In this document: positions 1 through 64,000 of the stretch, one piece after another
Position numbering within the stretch: the first letter of the stretch is position 1
Layout of the letters: the number at the start of each line of letters is the position of its first letter
Origin: Norana najaformis
Taxonomy: Eukaryota > Annelida > Clitellata > Crassiclitellata > Hormogastridae
Direction of reading: 5' to 3'
Assembly (NCBI GenBank): GCA_964023275.1
Contig: OZ029921.1
Location: forward strand, 31,408,230 to 31,472,229
Length of the DNA: 64,000 bases
Translations under genes and position numbers: made by a program
The notes under the pieces: generated by a model
The model's input: the letters and a program-made list of their open reading frames with translations, nothing else
The model's database searches: none
What the model was told of the DNA's origin: nothing

Positions 1-1243
1 GACAGACACACAGATGAACAGACAGAGACGGTGACGGACGGAGTCGTCGTTTTATGACTGAATTTAATCTCAAGTATCCGAAGGTGTTGTGGTTATTGTC
101 GCCGGTTAACTGTCTATCCCTATATATATATACATAAATATGTATATATATATACATACATATATATATACATATATATGTGTGTGTGTATCTCTCTCAA
201 GTCTCTCTTTTTTTCTGTCTCTCTATCTTTGCTTCACCCGCATCGTCTCAGTTTTACTGTTTTTCTTTCACTGTATCTCTACATCCCGATTCTCTGTCAC
301 TACTTTTTTTCTGCCTGCCTACTCTCGTTGTCCCTCTACTTCTTCAGCTTCCTCTGCCTCTTCCAGCACGCGTTCTTTTCCTCTGAATCTGATTCTGCGC
401 TTGCTTTTCTTGTATTTCCAATGCTTACCTTACTATAGTGTAGCGTAGGAGGGCTTTGTAGGGGAGGAATGGGATAGGTCCCCGCATGGTGTACCAGGCG
501 AAGCTACCATGACCGTTGCCATGCCAAGGCTGTTGAGAGCAAGTCTCGGCCGAGTTGCGGAGGCTCGGCTGACTGTCCGTCCGACCCTCGGCAAGGACGG
601 CCCGATGGACTGAAAACGACGATCAGCAGTTATTGAGAAAGTTATTTGAAAAACACTGTGTAGTACCTAGAGAAGCGATCTTCTACAACATCATACTTTG
701 TCATATCTTACGGGCTTGAAATCACTTGAAAAATTACATAACAGAAGGGCCAATCACAGGCTAAGCTGTTGACTAAGGCTGGCGCAAAAACATGACCTTA
801 TTTGGTAAGGTTTATGAGCTCGCAAAAAGTCCTACGTCGGCCGTCTTACCATTTTTAAGGCTTAATTTAGGGTATAAGGTTTACTTGCTAAGGCGTTTGG
901 CCAGCGGGCCGCTTATGGCATAATTATATCCCCGGTTACTACCTGTGTTTGTCCCTCTGTATCTCTCCATATCTGTGGGTAATTAATTAATTAATTAATT
1001 AATTGCGGGTTCGACTCCGTGTAACGACCCCAGGCAAGTTGTTTGTCAAGCAGTAGAATTTGGTATTGGCATAAGTTGGGAAGTAAACGGCAAGTCCTGC
1101 GATGCCCTGGCCCCATCCAGGACCTTGGGGTTCGTCCACTGCCGGCTCAAGGGCCTAAGAAAAGGAAATGAGCGCCTCCCTACGTCTCACTTGTGGGATA
1201 CGGGATACTTTACTTTACAAAAGCGGCGTGTTGTGCGTTGTAG
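1..1243. other. Intronic/upstream DNA of the Wnt gene, no coding exon recognised
   Basis: This stretch lies upstream of the terminal Wnt exon and is presumably its last intron. It contains a TA-rich patch (about 121-180), a pyrimidine-rich patch (190-420), an (AATT)n run (about 979-1004) and a short tRNA B-box-like string near 1006-1018. I looked for the preceding conserved Wnt exon and did not find it, so the rest of the gene should lie to the left of the window. Confidence 0.5.
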
Positions 1244-1711
1244 GCTGTTGAAGACAATATGCGTATTCAGTGCAAGTGTCACGGCGTTTCCGGTTCCTGT
1301 GAACTGAAGACCTGCTGGCGTTCCATCCCACCGTTCCGCGACGTCGGTTCCACTCTCAAGGACAAATTCGACGGCGCCACCGAAGTGGAACAGCGCAAGA
1401 TCGGATCACGCCTCGAACTCGTCGCCAAGAACAACCAGTACAAACCGCAGACGGAAGCCGACCTAGTGTACTTGGACGCGTCGCCGGACTTCTGCGAACC
1501 GGACGCGAAGACGGGGTCGCTCGGCACGCAGGGCAGACTATGCAACAAGACATCGAAGGCTATCGACGGCTGCGAACTGATGTGCTGCGGTCGCGGGTTC
1601 AACACTCGACGGAAGACGACGGTGGAACGGTGCAACTGCAAGTTCCAGTGGTGCTGCCACGTCAAGTGTTCTCGATGCAGACGCGACTATGAGGAGTACG
1701 TCTGCCGATGA
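1244..1711 (+). CDS. WNT4: Wnt ligand, last coding exon (WNT4-like)
   Basis: This is the C-terminal exon of a secreted, lipid-modified Wnt ligand for Frizzled/LRP receptors. The exon follows an acceptor ending TAG at 1243 and opens in frame with [19 protein letters not shown]; it ends at a TGA at 1709-1711. The CHGVSGSC motif carries the serine that Porcupine palmitoleoylates in known Wnts. The remainder holds the C-terminal cysteine-rich domain: [20 protein letters not shown], then [13 protein letters not shown], ending YVCR. The spacing of cysteines and the run [13 protein letters not shown] match WNT4 better than other subfamilies from memory of the family. The exon is noticeably GC-rich compared with the surrounding DNA. 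The N-terminal exons are outside the window. An ATTAAA at 2232-2237 is a possible poly(A) signal. Confidence 0.93.
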
Positions 1712-3238
1712 ATAGACCGACTGTACGGCGCCATATAAATGATACCCGCATGTAATAGTACCATGAGAGTACCATTTGTTAGGTGTATACAACGCACACC
1801 CTTGGCACGTTGGCGGTAGTAGGCCTACCAGGTATATGTGATGTGCAGACAACGAACACTTAAAATGTAATGTGGCCAGAACGCTTACAGACACTTTATG
1901 TCTCCAGTCACTTACTGTGGTCTGTAGACAGCTAGACACTTCTGCCTGATTATCATAAAATGCCACAATAGTCGTCCAGCTGTAAGCTAGAGTTGGTTTA
2001 CGTAATTACAGTAGGCTACAGTTCACGTGTAATTGTGAGCGTTCTACAGCCACGCTTAAATGTTTGCAGATACCAGAGACTAATGTTGAGGCAGTACACT
2101 GGGTACACAGTTTGATGTTTTATAGCGCAAATTGTATATACAGACATAACCAAAAGGACAATGTGTTTTGAACAAAACATCTGTGAGATCTGTTGCGATT
2201 CGTTATAAAGCAAGGTCGCAGAAGTAATTTAATTAAACATTTAGGGGGTTAAGACAACGCTTACGTTTAACGACCAGTACGCTGGGTTACAGTTTCAGCC
2301 TCTGCTTTGTTACAAATGGCCCTGCTGCGTCTGCATGTAGATATTTGTGTATGTATGCAGTGTATGTATATATAAGTGAATCCATAGGCCTACAGTATAT
2401 GTGTACACGCCTCTGTATGTTTAGGTCTGTAGGACTCCGTCGAGGAATTTATTTCGTTACAGGCGCCCTTTTATTGCAGCCTAATTCAGAAGATGTACAT
2501 CACCAGGCCTAAACGAGCACAAGGCCTACACGAGAAAAGTAGTGTTACAGTATAAGTCACTCAGCCTAGATTGCTAAGACTAGAATGCAAGATAACCCAC
2601 GACGTAACCGAACTTCCGGAAAGGGTATCCATGCAAGTTGCCCTGAGCGTATACCGGATTGCTATTAGGGGATAGAATTACAAAGCAGCTTGCCTTTAGA
2701 CGTAAATTGCGTCATTTCTATTCCGATTTCAGTTAAGTAGGTAAAATAAAATCGTGTAATTTTACTATGTAGTTATAATATCGCAATTTTGCAAATTTTA
2801 GAGGCATATTTTAAAAAAGCCGTGATGAAAGATATTTCGGACAACATGCTTTGCCATCACTGCTGCTATTTTCTTTTGTTGTGGCTGATCTTGAGGAAAG
2901 CTGTGGCCCATTCAAAGCCATTTTCGATCTCATTTCTGTTAATTAGCATTTTCAAACTCGCCAGAAGAAACTGCATCTTAGTCGCCATAGTTTTGGGAAG
3001 AGATGGCTGTGAACTCTCAGATAACAGATTTATGGTCCCGGAGTAGTTTTTCTGCTGCCATGAACTGACAAATTATGTTTTTTTTGCAAATGATCTGTTA
3101 AGTATACAGGCTTAGTAAAAATTGCGTACTGCTTACTAACATCTTCTACCACGAAGCCAGTTTTCTGCTTTAAAAACCTAACCAGTCCCTAGAGTCGTAC
3201 TTACTACAGGTAGATGTAGATATACACAATTTTCCGTT
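1712..3238. other. Wnt 3' UTR and intergenic DNA
   Basis: No convincing coding exon was found here. The first part is probably the Wnt 3' UTR, with a possible ATTAAA signal at 2232-2237. The remainder is AT-rich intergenic sequence. Confidence 0.4.
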
Positions 3239-3480
3239 TTGGCCTCGACCATCTTGTCCGTGCCTGGGGATCTTAAATGACGTGGCGCCCATTCAAACTG
3301 GCAGCGGTGGTGAAGGATCTCACCCAATAAATTCATTGAAAAATGAGCAGGGTCGAGGCCATACGGTCACTAGAAAACCGTGTAATTTCAGGCTACTATT
3401 TATTCATTTTGCAAGGAACTGAATTCACCACCGCTCCCCGTTTGAATGGGAGCGACGCCATTTAAGGTCCCCTTGTACGA
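3239..3480. repeat. Foldback (long inverted repeat) element, MITE-like
   Basis: Two arms of about 50 bp, 3266-3314 and 3423-3472, are imperfect reverse complements. Each carries the string CCCATTCAAAC (or its complement) next to a GGTGGTGAA/TTCACCACC block and a GGGGAYCTTAAATG end. A second small inverted pair, GGCCTCGACC (3241-3250) and GGTCGAGGCC (near 3352), lies outside and inside the left arm. Single-arm relatives occur at 13650-13810, 17640-17765, 26880-27015 and, inverted, 49835-49935. The repeat nature is directly visible; assignment to a MITE superfamily is not possible from this copy. Confidence 0.75.
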
Positions 3481-4459
3481 ACATGCGACATGCAAAACTT
3501 TGACTAGAAAATAACTGAGAATTTATGTGAAAATTATGTCAGTGTTTACAAGACTAATAGCTTATTAAATGCAGCTGTTGGTCACCTGAGAACAGTTGGT
3601 GCATTGCAATGTTTTATAGATATTATGTTGTTTGCTTACTTACCTATTTCAACATAGCGTTATCGTTGTAAGTCAGCAATCACCTGAATCTGTCATGGTA
3701 CCTATCTTAATCTACATAAGATGTTTTTGGAAAGAATATAGCATCATACTTCTCCTGTGACACTTTAACTGTGAAGTGCTGCTCCAGGCGAATAAGATAA
3801 ACTCAGACATTGAGCGCCACCTGGCGAATTCCTATGTATAAATAACTGGTATTGAATGGGTACACTTGTCGTTGTCTTTGATTTTTCATGTAAAGTAAGA
3901 TTTCAGTAGGTTCTTTGTTAGTAGATTGTAATAATTAAATAATTTTCTATACGAGTAATTTTAAATCACTTGAATTTTTGCTTCAACCGAGTTTTCGTTT
4001 TTTCCCTAATTACTGTGATTAGCAGTAATAACAAAGGTCTATTGTAATTTGCTTAGATATAGCATTTTATCTTTCTCTTATTAATCTTTTTTGACTTCTA
4101 TGGCGGCAACCGAGATGCAACCAAACAGATCTCAAAAATGTAGTGATATGACTTCATATCTATTAATAGCGTTTTTAAAAAATCTTAATCACTTCACTCC
4201 TCGTTGAAATTTTCGCCGTCTCTTGAACAAAATGGCTGCAGGGGCCACGGATATATTTAACAGGAAAAGGTCGTGGGCTTAACGACGCTACAATTTAAAG
4301 TTGTGGGTAAGAGGCACGACATCAGTACAGAGGCAGCCATTCAGTAGCGGCTCCATGATTGCTTGCGAGGGGGGCCAAGGGCATTTCTAGAGGGGCACCA
4401 CATTCTGGCAGTCCATCATACACGGGTCTGGTCTGAGGGCCACTGGCATATAACCAAGA

Positions 4460-4612
4460 GGGCGAAATCTCGACACTCCAATAGCGCTTAAAGGAAGCGA
4501 AGTCGCTGGAACCATGCAGTCAGTTTATTCACAGGCGCTCAGTCAAAGCAAAATTGATAAGCAGAGAAGGTCAGGTTCGGTTCCAGGTCAACATCCAAAA
4601 GTCAGACAGGAG
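4460..4612 (-). mobile_element. L2 LINE 3'-tail fragment
   Basis: On the minus strand this matches the 3' end of the intact L2 at 5437-8981: the block around TTCACAGGCGCTCAGTCAAA and the block reading AGGTCAA upstream of it are recognisable. The ancestral AATCTCGAGATTTCTACAGC stretch is degraded. It is an old, 5'-truncated copy. Confidence 0.7.
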
Positions 4613-4778
4613 TCATTTCCAAATTTTAAGGAAGAGGCGATGGCGGGGTGGAGGCGTTAGGGTTGGAAGTCACGCCCAATTCGCCGTCGGCTATAGGCGA
4701 ACAGCCAAAGCCATTTCAATCCAGTACTATGAATCGACATCAATAGGCACACGAAGCGTTGCCAGTCCCAAGCCTGGG

Positions 4779-5436
4779 TGGATTATTTATTTATTTATTT
4801 ATACAGAACACTTATATAGCGCTCCTTCAAGAAAACTACTCAGAAGCGCTCCCAAACCAACCTCGGCGAAAGAGAACAGTCTTAAGAGAAGAATAGAAGA
4901 TAGAAGTAAAATCCCGGGGCACAAGACGTAGAGTAACAGGAAGTCCATTCCAGAGGGTTGGGCCAGCAACAGAGAAAGCACGACGCTGCATGGTCTAGGT
5001 ACGAGCGCGAGGCACTAATAGATACCACTAGCAGCGGAGCGAAGAGTACCACGTCCCAAATTGGACCGGACAGGTAGGCAAAGCTCCCTCAAGTAAGAGG
5101 GGGCAATACCCAACAAGGAGTTCTAAACAAAGACGATGACCCTATAGTGGATGCGCTGACTCATAGGAAGCCAGTGCAACTCATCTCGCATGAAATCAGA
5201 GACATGACCAAACCTAGAGATGCCACCAATATGCCGTGCAGCCGCCCGCAACACACGCTCCAGGCACAAAAGCCGAACATCAGGGAGTCCTACATATAGA
5301 GAAGAGCAGTAATCCAGCCGACTAGTGACAAATGCATGAACCAGAGTCTTAGATGAGGTGACTGAGAGAGAACGTGAGACAACACAAAGATGCCGTCGTA
5401 GCTGGTAGTAGCAACTACGACAAAGACGATGTACCT
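4779..5436 (-). mobile_element. CR1-like LINE, C-terminal part of RT ORF (left part, split by L2)
   Basis: Read on the minus strand, this encodes the region after the reverse transcriptase core of a non-LTR element: RLCRSCYYQLRR, then TLVHAFVTSRLDYCSSLYVG, then a long LPDVRLLCLERVLRAAARHI segment and DELHWLPMSQRIHYRV, with stops further on. The 3' end lies at an (ATTT)n tail at about 4779-4801. The upstream part of the same ORF is found at 8987-9480, so the element was cut in two by the L2 insertion. It is inactive. Confidence 0.82.
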
Positions 5437-8400
5437 TCTTATTTTTGGTCTACGTTTCATGATCGCCTTCCATATTAGTTGCCAACCCTTCCACACCCGC
5501 TTGCCCTACATTGTTCCTACAGCCAAACATTCTTACTGCGCCCAATTTGGCACAACGACTATGCAGTATGGACGTATGTGTTTTATTCCTTTATCGTTCT
5601 TCCTAACTTCATCTCTCAGGCGACCACCACAGCACCTCACCCGCCATACCATCTTCAACATACTAATCCTGCTTTCCGGGGACATCCACCCAAATCCTGG
5701 CCCACTGGATTTTTATTCATGTTCTCCTCCCTCACCTCCTACCTATCCTCCTCCTTCCAGAATTTCTTCCTCCAACTTCCTCGACAATACTCAAAATACT
5801 GACAACAGCCGCTTCTTACTTTGCACGCTAAATATCCGATCATTACTACATCCTGCACATTCACAAGAAATCAATGATATAGCCCTCTCTTCTCACCCGC
5901 CTGACATATTTGCCTTATCTGAAACCTGGTTTAATTTAAACACCACTCTTGCTCAGTATGAAGACTGTATTCCTCCTGGCTACCATCTTTACAGTACACC
6001 TCGTCCCTGTAAACCATCTAGCCCTTCTCATAAAAATCCAACTGGAGGTGGTATTGCCTTTCTCACCCGAGAACCTGCCACAGTTTTAGACTCACCTGGT
6101 TACTGTTTCTACTCTTTTGAATGTGCATCAGTTACGCTTAAACTTCCTCACACAAATCTGACTATCTTTAATGTATATCGCCCTCCATCCTCCTCTTCAT
6201 ATTCAAGTCCTCCATCGGTCTTCCTGAAAGAATTTACCACCCTCCTCTCTACTGCCGCCACTACACCTCATGAATTTCTGATTACAGGTGACTTCAATAT
6301 ACATGTCGATAACCCCTCTGACACATTTGCTTCTGAATTCCTCACCCTATTGTCCTCAACTAATCTGGTTCAACATGTCAAATTCCCCACCCACATTCAC
6401 AATCACACACTTGACCTTATTATCACATCATCATTCTCCACTCTATCACCTGATATATCTTTCTCTTTTGACACGCCATCTGATCATTACCCCATCTTTA
6501 CATATCTTAACATTCTTCCGACACCACGTCCTGATCCTGTCTTTCATTCTTTTCGTCGCATCAGTTCAATAAATATTGAAGCCTTCATACAAGATATTTC
6601 CTGTTCTGACCTCGTTTTAAATCCACCCTCCTCCCTGGATGACCTTCTCTCTTCCTATAACACCACTCTTTCCACTATCCTTGACAAGCATGCTCCTATT
6701 ATTATCAAATCCAGTTCTCACTCTAACAATCCTTGGTTCAACTCCTATCTCCAGGCCTTCAAATCTTTCCGGCGACGCCTTGAGCGTGCCTACAAACGCA
6801 CCAGGGATCCTGAACTTCTCTCTGCCCTTAAATCTGCCACAAATAAATACCATCGCCTTCTTACTGCAGCTAAACAGAGATTTTACTCCTCACTAGTTCG
6901 TGCTCGATCCTCTAGCCCTCGCCTTCTCTGGAAAACCATTAATCAACTCCTCCATCGGAACTCATCTAGCCCACTTCCAAATTCTCTTCCGTCTTCTTCA
7001 ATAGCCGACTCGTTCTGTTCTTTCTTTTCGAACAAAATTAGTACCCTCCGTCTCTCTCTTCAATCTCTACTTTCCAAAACCTCCAACAATCCAGCTGCTG
7101 ATGCTCCCTCTTCCACCTATGACAGCCCACCTTCCCCACCTCGATCCTCATTTTCTGCTTTTCAACCTACATCAGAGACCGAAATACTAAATCTGCTAAA
7201 ATCTCTCCCAAACAAACAGTGTGAACTTGACCCTATACCTACCTCCTTATTGAAAGACTGTGCATCTGTCCTTGTTCCAATTATTACCAAAATAGTTAAC
7301 CTCTCCCTCTCTACTGGAAATTTTCCCCTTCTTTTTAAACACTCTCTTGTTACCCCTCTTCTCAAGAAATCATCTCTCGACAAGGAAATCCTTTCTAACT
7401 ACCGGCCTGTTTCTAACCTGACTTTCATCTCCAAATTAACTGAACCGATTGTCCTCTCTCGAATCAATAACTATTTAGCTTCTAACTCACTCATTAACCC
7501 ACACCAGTCTGGTTTTACTAAACGCCACTCAACCGAAACTCTGCTGACATCTCTCTACAACAAGCTTGTTTCTGCCATTTCTCATCAACAGGTTTCTTGC
7601 CTCTGTCTCCTCGATATCTCTGCAGCCTTCGACACCATAGATCACAATATCTTACTCCACCGACTTTCAACCTGGTTTGGTTTTGCTGACACTGCTCTCC
7701 TATGGATACAGTCTTATCTCTCCTCCCGCTCTTTCTCTGTTAAAACTTCGGAAGCCTCTTCTAAGTCATGCCCTCTCACTTGCGGAGTTCCACAAGGCTC
7801 CGTTCTTGGACCTCTTCTGTTTATCCTCTACACTACCCCACTCAGTTCACTCATTAAAGCATCCTCCGTTGACCATCACCTCTATGCTGATGACACCCAA
7901 CTATTCATCTCTTTCTCTCCAAATTGTTTCAATGAATCTACAGATCATATTCTTTGTGTGGTTAAACAAATCTCCTCTTGGATGACATCTAATCTCTTAT
8001 GCCTGAACCCATCTAAAACTGAATTCATACTGATCGGCCTACGTGACCAGCTCAAGAAAATTCCTGACCCCTCTATCTCCCTCAGCCTGGACTCTGCCTC
8101 CACCCACGCCTTTAATACTAACTCTTCTGTCCGTAATTTAGGTGTTATTTTCGACCAGAACCTTACTTTTTCTGATCATATCACTCATCTTTCCCGCTCT
8201 TGCTTTATGCATATCCGCGACCTTCGCAGAATCCGTCCTATGCTTGACTTCAAAACCGCATCTATCATTGCCACATCCATAGTCCATGCAAAACTTGACT
8301 ACTGCAATTCACTTTTCCTCAATATTGACACAACCCAGATAAATCGCCTACAAGCTATCCAGAATGCTCTCGCACGTGCTGTCACCAAAACCCCCAAACA

Positions 8401-8981
8401 CCATCACATCACCCCTGTTCTCAAATCACTGCACTGGTTTAAAATACCAGAACGAATAGAGTACAAAGTCTTATCCCTCACCTACAACACACTTCAATCC
8501 TCCCAACCCTCCTATCTTCGTCAATTATTTACTATCCAACCACTCCGTTCAACCCGCTCCTCATCTGTCCTAACACTTCTTCGCCCTCCCGTCACCTCAT
8601 CCTTAAAATTTGGAAATCGCTCGATAGCCATAGCTGCCCCACCCCTTTGGAATAAACTCCCGCCAGAATTGCGACAGTTGTCTGGTCAATCCTACGAACT
8701 CACCAACACTTCACCTCTTTCAGTTTCTGCGCAGGTCTTTCACTCAAGACTGAAAACACTTCTTTTCCAGAAATCTTATCCTGATTCTTCCCCTCATCTC
8801 TCTTCTCGCTTCAGTTTCAAACATCATCCACCGTAGCCGTCCGACTGTCTGAGTGCCTGACTCCTGGATCTTGACCCTTTTGCCTATCGATTTTGTTTTG
8901 ACTGAGCGCCTGTGAATAAGCTGGTTCCCGCAACTTAGCTTTCGTTGAGCGCTGTAGAAATCTCGAGATTACGATTATGAT
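5437..8981 (+). mobile_element. L2-type non-LTR retrotransposon, intact ORF2, inserted into an older LINE
   Basis: This is a 3.5-kb LINE with one long ORF and a short 3' UTR ending in a GATTAC-type tail (near 8967-8981). The 5-bp string TACCT flanks both ends (5432-5436 and 8982-8986) and fits a short target-site duplication, although the last bases of the tail could also contribute. The left end sits only about 22 bp before the first internal ATG, so any ORF1 is missing: either this copy is 5'-truncated or the family lacks ORF1. The lack of stops over 3.3 kb argues for recent insertion. Confidence 0.9.
5459..8836 (+). CDS. L2 LINE ORF2: AP endonuclease and reverse transcriptase with 2A-like N-terminus
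   Basis: The protein is about 1,125 residues from the first ATG inside the element (5459). The reading frame also has an ATG at 5429, but that lies in flanking DNA. Counted from 5459, residues about 74-82 read GDIHPNPGP, a 2A-like motif preceded by a hydrophobic stretch. An exonuclease-endonuclease-phosphatase domain follows (TLNIRSL, SETW, TGGGIAF, TGDFNIHVD, SDHYPIF; roughly residues 120-345). The reverse transcriptase has LPNKQCELDPIPTSLLKD, SNYRPVSNL, HQSGFTKRHST, LLDISAAFDTIDH, GVPQGSVLGPLLF and the catalytic YADD encoded at 7883-7894. The C-terminus has the typical LHWFKIPERIEYKVLSLTYN region and ends KHHPP. No frameshift or stop is visible. Such proteins act on element RNA and nick target DNA to prime reverse transcription. 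Confidence 0.95.
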   Translation: MIAFHISCQPFHTRLPYIVPTAKHSYCAQFGTTTMQYGRMCFIPLSFFLTSSLRRPPQHLTRHTIFNILILLSGDIHPNPGPLDFYSCSPPSPPTYPPPSRISSSNFLDNTQNTDNSRFLLCTLNIRSLLHPAHSQEINDIALSSHPPDIFALSETWFNLNTTLAQYEDCIPPGYHLYSTPRPCKPSSPSHKNPTGGGIAFLTREPATVLDSPGYCFYSFECASVTLKLPHTNLTIFNVYRPPSSSSYSSPPSVFLKEFTTLLSTAATTPHEFLITGDFNIHVDNPSDTFASEFLTLLSSTNLVQHVKFPTHIHNHTLDLIITSSFSTLSPDISFSFDTPSDHYPIFTYLNILPTPRPDPVFHSFRRISSINIEAFIQDISCSDLVLNPPSSLDDLLSSYNTTLSTILDKHAPIIIKSSSHSNNPWFNSYLQAFKSFRRRLERAYKRTRDPELLSALKSATNKYHRLLTAAKQRFYSSLVRARSSSPRLLWKTINQLLHRNSSSPLPNSLPSSSIADSFCSFFSNKISTLRLSLQSLLSKTSNNPAADAPSSTYDSPPSPPRSSFSAFQPTSETEILNLLKSLPNKQCELDPIPTSLLKDCASVLVPIITKIVNLSLSTGNFPLLFKHSLVTPLLKKSSLDKEILSNYRPVSNLTFISKLTEPIVLSRINNYLASNSLINPHQSGFTKRHSTETLLTSLYNKLVSAISHQQVSCLCLLDISAAFDTIDHNILLHRLSTWFGFADTALLWIQSYLSSRSFSVKTSEASSKSCPLTCGVPQGSVLGPLLFILYTTPLSSLIKASSVDHHLYADDTQLFISFSPNCFNESTDHILCVVKQISSWMTSNLLCLNPSKTEFILIGLRDQLKKIPDPSISLSLDSASTHAFNTNSSVRNLGVIFDQNLTFSDHITHLSRSCFMHIRDLRRIRPMLDFKTASIIATSIVHAKLDYCNSLFLNIDTTQINRLQAIQNALARAVTKTPKHHHITPVLKSLHWFKIPERIEYKVLSLTYNTLQSSQPSYLRQLFTIQPLRSTRSSSVLTLLRPPVTSSLKFGNRSIAIAAPPLWNKLPPELRQLSGQSYELTNTSPLSVSAQVFHSRLKTLLFQKSYPDSSPHLSSRFSFKHHPP

Positions 8982-8986
8982 TACCT

Positions 8987-9480
8987 GAGCCTTAAAAGAG
9001 AGCTCCTGATCCAACTCAATGCCAAGGTCATAAACAGTGACTCAGAAGATGATGTGAGGAAACTCTAAATGAAGTACAGGTAGACTGATTTTAGCCAATT
9101 GCTGCCTAGTGCCCATCCAAATATATTGAGTCTGGGAAGGATTCAATCTCAATCGATTTGAAGACATGCAAGCCACAAGGGAGTCAGAAGCACAACACAT
9201 AGCTCGAACAGCAGCTGCGGCATCAGAAGCAGAACAATGAACATAGGCCTGCACATCGTCGGCATAGGACTGGCTTGAAGCCGAGCATGCAGCTAGCAAA
9301 GAGCCAAGGTCAGCAGTAAACAGTATATAAAGCAAGGGACCCAAAACTGACCCCTGAGGCAATCCAAACAAGGAAGGAACCCAAGGTGAGCGGGATGGGC
9401 CACAAACAACACAGAGCGTGCGCTCAGATAGAAAAGAGGCCAACCAATCGAGAAAGTTGCCAGATAAACCAAAAGAAATA
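8987..9480 (-). mobile_element. CR1-like LINE, RT core fragment (right part, split by L2)
   Basis: The minus strand encodes a reverse transcriptase core: GNFLDWLASFLSERT, LFGLPQGSVLGPLLYILFTA, SYADDVQAYVH, SSNRLRLNPSQTQYIWMG, then after a small frame disruption DLGIELDQELSFKAQV. The last residues continue directly into RLCRSCYYQLRR at 5430 on the other side of the L2. The fragment appears 5'-truncated at about 9480. Confidence 0.85.
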
Positions 9481-9855
9481 GCTAATAAATAGCTACATAG
9501 GATGGTAAAGGCTACTCATCTTTGTTATGACAGTGTCGTTAAACAGAAATCACACACAAAGCAGAATAAAACTGAATAAAATAACAATAAAAGTAAATAA
9601 AATATGACCAGTCCCAGATGATGAGCAGAGCAAGATCATGAAATCAAGTCAAAACTTCATATTATCCGAGGTTTTATATTGCAAACTTTTCCCCAAGACC
9701 GAAAATTTTTTCAGGTTAAGCGGTATTTTCGTATTAAGTTTGTGATAAAGCTATAAATTTACATTTATGCCGTTGACGCTGGAACGAACCCAGCATCCTT
9801 TTCGCGTTAATCAATACTTCGTGTTAAGTGTTTTCCACTGTATTTTATCCACCTT

Positions 9856-10163
9856 ATGAACTCACCCACACTTAACCCCTTGCAACCGCTGTACAGGTTT
9901 TTCACTCAAAACAGAAAATGCTCTTCTTCCACAAATCTGATTCCTTCTCTTCTTATCCATCTTGCCACTCCAATTATAAACACCATCCACCGTAGCCTTC
10001 CAACTGCCTGCTTACCGGATTCTTGGATTTTGACCTGGAACTGAATGTAACCCTTCCTGCTTATTGGTTTCGCTTTGACTAAGCGCCCGTAAATAAACTG
10101 GTTCCCATACCTAGTTTTCTTTGGGTGCTGTAGAAATCTCGAGTTTACGATTAGGATTCCTCT
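9856..10163 (+). mobile_element. L2 LINE 3' fragment (5'-truncated copy)
   Basis: It aligns with 8697-8980 of the intact L2. The end of ORF2 is still visible (VFHS- and KHHPP-like segments), followed by the L2 3' UTR and an ACGATTAGGATT tail. Many substitutions and a frame disruption show that it is older than the intact copy. Confidence 0.8.
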
Positions 10164-10361
10164 GGCCTTTGCACGACATAAGAAAAATAAAATTATTATT
10201 ATTGACAGCAATAAGAATGGTATTATAGTTTGAATTAGTCATAATGATCGAGGAGTCTTTTGGTGTTAAAACTGCAAACTAAAAAGGTTACACCTCGATT
10301 CCATATCGTGTAAAACAGTACTCACAAAAAATTTAAGCACGTATTAAAACTTATGTACTTA

Positions 10362-10845
10362 GGGCCCATCCACATATTACGTACGCAATGTGGGGAGAGG
10401 AGGGGGATCGGATTTAGGCGATTTTGCATACGGTGCGTATGGCGAGGGGGTGGGTCTCGACAAAATGTGTACGTACGCAAAATAAATTTCTGATTTTGAC
10501 GTCCACATTAGCCTATTTATAACGCTGTATTATCCTATAGTCGTCCAATGGCATTTATTACATTATATTAAAACTTTTTAAAATGTAATTGTTAGTGTTG
10601 TTAGTAGTTTTTTCTTCATAACAGTTAACCAATTTTAGATAGCAAATATCATGTTTAACAAAAATAAACAGTAGCCTACAGTAAATGTCTTATGGATGAC
10701 TAATTAACTTTTGTAAAGGGGGGGGGTAGAGAAGCTTGGTTGTACGTACTCATGGGGTGGGGTCCACAAAATGTATGAGGTGTAACTGGGGGGAGGGGGT
10801 ATGAAAATATAATTTTTTTTGCATACGTAATATATGGATGGGCCC
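10362..10845. mobile_element. Non-autonomous DNA transposon (MITE) with TTA target duplication
   Basis: The ends are inverted repeats of about 22 bp: the left begins GGGCCCATCCACATATTACG and the right is its near-complement, ending TATGGATGGGCCC. The element is 484 bp and is flanked by TTA on both sides (10359-10361 and 10846-10848). Inside, G-rich blocks and GTACGTACG/CATACGTA strings occur near both ends. No transposase ORF is present. A 3-bp TTA duplication with GGGCC termini fits PIF/Harbinger-type elements; this family assignment is an inference. Confidence 0.82.
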
Positions 10846-10848
10846 TTA

Positions 10849-11999
10849 GCATTTTGTGGCAAACCGGGTTACACCAATGCCCACATATGTGCAATAACTA
10901 TTAATTAGTACTACATGTATATAAAGTAGTAGTTTTAAGAGTAAAAGTTTAACTTAAAATCTCAGCATTTTGCATCAAATTATACGCCTGATATTGGGGC
11001 TATAAATCCCTGGTGCTAAGAGTTTGAGTGTCTCATGTAGCATGACTGCCGTCATTCCCCAGATTCTGTACTTCTGGCCAATATATACAGGCATTAAATA
11101 CATAGGCTTAGCTTTATATGTAGTATAGCAGATATTTTTTTTATCACAGAGCGAAGAGATGCTAGCTGCGAAGACATCTTCGACCTACAGAACAACCAGC
11201 AAAACATGCATTACCAATTGGAGCATTTCAATTGGCATTTCTAAGTTACATTTTCTTATTTGTCTTCTGGTTCTCTGCCCTCAAACGTTCAATGACACCA
11301 ATTCTCTTGGTGAAGTTACATTTTAGGTAAAAGAATTACAACCAATGAGTGATTTTGAGCAGTAACTATCTTTGCGGCCTAAGCCTAAGCTCCCCTGTAT
11401 CTAGGCTCCACCCATCAAACACTGAGCCACAAAATGGCTGATAATGAAAAGTAGAGTGCCACACAAAAGTGGCTACCAAAGTTTTGGTGACAACTGATTG
11501 AAACACTGGGGCAGCTGTAGGATTTTAATTTAAAGGGATCAAAGCGACAGTGCAGCTTGGAATGAACTAACAAAAGAAATAGGTAAATTTCAATAGGCCA
11601 TGTTTTTAGGCTGGCACAGAATCGTTTTGCACTCATCTGAATACACTGATGTGTCATAGCAATCATCTTCCTCAGAGACACTCCCAGCATGATAACATAA
11701 AACCACAGTGGATCATTCGACTGACAGAAAAGAATATTTGCTACATTTTTGTCAGTTTAAACTTTCTCCAAGGCAATTTAAACACCACCGACAACAATCC
11801 CAGACTGAATGATGACCAGTCACTGGAGACAAAGGAAAGAATCAGATGGCACAGAGTTGTCCATGGTGCAGCTAATCCTCAGCTGAAGGACAGTTGAAAA
11901 CAATACAAAATAACAACTCAATATCAGCTATTGCAAGGAAAATCCTTCATTGTTTATGACTCATTGGAAATAGTTTTACTAATAATGACAAACTGTTCT
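10849..11999. other. No gene recognised; may hold the missing 3' exons of the Nudix gene
   Basis: The minus strand here should contain the last exons of the NUDT8-like gene. I examined candidates at about 11690-11600 and 11900-11830 (minus) but could not match them to the expected C-terminal motifs. No other gene is supported. Confidence 0.4.
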
Positions 12000-12002
12000 C
12001 AC

Positions 12003-14653
12003 TTCACGTTGGCATATTTTCAGTTCCTTCAAATTGACATCACCACAGAAGCCTAGAATTGGCGTAGCCAGCATCTCGTAGTTCTTGACAAATTAATCCA
12101 AAACAAAATATCATCTTCTCATTGTAAACAATTATGCAAATCTAGTCACTCAGAATAGAAAGATTACAAATTGCAGAAAGAAGGTTGGCACAGAGTAAAC
12201 TTACAAGAAATGCACTGCTATGTAATTCTGTTACCGATTTAAAAAGACGTAAAGCCGAACTGAACATTTCAACTTCAGTGATGCACCTGAACAAACACAA
12301 CTCCAATTTACATTACAGCTACGAGTGCAAGAGCACAAAAGGTGAAACTGTTCAACAGCATGACTCATCAAAGACAGCTCCATAACTGTTGGCCAACAGG
12401 ATGCACAACTTTAAATGACGAAAGCCCAAATATGCTTGAGGCCTGATTCGTCAGGGTAGGGCTGCGGTAGGGGCTTATCTGAGGCATCTTGCAAGAGACC
12501 TGAAATTGGATGTTTATGCCACAACCATCGTATACGACAGATAAAAATTAATAATCATCACAATAACACTGGTCAATAAGATTTGTGTTTCCTTAAAGAA
12601 AATTTTGTGATTCCCATGTATTATGATTTCCAAGCGGAGCACCCCTGATCAGTTTTGGAGCGCCCCTGATGAGTTTATTCTTGAAGTGGCACTTTATAAA
12701 TGTCAGATAACAAGTACAATCACAGATATGACAAGTAAATTTAGGCATCACAAATTTTTTACAAGCTATCTTTTATAATCTTTAAAATGATTACCAAATA
12801 GGAAGAATTAAATGAATTTGTGCACCCTTGTTTAGTTTGTTTTAGTGTGTGTACTCCATTACAAGTGCTACGCCCAATAACCGTTATGTACACACTACAG
12901 TACCCGCTTAGTTTAAAAATTTCTAGCTATGGAATTGAAAAGAGATTAAGATGAAATTTGATCAACGCAAACTGTTCACACTGGTCCCCTGCATTTAAAA
13001 AACTTGCACTGTATACAGAATCTCACAGAGATCAACCGTTCAAATACCAACCGCCCCTGGAATAGGAAGCATTTGTCCAATCACCTCCACCGATTCTTTC
13101 TTCAGCCCAATCTCTTCTTCAAATTCACGCAGCGCAGTATTCATCGCCCCTGCATCAGCCTCATGCACCATTCCACCTGGAAAACTGCACAGTACTATCA
13201 TAACACATCAAATTAATCATATCAATTACTGGTTAAAACTAGCTGCTAAATCTAAAATTTAACAGAAGCCAACACGTATGATAAATAAAATGGCCTCCCA
13301 GGTAATATTCGATAAACGGCTGGTTGCGGTCACCCTACTTGTAAACAGATGAGACAGAAAGCAGTGCTGCAAGCAACCAGAAGGATTACTAATACATAAG
13401 TAAGTAATTAGTCAACAAGGGGTTCTCACAATGACACCAGGAAACCTTCGTGTCAAATTATGCTTCCAAGTATGATGTTACTGACTTGCTACTTGCTCCA
13501 GTCTTTTCAAAAGAAGTTGCTGCCATTTCATTTTCTTTCTTGCTGTGTTTTGCAAGACTTCCTTCTAATACAGTAGTTACATTTTATTTGTATCATGCCA
13601 CAAACATTGCAGATGGATATGTTGGTTCGCAACCTGATCATGGCTAATCTCAGGGATTTTAATCTCGGGCTAGCAAGGTCCATGCATGGGGACCTTAAAT
13701 GGCATGGTGCCCATTCAAACGGCAGCGGTAGTGAAGGATCTTGCCAGGTAAATTCATTGGAAAATCAGCAGGGTCAAGGCCATACGGTCACTATAGAAAA
13801 CCGTGGACATTTACTTTTACATTCATTGAGTACAGTCAAGCTGCACTAGGATGAGTAGACAATGCTAAACCTTTATCTGCATTTGGCTGATGCAGAAGGT
13901 TATTTTGGCTCTGAGAAAACTGATGCAGAAAGATGGCTGCACAGAGTAAACTTACAAGAAATGCACTGCTATGTTATTCTGCTACCGACTCAGTAAATAC
14001 TTAGTCATGTATTTAATAGTCCTTCCGTCAGCATGCAGCACTCTACTTTTGCAATCTAGGGTGGCCATATTGTTTACAAGTGGAGCAACCGCAAGCAGCC
14101 GTTTAACGAATATTACTGACCTTTCCTATTTAAAATGCATGTCTTGTATTATGTAGCATATAGTTTTAAAAACTTACCAAACTTCTCCCTTGTGAGTAGG
14201 GAGACTATTTGACCTTAACGTAAACAGCACAGACGGCAGGCCGTCAACCAAACACAGAGGAATCAAAACAGCTGCAGGTTTCATATCGCTAATATTTCGT
14301 CCATTCAGCCATGGCAGATTCTTAATGTCAACTGGTTTTTTACTTTGCAGGAAGGTCCTACATCGTTTCAGATTTGATGAAGACAAAATGTTACTGAATG
14401 TGAGATCTGATGTTTCACTGGAGTAGGCGGCTGCGTGAGAAACTATCCCAGATTTATCCGATTTAGGGCCGAGAAACGGCTCGGCGAACGGCAGGCGTAA
14501 CCGGGTCATATCTTCTTTAGCCGTTGTAGCTCTATAAAACAACTGTCGTTTAAAACTAAATCGTGAAGTTCTGACAGTGAGCTGTGATGCTTTTAATTGC
14601 TGCCGGGCTAATAAAAACAAAGATCGACAGCAATTTCCAACACACAAAGACAT
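12003..14653 (-). CDS. NUDT8: Mitochondrial coenzyme A diphosphatase-like Nudix hydrolase (three exons, 3' end unresolved)
   Basis: The family cleaves CoA and acyl-CoA into 4'-phosphopantetheine and 3',5'-ADP. Exons on the minus strand: 14653-14178 (donor GTAAGT), 13184-13052 and 12083-12003 (donor GTGAGA); the phases join cleanly. The first about 40 residues are rich in Arg and Ser with few acids, fitting a mitochondrial presequence. Exon 1 ends LFTLRSNSLPTHKGEV and exon 2 continues CFPGGMVHEADAGAMNTALR then EFEEEIGL, giving a CoA-type Nudix box in which the RE..EE residues for metal binding are kept. Exon 3 reads NYEMLATPILGFCGDVNLKE, matching the TPVLG...D..L segment after the box. About 230 residues are accounted for. 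The C-terminal exon(s) were not found, so the gene could be complete but unresolved, or decayed at its end. Confidence 0.83.
12174..12237. repeat. 64-bp duplicated sequence, copy 1
   Basis: Near-identical to 13925-13988 (two substitutions and a one-base gap plus a few differences at the left edge). Both copies share GCACAGAGTAAACTTACAAG and the following bases and lie in successive introns of the Nudix gene, in the same orientation. Confidence 0.75.
12640..12732 (+). mobile_element. LINE 3'-tail fragment (second family)
   Basis: Shares the string GCGCCCCTGATGAGTTTATT, then CTTGAAGTGGCACTTTATAA and ATGTCAGAT, with the end of the LINE fragment at 49540-49835. It is a short 3' remnant within intron 2 of the Nudix gene. 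Confidence 0.65.
13650..13812 (+). repeat. Copy of the foldback/MITE-like family (single arm)
   Basis: Matches the left half of the element at 3239-3480: GGGGACCTTAAATGGCATGG, CCCATTCAAACGGCAGCGGT, AATTCATTGGAAAATCAGCA and GGCCATACGGTCACTATAGA. It lies in intron 1 of the Nudix gene. Other single-arm copies are listed at 17640-17765 and 26880-27015. Confidence 0.75.
13925..13988. repeat. 64-bp duplicated sequence, copy 2
   Basis: Second copy of the repeat described at 12174-12237; it lies in intron 1 of the Nudix gene. Confidence 0.75.
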
Positions 14654-14884
14654 GTTTAAAATAGCCTAATTAGCGATAATCATAAACTCAAAACTTCTGA
14701 GCAGCGATTACCAAATCAGGTCCTTGACGCAAATTTCCTCCGAAGCAAAAATTACCAAGATTTTAAGAACAAGATAAGACCACGTCCAAAAGATTTCAAC
14801 AGAAGGCACTTTGACCATGTCCATGTGTCTCTAGAACTCTCACGTGACCTTACATAATCGTACCAAAAAGATTTTAAGAGTCAT

Positions 14885-15045
14885 AATCATTAACTCGAGA
14901 TTTCTACAGCGCCAGAGCGCTAAGTCGCGGGAATCAGCTTATTCACAGGCGCTCAATCAAAGCATATCAATATACAGGAAGGGTCAGATTCGATTTTAGG
15001 TCAAGATGCATAGGTCAGGCAAACAGACGGCTAGTGGCAAGATAG
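14885..15045 (-). mobile_element. L2 LINE 3'-tail fragment
   Basis: On the minus strand it contains the L2 tail with CTGTAGAAATCTCGAGTTAA near its end, preceded by GCGCCTGTGAATAAGCTGAT and the ACCTAAAATCGAATCTGACC block. It is 5'-truncated and lies about 230 bp upstream of the Nudix start codon. Confidence 0.75.
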
Positions 15046-15087
15046 GTGAGAGGAAGAGACAGTATCAGAGCAGGATTGTGAAAGTAG

Positions 15088-15600
15088 GTAAGTAAGTATA
15101 TTCTTTATTAGCTAATGGCACATCGGTTTACAAGTATTTAAGAACACAAGAAAATTTAATATGCATACAACATCCTAATAATAAAACATTTACGCGTTAA
15201 ATTGTCAGCAGAAGGAATAATACGATCATGGGTGTGGGGCCGTAGGGAATAACTGAGGGTTTAACTGGTGGGAGTAGCTGATGTAAGACATGATTTGGGT
15301 TGTTCAAGATTGCTTTAAAGAGACGCATGGGCTATGCCACATAGTTCATCGAACGTTGAGAGTACCCAGGAAGATAGTGGAGACGCACAAGTGTACGGGA
15401 GAGGCGTACACCATCCTGGCCAGTGTTGTGGCTCGGACAACGTCGTAGAGCCGAAGGCCAGTGAGGCCACTGCTACAAGAATTCGTATGGCATACAAAGA
15501 CTGACGCACCTGACTATGAATCCGATCAATATGAGAATCAAAATTTAACATACTCGATAGGGTAACACCCAATATTGTCATCTCAGGTACCCTGGTTAAA
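15088..15600 (-). mobile_element. Degenerate LINE RT C-terminal fragment with (TTAC)n-type tail
   Basis: The minus strand reads LGVTLSSMLNFDSHIDRIHS, then VRQSLYAIRIL, a typical post-RT segment of CR1-group LINEs. Frame disruptions and stops follow, and the 3' end lies at an AATAAAGAATATACTTACTT tail (15088-15107 on the minus strand). It may belong to the same family as the fragment at 59090-59586, which has a matching tail. Confidence 0.75.
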
Positions 15601-16191
15601 CCGGTTTTAGTGAAATACCGACCCAGCTATTGCAAAGGTAGGAATGTTGGTGAGTTCGTATTCCAGAGGGGTGAAGAATGGTGCTCTTCTTAAACATTTT
15701 TCTTTGGCCTGTAGGGGCCTAGTCATGCTGCGTGTCTATGCGCGGCTGTTCTGTGAATACTCGATTCTCAACGAGAGGAGCTTTCCACTATTAAATTCAA
15801 AAAATATTCATAAAGAAAGTAATGAAAATGTTTTCCTCTTATTTATGAAACTGTGTAAAGTTAATTGCTTTGAATAATTTTATTACATCGATTAATTTGT
15901 AATTTGATTCTATTTTATTTGAGTCCGTGACAGCTCATATAGTTGCAAAGGCTATGAAATTAAGATTGATTTTTTAAATTAAGTTTATATTCTTGGTTTA
16001 CTCTCTGATTCACTCTTCAATTACTCTTGCACGCTCGAATTAATTCGGAACAGATTCTCACCAAATCTTTGACAAATTTCCAGTAGTTTCATCACGTACA
16101 GATTCCTCGCTTGCTTTTGAAACACGTATTCGTTTGAACTGAGAATTGAACACCTGTCTTTTCCATCACAGCTCTATTTATATTTGTACAT

Positions 16192-16355
16192 AATGGTAAT
16201 CGTAATCTTAATTCCGAGATTTCTACAGCGCCCAACGAAAGCCATGTCGCAGGAACCAGCTTATTCACAGGTTTTCAGTCAAAACAAAATCGATAGGCAA
16301 AAGGGTTCGGTTCCAGGTCAAGATCCAAAAGTCAGACGGAGAGACAGAGAGACAA
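16192..16355 (-). mobile_element. L2 LINE 3'-tail fragment
   Basis: A well preserved minus-strand copy of the L2 tail: GATTACGATTACC-type end, CTGTAGAAATCTCGGAATTA, GGCGCTGTAG and a CTTTTGCCTATCGATTTTGT block. Its upstream edge carries the GTCTCTCTG string shared with the copies at 39968, 50172 and 61146, which marks a subfamily different from the intact L2. Confidence 0.82.
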
Positions 16356-16580
16356 CCTGTATATACTCGAGTTTCTGTATAACAAGGCCCTCCTCAGTTT
16401 GTTCTGAATCTAAGCGTTTCTTAGATTCTTACTGGGCTTACTATTTGGCCTAAACCAAAATGGATGAGCGTGGTGATTTGATTCGTAAATTTTATTGTTT
16501 TATTTACTTACTTATTTTTAATAATTTCAATAGTTACTCAAAGAAATGGAGTTTGTGTATTCATAATCTCGCGATATCTC

Positions 16581-16597
16581 GTTGCTAAGCAGGCAAT
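16581..16597. promoter_or_regulatory. Possible RFX X-box-like site upstream of TMEM107
   Basis: The sequence GTTGCTAAGCAGGCAAT resembles two RFX half-sites (GTTGCY ... RGCAAY). It lies about 480 bp before the TMEM107 start codon. RFX sites commonly mark ciliary genes, so the position is suggestive, but the match is imperfect. Confidence 0.35.
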
Positions 16598-17065
16598 ATG
16601 TCAACAAATCCTAATAATTTAGGTAAAATGTAAATGTATAGGTTTTATATAGCGACCCTATGGCCTCGTAGTAAAAGTAGTAATAAGTATTTCATTATTA
16701 TGTACGATCTCTGCGGGTAACACTTTAATAATTTGAGTTTGCAAAGAGAACTGGGTAGCCACCGACTTCTACCGAGAACTGGGCGGTTTATGCTGTTTGC
16801 ACTCCACTTTTTGATATACACTATGCGGGAACTTGTACAAACCTTGACTACAAGTGTAGTAGTACTTACGCCGATGTCGGTTTTTGCTTTTTTCACAAAA
16901 AATTTAAGCTTCTCGTATAAGGTGCACAGTCACACGAGCTATTTCCTGTGTTTTATATAATTTTAATTTTTATTCCATTTTATTTTATTCAGGTCGCCAG
17001 AATAAGTTAACGTTAGCCTGTGAAGAGTTTGTTATCTTAGGTGCCATATTGCAGTCATCTGCAAC

Positions 17066-18783
17066 ATGATGACCAGGATTATTCCAGCAAGATTCATCAT
17101 TCTCATCTTGCACCTCTTTCTTACTATCATCATATTATGGTCTAGAGTAAGTTATGAATGTTCATTGTGGTCTTGTGTGTTGCAGTATTAAATTTTTCAT
17201 ATCATTGCCATGTTTGGTTTAACAAGTGTAACAGTTGAATTCGTTACCAGTCTACAACAATCATTCTTGGAGTTTATACTTTTGCTATTTGGATATTGAA
17301 ACTTCTGAAAATTAATAATAATGTATGAGGAAAGCTGTTTAAAGTCAAACATTTGTATGTAAACAAGTTGATAATAACCTTATCTAGTGTTGCCTTTGAT
17401 GTTAACACCAATATAATAATGCTGTTTTCTTGATTTGTTTAGAGCCAAAACATAGATGCGTGTATGTATGGTAAATACTCCCAAAGTCATTACAACATTC
17501 TTGATGTCCAGTAAGTTTATTTTTGTTCTACCATTTGAGATATACTGGAACCTTTTAGTTAGTTACATTGGCTAAAGCGTATTTTGAGGCACCTCTGTGT
17601 GTGAAGAAGCTGGTTTGCTTATCGATAGTGGCTATACTTCTGAGATTTGAATCTTGGGCTAGCACAGTCACGGGAATCTTAAATCACATGGTGCCCATTT
17701 TCACCTGCGATATTCATTGAAAAATGAGCAGGGTCAAGGCCATACGGTCGCTATAGAAAAACTTGTACATTTACATTTACTTCCATATAATATGCTTCAT
17801 TACAAAATGAAATGTCACATGAAATGGGTGAGGATATAGGCCCCAAATATATTTCAGCTTTAGAAAATGACCTCATGAGTAATGATTTATTTTTGAAGTG
17901 CTACTTGTTGTGGCATCCAAAGTTAGATATAATATGGAGGTTCCAGCATAGTTAGAAAAATGGCTGTTTTGAGGTTGCAGTTTGAAATAATTTTCTAAGG
18001 TTTTTTGGTACCTACAAAGTGTATTCAGTAATTTAGTGTTTTATATTGACACATGTTACTGTTGTTTAATAGTCTGTTAGGCTACTTCTTTCCTTCTTGA
18101 ACTGCCTATGGCTGCATTGGGAATTTTGTAAAAGGTGCTTTATAAACATGAGGTCACATTACATCACAACTCAAAATTTTGCTGTTGTGATAACTTACTG
18201 ATTGACTCTTTTTGAATGATATATGATACAAATGATGATGTATGATGTCTTTTTCACTTAATTTGTTGTTCTTTCAGACTGATTATTGGTGTTTCAATTT
18301 CATTCTTTTTGTTTGCGTTGGAATTCTGTGGTTTTCTGAGTGCCTTCTCAATTGCCTTTCATTGGCAGAACATCATCTGTATCCTTATTTATTCTTTTAG
18401 GAAAATCTATTTCATGATATAATGTGACATGATATGAAATGAATTATGCTTACATAATGATATTATTGGACATGAATAATAAGGGTTATTTAGTATAAAA
18501 CGTAATTTTTATCAAGTTATGAAACCGTATATCAGTATTTGATACAATATGATATTTGACTGATAGAAATAGAATATTTTGTACAAGACGTGATGATCCT
18601 TAATGATGCATTATTTTAGCTCTGGTGACTCATACAACTGGAATCATAGTCCTGTGTTTCTATCTGTTTGATGTTTGGTGTTCCAATCTTTACTGGTATG
18701 TCTTTGGCTTTTGCTGCGCCCTTCCAGGAATCACAGAACTCGCTGTCTGGATTATGGGAATCGTCATGCAGCAACATACTTGA
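17066..18783 (+). CDS. TMEM107: TMEM107, ciliary transition-zone membrane protein (complete, four exons)
   Basis: TMEM107 is a small tetraspan protein of the ciliary transition zone that works with the MKS module to gate ciliary membrane composition. Coding exons: 17066-17146, 17443-17510, 18278-18378 and 18620-18783; phases 0, 2 and 1 join without a break to give 137 residues (human about 140). Exon 1 reads MMTRIIPARFIILILHLFLT and ends ILWSR, the first membrane segment. Exon 3 gives LIIGVSISFFLFALEFCGFL (second segment). Exon 4 gives TGIIVLCFYLFDVWCSNLYW (third) and YVFGFCCALPGITELAVWIM (fourth), with the family's YW...F.ALP..TE signature. A second ATG follows the first directly; either may start. 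Intron 3 begins GTATCC, a weaker donor than the others. An AATAAA lies 9 bp after the stop. Confidence 0.94.
17640..17765 (+). repeat. Copy of the foldback/MITE-like family (single arm)
   Basis: Shares GGGCTAGC, GTGCCCATT, TTCATTGAAAAATGAGCAGG and GGCCATACGGTCGCTATAGA with the copies at 3239 and 13650. It sits in intron 2 of TMEM107. Confidence 0.7.
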
Positions 18784-18791
18784 CACTTGAC

Positions 18792-18797
18792 AATAAA
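18792..18797 (+). terminator. Poly(A) signal of TMEM107
   Basis: AATAAA begins nine bases after the TMEM107 stop codon, so the 3' UTR could be only a few tens of bases long. No other strong signal was seen nearby. Confidence 0.55.
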
Positions 18798-19341
18798 TGA
18801 TATTGTTAACTGTCTGGTCATGGCTGACAGCAGCTCAGCTGAAATGAAATTATGTTGCAGTTGTCTAACTATGCAGGAGGCACTGTGGGCTACCAACAGA
18901 CATGTCAGATTACTATAAAGGGCCACATGACTGTGTATCTGTACTTGAAAGGTCTGTATTAAGCGTCTAAACAAATAACTTACTGTATACTGCCAGTGAG
19001 AGTTCTCTGACACAGCAACTTTTACAGAAGCCTACCGTAATTGTGCCTCAATGACCATCTTCTTAGACAACGGCTGCTGAAGTTTCATGCAATTCGTGTA
19101 AATAAGGGGACTGAACCATACAGACGAATACTGTATGGCCTATTGGAATATATAGGAGTATAGAAGTTGAATAGAATAAATTGTAGGAATTCTTTTCCTG
19201 ATTAAAATTGTTGATGATTACTTGTACTGAGTACTTACAGTTACTTTTACTTAATTTTTTTGTCGCAGTACTTTCAACTACATTCATACTACATTAGTGC
19301 AAACTTCTGACTTGCTGTTCAACAACACAAAAACTGCATAA

Positions 19342-19442
<101 letters not shown>

Positions 19443-19874
19443 ATTGAGCCGTTTATTGAATCACCAAGGACAGTATGTTACAGGCATTTTGATTTTTTTA
19501 CAGATGAAATGATACAGTAGATGTGTCAATAGGACATAGGTCAAAGGGTCATTAGACCCACTTGATTCAGGTTTATCCCTGTACCACGTGATTATATCAC
19601 AGGCTGCTTGTTTATAATTTACTAGCTTATAACTTCATTTTTTTATCTTAATTAAATAGTAAAAAACACAAACAATAAACTGTTTCACTATACTAAAAGT
19701 TATGAACACAGTCCTCTCAGTCAGTGATCATGAAATCTAAATTTAGTAACATTTTTTGAGTTGAACTTTGACATAAAACAAAACTTTTAGAGTTGCTACA
19801 TTCGTTAAATGAACAGCAGTGGATGGTTATCGTTAAACAGCAGCAGTGGATGGTTATCGTTTTGAACAGTAGTT

Positions 19875-20300
19875 GATCAGCTGTGTGGCAACCTGCACTG
19901 GCTACTTGTTCCTCAGCAGCTCGCCTACAAACTGTGCCTAATCAAGCACGTACAGTGCCCTAAATGGTCTAAATGATCTTATCCTGGACTATATATTTGA
20001 CTTCTGCATTTGAGTAGGTGACAACCAAAACACCGACTGTGGTCCTCATCGAGGAATCAACTGCATTTGCCACGCTCGTACATGAGGCTGGGCGAATGTT
20101 CCTTCTCTGTAACTGCACCTAATGCGTGGCCACATTCTCCACGACCATGTGAAGAATGCCCCAGCTCTGGACGCTTTCAGGTCACAATCAAGACCTGTCT
20201 TTAAAATATACGGCCGTGGTTGATTTTTGAACTCATGAGCAACCCCAGTTTTTCGGCCTCGGCCGTGCTACGGCGCTTTATAAATAGCCTTATTATTATT
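19875..20300 (+). mobile_element. Degenerate CR1-like LINE 3' end
   Basis: Plus-strand reading shows LHWLLVPQQLAYKLCLIKH, then with stops and frame changes the CEECPSSGRFQ/IKTCLFKIYGRG-type C-terminus and a 3' end containing TACGGCGCTTTATAAATAGC followed by TTATTATTATTG repeats. It ends about 240 bp before the REEP5 start codon. Confidence 0.72.
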
Positions 20301-20496
20301 GTTGTTGTTGTTGTTAGTGCTTTTCGTACATGCAAATGAAGCCCGCCTCTTTTTTGACGAGACCATGTATGATCTATTTGTATGTTACCTGTTTATAATG
20401 TGCTACAAAATCAGTGAGCATATTGATCCCATATTTATGACCTCAACGACAACACAGATTCCTTGCCTCGATTGAGCCTAAGAATCGACCTTTAAC

Positions 20497-20503
20497 CCGG
20501 AAG
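20497..20503 (+). promoter_or_regulatory. ETS/GABP-type site at the REEP5 promoter
   Basis: CCGGAAG lies 35-41 bp before the REEP5 start codon, in a short GC-richer patch. Such sites are typical of TATA-less housekeeping promoters. The call rests on one short match. Confidence 0.35.
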
Positions 20504-20537
20504 AAGAGGGAACGGGAGGTTGACGCAGACGGACAAA

Positions 20538-24858
<4,321 letters not shown>

Positions 24859-27800
24859 TCCTTCAACGATCCGTGAAGCGTGAGGTCTTAGGCGGTGCTG
24901 CTTTTTACAGCGATGACCAAACTATGTGCAAAGCTGGTTTCTCTTATCATGAAAGATTTTTTCTGTGGTATCATGTTCTTTCCACCACCTTTCTATCTGC
25001 TTTTGTAACCTACGAAAGTCCTGTACTACAGAATCTAGTGAGAAGAGTGATGATTTGTTGAGTGATGTGTTTTAAGTTCTAGTCTTCATTGTTCTGATAA
25101 TCTTGTTATGTAGTCGTGGATCAGTCCAGTTTGAAATAATGTTTTCAGTGATGTTTACTTTATACTCTTGGGTGTTGTTGTTGTTGCCCTTATGTCAGTT
25201 ATATGGCAGTAAAGCATGCTTTTAATCTGGATGATAGGCAGATCTCGTAAACAGACATGCTGAACTACTCATTTATCTTTGAGAAGAAATGGCTGTAAAG
25301 TTGCTTTTCCTGTTAATTAATGATAACTTTCTGATGGTGACTTGGCTAAAGCATCGGCCTTACCACTGCTTCTTATCAGTTGACAAATGATTGTCAAGAT
25401 ATACATGTATAAGCAATGAGAAAGGCTGTCCTGTTGTTGGAGGGCTGTTGCCAGACCATTCAACCCGTGGACCATGGCTCATATGTTTGTTATTGATAGA
25501 GGCAGTCAGTAATGTGTGATATTGGAGCAGTAATTTTTGGCAAAGTTACATTTACAAATTTACATATTTTTTGCAGGTTATGACTTGAAATTATGTGCCC
25601 AAATAGCTGTGTCATATTGGAATGCAAAATGGCCTGTGCTTTGCTTTGCTTGCAGTTTTTCAAGATGATGCTTACTGTGAAGGTTTGCTCATGTTTATTA
25701 TCTCAGGTTAAAACATAGGCATTCAGATTTAAAGCTCAGGAGTGCCGGGGAACATTTGCATTTGGGTCGGTTTTGTATTTTACCTGGCATTACCATCTGA
25801 CATTCCTGAAATGTTCTTCTACCACATCTAGTCATTCCTGTTTAGGTGTTCATTTACACTGAACTGTTGTAACTTGCTTCCCGTTTATTAAATATGTGCA
25901 TTGACCTTAGTTTTAAAGTATGTATCTTGATCCTTGTTCGGGAAGTGTAGGGAAAAGAGTAGTATTTGGTGAATGACTCAAAATCATGTGTTCAAGCAAT
26001 ATACTGAACTCAGTTGAGAGGTGAACAAAAGGCTATGCTTCCTGATTTTTATGTATATATAGATACACATTATTACGCAGTAAAACTGACCCAGATTGGT
26101 GTTTTAGATATTCAAGCTTTTAATAATTTGTTAAGATGTTTAGTGGGTTGATCATGATTAAAGGTTATAAAGTGTAAATTTCATTCATGAGGGTCTGTGT
26201 ACAACAGAGTTTGTTTGACTTTTAGCCACTTTTTCCCCTTCAATCAGTGAAGAAATTCAAGTTTGTTGGGTGTTGTTTGCACGTGTAGTTAGCATTTTCA
26301 GCTTTATGTTCATATATTTGTTTTATAATTGGCTTTTTTCCTAGAGGCAGAAGGGTTATTTTTGTTAGTGTGAAACTGCATAACGTTGTGTTTTGTGTTG
26401 GTCAGGCAGAGCATGAGGTAGTCAAGTATGGCGGGTTTCTATTGGCATGGAAAAAAGGGCTGTGCTGCCGTCTTGTGACTTACTATAGAAGTCGAATTAC
26501 CAGTCATTCTACTGAATCAATTCTACCTGATCAACCTTTTCTTGACCCTTGCTTTTTATATGTCGTGAGATAAAGATATATGAGATTTTTTAAGAATTTG
26601 TTTTTCGATTTGCTGCTCAGAATTTATGCATAATAACTGTATAGTTGTTGATTTTGGTTTTTGTGATGTGGCATTTAGTGAAAGAGTTGCCTTCCAAAAT
26701 GCATTAAGTTATGTGTACATTCCTATTTGATATATGTATAATGTGTATGCATGCATGTGTGTGCATAATTGCATATGTACGTATGCACTGGCTGGTTGGT
26801 TCCTCGAGTATGAATGCTACAGTATGGTGCCTGTATGCAACTGGAAGCAAGTTCACATGCCAAGCATGAGTGTATTTAAGAGATTGTATCTCGGGCTAAT
26901 ACGCTATGTACGCAAAGACCTGAAGTGATGTAGCTCTCATTCCAATGGGAAACGATGGTGAAGGATCTAACCAGACAAATTCATTGAGAATCAGCAGGAT
27001 CGTGGCTATGTGGTCACTCTCAAAAATGCATAATACTTAGATATGCATATAAATGTATGGGCCCTATGTAAGAGATATTCATTGGTGATGTGGGTGTTTA
27101 TTGATGTAAGAGCATATATACTAGTGGACTTCTTGATGGTGGTTTTCTTGACCTGTTTGCTAGTCAGTAAGTTTGATGTAATTTATTCCATCGTGATGCG
27201 TTTACTTTGTACTGCTAAGCTATTCAAGTGGGTGTTGGTGCTAATTGGGTTTTAGTCCCTTTGAGCATATTTCTTTAATTGTATATTTTAAGAAAAATTG
27301 TCATAAATTTAACAGTGTCAAGTTTTATTGTCCCATCACTGAGTTTTGCATCAGCAGGAATTTATTTTTATCAGTAGCAGTTTACGTATCATGCAGCACC
27401 TTTAATAGTTTCTTAAAAGGTGCTATAATAGGTGTCTTATTACATATATGCCTACATATCAAACATATGTTGGTGACTGGCCTTTCACGCTTGAAATAAT
27501 GTCTACCAAATGCATTTATGCATAGTAATAGTATTTGGTGGCTCCATCCACATACTCGTCTGCATTGTGCTGCCTGGATCAGTTTGAAATAGTGAATGGG
27601 AAAATATCCCAGCACTTTTGCTGTCTTCTCTGTCAAAAACTTGTATGCTGAACCCCATTCCAACCGTCATCCTACACAAAATCTTTGATGAGCTGTTCCC
27701 TTTCTTGTGATCCTGCAGTTTGTCGTTGGCTGAAGGATTTCTATCAGCAGGTCAAAAACAGTTCTACTTTCACTCAAGAAGCCGGGATGCATATTACAAT

Positions 27801-28370
27801 TCTGTATACGAATTCAGATATGCATATTCATGAGTAGTGAGGTTTGATGATATGGTCATATATTGAGGTTGATGATATGGTCATATATATATAAATATAT
27901 ATACATATATCAGAATTCATATTTAGTATGTTTATATGCAGCCAGGATGGGTTTTGGACATCATCTACCGGCTAATCTCAAATGTTCCATTTCTACTTGA
28001 TATTATTAAAGAAATAGTCACTCAGCACGTTGTATGCTATTCAGGAGCAATAGTCCAGTTTAAGGAAGGAAATTCCACAGAGGTGGCCTTGCATATATCG
28101 ATCTTGGAAATCTGGGACGCCATTGCTTCTGCCCATTATTTGACACTACGGCTAAAGCCATTATTTGACACTATAATCGGCCAGATCGAATTTTTTTACG
28201 TGCATCAGCTGCACATAATTATTTACTTATTTTATAATATATTATATATATATATCCTTTGTGCTTTTGAACCCATTGTATGTGGTCTAACATCCAAAAT
28301 TTCAAATCCTCTCCTGGCCAAAGGTTTACAAAAGTAATACAACTCTGCTGATACTGTGGTTGAGTGTGCT
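24859..28370. other. REEP5 3' UTR and intergenic DNA
   Basis: Beyond the REEP5 stop there is AT-rich sequence without a convincing exon. A foldback-family copy lies at about 26880-27015. An ATTAAA at 25887-25892 could end a long REEP5 transcript, but nothing confirms it. A TATA/CATA-rich patch lies at 27860-27910. Confidence 0.4.
26880..27015 (+). repeat. Degenerate copy of the foldback/MITE-like family
   Basis: Keeps TCTCGGGCTA, GGTGAAGGATCT, AATTCATTGAGAATCAGCAG and TGGTCACT in the same order as the copies at 13650 and 17640. Confidence 0.6.
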
Positions 28371-28372
28371 GT

Positions 28373-28510
28373 CGAGATTTCTACAGCGCCCAACGAAAGC
28401 AAAGTCGCTGGAACAAGCTTATTCACAGGAACATCGTTTTGTCCTGACATGGATTTGAACCTCTGATCTCTTGCCACTTAGCAGTGCTATATGACTACTA
28501 GACCATCGCT
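28373..28510 (-). mobile_element. SINE: tRNA-like head joined to the L2 LINE tail
   Basis: Read on the minus strand from 28510, it starts with an about 73-nt tRNA-like head: AAGCGATGGTCTAGTAGTCA (A box) and GAGGTTCAAATCCATG (B box). It is followed by CCTGTGAATAAGCTTGTTCC, then TTTCGTTGGGCGCTGTAGAA and ATCTCGA, which is the L2 3' tail. A pol III promoter head plus a LINE-derived tail is the defining layout of a SINE mobilised by that LINE. Confidence 0.78.
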
Positions 28511-28779
28511 TGTTTATTGTAATATAGTGCTAATAACCCACCCCCTCTGCTAGTCATGCAACACTGATTCAGTGTATGTTTTAATCCAAACAGACACAAT
28601 AATTACCAAATTGTATCAGCAGAACAGTCAACCAACTGTTAATATTCAAAAACAAAGTGCAGATAAAAAACCAATCTACACTTATTGTGCACATTCTAAA
28701 CAACAGAAATCATCCAGACTGATACACAGCTCAGAAGTCTAGCTAATACATTTTCAAATTAGTTTAATAAATGCATACA

Positions 28780-29192
28780 CTTCTTTTAGCTCCAGATAAC
28801 TATCAGACTTTATATTATTTAATTCAAGTGCTTCTTTGGCTAGGCCAGCCGATTCATTGCCATCGATACCAACATGACCGAGTATCCAAGTTAGGGTAAC
28901 GGTACTAAGTCTAATGTTATTTAAAATATTTAATGTTTCATATTGGAGTGCAGTTCTAGATTGGGAATAGCCCTCTAAAGAGAAGTAAGAACGCTTAACG
29001 AATCAGAAAATATCGCAAAAAAAGAGTTCTGCTCGGTTTCATTTTGCACGATCCAGCTTAATGCCTTCTGGATGGCAGTTATTTCAGCTGAATAAACACT
29101 GGAGTGATTTGGACTCCTGATTTTCCTTTCTATCTTTAAACTGGGAATACCCAATGCAGCACCAACTATTTCATTCGCCTTGCAGCCACCAG
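28780..29192 (-). pseudogene. Retrotransposon RNase H domain remnant
   Basis: Minus-strand translation gives ANEIVGAALGIPSLKIERKI, then SSVYSAEITAIQKALSWIVQ, FFAIFSDSLSVLTSL and, after one frame change near 28975, TWILGHVGIDGNESAGLAKE and ALELNN. The order E (in SAE), D (in FSDS) and H..D (in GHVGIDGNE) matches type I RNase H active-site residues found in the I/Jockey-group of non-LTR elements and some LTR elements. No adjacent reverse transcriptase was seen, so this is an isolated fragment. Confidence 0.82.
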
Positions 29193-31424
29193 TAAAAAAA
29201 TTTTATACAAGGATTATAAAATTGGTGGGAGGGTTGGATGGGGTTCTGTTGCGCGACGCTGATTTCGGCGATTGACCGATGAAACTGATTATAATATCTG
29301 TAAATACACTTAATAGCTGGTGCAAATGGGCGCAAAGTTATCGGCTTTTCATTTATTCGCACTGATCATCCATTAAATAATGTTAATCTCCATAGTCTGC
29401 TGTATAATAGAATCGCTATATTCAAGTGCACTGTAATTCTCCGCAGATTTTTATGATAAGTAACGACTATCTTTTGCAGTTTAAAGTTTAATGGTTTGTT
29501 TAATTGTGACTTTACTTGTTGTTATTTAAGTCAAACTATTTAAAAACAGAACTGTTTTTCATCTAGAACATTTGCAAGGGCGTTAACGGCCAATTCTGCC
29601 ATATGTCATTAAACTTTTGGTTCTACTACAACTATAATACTAATCTACGAAATTTCTCTGCGCCACACAAATATGTAGGGCAATTTTAAGACGAGTGCCG
29701 AAGACAAGCGCTAAAAAATCCTAAAATATCGCCAGCCTTTTTTAACTATTTTTATTTCTAATTTGTCCTAACTTTAAAATTCAAGTCATTTTAATTATTA
29801 ATCAACTTCGCCGAATCGCAGTCTCATAGCCAGTCACAATAATGAAATATTGTCTGAAAATGACGCGCTCACGGTCGTAAAACCTTGTAAAATCACAGCG
29901 GAATTAGAAAGTCTAGAACGGACATTTAGTATCAGACAAACGTGTGAAATAATTAATAGTTCCAATGTTTAACGACATCTTATGGTATCAAAGGCCGTTG
30001 ACGTCGCCCTCCTCCATCTAGGCTTGAGGCTGGCACTACCCCAAACAAGGCAGTGGCGGAGTTTGTGAAATAATTACGCCAGACAGGAACAATTGTAAAG
30101 ACAAGGGCTAGTTTTTAACGGGTGTGTTTTGAAATTCCTTTTTGGATTGCAAATGGCGGCCTGCGTACCTGCAACGCACCTGTATTGATGCGCACTGCGG
30201 AAGGAATGACAGCTGTGTGAAGGCGTCGAGTTCAGTGACGCGTAGAGAAGAATGGCGTGCTTTTGTTGCATGGTTTAATCAGAGAACGAGAAACGTGCAG
30301 TTAGACGTTTGCGTATTGCGTTGTGAGCAACCCAGTTGAGCAAGTTTCTTTCTTGTTTAAAAGGAGAATTACAGTTCGGACCTAACCACTGAGATCTGAA
30401 AATATTACTGCGTCGTGTTCGCTTGTATCGGAGAAAGGCTATTAAAGTATCTAGGCTATTCTTCTTACCAGATAGACTTGTTTTGAAAACAGTCAGGCGA
30501 AAGCCTGGACCTGATGGCCCAGTAAATAACAAAGCAGCGATGCTGTTTACTTCTTTAGCGTGTTTTTTCAGTGGCTCCCTTTTATTTAGCACATTTTACT
30601 TAAGGGCTGATCAAAAGTTAAGAAGGGCCGATCTTTCGAGAGATCTGGGAAGGGTTTGGCAGAATAAACAAATTGCATTGTGACCAGTAGTGTAGACATG
30701 CACTGGCCACTGCTAGTTGATGTGGGGTTCAAAAGGTGAAATAATAATTCATTTGTTTATTACGGTTGCCAGCGGAGTAGTTCTGGGGTTGAATGATGAT
30801 TTGGATGATGCACAAACTCAGTCAAAAAGCCAGGGCTTTTAAGAGATTCAGAGCAGCCCGGGCCACTGTAAATACGAAGCCCCAGTCACAAAGCATGCAC
30901 TTCATAAGCCTACTAAATTGCAATTGTGAATTATAATACAGAATAGAAGAAATAAATTTTAATAATTATTACATACAAACTTTTTTCAAAGTCTGAGGCC
31001 TCTTCTCTGTGTGAGGCCTGGGTCAAATGGCCCTCTGATAGGCCTTGTTATGACCAACTGGACAACATTTCTCAGCATGTTAGGCCTACCTGGACTGACT
31101 GCAGTTTGTCATTTAGATTGACACACCACGGTTTAAACCCTACTGCAGAGATGGCAGACACAGTAGGAAATCTGCCACCGTGTCACCACAAAACTTGGTG
31201 AAGCGTGTGAAACTGTCGAGCAAAAATAAATTTGATAAAGTGTTGGAATGTGTGTTTAAGCTTGAGTCAAAGAGTCGTTTGATTTCTGGACCTTTCCTTG
31301 GAGAGATGCTTTTCATAGAAGCCAGTAGTAAAAGTAAATATAGCTGAATGAATGAATGAGCTTTAATCAGATTGACTAATCTGATCCTATTTAAACTAAG
31401 CTTGGGGCATCAGTCGACTACTTT
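29193..31424. other. Intergenic DNA upstream of SDF4; possible 5' untranslated exon
   Basis: No coding exon was recognised. The patch 30140-30310 is richer in CpG than its surroundings and could hold the SDF4 promoter and a non-coding first exon, since the first coding exon is preceded by a pyrimidine-rich acceptor-like sequence. I could not define the exon. Confidence 0.35.
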
Positions 31425-31612
31425 GGGGCATGGTAGCTGATTGGTTCAAGCTCTTGGCTAGTAAAATGGAGCGTATGGATTCAAGCCTCCCCTTAGATGG
31501 TTATTGTGTAGGAACCTTGAGTAAGTCCTTCACTCACAACTGCTCAGTGCCATCAGCTGATGCTTAGTCATTAGGTAATGGTGCTTACTAAATGCAGAAA
31601 TAATAAAAAATA
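31425..31612 (+). mobile_element. tRNA-like SINE fragment
   Basis: Contains GCATGGTAGCTGATTGGTTC (A-box region), GTATGGATTCAAGCCTCCCC (B-box region) and a TGCCATCAGCTGATGCTTAG tail followed by CATTAGGTAATGGTGC. Related to the copy at 24055-24215. Confidence 0.6.
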
Positions 31613-31812
31613 ATCTGTATAGTTAGAATCAGAATTAAGTAGCATAAAAAGGCCGCTGTAAAGACAACTGCTTGATATAACAGTGTTTACTATTTCTGAT
31701 AATCTTTACCCCATTTCAATTAATATATTTAGATTTTGATAGGATACCTTGAAGATATCAGCTGTGAAATAATTTTAGATGTTTTGTGTTGTAGGATTAT
31801 TTTCTCAACAGA

Positions 31813-34800
31813 ATGGGATCAGTTCAGCATTTACATCGGATTACGATGAGATGCATTGTTCTCTTATTTGTCTGTCTTCTCTTCCACATTCTTTTAACAG
31901 ACTGTGGTCCTGTTAGAAAAAAGAGAAGCCGGTCTAAGAATGCTTCTGCCGAGATCATTCAAGGAATGAAAACTCCAAAGCTCAATCGATCATCAAAAGT
32001 CTTTGCGAGCGTTGGTGCTGACCTGCGGCAAGTGATCGAGATGAACCGTGATGTTGTCCAGTTTGACCAGGTCAACTTTGCTGGAAAGCGGGTGGCTGCT
32101 GACCATGGAAATGAGGTGGGGAATGAAGATGTCGCAGGGAGCAGTCCATTGCCAGGGGTGTCAGCACCTTGGCAGTCTGCTGCTGGTGGTGAGAGGGTTG
32201 GGCAGTTGCCACCAGTGATAGCAATTCCTGGTTCTTCCCAAGTAAACACAAGTTCAGAGGATCAGAAAGTAAACTTGGTTAAGAATGGAGAGGTGGAACA
32301 TCCACGTGAAGAACAGGGAGTGGCAGTCGGGGTGGGTGGCATGAATCGGGAGCTTTCAACAACTCAGGCCCAAAAAGTATACCACAAAGGACCAGATTCG
32401 TCCCTAGATATCGGAGCGGCTGATCGAGGGGGTTCTTTAGAAAGCCGGCAGAAAGCACAGTCGCAGAATGAACCAGCAGATAACAATCCTCCTTCAGATA
32501 CTGGCAGGTCAAGAGAAAGTGATGGCTTGAGTGTGAATCCTGCTTTGCAGCAGCCTCCACCACAGGTGAGGGAACCGCCTGTGGATCAATTTCGAGATCA
32601 ACAAATCCAGCTGGGTCCAGTGAAGCCAGACCGTGAGGCTCCAGTGCCAGTACCGATTGGGCAACACCCTGCCCCACTGGGAAGAGATGAGGTCCATCTG
32701 ATAGGAACCCGAGAATCGAATGCAGCTGCCGAAGCAAACAATGAAGCTCAGCCAAAAGAGCATCCTCTGAAGTTCGATCAGCAGAAGAAGGATGTTGCTA
32801 ATGAAAATCAGCTGGTGAAGTTGGATGAAGTCAATCCACCGGATCACATGGAGGGAGTCCGGATGGAACAGGATGGACACCTGAACCGTGATTACAAGAA
32901 AGAGATATTCCTCGGTCATCACGAGGAATTCGAGTGGAGTGATGAAGAGAAGGTTTCTGGAAGACTGAAAGTTATCTTCCGCCGGTAAGGACCTAACAGA
33001 ATATGAATGTAGTTTCGTAGTGGCTGTTTGATTGGCATAGTGCCAAGGATGTTGTTTGGTTTGGTTCTTTTAATAAAATTTGTTTATAAAATTTGTTTAT
33101 TTGTTCATATAGTTACTTTTCTTTAGTGTTGAATACTGGCTTACGGAATACTGTTTATAATGTGAGATAATGACAACAAATTGCAGAACTGAAAGGTTGT
33201 AATTGTGCAGTCAGACCTGATGTTAGACTTTTTGTAATTGTTAGTATTGTCATTAACTGTTGGAGATCAATAAAGTTTTGTTCAGTTGAGTTCTGTTTAG
33301 CCTCAAGTGGAATTGTTGCCCTCTGTTGGTTTGTTTATGTCATAAATGCACCTGGTCTCAAAGGTCTGCAAACATAATGCCAAGTGTCTGAGACTCTTAA
33401 GCATGTAGTGGTTCTTAATATGTTTGTCAGTGGTACATAGAACTGTGATCATCAATGTTCGAACATCATTTTTTGTTATTTTTTATGTACTACACTAAAA
33501 TAGAATTTTAGATGTGATAACCAATAAATAGACTTAGTGTATTTGCAGACTTTCTGCTTGTGACTCTTGCAAATAGTATGTCTGTGCTTAAATATGTTTA
33601 TCAATTTAACTACCTACCAGTGTCTTTATTTTCAAAGAACTTTGTGCCGAAACAGAGCATCTTTTTGACTCTTCTGGTTTGTTGATGTAAGCGGATAGTT
33701 TCTGATGGTATATAGTCTAAATATTTACCATTACCGTGAGGAATGCTGCTTACAGAGACTTAACCAGCAAACACTGATGTAAACGGATGATTTTTTCATA
33801 GGGTGGATACAAATCGAGATAACTACATGGATGCAAACGAGATCCAGGTGTGGATTATGAAGAATGTCAAAGTTCATCTCGACGATGCCATCAAAGACAA
33901 CGCAAAGGTTTTCAGACATCTCGATGCAGACAAAGATGGTGAAGTACCAAACTATAAAGCATATTTTTGATAATATTTGTAGATGCAATGCGTGTTGGTG
34001 AAGTTAGCTGCTGAAGTCCTGGCTTCAGTTTATTATCAGGATTGAAATTTAATTTTTAAGAAGCTTTTGCATTTTCTCCATTCCAGCTTAGGTTGATTAA
34101 CTAAACTTGAAAATCAACCGGCTAGGTTTTGACTTGCCATCAGTTGATGCCATATGCATTAGATGCAAAGATTAGTTGAGTTTCGATTAGATTACTGTCT
34201 AGTTTTGATTAGATTACTAGTTAGTTTAGAGAATAGCATGTACCATCGACTGATGCCTCATGCGTTAGTAAATGGCACATCAGAACTGTCTTTATATATG
34301 CCTGCATACATAGGGCCTGCATACATGCATATGTGTGGCCCATATGCATACGCTTTACATATGCACATTAGGGCTGATATATGCATTGTGACATAATAAT
34401 GCATACACATACTGTACATACTTGCATGCATGCATACTTGTCAGGTACATGCATTTACATACATTCCAGTTAAATACCCTGAAGCTAGCTAATATTTGCA
34501 AATAATGACCTGGTTACATGAAACAAGACTTAAACTTTGGTATGTCATACCAAATTGGTAAGCTTGATGATGTTATCATTAAGCAGTGAAACTTCCTAAT
34601 TTATATTAACACTTGCTGATGTGAAATTTCCAGGATACGTGTCGTGGTTGGAATTCTTCTCACATTTCCTTGTGGCAAAGGGCTATGTTCATTCAGCAAA
34701 GGACGTCCCACAGAATGAATCGGCTGTCACACTTGAAACTGATGGTTGGTTTGACAGAGCGTTCCTAGAAAAAAGTGTCTGTATGGAATGTAATGGAATG

Positions 34801-37189
34801 TATTTTGACATATTTATGTACTACCCATTCAAATAATTAATCTATTCAGTTTTTGGTGATTAAAGGTGCATGTCATGCATCTGGTCTGAGAAGACTTGAA
34901 CAAAATGGTCTCTTGAAGTTTGGAAAAGCCTGTATGAGCAGTAAAAATGTGAAGCTTTACTTAGGATGAGACCTGGGAGAATTGGCCTACTTCATCCATC
35001 CTCTGATAGCTCCTCACATTCTTACCTCCCAACTTAATTCAGATGAATTGACTTCACTGCACCTACATGTGACATATCAAGAGAACCAAGTGGCCACCCA
35101 TTGTTTTCTCTATTTCTATTTCTATTATTGTTACCCATATTCTTAGCCGTTGAATCTATCTTTTGTGAATATGTTTCCAATGAAGTAGAGACTTAGGTTG
35201 TTACTATGGTTAAGTCATTGTTCTGAATTATTCCAGACAAAGAGCGAATTCTCAGGTACAAATATCGATGGACTGATGCAGACGATGAACCAAAAGACGA
35301 GAAACTTGACATAAACGAAATGATGAACTTCCGTCACCCGGAACAAAGCAAGCTCATGATCGAACGACTTATTAAGGAGTTGATCGACAATGTTGGTTTG
35401 TACCACAATGCAGATCATAACAAAAACATGTTGTGGTTAAAATCATAAATGACACTTAGCATCATATCAAGGAAGCTTCCAAATGAGGCTAAAAATGTTT
35501 TTCATATAAAAATTATTTTCCTTTTTTATTATTAAAAATTATTTTTCTTTTAGAAACTGATTTATAGTGAAGTTAAGCCTGCATGGTTCATATCCTGGTT
35601 CATCATGCAACCTGTTGTTTTAATTGCTGTTGTTGTCTTGTTTGTGCTTTTAGTTGAAAGATAGATCATAGAAGTCTACAGGGTCTGAGCATTATGAATA
35701 GTTTCAGCTGAACTATGATACAGTTGACCTAGCAGTTTACCTTTATTTTTCAGCATTGTAAAGTGAAGTACTTTGCTTTAATTCACTTCATAGCAGGTTT
35801 ACTATGCTGTGCTTTTATTACCTCTTACAATGGTAATGACTTTTCTGACAGGTCGCTTTCAGGTGTAATCCTCATGTGTCTAGCAAAATGGTAGTCTTTT
35901 GCTGATGCGCAGAAAACAGTTCAAAAACTCTACCTTATGAGTGACATGTTGCAACAGTAGATTGTCAGTACAGAGACTAAAGCAAAACATGATATTTACA
36001 GGCTTCTTGCTTCCTCACATCAGTACAAGCTCATCGGGGTTTCCTGTGCTTGAGACCCTCTGGTCTTGGAAAAATTTCATATTAAACATTTTTACTGTTG
36101 CAGGTGATTCAGCTCAACACACTTTCTCTGTTTACCTGAAGTCACACTTGTTTAGCTCGGATAGGTAGCCAAGTAAGCAGCACATTTGGGAGGTGTGTGC
36201 TATATAAATGTTTTTTTTATATTACACAGCAATACATTACATGAGAAGTCGACCAGTATTGTAACTGGCTTTGGGTATTCAGAATTCCTGGAATTTGTCA
36301 CGGGATGTTGCACGGATAATTTGATTTTCTAATTTTAAAGATAAGGATGGCGATGGAATCATAACGGAAGCAGAATTTGTTGCGTTGCCACACGACCTGG
36401 ATGGACAGAATCTGCTTCCCATGGAAGAGGAATGGCAGGAGGAGAGGAAGAAGGAATTCCAAGATGTCATCGATCTTAACAAGGATGGGAAGGCAGATGA
36501 CAAGGAGCTCAAGGTACTGGACATTTACGGCTGAAAATCTTTGTAGTGTAATGTAAACCTACATTTATATGTAGCACAGATGAGATGATGTTGGTGATGA
36601 TTTGTCCTTTACCCTTGGGAGATGATGATGATGACGACGACGACAGCAATGATGATATTTGCTAATGATGGAAATTTATACCTTACCCTTAGTTTATGAT
36701 GGTGGTGGTCATCGTGGTTGACATTGTGGTGGTTGTCGTGGTGATTTTGTGGTTGTGGTCGTCAAGACGATATACACCTTACGATTGGGATATGATGGGG
36801 ATGATGATGACGACGACGATGATGATCTGTACTTTACCCTTGGGATATGATGATGTTGATGATGATGGTGGGTGTTGTACCTTACCCTTCGGATGGGGTT
36901 AGAGTGATAATGACTTACGCATACGGTGATGACGATCAATGACAGTGAAGATGATAAACGTGAACTTAAGAATAGTAAGTTTAGTAATGATAATAAACTT
37001 TTTCTTGTGTAGATTTACTTTGACCCTCACAACGTGAATCATGCTAAACTGGAGGCAGACAACCTGATACGGATGGCTGATTCGGACAACGATGGAAGAT
37101 TGTCAGTGGAAGAAGTCCTGGATAACACGGAGCTCTTCGTAGGCAGCAAGATGGTTGATGCCAGACGCAAGCTTCATGACGAATTCTAG
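31813..37189 (+). CDS. SDF4: Cab45/SDF4, CREC-family EF-hand protein with a large extra N-terminal domain (complete, six exons)
   Basis: Cab45 is a luminal calcium-binding protein of the secretory pathway that sorts cargo in the trans-Golgi. Coding exons: 31813-32984, 33802-33938, 34634-34744, 35237-35395, 36341-36513 and 37013-37189; phases agree and give about 642 residues. A signal peptide follows M12 (RCIVLLFVCLLFHILLTDCG). Residues about 40-380 are a hydrophilic, probably disordered region rich in Q, P, E, N and G. EF-hands follow: DTNRDNYMDANE, DADKDGYVSWLE, a degenerate one in exon 4, DKDGDGIITEAE, DLNKDGKADDKE and DSDNDGRLSVEE. The C-terminus HDEF is an ER/Golgi retention-type signal like the HEEF of vertebrate Cab45. 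Vertebrate Cab45 is about 360 residues, so the N-terminal domain is an addition. Exon 3 uses a weak GTTGGT donor. Confidence 0.93.
36090..36215 (+). mobile_element. Possible LINE 3' fragment in SDF4 intron 4
   Basis: Reads SAQHTFSVYLKSHLFSS before a stop, similar to the FRSRLKTHLF ends of CR1-group LINE ORFs, and is followed by GTGTGCTATATAAATG, a common LINE/SINE tail string in this window. The fragment is short. Confidence 0.4.
36600..36935. repeat. Imperfect GAT/GGT simple repeat region
   Basis: SDF4 intron 5 contains GATGATGATGACGAC and GGTGGTTGTCGTGG tracts with repeated TTTACCCTTGGGA-like phrases (near 36608, 36833 and 36880), suggesting an old, longer-period repeat. Confidence 0.6.
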
Positions 37190-38270
37190 CTTACTGATAC
37201 AGTAATTATTATTATTTATTAATAATTATAATTGGAATTGTAAGAGAGTTATCAAGCTAGACTTCAGTAGACACGAGCCAAACCAGAACAAATGCATTGA
37301 ATGGAGTATTGTTTATCATTCCCATGACATAAGATTTCTACTGATAGAGTTTCATAATTATAATAAGATGAATATAAATAATGATAGCAAAAGTAGGAAC
37401 CAGTCTTAGCCATTATAGGTCAACGTCTGTCTCAACAGCAAATACTGTGTTTTCTCTTGTGATATGATAGTTGTGATGAAATAGAAAACGAGATTATTTG
37501 TGTACAGCAGAACGTGAATATAATGCGTGTGTCTAAAGAAAGCCAAAACTGGATTTCAAAATTATTTTGCAAAAACGTCCTCTGTAGGTCAGCAAAGCTG
37601 TCTGTACAAAGAACAGAAAGGTCTTGGTAACTGTTTTCTTTACAATGCCTTATATCTAAGCAGCTGTTCCTAATATTAGTTTTTCAATTTGTCACGTTGT
37701 TGCTGTAAATTTTTCATATGTGTTCTTCCTATGTCTCAAGCAGTCGCTCAATTGTAGTAAATTTGTTGTGCATGTAAAAAGTGCTTTGAGTAACAAAACT
37801 ACGTCAGCAGTGGACGTAAGCTATTTAGATCGAGGAACGGTGGCAAACAAGGAAACTTAAACACTCTGTCTTAAGCGAGTTGTCCTTTCTTGCAAAAAAA
37901 ATTCTATAAAACTTCTTTCACATCTTACTAAAGTTCAGGTTAAACACAGACTGTTACAATTTGCTACGGACAGTAACATCTAACAAAATAAGCGGTGCAG
38001 AAGCTGTGGTGAAGCCTGCTGCTGACAGGATGTTGACTTTTAAAAGAGATCTTTGTTTTCTTAAATTGTTGAATGACTGCATGAACTAGAAAGCACTGAA
38101 CATTTTGAATTGGGATGTAAAATATGAAAATGAAGAACATGTCTTCGTATTAATTAATTTGTGATGCATGCAACCAAAGATCTTGGGGTACTCTAAGATC
38201 TTTGCTACAACTGTTTGTGTCACAAACGAAGAATATTGTGCTGTGGTTAGAGAAAAATTGGCGCTCAGGC
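37190..38270. other. SDF4 3' UTR and intergenic DNA
   Basis: AT-rich sequence after the SDF4 stop. No canonical AATAAA was located with confidence and no coding exon is visible. Confidence 0.4.
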
Positions 38271-38274
38271 GGGA

Positions 38275-38411
38275 TGACGTCAGCATGTCTGCATTACGTG
38301 CATCTGGTTGGTGGGCTCTCGCGCGCACTGGCTGACGTCAGCAGTGAGTCAAAGGCTTATTGGGATATGTTTTCAGCTGACGCAACGGGTTACAGCCTAC
38401 AAGCTTTATAA
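38275..38411 (+). promoter_or_regulatory. Promoter-like block: two CREs and a TATA box, gene unknown
   Basis: Perfect TGACGTCA sites lie at 38275-38282 and 38333-38340; the second is in the 12-bp palindrome GCTGACGTCAGC. TTTATAAAT at 38404-38412 follows about 65 bp further on. The block is GC-richer than its surroundings. No coding sequence that would be driven by it was recognised within the next kilobases. Confidence 0.45.
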
Positions 38412-38799
38412 ATCCCACAGAAAATGCAGGGTTAGAACAGTGTTTGGCAGGTTTTGTCATGTACTCGGTTGAGTTACAAATGTTGAGTTTGAGCATGAGT
38501 TACAGATGTTGTTGACTATTGCTGACGATAGCAATTTACAGAGTCTCAAGTTTTTAGATGCGTGCGTGTAAAAAGATTTAACGTTGGCGATCGCAGTAGC
38601 CTTGTGATTGAACAGCTCAGTATACACTTTCAACCACCCTATGTTTAGATCTGGATCAGTTTTGGAGATTTATATAAGACTAGCCTATGCTGCGCAAAAC
38701 ATCTGCTCCCTAGTTTTGCAAGATATCTCTCTGGAGATAATCTTTTGTTTACCCCGTTTCTCCCTCTCTCGTTGTTCCTCCGCTCCACCTATAAATAGA

Positions 38800-39025
38800 C
38801 AACCGACCGACCCCGTTCAGTGTGTACTTTTATGCGGACCAGGTACCATTGCTACACGTGTGTTCCCTTTTTATATTTATATATATATATATATATATAA
38901 TGTAGTTATAACACATTTATATATACATTATAATTCTCCCTCTCCCTGTTCCTCCTCTCTACCTATATGGACCGACCGTTCAGTGTATTCTTATGCGGAC
39001 CAGGTACCACTGCTACACGTGTGTT

Positions 39026-39116
<91 letters not shown>

Positions 39117-39145
39117 TAATACATTTATATATACATTATAACTAC
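38800..39145. repeat. Two-copy tandem duplication carrying (TA)n tracts
   Basis: A unit of about 165 bp occurs twice: TATGCGGACCAGGTACCATT/GCTACACGTGTGTTCCC, then a TA tract, then TAGTTATAAYACATTTATAT and ATACATTATAA. Copy 1 covers about 38812-38935 and copy 2 about 38975-39145; the second (TA)n tract is much longer (about 39028-39112). Confidence 0.85.
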
Positions 39146-39967
39146 ATTACTGTGCTTGCAGTAGGCTAGGTGACTGAAATCCACCAGAAGCGCCAATAAA
39201 CTTCTCTTCAACCTGGCTCCCGTTCATCTATATTTTTCTGAACAAATATACGATTACTGACATGCGCTGAGGCACCAAATCCTTCGAATAGCATCTTCCC
39301 ACCATGCTTCCCTCCTTCCTTTATTTCTTCTTCCCTACCTTCAGTGCTGCCTTTATCGTTTGGCAAATGCGCGTTAAGATGCAAAAGAGGTAGAAATGGA
39401 CTGACGGACGGATGGAGAAACAAAGGAGGGAAGAGTGGATGGAGGACGTAGGTGGGGAGCTACAGAGCAAAATTCAAGGAATGGGGAAAGGAAGGGAATC
39501 GAGAGAGGCAGCGAAGAAGGAAGCATCAATAGTCCAATAGTATACAGGGGGAAAACGAGAGTTAGATGCAGTAGGCCTAAAATGGAAGCGAGGATAAAAG
39601 ATGGTTCCAAGATGTGTACGTGCCGACGACGTTGATGGTAAAGAGACGAAATTTACTTCTGAACAATAGCCGTCGGCAGATGGGGCTTTGAGGAAACCAA
39701 CGAAGCAGAATCTCCTCCAACAGGCCTAGCAGTATCCATGGCAATGGGGCACACTTCCCCACACAATATATATAGTTACATCTCGTCATATTTTCTATAT
39801 ATAGGCCTCATAGTCTATATAAGAAACAGACTACATAATAACATGTACATAGTCTCCCTGAAATGCGCTATAAAAATGCCTAACATTACAATACCAAATG
39901 AGAACAGATAATATTTCAGGTAAATTAGTTGATGCTGCTTTAAGATACTTCCTGCGACAAATAGCTT

Positions 39968-40113
39968 ATCGTAATCGTAATTCCGAGATTTCTACAGCGC
40001 CCAACAAAAGCCACGTCGCGGGGACCAGCTTATTCACAGGCGCGCAGTCAAAACAAAATCGATAGGCAAAAAGGGCCCGGCTCCAGGTCAAGATTCAAAA
40101 GTCAGGCCGAGAG
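39968..40113 (-). mobile_element. L2 LINE 3'-tail fragment
   Basis: Minus-strand copy with ATTACGATTACGA tail, CTGTAGAAATCTCGGAATTA, GCGCCTGTGAATAAGCTGGT-like block and the subfamily GTCTCTCGGCCTGAC edge. Well preserved. Confidence 0.82.
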
Positions 40114-41640
40114 ACAGCGTTGCTTAAAATAAGGAACTACTCAGATTAATAGTAACGGGGAACGTAACAGACAACAGAACAACTTGTTGCTCACTGAATA
40201 GATTTATTAAGGTAGATACCACAAACGAGAAAATAACAGAGACGAGTACAAGAGAATACACTAGCAGAACCTTACGAATCTATAGAAAACAAAAATCAAA
40301 CGTCAAATCAGTCACCCGGCGAATCTGGTCTCGCACCCAAAGTAAGTCAAGAATCAGAATCTACCGTTGGAAACTAGCGAACTATATAGTAGCTTTGTTG
40401 CAGGAAATCAGCATAAATACGATGCTAAATGTCTTAGATACACACAGATCAGCCAACAGCTGCCTAACTCTTTCCGTCTAGATACAGACTGACATACTAT
40501 AAAAGACGCCTTAACTAATGCACATACATATGCATCGAGTGTACGACTGCACACTGTTTTCACGCTTCACTGATTTGTGCGACACAACTTAACACAAGCA
40601 GGAAGCAAAGCGCAACCGATACAGAATCATACACGCAACTCGCGTGTACAGTTAGGCCTACAATCCATGTGAAAACTTGAAAATGTGAAAACTTCATTAC
40701 ATTTCAGTTTTTTTAAATATAAATCTCAGATAGCATTTCACACAAAACTAAATATATAAATTAACACATGCATGTACATAGCTTACGATGAAAATGGAAT
40801 ATTTAGGCGTGTAGCCTTACCTTATAAAGTCCCACAATAGAAGTAAGTATTAAGTCTTCCTCTACTATCTTTTTGTCATACCTTTTTATGAACATTGTGT
40901 ATTAAACTGCGTGAGAAATTTGAACGCGCGTAAAAGTCGTTGACATGCGCAGTGTCATGCGCAGCGTAGTATACTTACGCCTCAGACGTGCCTCAGACAA
41001 GTAGAAGTGGATAGGCTTCAGTGAGGTATATGTACATGTATTTGTCGGAATAATAGACCTCAAGTTAGACCTTTAATATGACGAGAGTTGAGAAATATAG
41101 TTTGGAGAAACTGCACGAATTTGTGTGATAAAGGATATTCTTGAGAGGAAAAATTCATTACAAATGAAAACAACTACATTCGTAATTTACATAAGAATAG
41201 GCCACGCTGCTTCGTACAAGAAGTGTTAGTAGTCATTAGGACGGCGCAGTGCAGTATAGGAGATAGAAAATGTGACACTCTCAATGGCTCTTTCTATACC
41301 ATGCATATATATATACATATATATGTATATATATATGTATATTGTCAGCGCATTTTATGAACACGCTTGTAATAAATGACGCCGGGGAATTTGCAAGCGC
41401 GCTTGTAATATTGCTCGCGTAGATCATATTTGTTGCTCATTTAGTTAACCGATAAAACTTTACGAATCGTAAAGTTTTTTATCGACTTGGATATTCTTGC
41501 CCTCTCGATCTATGCACTTGTATTCGCAGTATGTTCTCTGCTCTGCCACCTGACGACCGTCAATAACCATAACGACATCCAGAGTGGAACTTGTGGTTGG
41601 ATGGAGGCTGTGGTGCCAGAAAACGTGTGCATGGGCAGTA
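40114..41640. other. No gene recognised
   Basis: AT-rich DNA with a small TA/CATA tract at 41305-41342. No coding exon, known repeat or RNA gene could be supported. Confidence 0.4.
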
Positions 41641-41651
41641 GCAAAACGAGT

Positions 41652-41860
41652 GGGGAAGAGGCACCCGAATGGGGAAAAGGCATCCCAGTGGAGAAAAGGC
41701 ATCCCAGTGGAGAAAAGACATCCCAATGGGGAAAATGCATCCTAATGGGGAAAAGGCATCCCAATGGGGAAAAGGCATCCCAATGGGGAAAAGGCATCCC
41801 AATGGGGAAAAGGCATCCCAATGGGGAAAAGGCATCCCAATGGGGAAAAGGCATCCCAGT
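41652..41860. repeat. 19-bp minisatellite, eleven copies
   Basis: The unit GGGGAAAAGGCATCCCAAT is repeated exactly eleven times in 209 bp. The first copies diverge (AGAGGCACCCG, GGAGAAAAG), the central ones are identical. Because 19 is not a multiple of three and the unit contains no stop in several frames, long spurious ORFs run through it on both strands. Confidence 0.93.
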
Positions 41861-43429
41861 GGGGATGATCTGATCCAATGAGGGGAGGCTCCTTTGCTCC
41901 TACGAATTACATCAAGATAACATCTTCTTCTTGCTGCTGCAGCTGCTTCTGCAGCAGCTGCTGCTGATGATGATTTTCTGATTCTTGCTCATGCAGCAAC
42001 ACAAGAGCACGATAAGGAAGACAAACAGCCTATTGCAGAAGACACGGACCTCTAATATAATAATTCTTGGCCTGCATCATAGCGCTACATAGATTCATAT
42101 GACACTAGCCAACATAGCTCTACATCATACAGTCCACGTTTCGTATACTATATATATATAACGCATATATATAGGAACCTTTAGTAGAACGCTTATTCGC
42201 TTTTGGATATATGTATATTATATACACGTATTTTGTATGTACATATATATAGTATATATTATATATATATATAGGCTTCTTCGAATTTGGTTATTGGCAG
42301 AACCTGAATCCGTAGGAAGGAGACGTCATCAACGCGGTTCTCTAGTACACCAGAGGGACAAACGAAGTCGGTTCGGCACCACAAGCATACGGTTCTTTCG
42401 AGAAAAGGCGCTACATAAATGCTTTATTCCATTTAACGACATTCTTCTCATGCAGTGTCTGACTGGCTGAGATTCGGCCGAAGTTCTGCCCGACCCTAAA
42501 GGTCAACCCAACTGTCTGGTTCAAAAACACTTTTATTCCAGTGATGTCTAGTAGAAGCAGACGCTGTTGACTGCCGCCTGAATGCTCTCTGCTGCGATAT
42601 TCCCTATGGCAGTAACTTTATGAGACATGCAGTCGGCGACTTCATCTTCAACATCATCATTATCATTATCATCATCATTGTCATCTTCTTCTACTGCTTC
42701 GTCGTCGTCATCGTCGTCGTTGTCATCATCGTCTCTGTTATTGATCCAAAAACAGAAATATAGGCGCAGGCTTGTTGCAAATGGTTTGCAGTAAAATGGG
42801 AATAAGAACGCGCACCCAAAAGGGCCAAATCCCGCTGGGCCATCTGTTAATACAGTAGCAAGTGAGATGGCTATTCACACACCGATGTAAGGAAGATATA
42901 TGTGGACTAGGTCCATACATGAGTCTTCTTAGTTTGGTGTACGCATAAAAACCTCGCCGCCTCCTTTGAAAAGACGACCAACGCGCGTAGGTCTACCTAT
43001 ATAAGTGTGTCCCTATATAAATTTAAGAGAAATAGAATGTGTGCACGTGATTTTATATATATATTGTACGTCCTGTATTATATTATTTTTATACATGAGA
43101 TGACGCCTTTATGAATTTAATCGGCATGTTTCGATTGATTCATCCGTCGAAATCGGTAAGGATGTCGTCTTCAATCTTCCACTTACTGAACATAAAGACC
43201 ATGAAGCCTTTTATGTTGAAATGAAGAAGCAAGGGATGGGGATGGGGTGGTCGGTCCCCCCACTGTGTTTTAACATCAGCCGGGGGCTCGTGGAAGGAGG
43301 TCACTGGGTCATCGAGTTAACTGCGGCCTGCGAAGGTCTGTCCATTGCCTTCCTCTCCCTTAATTGTTCTATGCATGGGTCGGAGCATTAGAAGTTCTTG
43401 GCAGGCGATATACAACACGAAGTATAATA

Positions 43430-43433
<4 letters not shown>

Positions 43434-43467
<34 letters not shown>
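43434..43467. repeat. (TA)n microsatellite
   Basis: Short pure TA tract. Further AT-only runs (ATAATATA-type) lie at 43966-44100. Confidence 0.85.
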
Positions 43468-43468
<1 letters not shown>

Positions 43469-43744
43469 GTGTATAGTATGGCTTAATCTGTCGGGGACTC
43501 TTTCGGGCAGGGTTTCCGGCAGTGAAGGAACCGCTTGAACTAAGTAGAACAGACGGGAAAGACCTGATGGTCTAACCCTCATTCCATGGCGGAAGGGTCG
43601 CGCTTTGATATGCGATGCCACTGTAACAGACACTGGCAGCATCTTTCCTCCCATCCACATCGACCTCAGCTGCCGGAGCAGCCGAGTTGGCAGCAGATAG
43701 GAAATGCCAAAAAATATAACACTCTTGCACAGAACTATACCACT

Positions 43745-43948
43745 TTGTCCCTTTGGCATTTGAGACTCTCCGCCCAATCAACAGCCAACTCTTCATAACA
43801 GAGTTGGGGCGCTATCTTTCTCGTATAACAGGTGACACGAGAGAAATCAGTCTATCTTTTTTCAGCCCATTGCTATCACAATTCAACGCTTCAACGCTGT
43901 TGCCTTCCACGGTGCTTTTGCTCAGCCAGATCTTAGATGATTTCTAGC
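43745..43948 (+). pseudogene. Probable transposon-derived coding remnant
   Basis: Reads ELGRYLSRITGDTREISLSF in one frame and IQRFNAVAFHGAF-like sequence in another, ending at a stop near 43945. The pattern (G.RLS..TGD.RE...LFQR.S.AIQRFNA) recalls proteins multiplied in marine invertebrate genomes, which I take to be mobile-element encoded. The family name is not certain. Confidence 0.4.
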
Positions 43949-44340
43949 CGTCTCAGAATTTTTTTAATATATAATATAGTATAGTATAATATAATATAAC
44001 ATAGTATAGTATCGTATCGTATAATATAATATAATATAATATAATACAATTTAATACAATATAATGTTATATAATGTAAAGTAATGTATTATAATACAGA
44101 ATGCGATAATTGTTTCCGAAAATAAAGCTCTGTTCTGTCGATATCGTTTGCTGCCGCTTCGTTCTTCGAAATCATACTTTTCCCTAAAATAGTAATTACG
44201 ATTGCATCGACAGAAACTGCTTGAATGACCCTTGATAAAACATATTTTAATTATACAAATGCTCCTATCAAGGGTACAGGATGCTTCAAAATTCGCCTCA
44301 CTAATCAATATGTTGTGCCTAAAGCGAATAAGTTGGAATC

Positions 44341-44493
44341 GTCTTTGTCCTGGAACTGATTTGGCAACACGCTGGCTGTGTCTGAGGATGCGTCTTTGTT
44401 CAGGAACCGATTTGGCACCACACTGGCTGTGTCTGAGGATGCGTCTTTGTCCTGGAACCGATTTGGCACCACACTGGCTGTGTATGAGGCTGC
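44341..44493. repeat. 51-bp tandem repeat, three copies
   Basis: Units at 44341-44391, 44392-44442 and 44443-44493 share GATTTGGCAMCACRCTGGCT and GTGTCTGAGGATGC. Since 51 is divisible by three, both strands show 17-residue peptide repeats. No signal peptide, start context or splice sites support a gene. Confidence 0.9.
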
Positions 44494-44776
44494 TACTTGC
44501 TGATGTCATCCACCTCGGGAAAGCATCAGGCATGATGAGCATTCTTTTCATTGAGTAGGTTTACTCGTGTTTAATTTTAGAGCTGCAAAACAATTTGCAC
44601 CAGAAACAGCCTGGATGGTTTGTCTTTTCACACACAGTTCTATGTATGGGGAAGAAAGGATTCCTCCGGATTTGTTTATTTATGTAAATTATTAATTTAG
44701 TTATTTATTACTATTTTTATCCGAGGTATACATGATCCTTCAGGACTTAAAAAAGTCTCAGGAGAATGACAAAAAT

Positions 44777-44911
44777 ATTATTATTGTTGTTGTTGTTGTT
44801 GTTGTTAATGTTATTGTTGTTCTTATTGTTATTGTGGTATTATTATTGTTATTGTTCTTGTTGTTGTTATTATTTTTCCCGAGGGGAATATTATTATTAT
44901 TATTATTAGTT
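44777..44911. repeat. (GTT)n/(ATT)n simple repeat
   Basis: Imperfect GTT and ATT triplet tract. Confidence 0.8.
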
Positions 44912-45721
44912 GCTTATTCACTTATTTATTTTTTGCCAATGCGACTAAAACTTCTATCTAAGAGTAGCATTTTCCCGGAAGTAGTCCTAATTTTTAACAC
45001 ATATTTTGCGATTCACATTAATTTTCGGAAGACATAATATATTAGGCGACATCTATCGACGCCTATATTATATTTCAGCCAGCGCCCTGATAAGCTGGTA
45101 TCAGAGGGTTCGTCGTTTAAACTAATCAGACGCCCTCTGGTGCGGAAACTACAGATAACAGACTTGCTTCTCCTCTTCCCGTCCTCCTCCTCCTCCTCCT
45201 CTTTCTTCTCCCCTCGTCCTCCTCCTAGTCCTCCTCCTCCTACTTCTCCTCCTTCTCCTTCTGCTCTACATCTCCAGCGCTTAATTAGCGGCTGAGGAGA
45301 TGAGGAGGAAACGGCTAAGCGGCTTCTAAAACGCCGCCGGATATACACACTATATATATGTACATATATATAGATATATATATATATAACGACAAGAGAG
45401 CAGAAAAAGACCAATTAATCAATGTTTAATGTTTTTATATTGAATAAAGTGAGATCATATTTATTTATTATTTTTGTGATATATATGTATGTATATATAT
45501 ATATGAACCCACACACACACACACGTGCATATATATATTATATATATATGCGTGGGTGGGTGGGTGGGTCTACCTCTGCATCTTCCGCCCTTCTTTCCTT
45601 CCCTCTATCTCCTGCTGTGTCTTCGTTCTATCTCTCCTTCTGTCTATCCATCCGTCACTCTCTTTGTCCCTGTGCCAGACCTCATGTCTGTTTTTGTTAC
45701 CTTCTGTGCCCTTCTTTCTAT

Positions 45722-45842
45722 CCCTTCTTTCCTCGTTGTTTGTATCTGTGTATCCCTTCTTTCCTCGCTGTTTGTATCTGTGTATCCCTTCTTTCCTCGC
45801 TGTTTGTATCTGTGTATCCCTTCCCTCGGTGTTTGTTTCTGC
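45722..45842. repeat. 32-bp tandem repeat, about four copies
   Basis: The unit CCCTTCTTTCCTCGCTGTTT followed by GTATCTGTGTAT is repeated three times, with a fourth, shortened and diverged copy. Confidence 0.88.
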
Positions 45843-46959
45843 GTCATATACAATACCTGTCGCGCTGCATCGGTGACAGTTGGCGATGTTCGCGTGCAGC
45901 CTTCGTCGTCGGCTGATAAAACGCCGTCGGGCGATGGGAAAACTTGCGAAGGCGACTTGCGTTGTGTCCGTCCGTCCGTCCGTTCGTCAAAGAAAGATTC
46001 GGAAGACAACGACTTCTTCTCGTCTGATCTCTGGCGTCGCTTCTTCTTGTTTAGTTCGCCCTACTGGCATTTTGTGTGCCGGCTGCAGAGATCCAAACTG
46101 ATAGCTGCTTGTCGACTGGTGTAGTTTGAGGCTATAAGTCGGACATCTTTATTGAATAGATTTTGCTTTTTCTTGAAATTTACTAAGGAAAACATTTCTG
46201 TGTTAATCGCTGGATGACTGGAATATTAACAGGTATACAATTTGCTCAGAAATTTATAATATTCAAATATTTTCAGGCCTCTTTGATTCATGCTGAGGTA
46301 AATCAAGACAGGGTAAGACAAGACATCGTAATGTAAGGAAAGTTCAGATCTACGATTACACTAAAGTCTAACCAATCCATCATATTTACGCTAGTCCAGA
46401 AATTATAGTCTTCACTCTTGAAACTTCTCAAAGTCGCATTAAAATTCTAAGTGGGTCTAATTTCAGAAGGTTGATTCTTTTTTCCAGAGTTGCCGACAGT
46501 TTTGTTCAAGAACGACAGAAGGCAAGTTCTTGCCTAGAGGCAGTGCACGGTGTAAAGTGGATGATAGCATAATAGCCATATTGTAAAGTGGATGATAACA
46601 TATTAGCCATTCAGCGAGTCGTCGTTGTAAGCATTATGTTTTGGCTCATTCAGTAGCCCATGCTGGATGGAAGCTGTGACATATTGGCTGTGATTTGAGC
46701 AAAGTTTTCAATTCAAATTGCGCAAATTTAAAGCGCTTAACATATATTTTCCCTGTTTTCGTGCTTACTTACATGATTAAGTGTCGCGTGATTAAATGTC
46801 GGAGTGATTAAGTGTCGCGCGATTATATAGGTCTAATTGTCTGCGTGATTAACTGTCAGTGATGAATTGTCGCGTAAGCATATGTCTTTAAACCTTCTTT
46901 TAAAATTGTACACGACAAAAGCATTCGAACAAATGGAAACATTTCCTCATGTGTTGCGT

Positions 46960-47078
46960 GGCTAAATAAGCATTTATATAGCGCCAATTTAAAGCTTCCA
47001 GATATTCGAATCCGGAACGTCCGGGTTATAATGCTAGCGCGTAGTCAGTCGGCATTCGTGTCGCTTTTGTTGGTAAAC
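46960..47078 (-). mobile_element. tRNA-like SINE fragment
   Basis: Minus strand from 47078: a tRNA-like head (ACGCGCTAGCATTATAACCC with B box GGATTCGAATATC) followed by TTTAAATTGGCGCTATATAA ATGC-type tail. The tail differs from the L2 tail of the SINE at 28373, so this is a second SINE type. Confidence 0.5.
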
Positions 47079-47743
47079 TTTGTTATTTAATGGTTCGTGA
47101 TAAAAGGGCGTTTTCTTCACCCAACATAAATTAAATCACTGAAATATGAGTGATTGGGTTGAAGATAATAGGCAAGATTGGCCTACAGCGTATGCAGAAT
47201 CGGAAATTTTCTGTTACCCTAACTGATGTTAGAGCTACTGTCACTATGCCTATCGCTTAGGCTATACATTTCACTTTGTAAGCCCTTTAATCTCTTTTAA
47301 GAAGCAACCAGGCCTTATTTAATATAAAAACACGAACAGTGCTCTACTTTCTTATTTGTATTAAATTTCTTTTTTCTAAGAACTTCCGTTATTACAGATT
47401 GATGTACAGTTTCTCCAATGTATATACTTCACGGCGATTACAGTAACTGTAATCCATCGAGGCTTAACACTTCAAAGAACTATAGAAACAGTTATATCTT
47501 CTTCCTCTATACATTCAATTTTTTTCTGAACAGGTCCAGGCATGTTTGTCCTATAAAAAATATATATATATACACGGACAAGTCCAGGAAAATATATAGC
47601 AAAAGCGCATGTCTGCTAATCCACACTAAGGCTGTATGCGAGTTCAAATTTTCCACACGTCATGCGATACAGGGTGTTCGTAAAATGGGCTGACGGCTAC
47701 CTTGGGTTATATAATAAATGGTTCCCATCGCTTATGAATCAGC

Positions 47744-47991
47744 TGACGTCATCTGTTGTAATAATGTTTAGGTCATGCATATAATTATTACTTTTGTCGT
47801 AATGTGTACAGTTAACAGCTTGTTGTTATCAACAACAGTATCCGTACTTACGTCATAGAAAGAAAAACCCATCTGGTGACGTCATATATAACCGTTGATG
47901 ACGTGATCGAAGATAATACATAGCTTGACGTCATTCATGCACCACTAACGTCATCGACCAACTTCTATAAGGAAACAAATCGCTGACGTCA
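47744..47991 (+). promoter_or_regulatory. CRE cluster in the promoter of the peptide-precursor gene
   Basis: Perfect TGACGTCA lies at 47744, 47877, 47926 and 47984; near matches TTACGTCA (47848), TGACGTGA (47899) and TAACGTCA (47946) fill the gaps. TATATAA at 47885-47891 and TATAAGG at 47966-47972 are possible TATA boxes. The last CRE ends 33 bp before the start codon. CREB/ATF-type regulation by cAMP or calcium is the natural inference. Confidence 0.7.
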
Positions 47992-48024
47992 TCTGTGATT
48001 CATCTCTGATTTGAGATCATCGTC

Positions 48025-51305
<3,281 letters not shown>

Positions 51306-51388
51306 TGAAATTCTATCCACGGACTGATTCCGAATTCACTCATCCATATAAAGCTCAAGGAATTCTCATTGCATTTACATTCACGGTC

Positions 51389-51394
51389 AATAAA
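51389..51394 (+). terminator. Poly(A) signal of the peptide-precursor gene
   Basis: AATAAA, 84 bp after the stop codon. Confidence 0.6.
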
Positions 51395-51409
51395 TAACTG
51401 ACTGACTGA

Positions 51410-51560
51410 GCTATCGATCGATCAGTTGATTAGTCTCTAGGTTGACTGACTGACCGGGTGGGTGGGTGGGTTTTGGGTGGGTGGATGATGGATGGATGGA
51501 TTGATGCGTGGAAACTGGATGGATCGATGGATGGATCGATGGATCAATGATTGATATATG
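51410..51560. repeat. GGAT/GGTG/ATCGAT simple-repeat patch
   Basis: Short GGTGGGTGG, GGATGGATGG and ATCGATGG runs follow one another directly after the peptide-precursor gene. Confidence 0.75.
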
Positions 51561-52502
51561 GTGAGTAGATCGGTGGATCAAGTGAAATGACTAATTTCAA
51601 GGAGACATTGAAATCGATGATTGTCGCATTAGATCGATCGTTGACTGTTCGACTGAGTTCGATTACAATCCCTCGTTGCGAACGACGATGTTTCACAAGC
51701 GTCGGTAACTGACTTATATAAACAGGGATTTAGTTCACAGTCATTCACAAGGTGGCAGCAGTGAGCAGCTAGTGTACCATGTGACCTGCTTTGAGACAAA
51801 GGCATGGTAAAACAGATGGAAACAGACAGAGACAGCCAAAGACGAGGACTGGAGCATAGATAAAGATACAGGGACACAGACACAAACAGAGGAAGACACA
51901 GCCGAGGCCAAAGACACAGACGGAGGCAACGAATTAAAGCAACCGACATTTAGTCATTAAATGAGAATACGATATGTAGAGATGGACTTCGAACCTTTGC
52001 GGTAATCTAAAAGGTCAGGTTTAGTCAGCTGAGAAAAGGTCAGGTGAGGTCAGGTGAGGTAAGGTGATGTCAGGTAATGTAAGGTACGGGAAGACAAAGT
52101 ACAGTAAAACTTTAAGCAAATGGTTAAAATGTATTTTTAGTTAATGCAAAGCAAGTTATCTGAAATCGTACGCCTGGTAGAACCGGTCTAGTAATATTAA
52201 GATTAGGTCAGATGAGATAAAATCACGTAAGGTAAGGTCAACTAAAATAAAATAAGGTAAAGTATACTAAGAAAATCGCTCGTGTGTTACACAGCTCCGA
52301 ACAGCAGTCATCGGTTGCATTAGCTTTTATAAGGGTAAAGGGAGAAGGGGCGTTTGGCTGAAGCGCACACGAAACATCCATCCAACAACTGCACAACTTC
52401 TGTTCGAAGGTACTTATGGCTCGAAGAAGAGCTGACAATTCAACATGAAACACAAGAAATTGAGCTGAGGACGCAGAGGCAAAACCACATCTCTGCCTTT
52501 CC

Positions 52503-52600
52503 CTGTCTGTCTCTGTATGTCTCTGTATGTCTCTGTATGTCTCTGTATGTCTCTGTATGTCTCTGTATGTCTCTGTATGTCTCTGTATATCTCTGTCTCT
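52503..52600. repeat. 10-bp tandem repeat TGTCTCTGTA
   Basis: About nine consecutive copies of TGTCTCTGTA. A homogenised minisatellite. Confidence 0.93.
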
Positions 52601-52739
52601 GTCAACGCCTTGAATGGTCATTGACCGATGCTAGCGCCTCCTCCATCCACTCAAAGAGAATCGCTAGATCTGTCCGAATAGGTAACTGGTATCTGTCGGA
52701 TGTGGTATGTCGGTACTAACGGCCTCGTGGGAACTCGAG

Positions 52740-53095
52740 ACAGCTGAATAATCCACCTTCATGCAAATGGTAACAGGCAGAGACATCCGTCGTACCAGAA
52801 CAGTGTTGGCTTCTAGAGCGTTCTCTGTTGCTGGTCCACGGCTTTGGAATTCGCTGCCAAATTCTATTCGTTCTGTCAATTCTGTGAAGTCATTAAGGTC
52901 TAAACTTAAAAGTCATCTGTTTCAGCTTGCTTACCCACCGTAACCTAGCTTCTGGTTTCTCTGACCTTTGGGAATTCGACTCGGCTTCTCCAACGGATTA
53001 TTATTTTGGATTGTGATTTTGATTTGAAGCGACCATCGACTGATGTCTTGGCCATTATGATAACGGCGCTATAGAAGTCATTAGATTAGATTATA
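52740..53095 (+). mobile_element. LINE ORF2 C-terminus and 3' tail (third family)
   Basis: Reads RRTRTVLASRAFSVAGPRLW, NSLPNSIRSVNSVKSLRSKL and KSHLFQLAYPP before a stop at about 52941, then a tail ending ACCATCGACTGATG, ACGGCGCTATAGAAGTCATT and an AGATTAGATT-type end. SRAFSVAGPRLWNSLP is a hallmark of many animal LINE ends. Confidence 0.85.
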
Positions 53096-53902
53096 TTAGA
53101 CACAAGCCTCTGAATAGTGGCGCTTCGCTGTAAATAGACCTTTGTAGGATAATGGGGCCTCGTTGTATGCTGTACCTATAGGCATATAAATATATATGTA
53201 TGTATATATATATTAATTACTTGCTTGCTTACTTACCATCCACAGCATGACTGTTTCGTTACTCGTTATGCAGAGGGGGACGTATACAGAAAGGGTTATG
53301 CATGGGCGCAGCTTTGACCCAAATGATGATGGTGTCCATTGCCATTCCGAAGTTACAAACTTCCCCTGAAGAATTTTTGTAGATGGATGAAACCATTCTC
53401 ATCATTAATGGGTTCTTTATATGCAAATAGGCCTTCTCCAACGGATTATTATTTCTTTCTTCTTTAAGTCCAAGGGCAGTGAGGCCATGAACTTAAATTT
53501 TACAAAATTATATAATATATATTATATCTATATATAGGGCCCCTCTGAACTGAAATAAAATTATAAATACATATATATATATATGCCTATTGTATACAGA
53601 GGCACAGCTGCATGAATCTCAACTGTGGAAGACATGGCGTGGGGGTCCAAAGTCCCAAAACTACAATTAGCCTGGCTTAATTAGGTGCAGCTATTTTCAG
53701 TTTTAGTTGAAATCTGGCTATACCTGCAGACCGCGACCCCCTTCCACGCCTTAGATCTCTTGGAAACTGTCCCTTATAACTTTACGGGTAGGCCTAAATG
53801 AGAACTTTGCCCCTTAAATCATACAGGTGTCACTTTTCTCATATACGGACAGCTCATTTCTGCTGCTAATGCCCAGTTTATTTAGCATGGACTTAATACA
53901 AT
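53096..53902. other. No gene recognised
   Basis: AT-rich DNA with short TATA tracts near 53190 and 53570. No exon supported. Confidence 0.4.
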
Positions 53903-53949
53903 ACGGCGAATTTTCATACAGTCTGGAAACAGAATCATCGTAATAATAA
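53903..53949. repeat. 47-bp perfect direct repeat, left copy
   Basis: Identical over 47 bases to 56117-56163 (starts ACGGCGAATTTTCATACAGT, ends CATCGTAATAATAA). The two copies, 2,214 bp apart, bracket the transposase-like gene. Confidence 0.93.
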
Positions 53950-54153
53950 CACTGGACAACAAATTTTTACAAAAGTCATGTTACTGAAATGAAATTAGTC
54001 AGTTCTTATCAATTTGTATGTGCTGAACACGAATATGACAGTGAAAATGCCGAATTGGCTCTAGTTTTTTTGTAATCTGAACTGAAGTAATTTTATATCG
54101 CACAATGCATGCCAATAGTGATACACTTACAGTTAATATTTGTAAAAACCAGG

Positions 54154-55855
54154 TCATAGACTAGTTCTTAGATTTTTTGCCTGTCTCTTGTACAGCTGTT
54201 CGGGAGCATCTCTGCGGAGTGTCCAGCAGTAGTCAGCCAACATTGTAGTGGACCATTTTCCCTGGTACCTTTGCTCCATTGTTGCGATATCTTGATGAAA
54301 ACGTTCGCCATGTTCGTCACTAACTATACCACAGTTGTCAGGGAAGAAATCCAGATGGGAATGAAGGAAATGCATCTTCAGAGACATATTGCAGCGAAAT
54401 TTCTGGTACTGCTTGAGCATGTCTTCTACTAGTTCCTTGTAGTTTTCTGCCCTAACATTCCCCAGAAAGTCTGTAGACGACACTAGACGAAAAGCATTCC
54501 ATGCTTGTTTCGCATCACCCTCCAGCAAGTTGTTGAAGCGGTCATCTTTGAAGAGTTCTCTAATCTGAGGACCCACAAAAACTCCCTCTTTAATCTTTGC
54601 TTCGCTGAGTCGAGGGGAATTTTTCATGCAGGTATCGGAAAGCTGGCGAAGTGCGGTCCATGGCTTTCACGAAGTTCTTCACCAAACCTAGTTTGATGTG
54701 AAGGGGTGGTAGTAGGATTTTGTGAGCCTCGACCAGAGCTGGGTGCTGGATATTCTTCTGTCCAACTGCCATGTTTTGTCTGGGAGTCCATTCCTTCCGC
54801 ACGTAGTGCAACTCTCTTGCTCGGCTATCCCACTCACACAAGAAACACATATATTTTGTATATCCTTGCTGCAGTCCCATTAAAATGGCAACTACCTTCA
54901 AATCACCACACAGGTGCCATTTGTACCTGTTATAGTCAATGGAATGCAGTAGCTGTTTTAGGTTATCGTATGTCTCTTTCATGTGGACAGCATGCGCTAA
55001 TGGAATAGATGGAAGACGGTTTCCATTGTGCAAAAGCACAGCCTTAAGACTCAGTGTTGAAGAGTCTACAAAGAGTCTCCATTCTTGTGGGTCATGAGTG
55101 ATCTGTAAGGCATTCATGAGGTCGTCAATATTGGAACAGAATACCCGATTACCTTCCTTCATAAAGAAAGGTTCCAACTGCTGATGGCGCTTTCTATATG
55201 AAGTAATTGTGACATCTTCTTCTAGAAGATTCCATTGTTGGAGTCTTGATCCTAGCAATTCTGCCTTGTTTTTGGATAAGTCCAAATCACGAACAAGGTC
55301 ATTTAGTTCTTCCTGTGTTATTCTGTGTGGGGTTGATGATGCACCACAGTGAAAATCGGGATCACTGCACGCTGACGGACCAGGAGAAGAACATGTCGGC
55401 TCACCCTTGTCCTCATCAGATGAATCAAGGAAAATATATTCTGCTGGAGGTTCTGGAATAGGAAGTCCATCACCATGTGGAACTGGTCTCAATGCTGACG
55501 GAATGTTTGGGTAGACTATTGTCGACTTCTTTTGCTTCGTTATTCCACCGGAAAGAGGAGGAACCAAGCAGAAGTAACAGTCATCTACGTGGTTGCTTTG
55601 CTCTCTCCACACCATGGGAACTGCAAACGGCATTGATGGTCTTTTGCCATTCAACCACTGTGAAAGCTGTGTTGTACATGTAGCACAGCATATATGCGGG
55701 GCCCATGGCTTGTCTTGGTCACCAACCTTGCATTCGAAGTAAGCATGATATGCCTTCTTGACTTGATAAGTGATACTTTTCTTCTGGTTGGCAAATGTCA
55801 CTTCCCCACAAATGTAACAAAAGTTGTCCACAGTATTTACGCACTTCCGAGGCAT
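54154..55855 (-). pseudogene. Orphan invertebrate Zn-finger/transposase-like gene, one frameshift
   Basis: Minus-strand, intronless, about 565 residues if read through one frame change. Part 1 (55855-about 54615) has an N-terminal cysteine region, C13-x2-C16, C56/C57-x2-C60 and C93-x2-C96; an acidic linker (about 140-175); then VDSSTLSLKAVLLHNGN (D264), CGDLKVVAILMGLQQGYTKY (D318) and CFLCEWDSRARELHY (C337, C340, H350). Part 2 (about 54615-54154) has EGVFVGPQIRELFKDD, MSLKMHFLHSHLDFF and SDEHGERFHQD. The shift falls in the GGGG run near 54611-54617. I recognise the family as conserved, multi-copy proteins in aphid, cnidarian and other invertebrate genomes without an agreed name. D264, D318, the CxxC...H block and a later E suggest an RNase H-fold (DDE) transposase, but this is inference. 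Only one lesion, so the copy may be young. Confidence 0.78.
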
Positions 55856-55970
55856 TACTGTTCTGTATTGTATCTAAATGGATAAAGTAATAATAGTTTT
55901 TATAAAACAGTAACTTAAACTGTCTCGCACAAAGTCTGTAATATTGTAAATGCTCAACCGTTCCGACTCG

Positions 55971-56010
55971 CTTTATATAGTACACTGCTGACGTCATCTT
56001 ACGTCAGCAG
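55971..56010 (-). promoter_or_regulatory. TATA box and CRE inverted repeat of the orphan gene
   Basis: On the minus strand TATATAAAG (55979-55971) lies about 116 bp before the start codon. Immediately upstream, CTGCTGACGT (55985-55994) and ACGTCAGCAG (56001-56010) form a perfect inverted repeat with a 6-bp spacer; the left half contains the CRE TGACGTCA. The arrangement looks like a compact promoter. Confidence 0.55.
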
Positions 56011-56116
56011 CCGACTGGCTGTAGTTTTACATTGCATCAGAAAATGACGTAATCAACTGTGCATGGTGTGCCCATGATGGGATTATGCAATGAGGTGGAA
56101 TATTACATCATTCTAG

Positions 56117-56163
56117 ACGGCGAATTTTCATACAGTCTGGAAACAGAATCATCGTAATAATAA
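56117..56163. repeat. 47-bp perfect direct repeat, right copy
   Basis: Identical to 53903-53949. An L2 3' fragment starts about 17 bp to its right. Confidence 0.93.
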
Positions 56164-56179
56164 TTAGCAACCTCTGTAT

Positions 56180-56437
56180 GGCCTGAAAACACTTCTTTTC
56201 CAGAAATCTTATCCTGATTCTTCCTCTTCCTCTTATCTCTCTTCTCGCTTCAATTTCAAACAGCATCCACCGTAGCCGTCCGACTGTCTGAGTGCCTGAC
56301 TCCTGGATCTTGACCCTTTTGCCTATCGATTTTGTTTTGACTGAGCGCCTGTGAATAAGCTGGTTCCCGCGACTTAGCTTTCGTTGAGCGCTGTAGAAAT
56401 CTCGAGATTACGATTACGATTACGATTACGATTATGG
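56180..56437 (+). mobile_element. L2 LINE 3' fragment, close relative of the intact copy
   Basis: Corresponds to 8750-8981 of the intact L2 with very few differences, including CTTCTTTTCCAGAAATCTTA, TGACTCCTGGATCTTGACCC and TCGTTGAGCGCTGTAGAAAT, and ends in four GATTAC-like units. Strong similarity indicates the same young subfamily. Confidence 0.9.
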
Positions 56438-57079
56438 CCCGTGTCTAATGCACAAGGCATCAACCGAAGGCTCACGAAAACCAAGCCTTAGTCAGGTCAA
56501 TAGCCAGAAAGCCAGTCCACTGAGACAGAGGCAGCCCCTGCCAACTGATAAAAGCCAGTCTTAAGCTGAGACCGATATAACACCAGACACTAAGGAGAAA
56601 GACCTAACGTAGCATACATGAAACTCAGTGTGACTCAGACATCAATTGTCTAGTAGTAAGGTGCAGTCGCTCTTTTAATCAATCGTTATAGGCCTACTAT
56701 GTGACCTATCTGTTCAGTAGACCTACACAATAAGTCTTTTAGAGATACTGGATCGTTCTGTAGTTTATCCTCTTCAAAAATAATTCTCATCAGCATCTTT
56801 CACGATCTTCTTTTTCGTCTCCTGCACGAATTGACGCTGTTTTCACTGCAAGACATTTTTTGAAAGATTCTGCTGAAATAAGTCTTATTGTGATTATGGA
56901 GACACCACCATGGGGGGGGGGTCTCCAACCTAAGTACATTAAAGAAATATGTGCCTCAGTCCTCTAGGGATCTACGTTTCCGCTAAACAATTGCATCAGA
57001 TTTGGATCACTTATGTGTTATCCTATATATTTATGCCAATTATGCTCAACCACGCATAAGCCTACGTTGCTAACCTTGA

Positions 57080-57080
<1 letters not shown>
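56438..57080. other. No gene recognised
   Basis: Unremarkable intergenic DNA with a nine-base G run near 56913. No exon supported. Confidence 0.4.
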
Positions 57081-57279
<199 letters not shown>

Positions 57280-57547
57280 ACTCCGTTCAATAGTATAAAA
57301 TCAATACACTAACAGAAACTAAATAATATACATAGTGACTAATAATATATATACATTATATCCTTTCTGTTGGCCTATGTATATATATATAATTTATTGG
57401 CTTCCGTTGTTGCTATTTCCGGAGATCTGCCGGCATCTGCTCAAAATATCTGTAATTTCATTTGAGTTTTCAAGAAAGAATCACGAAAAATTCGCGACAG
57501 AGTTATACAGATACATATATGTTTGGTTTCGTGCTGGACTTAATAAG

Positions 57548-57625
57548 ATCATATCAGATCGGATCGGATCGGATCGGATCGGATCGGATTAGATTAGATT
57601 AGATTAGATTGGATTGGACCATGTG
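57548..57625. repeat. (GATCG)n changing to (GATTA)n pentanucleotide repeat
   Basis: GGATC units run directly into GATTA and then GGATT units, showing a repeat whose unit mutated and re-expanded. Confidence 0.9.
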
Positions 57626-57727
57626 TTACAGACTGGATCTGATCAGATCAGATCAACATGGATCAGAATAAGATTAGATCATATCAGGTCACACGAGATA
57701 GCTTAAAACTATCGCCCATCATTTTCT

Positions 57728-58080
57728 CCATGGCAACAACAGGCTCATTTCATCACGACTGTTGCTAAGGCGAATGCAGAACAGCTGCGGCACTGCGCAT
57801 GCGCACAACGGCGCGCATCTCAACGCCAGAGCAATAACGGCGCGCCGTTTCCGGTGCTTAGGGTCGGCCTCCGTCGAAGTGAGTGAGAGAGGGAGGGAAG
57901 AAGGGAGAGAGGGAGGGAGGACCGGAAGGGAGGAAGGGTGGTCGCTGAGGGAGCGGCGGCGGCCAACGACGGCGCTGACCGAGTATTAAGCGCTCTGCCC
58001 ATCAGTGGCCAGATGTCGTCACAAAGACGCGCCAAGCTCCGCCCCCCTGGGCAATAGGCTAATCACGGAATAACCGTGAG
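57728..58080. promoter_or_regulatory. CpG-rich promoter-like region with NRF1 and RFX-like sites
   Basis: CCATGGCAAC (57728-57737) and GTTGCTAAGG (57761-57770) resemble RFX half-sites; TGCGCATGCGCA (57794-57805) is a perfect palindromic NRF1 site. GGCGCGCC-type CpG-rich sequence follows, with a GC box CTCCGCCCCCC near 58037. CpG density stands out in this AT-rich window and continues to about 58300. No first exon could be tied to a known protein on either strand. Confidence 0.55.
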
Positions 58081-58867
58081 CGCGTGCGCGTGGGGCTCCA
58101 ACCCCCCCTTCCGCGTCTCTGCCTGCGCTCGTCCGTCCTCGCTCCCTCCCCCGTCGTCCGCTCCCTCTCCCCGTCGTCCGTCCGTTCGTCCCTCCTCTCC
58201 TCAGGGCGGCGTGTGCAGGAGGAGGCGGACTTCAGTCTTTGTCGGTCTACACAAAGGACAAACAGCCGCCACAACAAAAAGATTCGGCCGCCGGCTGAAC
58301 ACGGTTTACAAACGCAACAACGAAGATGATAATAACGATGACGCCGATGATAACGACGACGACGATAATGAGGACGACGACGACGATAACAACGATACAT
58401 TTACCTTATATCTGCCCATGCATAGGACTTCACTGAGGCCGACCACACGTTTACAGTACCGATAGATGTAGTGCCTTAAATGCGCTATGTGAACGTTTGG
58501 CTGCTGAAGATAGTTTTACATTACAGTAACAGATTTACATTACATTAATACATTATGCCAACCGCGATAACATCAACGTATTGCGCAGGGATCTCTCGTC
58601 CGCGACCATTCCATTAATTGTTTCCATTGCAGCTGTCAGCGCTTTATTTAATGATAACTGCCTTTGTAAATAAGCCGTTGATTTAAGACACTGAATTCTG
58701 GAACCAAGACGATTAGGGGGCTTCGTGAGAAATTTGATAATATTAAGCTGAATAAACTTAGTATAATATCTTAAAAATCAAAGAAATAATTGTCAGGCGG
58801 CCTGGTTTCGAACGTCACTATTCGCCCTTACCCGGAATTGAACAGCTAGACAGCGTCTTGTGATCAT

Positions 58868-58960
58868 CATTGTAATAGTAATTGTAATTTGAGATTTATA
58901 AAGCGCCTCTTTGAGGAGAAACTCAACAGAGGTGCTTCCGACCCGAAAAAGTAAAATCAC
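58868..58960 (-). mobile_element. LINE 3'-tail fragment (second family)
   Basis: Minus strand: TTCGGGTCGGAAGCACCTCT, AGGCGCTTTATAAATCTCAA and ATTACAATTACTATTAC match the end of the fragment at 49530-49835. Confidence 0.7.
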
Positions 58961-59089
58961 TGTTTAAAATAGTCTGTAATCATAGAGAGTAACCTTTCTT
59001 ATTCAACTCAAGCTAACTAAGATTCTTAGTCTCATTAGCCTAACCAGCCTTACTTTCTTCTCAACCAGCTAAGAAAAAAGGGCCTACAT

Positions 59090-59586
59090 ATCTCCAAGCT
59101 GAATGTCGTTTTCCAGCTTCGAGATATATAGACCCGTTTTTCGAATCACGTATGCAGCACCTGCTTATGCTGGATTTCTTACATCGTATGATGCTGCGCT
59201 CATTTGTGCAGCTCTTAGAAAGGCTCGTAGATCGCAAGTATGTGGGCAGAACTATACACTACGGGCTAACTGCTCGAGCTGACAGAAAACTCTTCCAGAA
59301 ATCACAGTTTCCCAGCCAATTCCTTTATCGAGTCTCGTGACCTTCTTGAGAGAATAAGTATTCTCTTCGAAAAAGAGGACAACCCTTCGTATTACCCCTA
59401 TTATTAAATCTAAGCTGTTTTAAAGTAATCTGTTAATCGATGTATCTTTGTCATATTTAGCTTTGCATGTGCATTATATTTGTCCGTGTCATAATCTATT
59501 TTAAATATGTATGAAGCCTTTCTGTACAATGCAGTGCATGTGCGCTTGATAGATGCAAATAAAGGCTACTTACTTACTTACTTAAC
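59090..59586 (+). mobile_element. Degenerate LINE 3' end with (TTAC)n tail
   Basis: AYAGFLTSYDAALICAALRK- and QVCGQNYTLRANCS-like segments in one frame, then non-coding DNA ending GCAAATAAAGGCTACTTACT followed by TTACTTACTT. The tail matches the minus-strand fragment at 15088-15600. Confidence 0.6.
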
Positions 59587-59644
59587 TTTATGGGTGGTGG
59601 TAACGACGACGCTGATGATGACTACGACGACGACGAGAAAGAAT

Positions 59645-59745
59645 AAGACGGAAGAAACTGCCGCCGCTGCTGCTGCTGTTGCTGCTGATGCTGCTGATGC
59701 TGCTGGTGTTGCCGTAGTTGCTGCTGCTGATGCTGCCGTGGCATG
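59645..59745. repeat. (GCT)n-like triplet repeat
   Basis: GCTGCTGCTGCTGTTGCTGCTGATG-type interrupted triplets; ORFs rich in Ala, Ser or Gln through it have no other coding support. Confidence 0.8.
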
Positions 59746-60362
59746 AAGTATTTGCGACTTTTTTTGTCCATATCGGCAAATCGTTGTAATGAGACTGATG
59801 GCTGGCAGGCAAGCCCTCTGCTTGGCTGCTCACTGTTCTCTTCGTATCGGCTTTCTAAGTATTTGATACTGAGATAAATATGTGGCCGACGGCGCCTCAT
59901 ACATATCACCGTCAACACACACGCGCGCGCGCGCACGCACGCACACGCACATTTAAAAATCCTAGCTAAGACAAGGTTTGTGGGCGGTCCGCGACACTAA
60001 AAAGCATGGGAAGTAAAGACTTGTTCGACAGAATGAATGGTGACTCACTAGACCACGAAAATCGCATCGACGAAGACCAAAGCAATCAAAACTTTTCGGC
60101 CCTTGTTTTGGAGCCGTCCGTCAGTGCCTCTTTTCGCAAAACCCCACCGACGCCCTTTTGCCTCTCCGTTTTATAATTATCAGAAAAGAGAAAAAATATA
60201 CAGAGTATGCTTCGTGGTGGTCTCTGTAGTTTAGAGCAGCCCAGTATTTGTGTAAGTAGTGGTTCCTGATGTTTGCAAGATATTTTACGACTGCCGGCGT
60301 TATTGACCGCGGGTCATAACTTATCTGATAGTTACCTTCACTGCTCTCCATTAGAAATCAGC

Positions 60363-60404
60363 GGTCTGTCTGTCTGTCTGTGTGTGTTTGTCTGTGTGTG
60401 TGTG

Positions 60405-60439
<35 letters not shown>

Positions 60440-60440
60440 G

Positions 60441-60513
<73 letters not shown>

Positions 60514-60515
60514 GG
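60363..60515. repeat. (TCTG)n microsatellite
   Basis: About 150 bp of TCTG with a few TGTG interruptions. Confidence 0.96.
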
Positions 60516-60661
60516 CTCAGGTGTTGTGACTCAGTCGTGGCTGTAAGATCTGCCAAATTGCCTCTTTGTATGGACATGATCGGCATGAGGAACAATCGAG
60601 GCATGGAACATAACCAGATCCATATAGGACCAGTGAATCGGAATGGATCTGATCTCGTGTT

Positions 60662-60966
60662 TAATGATACGATACTTCAATGATACAATACTTTAATGAT
60701 ACAATACTCCAATGATACAATACTTTAATGATACAATACTCCAATGATACAATATTTCAATGATACAATACTTTTACGATACAATACTTCAATGATACAA
60801 TACTTCAATGATACAATACTTCAATGATACAATACTTCAATGATACAATACTTCAGTGATGCAATACTTCAGTGATGCAATACTCCAATTATACAATACT
60901 CCAATTATATAATACTTCGATGATACAGCAATTCGATGATACAATACTTCAATGATACAATACTTC
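60662..60966. repeat. 16-bp minisatellite, about nineteen copies
   Basis: Unit AATGATACAATACTTC repeated over about 305 bp. Variants TTT, TCC, AATTAT and GATGCA occur in blocks, as expected for local homogenisation. Confidence 0.93.
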
Positions 60967-61145
60967 ATGTTGCGTTGTCCCATCATCTCTATCTTCAGGC
61001 AGAAAGGCAAAGAGACAGACAAACGCACACACAGAAATAGAAAGAGAGACAATGGCACAGACAGAAATAGACAGAAAGGCAGTCTGTCAGTCAGCCAGAC
61101 CTGGTGGACAGAGTACAGATTACAAAAGACTTCAAGACACCGAGA

Positions 61146-61335
61146 TGTAATCGTAATCGTAATCCCGAGACTTCTACAGCGCCCAACGGAAGCCACGTCA
61201 CGGGGACCAGCTTATTCACAGGTGCTCAGTCAAAACAAATTCGATAGGCAAAAAGGGTTTGGTTACAGGTCGAGATCTAAAAGTCAGGCAGAGAGACAGC
61301 GTGGCAGCTACGGTGAGTGATGTTTGGGATTGAAG
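61146..61335 (-). mobile_element. L2 LINE 3'-tail fragment
   Basis: Minus-strand copy that starts CAATCCCAAACATCACTCAC and passes CGTAGCTGCCACGCTGTCTC, CCTATCGAATTTGTTTTGAC and CTGTAGAAGTCTCGGGATTA to an ATTACGATTACGATTACA tail. Same subfamily edge as 50172. Confidence 0.85.
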
Positions 61336-61379
61336 ATTAAGACTTAAGACGCAGACGTAGACAGACAGACAAACATACA

Positions 61380-61530
61380 GTCGATAAGTCAGTGAGTCAT
61401 TGAGTCATTGAGTCAGTCAGTCAGTCAGCCAGTCAATCAGTCAGTCAATTAGTCAGTCAATGAGGCCACCAATCAGTCAGTAACAGTCAGCCAGCCAGTC
61501 AACCAGCCAGGTTTGCCGGTCGGTCGGTCA
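61380..61530. repeat. (GTCA)n-rich simple repeat
   Basis: Interrupted GTCAGTCAGTCAGCC units. Confidence 0.85.
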
Positions 61531-62337
61531 GCTTAGTTAGCTCTGCAGAATAATTCTTGGATGTTCCAGTGTCGAGTGTTTACATGTTGGCGACATCTTT
61601 GGGCGGCGTGTAAGCGGGGAGGGGTATGGACACAGCGTGTGAATGGGGTTTATCATCCCTCCCTCAGCCTCCTCGCATCCGCTTCCATGATGTCTTGCAG
61701 TCTCCCTTGTGCTCTGGCGTCAACTACGCCATCTGGCGTTCGCCCCATTTACTACCCCATCCCTCCACACGTGACTGTTTTCCCCACCTCTCACAACGGT
61801 TCAACCCACGGAGTCCCAAGGGGGTTTATTCGGCTAAGGGGGGTTCTTGGGGTAAGGGCGTCGGGTAACATTATTGTTTTTATCGGTATGCCATTTTTAC
61901 ATTACAGTTATATAATTCTCACGATATTGCTATCTTGTTGATGTGTCACTGATACGTCAGTGATGTTATGTTACTGATAAAGCTATTGTTACTTTACCGA
62001 TATGCCATTATAACAATGCATATCACAGTTGTTGAAATGTCCTTGTTATGTTAATGTTATGATATTGTTATGTTAACGATGTCCTATTGCTATAAATAAC
62101 TCGGCTAGCGCCGCTAAAATTTCACACGCCAATGTTGTAGAGGTAGTCTTCAGATAGACTCACTGGATTATGCGAATGTTAATCTATGACTAAGAATAAA
62201 TAAGCGACGAATGACGTTTTCAACGAAATGGCGCCGATTTTTTGCCAGACAGAATATGACCACTGTCAGACAGCAGTGTTTCAGCGCCTTTGTGAAGTTT
62301 TATAACGCGCTAAATGAATAACCTGGTACATAACACA
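61531..62337. other. No gene recognised
   Basis: No exon, RNA gene or known repeat could be supported here. A tract of GTTATG/GATATTGTTA-like short words lies at 61930-62100. Confidence 0.35.
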
Positions 62338-62772
62338 TAATACATACATACATATATACAAACACACATACATACATACATACATAAAAATACATACATA
62401 CATACATACACATACATACATACACACATACATACACACATTCACACATACATACATACACACATACATACATACACACATACATACATACATACATATA
62501 CACATACATACACACATACATACATACATACATACATACACATATATACATACATACACACATACATACATACACACATACATACACGCATACATACACA
62601 CACATACATACATACACACATACATACATACATACATATACACATACATACATACACAGTGACACACATACATACATACACATACATACATACATACACA
62701 CATACATACACACATACATACATACATATACACATACATACATATACATACATATACATACATACATACATT
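62338..62772. repeat. (ACAT)n/(ACAC) microsatellite
   Basis: About 435 bp of ACAT units with ACAC and ATAT interruptions. The Cys/Tyr/Met/Val-rich ORFs on the minus strand are artefacts of the repeat. Confidence 0.96.
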
Positions 62773-64000
62773 CTTACCAACCACATTTGTTTTCCAGAAT
62801 GACCACAGAATGACTTCAGAAAGCGTCGCCAGGGGCGCTGCTGTCGTTTTCGTCTTTGTTCGGCCCGTTGTCTATCGCCCATTCAGAAGACGAAATGCAT
62901 AGAACGGGGCCGTCTTATGAGGCAAGGGCGGATCCAGAAGGAATTCTAGTCATGCGCCCTTGTGTGATTTAGGATGGGGTCAAAGGTCCTTAGACATTCT
63001 GGAGATGGAAACGGTCTCGAGTCCTCGAAAGTGTCAAAGACAAAATAAGAAAGGCTACTAACTAAATATTTGGCCGTACACATCTCCTCCACCGTTGAGG
63101 ATTTGCTTCCCTCTTTGTAAACGAAGCCGATTGAATCTGTTGTAGTCTTGTCATTTCATACAAATTCTATTGTCACTCGCGCACCTGTCATCCTCTCTTT
63201 TTAGATCGCACTTTCGCTTTCGCTCTGCGTTGGGTAATACGGTGTGTCTCGTCGAGTCACTTGTCAGAAGTACTTTGTCTGATGTAGGAGCCATGTAGCA
63301 GTATGAATTCTTAGAAGTTGTGTCTGCAGACATCAGACACTAATCTGGCCATGCGTTAACGTACTCTCGGACGGACATCACTAATCTCAGACCTATGTAC
63401 AGCTATAGTTGTTGCCAGCAACCAGACAGTAAAGTGGCGTTTGCGAGGAGCAAGCAGACCGTATAAACAGTGTCTGATTGTAGGGCAAAGTGCCAGCGAT
63501 TCGTTACAGTTCATTGGCCTAGAATGTCCGCTAAGTTTCTGAACAATTTGTTTCTTGTTGGAGTACAAGCGAAGAAGTGCCAGAGTAGGAGATTCGTGGT
63601 AAACGTGGTCAACTAATAATTGTGCTCTTTGTCCACTGTTTTGAACCCTAATGTTTTATGAGAAACTGACATTAGTTGATTAACCCTGTTACCCCATGTA
63701 ACCCGTAGTAAGGACAGGTTTTCATGCTGTTCGATTGCAGCTATAACCGCGCTTCAGCCAAAAATCTCTGTCACAAGAACTGACCTTCTCAGAAGCAAGT
63801 AATCCTTAATAAAAAGACGTTCAACAAATGAGCGATTACATTACTTTACCTTGCTTGCTAATCTAGTCCGAACATATCCATAGCGCAGCCATAACAGTCC
63901 TAAGCATGCAAACATGTATCAACGGTCGTTTCCAAGTGGTAGCCCTCTGACGATAAGAAATAAAAAACGTCGGCCGAGACATCGGCCAAGTTTACCGGCC
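62773..64000. other. No gene recognised
   Basis: Mixed-composition intergenic DNA to the window end. No coding exon could be matched to a family. Confidence 0.35.

Follow-up and report, generated by a model that had tools for sequence, protein, structure and literature searches.

The window, that is, the whole stretch of 64,000 nucleotides that was analysed, carries on its minus strand a copy of a Chapaev3-like element whose transposase gene is read in two overlapping frames. Two 47-nt direct repeats, identical to each other, lie immediately outside the element. Residue positions below were assigned by alignment and codons were counted by hand, for part 1 from the ATG.

53903 to 53949, plus strand: 47-nt direct repeat at the intact 3' end; its minus-strand reading opens with the TTA target triplet
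53950 to 56116, minus strand: Chapaev3-like element copy, 3' end intact at 53950, delimited by comparison with 41 other copies
54154 to 54666, minus strand: transposase gene part 2, 170 aa in the other frame, with H494-x4-H499 and E516 (codon 54306-54304)
54590 to 55855, minus strand: transposase gene part 1, ATG at 55855 (the open frame itself spans 54590-55873, 427 aa), with the N-terminal Cys-rich part, D264 (codon 55066-55064), D318 (codon 54904-54902), C337/C340 and L385-H386
55856 to 56116, minus strand: retained 5' leader, with a candidate TATA-like box at about 55970-55979 predicted from sequence only
56117 to 56163, plus strand: second copy of the 47-nt direct repeat, abutting the eroded 5' side with 2-nt microhomology

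The two frames were compared with a database protein of 563 aa that is intact (P0001). Frame 54590-55873 was identical to it at 410 of 420 residues and frame 54154-54666 at 145 of 147. Since both match one intact protein, the single frame change between them, at about 54.6 kb, interrupts a coding region that is open elsewhere. The element, at 53950-56116, is larger than this gene, to which the preliminary description was confined. At its 5' end the window copy lacks 188-190 bp of the 2353-bp element; indeed, other long loci have in common a further stretch of up to about 190 bp, upstream of window position 56116, that is missing from the window copy. In the retained leader, an imperfect palindrome (85% over 26 nt; 55970-56010, minus strand) with TGACGTMA words, which we take to be CRE-like, lies just upstream of the TATA-like box.

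Several other features were observed in the window. A Wnt gene exon is found at 1244-1711 on the plus strand (Pfam wnt, E = 7.8e-66). A LINE open frame at 5402-8836 on the plus strand (1144 aa) encodes an endonuclease and a reverse transcriptase and is followed by a (GATTAC)n-like tail to about 8984. A 5'-truncated copy of the 3' end of this LINE (96% over 241 bp) starts at 56183, beside the element, and further pieces occur elsewhere in the window. A second reverse transcriptase fragment lies at 9042-9515 on the minus strand (RVT_1, E = 2.3e-7). Only six proteins in the collection are related to the open frame at 31795-32988 on the plus strand; three match 14-15% of the frame, and two of these three carry EF-hand-type domain accessions.

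The transposase gene and its copies in the genome

In an alignment of 65 family members, residues D264, E294, D318, C337, C340, H386, H494, H499 and E516 were invariant, and an alignment of 104 members agreed on the invariant residues. The order D264, D318, CxxC, HxxxxH and E516 given in a preliminary description of this DNA is thus present, interrupted by the one frame change. Based on invariance in the 65 members, D264, D318 and E516 may form the catalytic DDE triad.

At a threshold of E = 1e-3, the window query matched 2507 of 5000 scored candidates, and a more distant member (P0110) used as query matched 2125 of 7994. Among the matches listed, named relatives came from frog, electric eel, turtle, lamprey, firefly and moth. 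With named members in vertebrates and insects, the family is neither restricted to invertebrates nor an orphan, contrary to the "orphan invertebrate gene" proposed initially. A Lethenteron protein is 56-58% identical to the family and carries no Chapaev3 label. Of the zinc-finger N terminus also proposed, the Cys-rich part is present, but its likeness to zf-AD is weak (8 of 65 members, best E = 0.0017 in Pfam). Pfam profiles of reverse-transcriptase RNase H were touched by 3 of 65 members (best E = 0.04). Otherwise, a Pfam search with the 65 members gave no convincing match for the family, a profile search of solved structures (PDB) returned three matches in all, each with E > 1, and searches of IMG/VR, prokaryote genome contigs and plasmids yielded nothing useful for the family.

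We searched the genome of the window (608.4 Mb, 17 contigs) and obtained 99 scored matches from 5858 first-look candidates, a number that is a lower bound on copy number. Copies were located by their match to residues 1-421, and losses reaching these residues fall outside the sample. In 75 of the 99, the open frame was 564-572 aa long, with no stop within the matched part. The gene consists of a single exon without introns. Conserved, intronless and multi-copy, as first described, are therefore all apt terms.

The complete element (reference L021) measures 2353 bp and encodes one 563-aa transposase. Its ends were analysed in 98 of the 99 copies (all except C1:39685166), in one genome and for one family; 10 of the first 52 copies had been picked for odd frame lengths, and the final set comprises 98 of the 99 listed. 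Both ends were reached in 71 of the 98. These complete copies have CACTGG...CCAGTG ends: they begin with CACTGGTCAACA and finish with TGTTGTCCAGTG, forming an imperfect 12-bp inverted repeat when the inverted ends are compared (CACTGGTCAACA / CACTGGACAACA). An exact 3-nt target duplication was present in 43 of the 71, the triplet being TTA in 18, TAA in 11, ATA in 4, AAA in 3, TAT and TAG in 2 each, and TTG, GTA and CTA in 1 each. In the remaining 28 complete copies, the number of matching bases was 0 (8 copies), 1 (11), 2 (5), 4 (3) or 6 (1).

The copies are closely similar. Over reference positions 450-1850, 42 long loci, including L007 and the window copy, showed a mean pairwise divergence of 0.30% and a maximum of 0.71%. 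The element was thus amplified very recently in this genome. Eight neighbour pairs lay within 50 kb of each other (18-48 kb apart), compared with 0.84 expected and at most 5 in 2000 random draws, and in two of the close pairs an internal stop was common to both members. No two left flanks were alike when compared among the copies. The close pairs look like local hopping, and the amplification probably proceeded in part by such hops. The frame change of the window copy was common to one other copy (L009) among the 42 compared; L009 lies at a different site and is eroded at the opposite end. As the break recurs elsewhere in this way, broken copies were probably mobilised by transposase supplied in trans by other copies.

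The 99 dispersed copies exclude a single-copy syntenic host gene, which the preliminary description had named as the alternative to a transposon. More broadly, an ordinary conserved host gene would have been consistent with the high protein conservation and the long open frames, but given the dispersal of the copies, their 0.30% divergence among 42, the transposon ends and the target duplications, we regard its probability as negligible. The proposal of a DNA transposon with a DDE-type transposase is upheld by an element that is high-copy and very young, with defined ends, target duplications and relatives in very distant animals.

Relationship to Chapaev3 and other DDE transposons

We compared the family with published descriptions of related groups. 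The accessible portion of Zhang et al. 2014 (PMC4079192) describes Chapaev3 by C(2)C, LH and H(4)H motifs, CAC...GTG ends and 3-bp TWA duplications. Here, C337-x2-C340 and H494-x4-H499 were found in 65 of 65 members, and L385-H386 with L in 63 and H in all 65. The ends of complete copies are likewise CAC...GTG, and the target is a TWA-like 3-bp sequence, with TTA or TAA making up 29 of the 43 exact duplications. Complete Merrow and Garfield elements are given in the same portion as 2289-2455 bp with proteins of 554-562 aa, close to the 2353 bp and 563 aa found here, whereas Conan of tenrec is shorter (1865 bp, 461 aa). Merrow and Garfield have two exons and most other Chapaev3 one exon (PMC4079192, as far as accessible), while the gene described here has a single exon. 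That text also reports a patchy spread over insects, lampreys and other vertebrates, between which the elements moved horizontally more than once. The sole reported hallmark that was not clearly matched concerns the flanks: an A before and a T after the duplication are called invariable in that part of PMC4079192, whereas here A preceded it in 16 of 22 copies, T followed it in 16 of 22, and both were present in 11 of 22.

Based on motifs, ends, target and size, we conclude that the family is a putative new member of Chapaev3. Since these hallmarks are matched, the undescribed DNA-transposon superfamily suggested earlier is not supported; motifs, ends, TWA target, a length of about 2.3 kb, a protein of about 560 aa and the spread all agree with Chapaev3 as presented in the accessible text of PMC4079192. 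The lack of a convincing Pfam match and the E values above 1 against solved structures would be in line with a new superfamily, but all Chapaev3 hallmarks compared except the A...T flanks were found, and length and protein size are near those of Merrow and Garfield, which makes this reading very improbable.

The wider affinities of the family were also considered. According to the portion of Kojima 2025 (PMC12730594) that was available, EnSpm, Mirage, Chapaev, Transib and RAG1 share C(2)C and H(3-4)H. Our family is like EnSpm/CACTA and the wider CMCT clade in having these motifs between the second D and E, CA..TG ends and a duplication within 2-5 bp (PMC12730594, same portion), but differs from EnSpm/CACTA in being a small single-gene element. 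No EnSpm-named Pfam profile was present among the 25 best of the 30 families matched by the 65 members, the other five being matched by at most one member each. In mouse RAG1, we checked the letters of D708, C727/C730, H795, H937/H942 and E962, which we take to be the catalytic and zinc-ligand counterparts. The second D and the first Cys are 19 residues apart in both proteins, and HxxxxH precedes E in both. An assignment to RAG1/Transib from this zinc-ligand spacing was nevertheless rejected. Transib and RAG-like elements have 5-bp duplications, as stated in the part of PMC7204232 available, compared with 3 bp here, and exact 5-nt duplications occurred in 0 of the 71 complete copies. Moreover, HHalign comparisons with RAG1/Transib pieces were not significant (P = 0.18 and 0.05); the five best 60-residue family windows in these comparisons all covered the SDEHGER stretch (P = 0.05-0.11). 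The C/DxxH motif of the hAT/MULE group was found somewhere in 15 of 65 members, and no single position carried it in more than 8 of them. Thus, of the hAT/MULE/CMC-like signature initially suggested, the likeness to the CMC/Transib/RAG1 group holds and that to hAT/MULE does not.

Truncated copies and their direct repeats

DDE transposons usually leave a short target duplication of characteristic length. The window copy, with its 47-nt repeats, is one of 27 truncated copies among the 98 analysed, of which 14 are truncated at the 5' end, 13 at the 3' end and none at both. In 25 of the 27, we observed a direct repeat of more than 5 nt, the 99% limit for chance matches as estimated from 1080 mismatched flank pairs (mean 1.2 nt, maximum 10 nt). 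The repeat abuts the intact end; in 21 copies it extends precisely to the eroded junction, and in 4 to within 1-13 nt of it. The intact-end triplet was TTA or TAA in 21 of the 27. A long repeat was found in none of the 38 complete copies examined for it, and in the full set 2 of the 71 complete copies had a weak local match that did not abut both junctions. The 47-nt repeat is not a terminal repeat of the element, since it is absent from the other 41 long-locus copies, nor is it the ordinary long target duplication of a new superfamily, as complete copies mostly have 3 bp.

Losses ranged from 29 to 374 bases and repeats from 7 to 89 nt, and the two were proportional. Repeat length correlated with bases lost (Spearman 0.81, bootstrap 95% interval 0.58-0.93; Pearson 0.88), with an overall slope of 0.21 (95% interval 0.165-0.252) and an intercept near zero. 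The slope was 0.216 for 5' losses and 0.219 for 3' losses. None of 20000 permutations matched the correlation, whether or not shuffling was confined to one end class at a time; among 5' losses taken separately, the rank correlation was weaker (0.57, p = 0.035). Three truncated copies fell below the trend: L077/L078 (96 bases lost, 7-nt repeat), L097/L098 (74, 7) and L153/L154 (169, 11). Among the 16 copies whose repeats were exact and at least 8 nt long, microhomology at the eroded junction averaged 2.1 nt, compared with a theoretical chance value of about 0.67. The scaling of repeat length with loss resembles a fossil trace of transposition events that failed at one end.

Other transposons are known to yield copies shortened by deletion or by gap repair that was interrupted. 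To our knowledge, such routes do not generate long direct repeats, and the resulting losses should tend to be internal. Ordinary deletion after insertion, or interrupted gap repair, could account for the two truncated copies that have no above-chance repeat, L063/L064 (32 bases lost, 1 nt) and L087/L088 (160 lost, 3 nt), but the other 25 of the 27 carry one. Moreover, the longest internal deletion among the 32 complete long-locus copies was 13 nt, a figure to be read with the selection by residues 1-421, which hides deletions there. As a general origin of the truncated copies, these routes therefore have a slim chance, marginally below that of a new superfamily.

If the host LINE had retrotransposed transcripts of the element, a copy like that in the window, truncated at its 5' end and flanked by a long direct repeat, would also result; such retro-DNAs are described in primates in the part of PMC11195612 available. 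However, 13 of the 27 copies are truncated at the 3' end, the intact ends are exact and mostly lie at TTA or TAA, and no poly(A) or (GATTAC)n tail was seen by eye at the junctions inspected, so that this explanation is hardly credible. The 3'-truncated copies contradict it.

Similar structures are known from other systems in part. IS481EU also shows long duplications, of about 15 and 24-25 bp, beside duplications of 4 bp, according to the accessible portion of PMC10045372. These are discrete lengths at complete copies, in contrast to the continuous range of 7-89 nt, confined to truncated copies, described here. Single-ended transposition of piggyBac in cells (available portion of PMC3952818) is alike in that one end is used and the target motif is kept, but with piggyBac the second end remains at the donor, whereas here it is eroded and sealed beside a proportional duplication. 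The words truncat, one-ended and direct repeat are absent from the portion of PMC4079192 that was accessible. Our literature search on long duplications and one-ended events, which covered top-ranked results and left subscription journals mostly outside its reach, found no description of truncated copies of a DNA transposon whose duplications scale with the loss.

Possible origin of the truncated copies

The window copy is a defective, one-end-eroded copy of a very young, high-copy Chapaev3-like transposon. The pattern among the truncated copies suggests that either transposition or excision took place at one end only, and that erosion stayed coupled to the copying of target DNA up to end joining. 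We consider it probable that the window element is a defective form of an autonomous, recently amplified Chapaev3-type cut-and-paste transposon of the CMC clade, and that this truncated copy was formed by one-ended joining. In such an event, only one element end would have been joined to the TWA target at the window site. From the target 3'-OH, strand-displacement synthesis would then have copied the intact target strand. Meanwhile, the free end of the element would have been eroded. Microhomology-assisted end joining would finally have sealed the eroded end to the extended target. The product would keep one end intact and the other eroded, between direct repeats whose length reflects how far erosion had gone. 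If erosion and extension both ran until joining, like two clocks, this would explain both the proportionality and the target duplication, by either of the two routes.

We tentatively favour, at close to even odds, the view that single-ended transposition is recorded in roughly one copy in four: one end, which may be either, was joined at a TWA-like target and the other was eroded, with a duplication of about 0.22 nt per nt lost. A less likely route is one-ended excision. Here the transposase would have cleaved just one end of a copy already inserted in the heterozygous state. The flank would have been lengthened by synthesis on the homologous chromosome lacking the element, and the element end, after erosion, would have been joined to it through microhomology. 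Structure and length coupling would come out as in one-ended transposition. Excision would also fit the repeat sequences, as if the second repeat had been copied from the other haplotype: in repeats of at least 8 nt, we counted 11 mismatches in 904 bases (1.2%), about four times the element divergence of 0.30%. One-ended insertion alone does not predict this excess, which leans towards one-ended excision or error-prone synthesis. The repeat of L034 alone has 4 differences in 49, all transitions by eye. On the other hand, with a mean divergence of 0.30%, excision would require many such events in a short time, and the youth of the copies thus favours one-ended transposition. None of the 98 copies is eroded at both ends, which also speaks against excision, although calculation expects only about two.

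A young, mostly intact, high-copy Chapaev3-like element such as this is a good candidate source of a working CMC transposase, in the neighbourhood of RAG1 and Transib. Weightier than the element itself is the scar pattern, i.e., duplications of 7-89 nt in proportion to the loss. Sequence data can thereby be used to test for single-ended transposition in eukaryotes, and there is a numerical prediction to carry over to other families.
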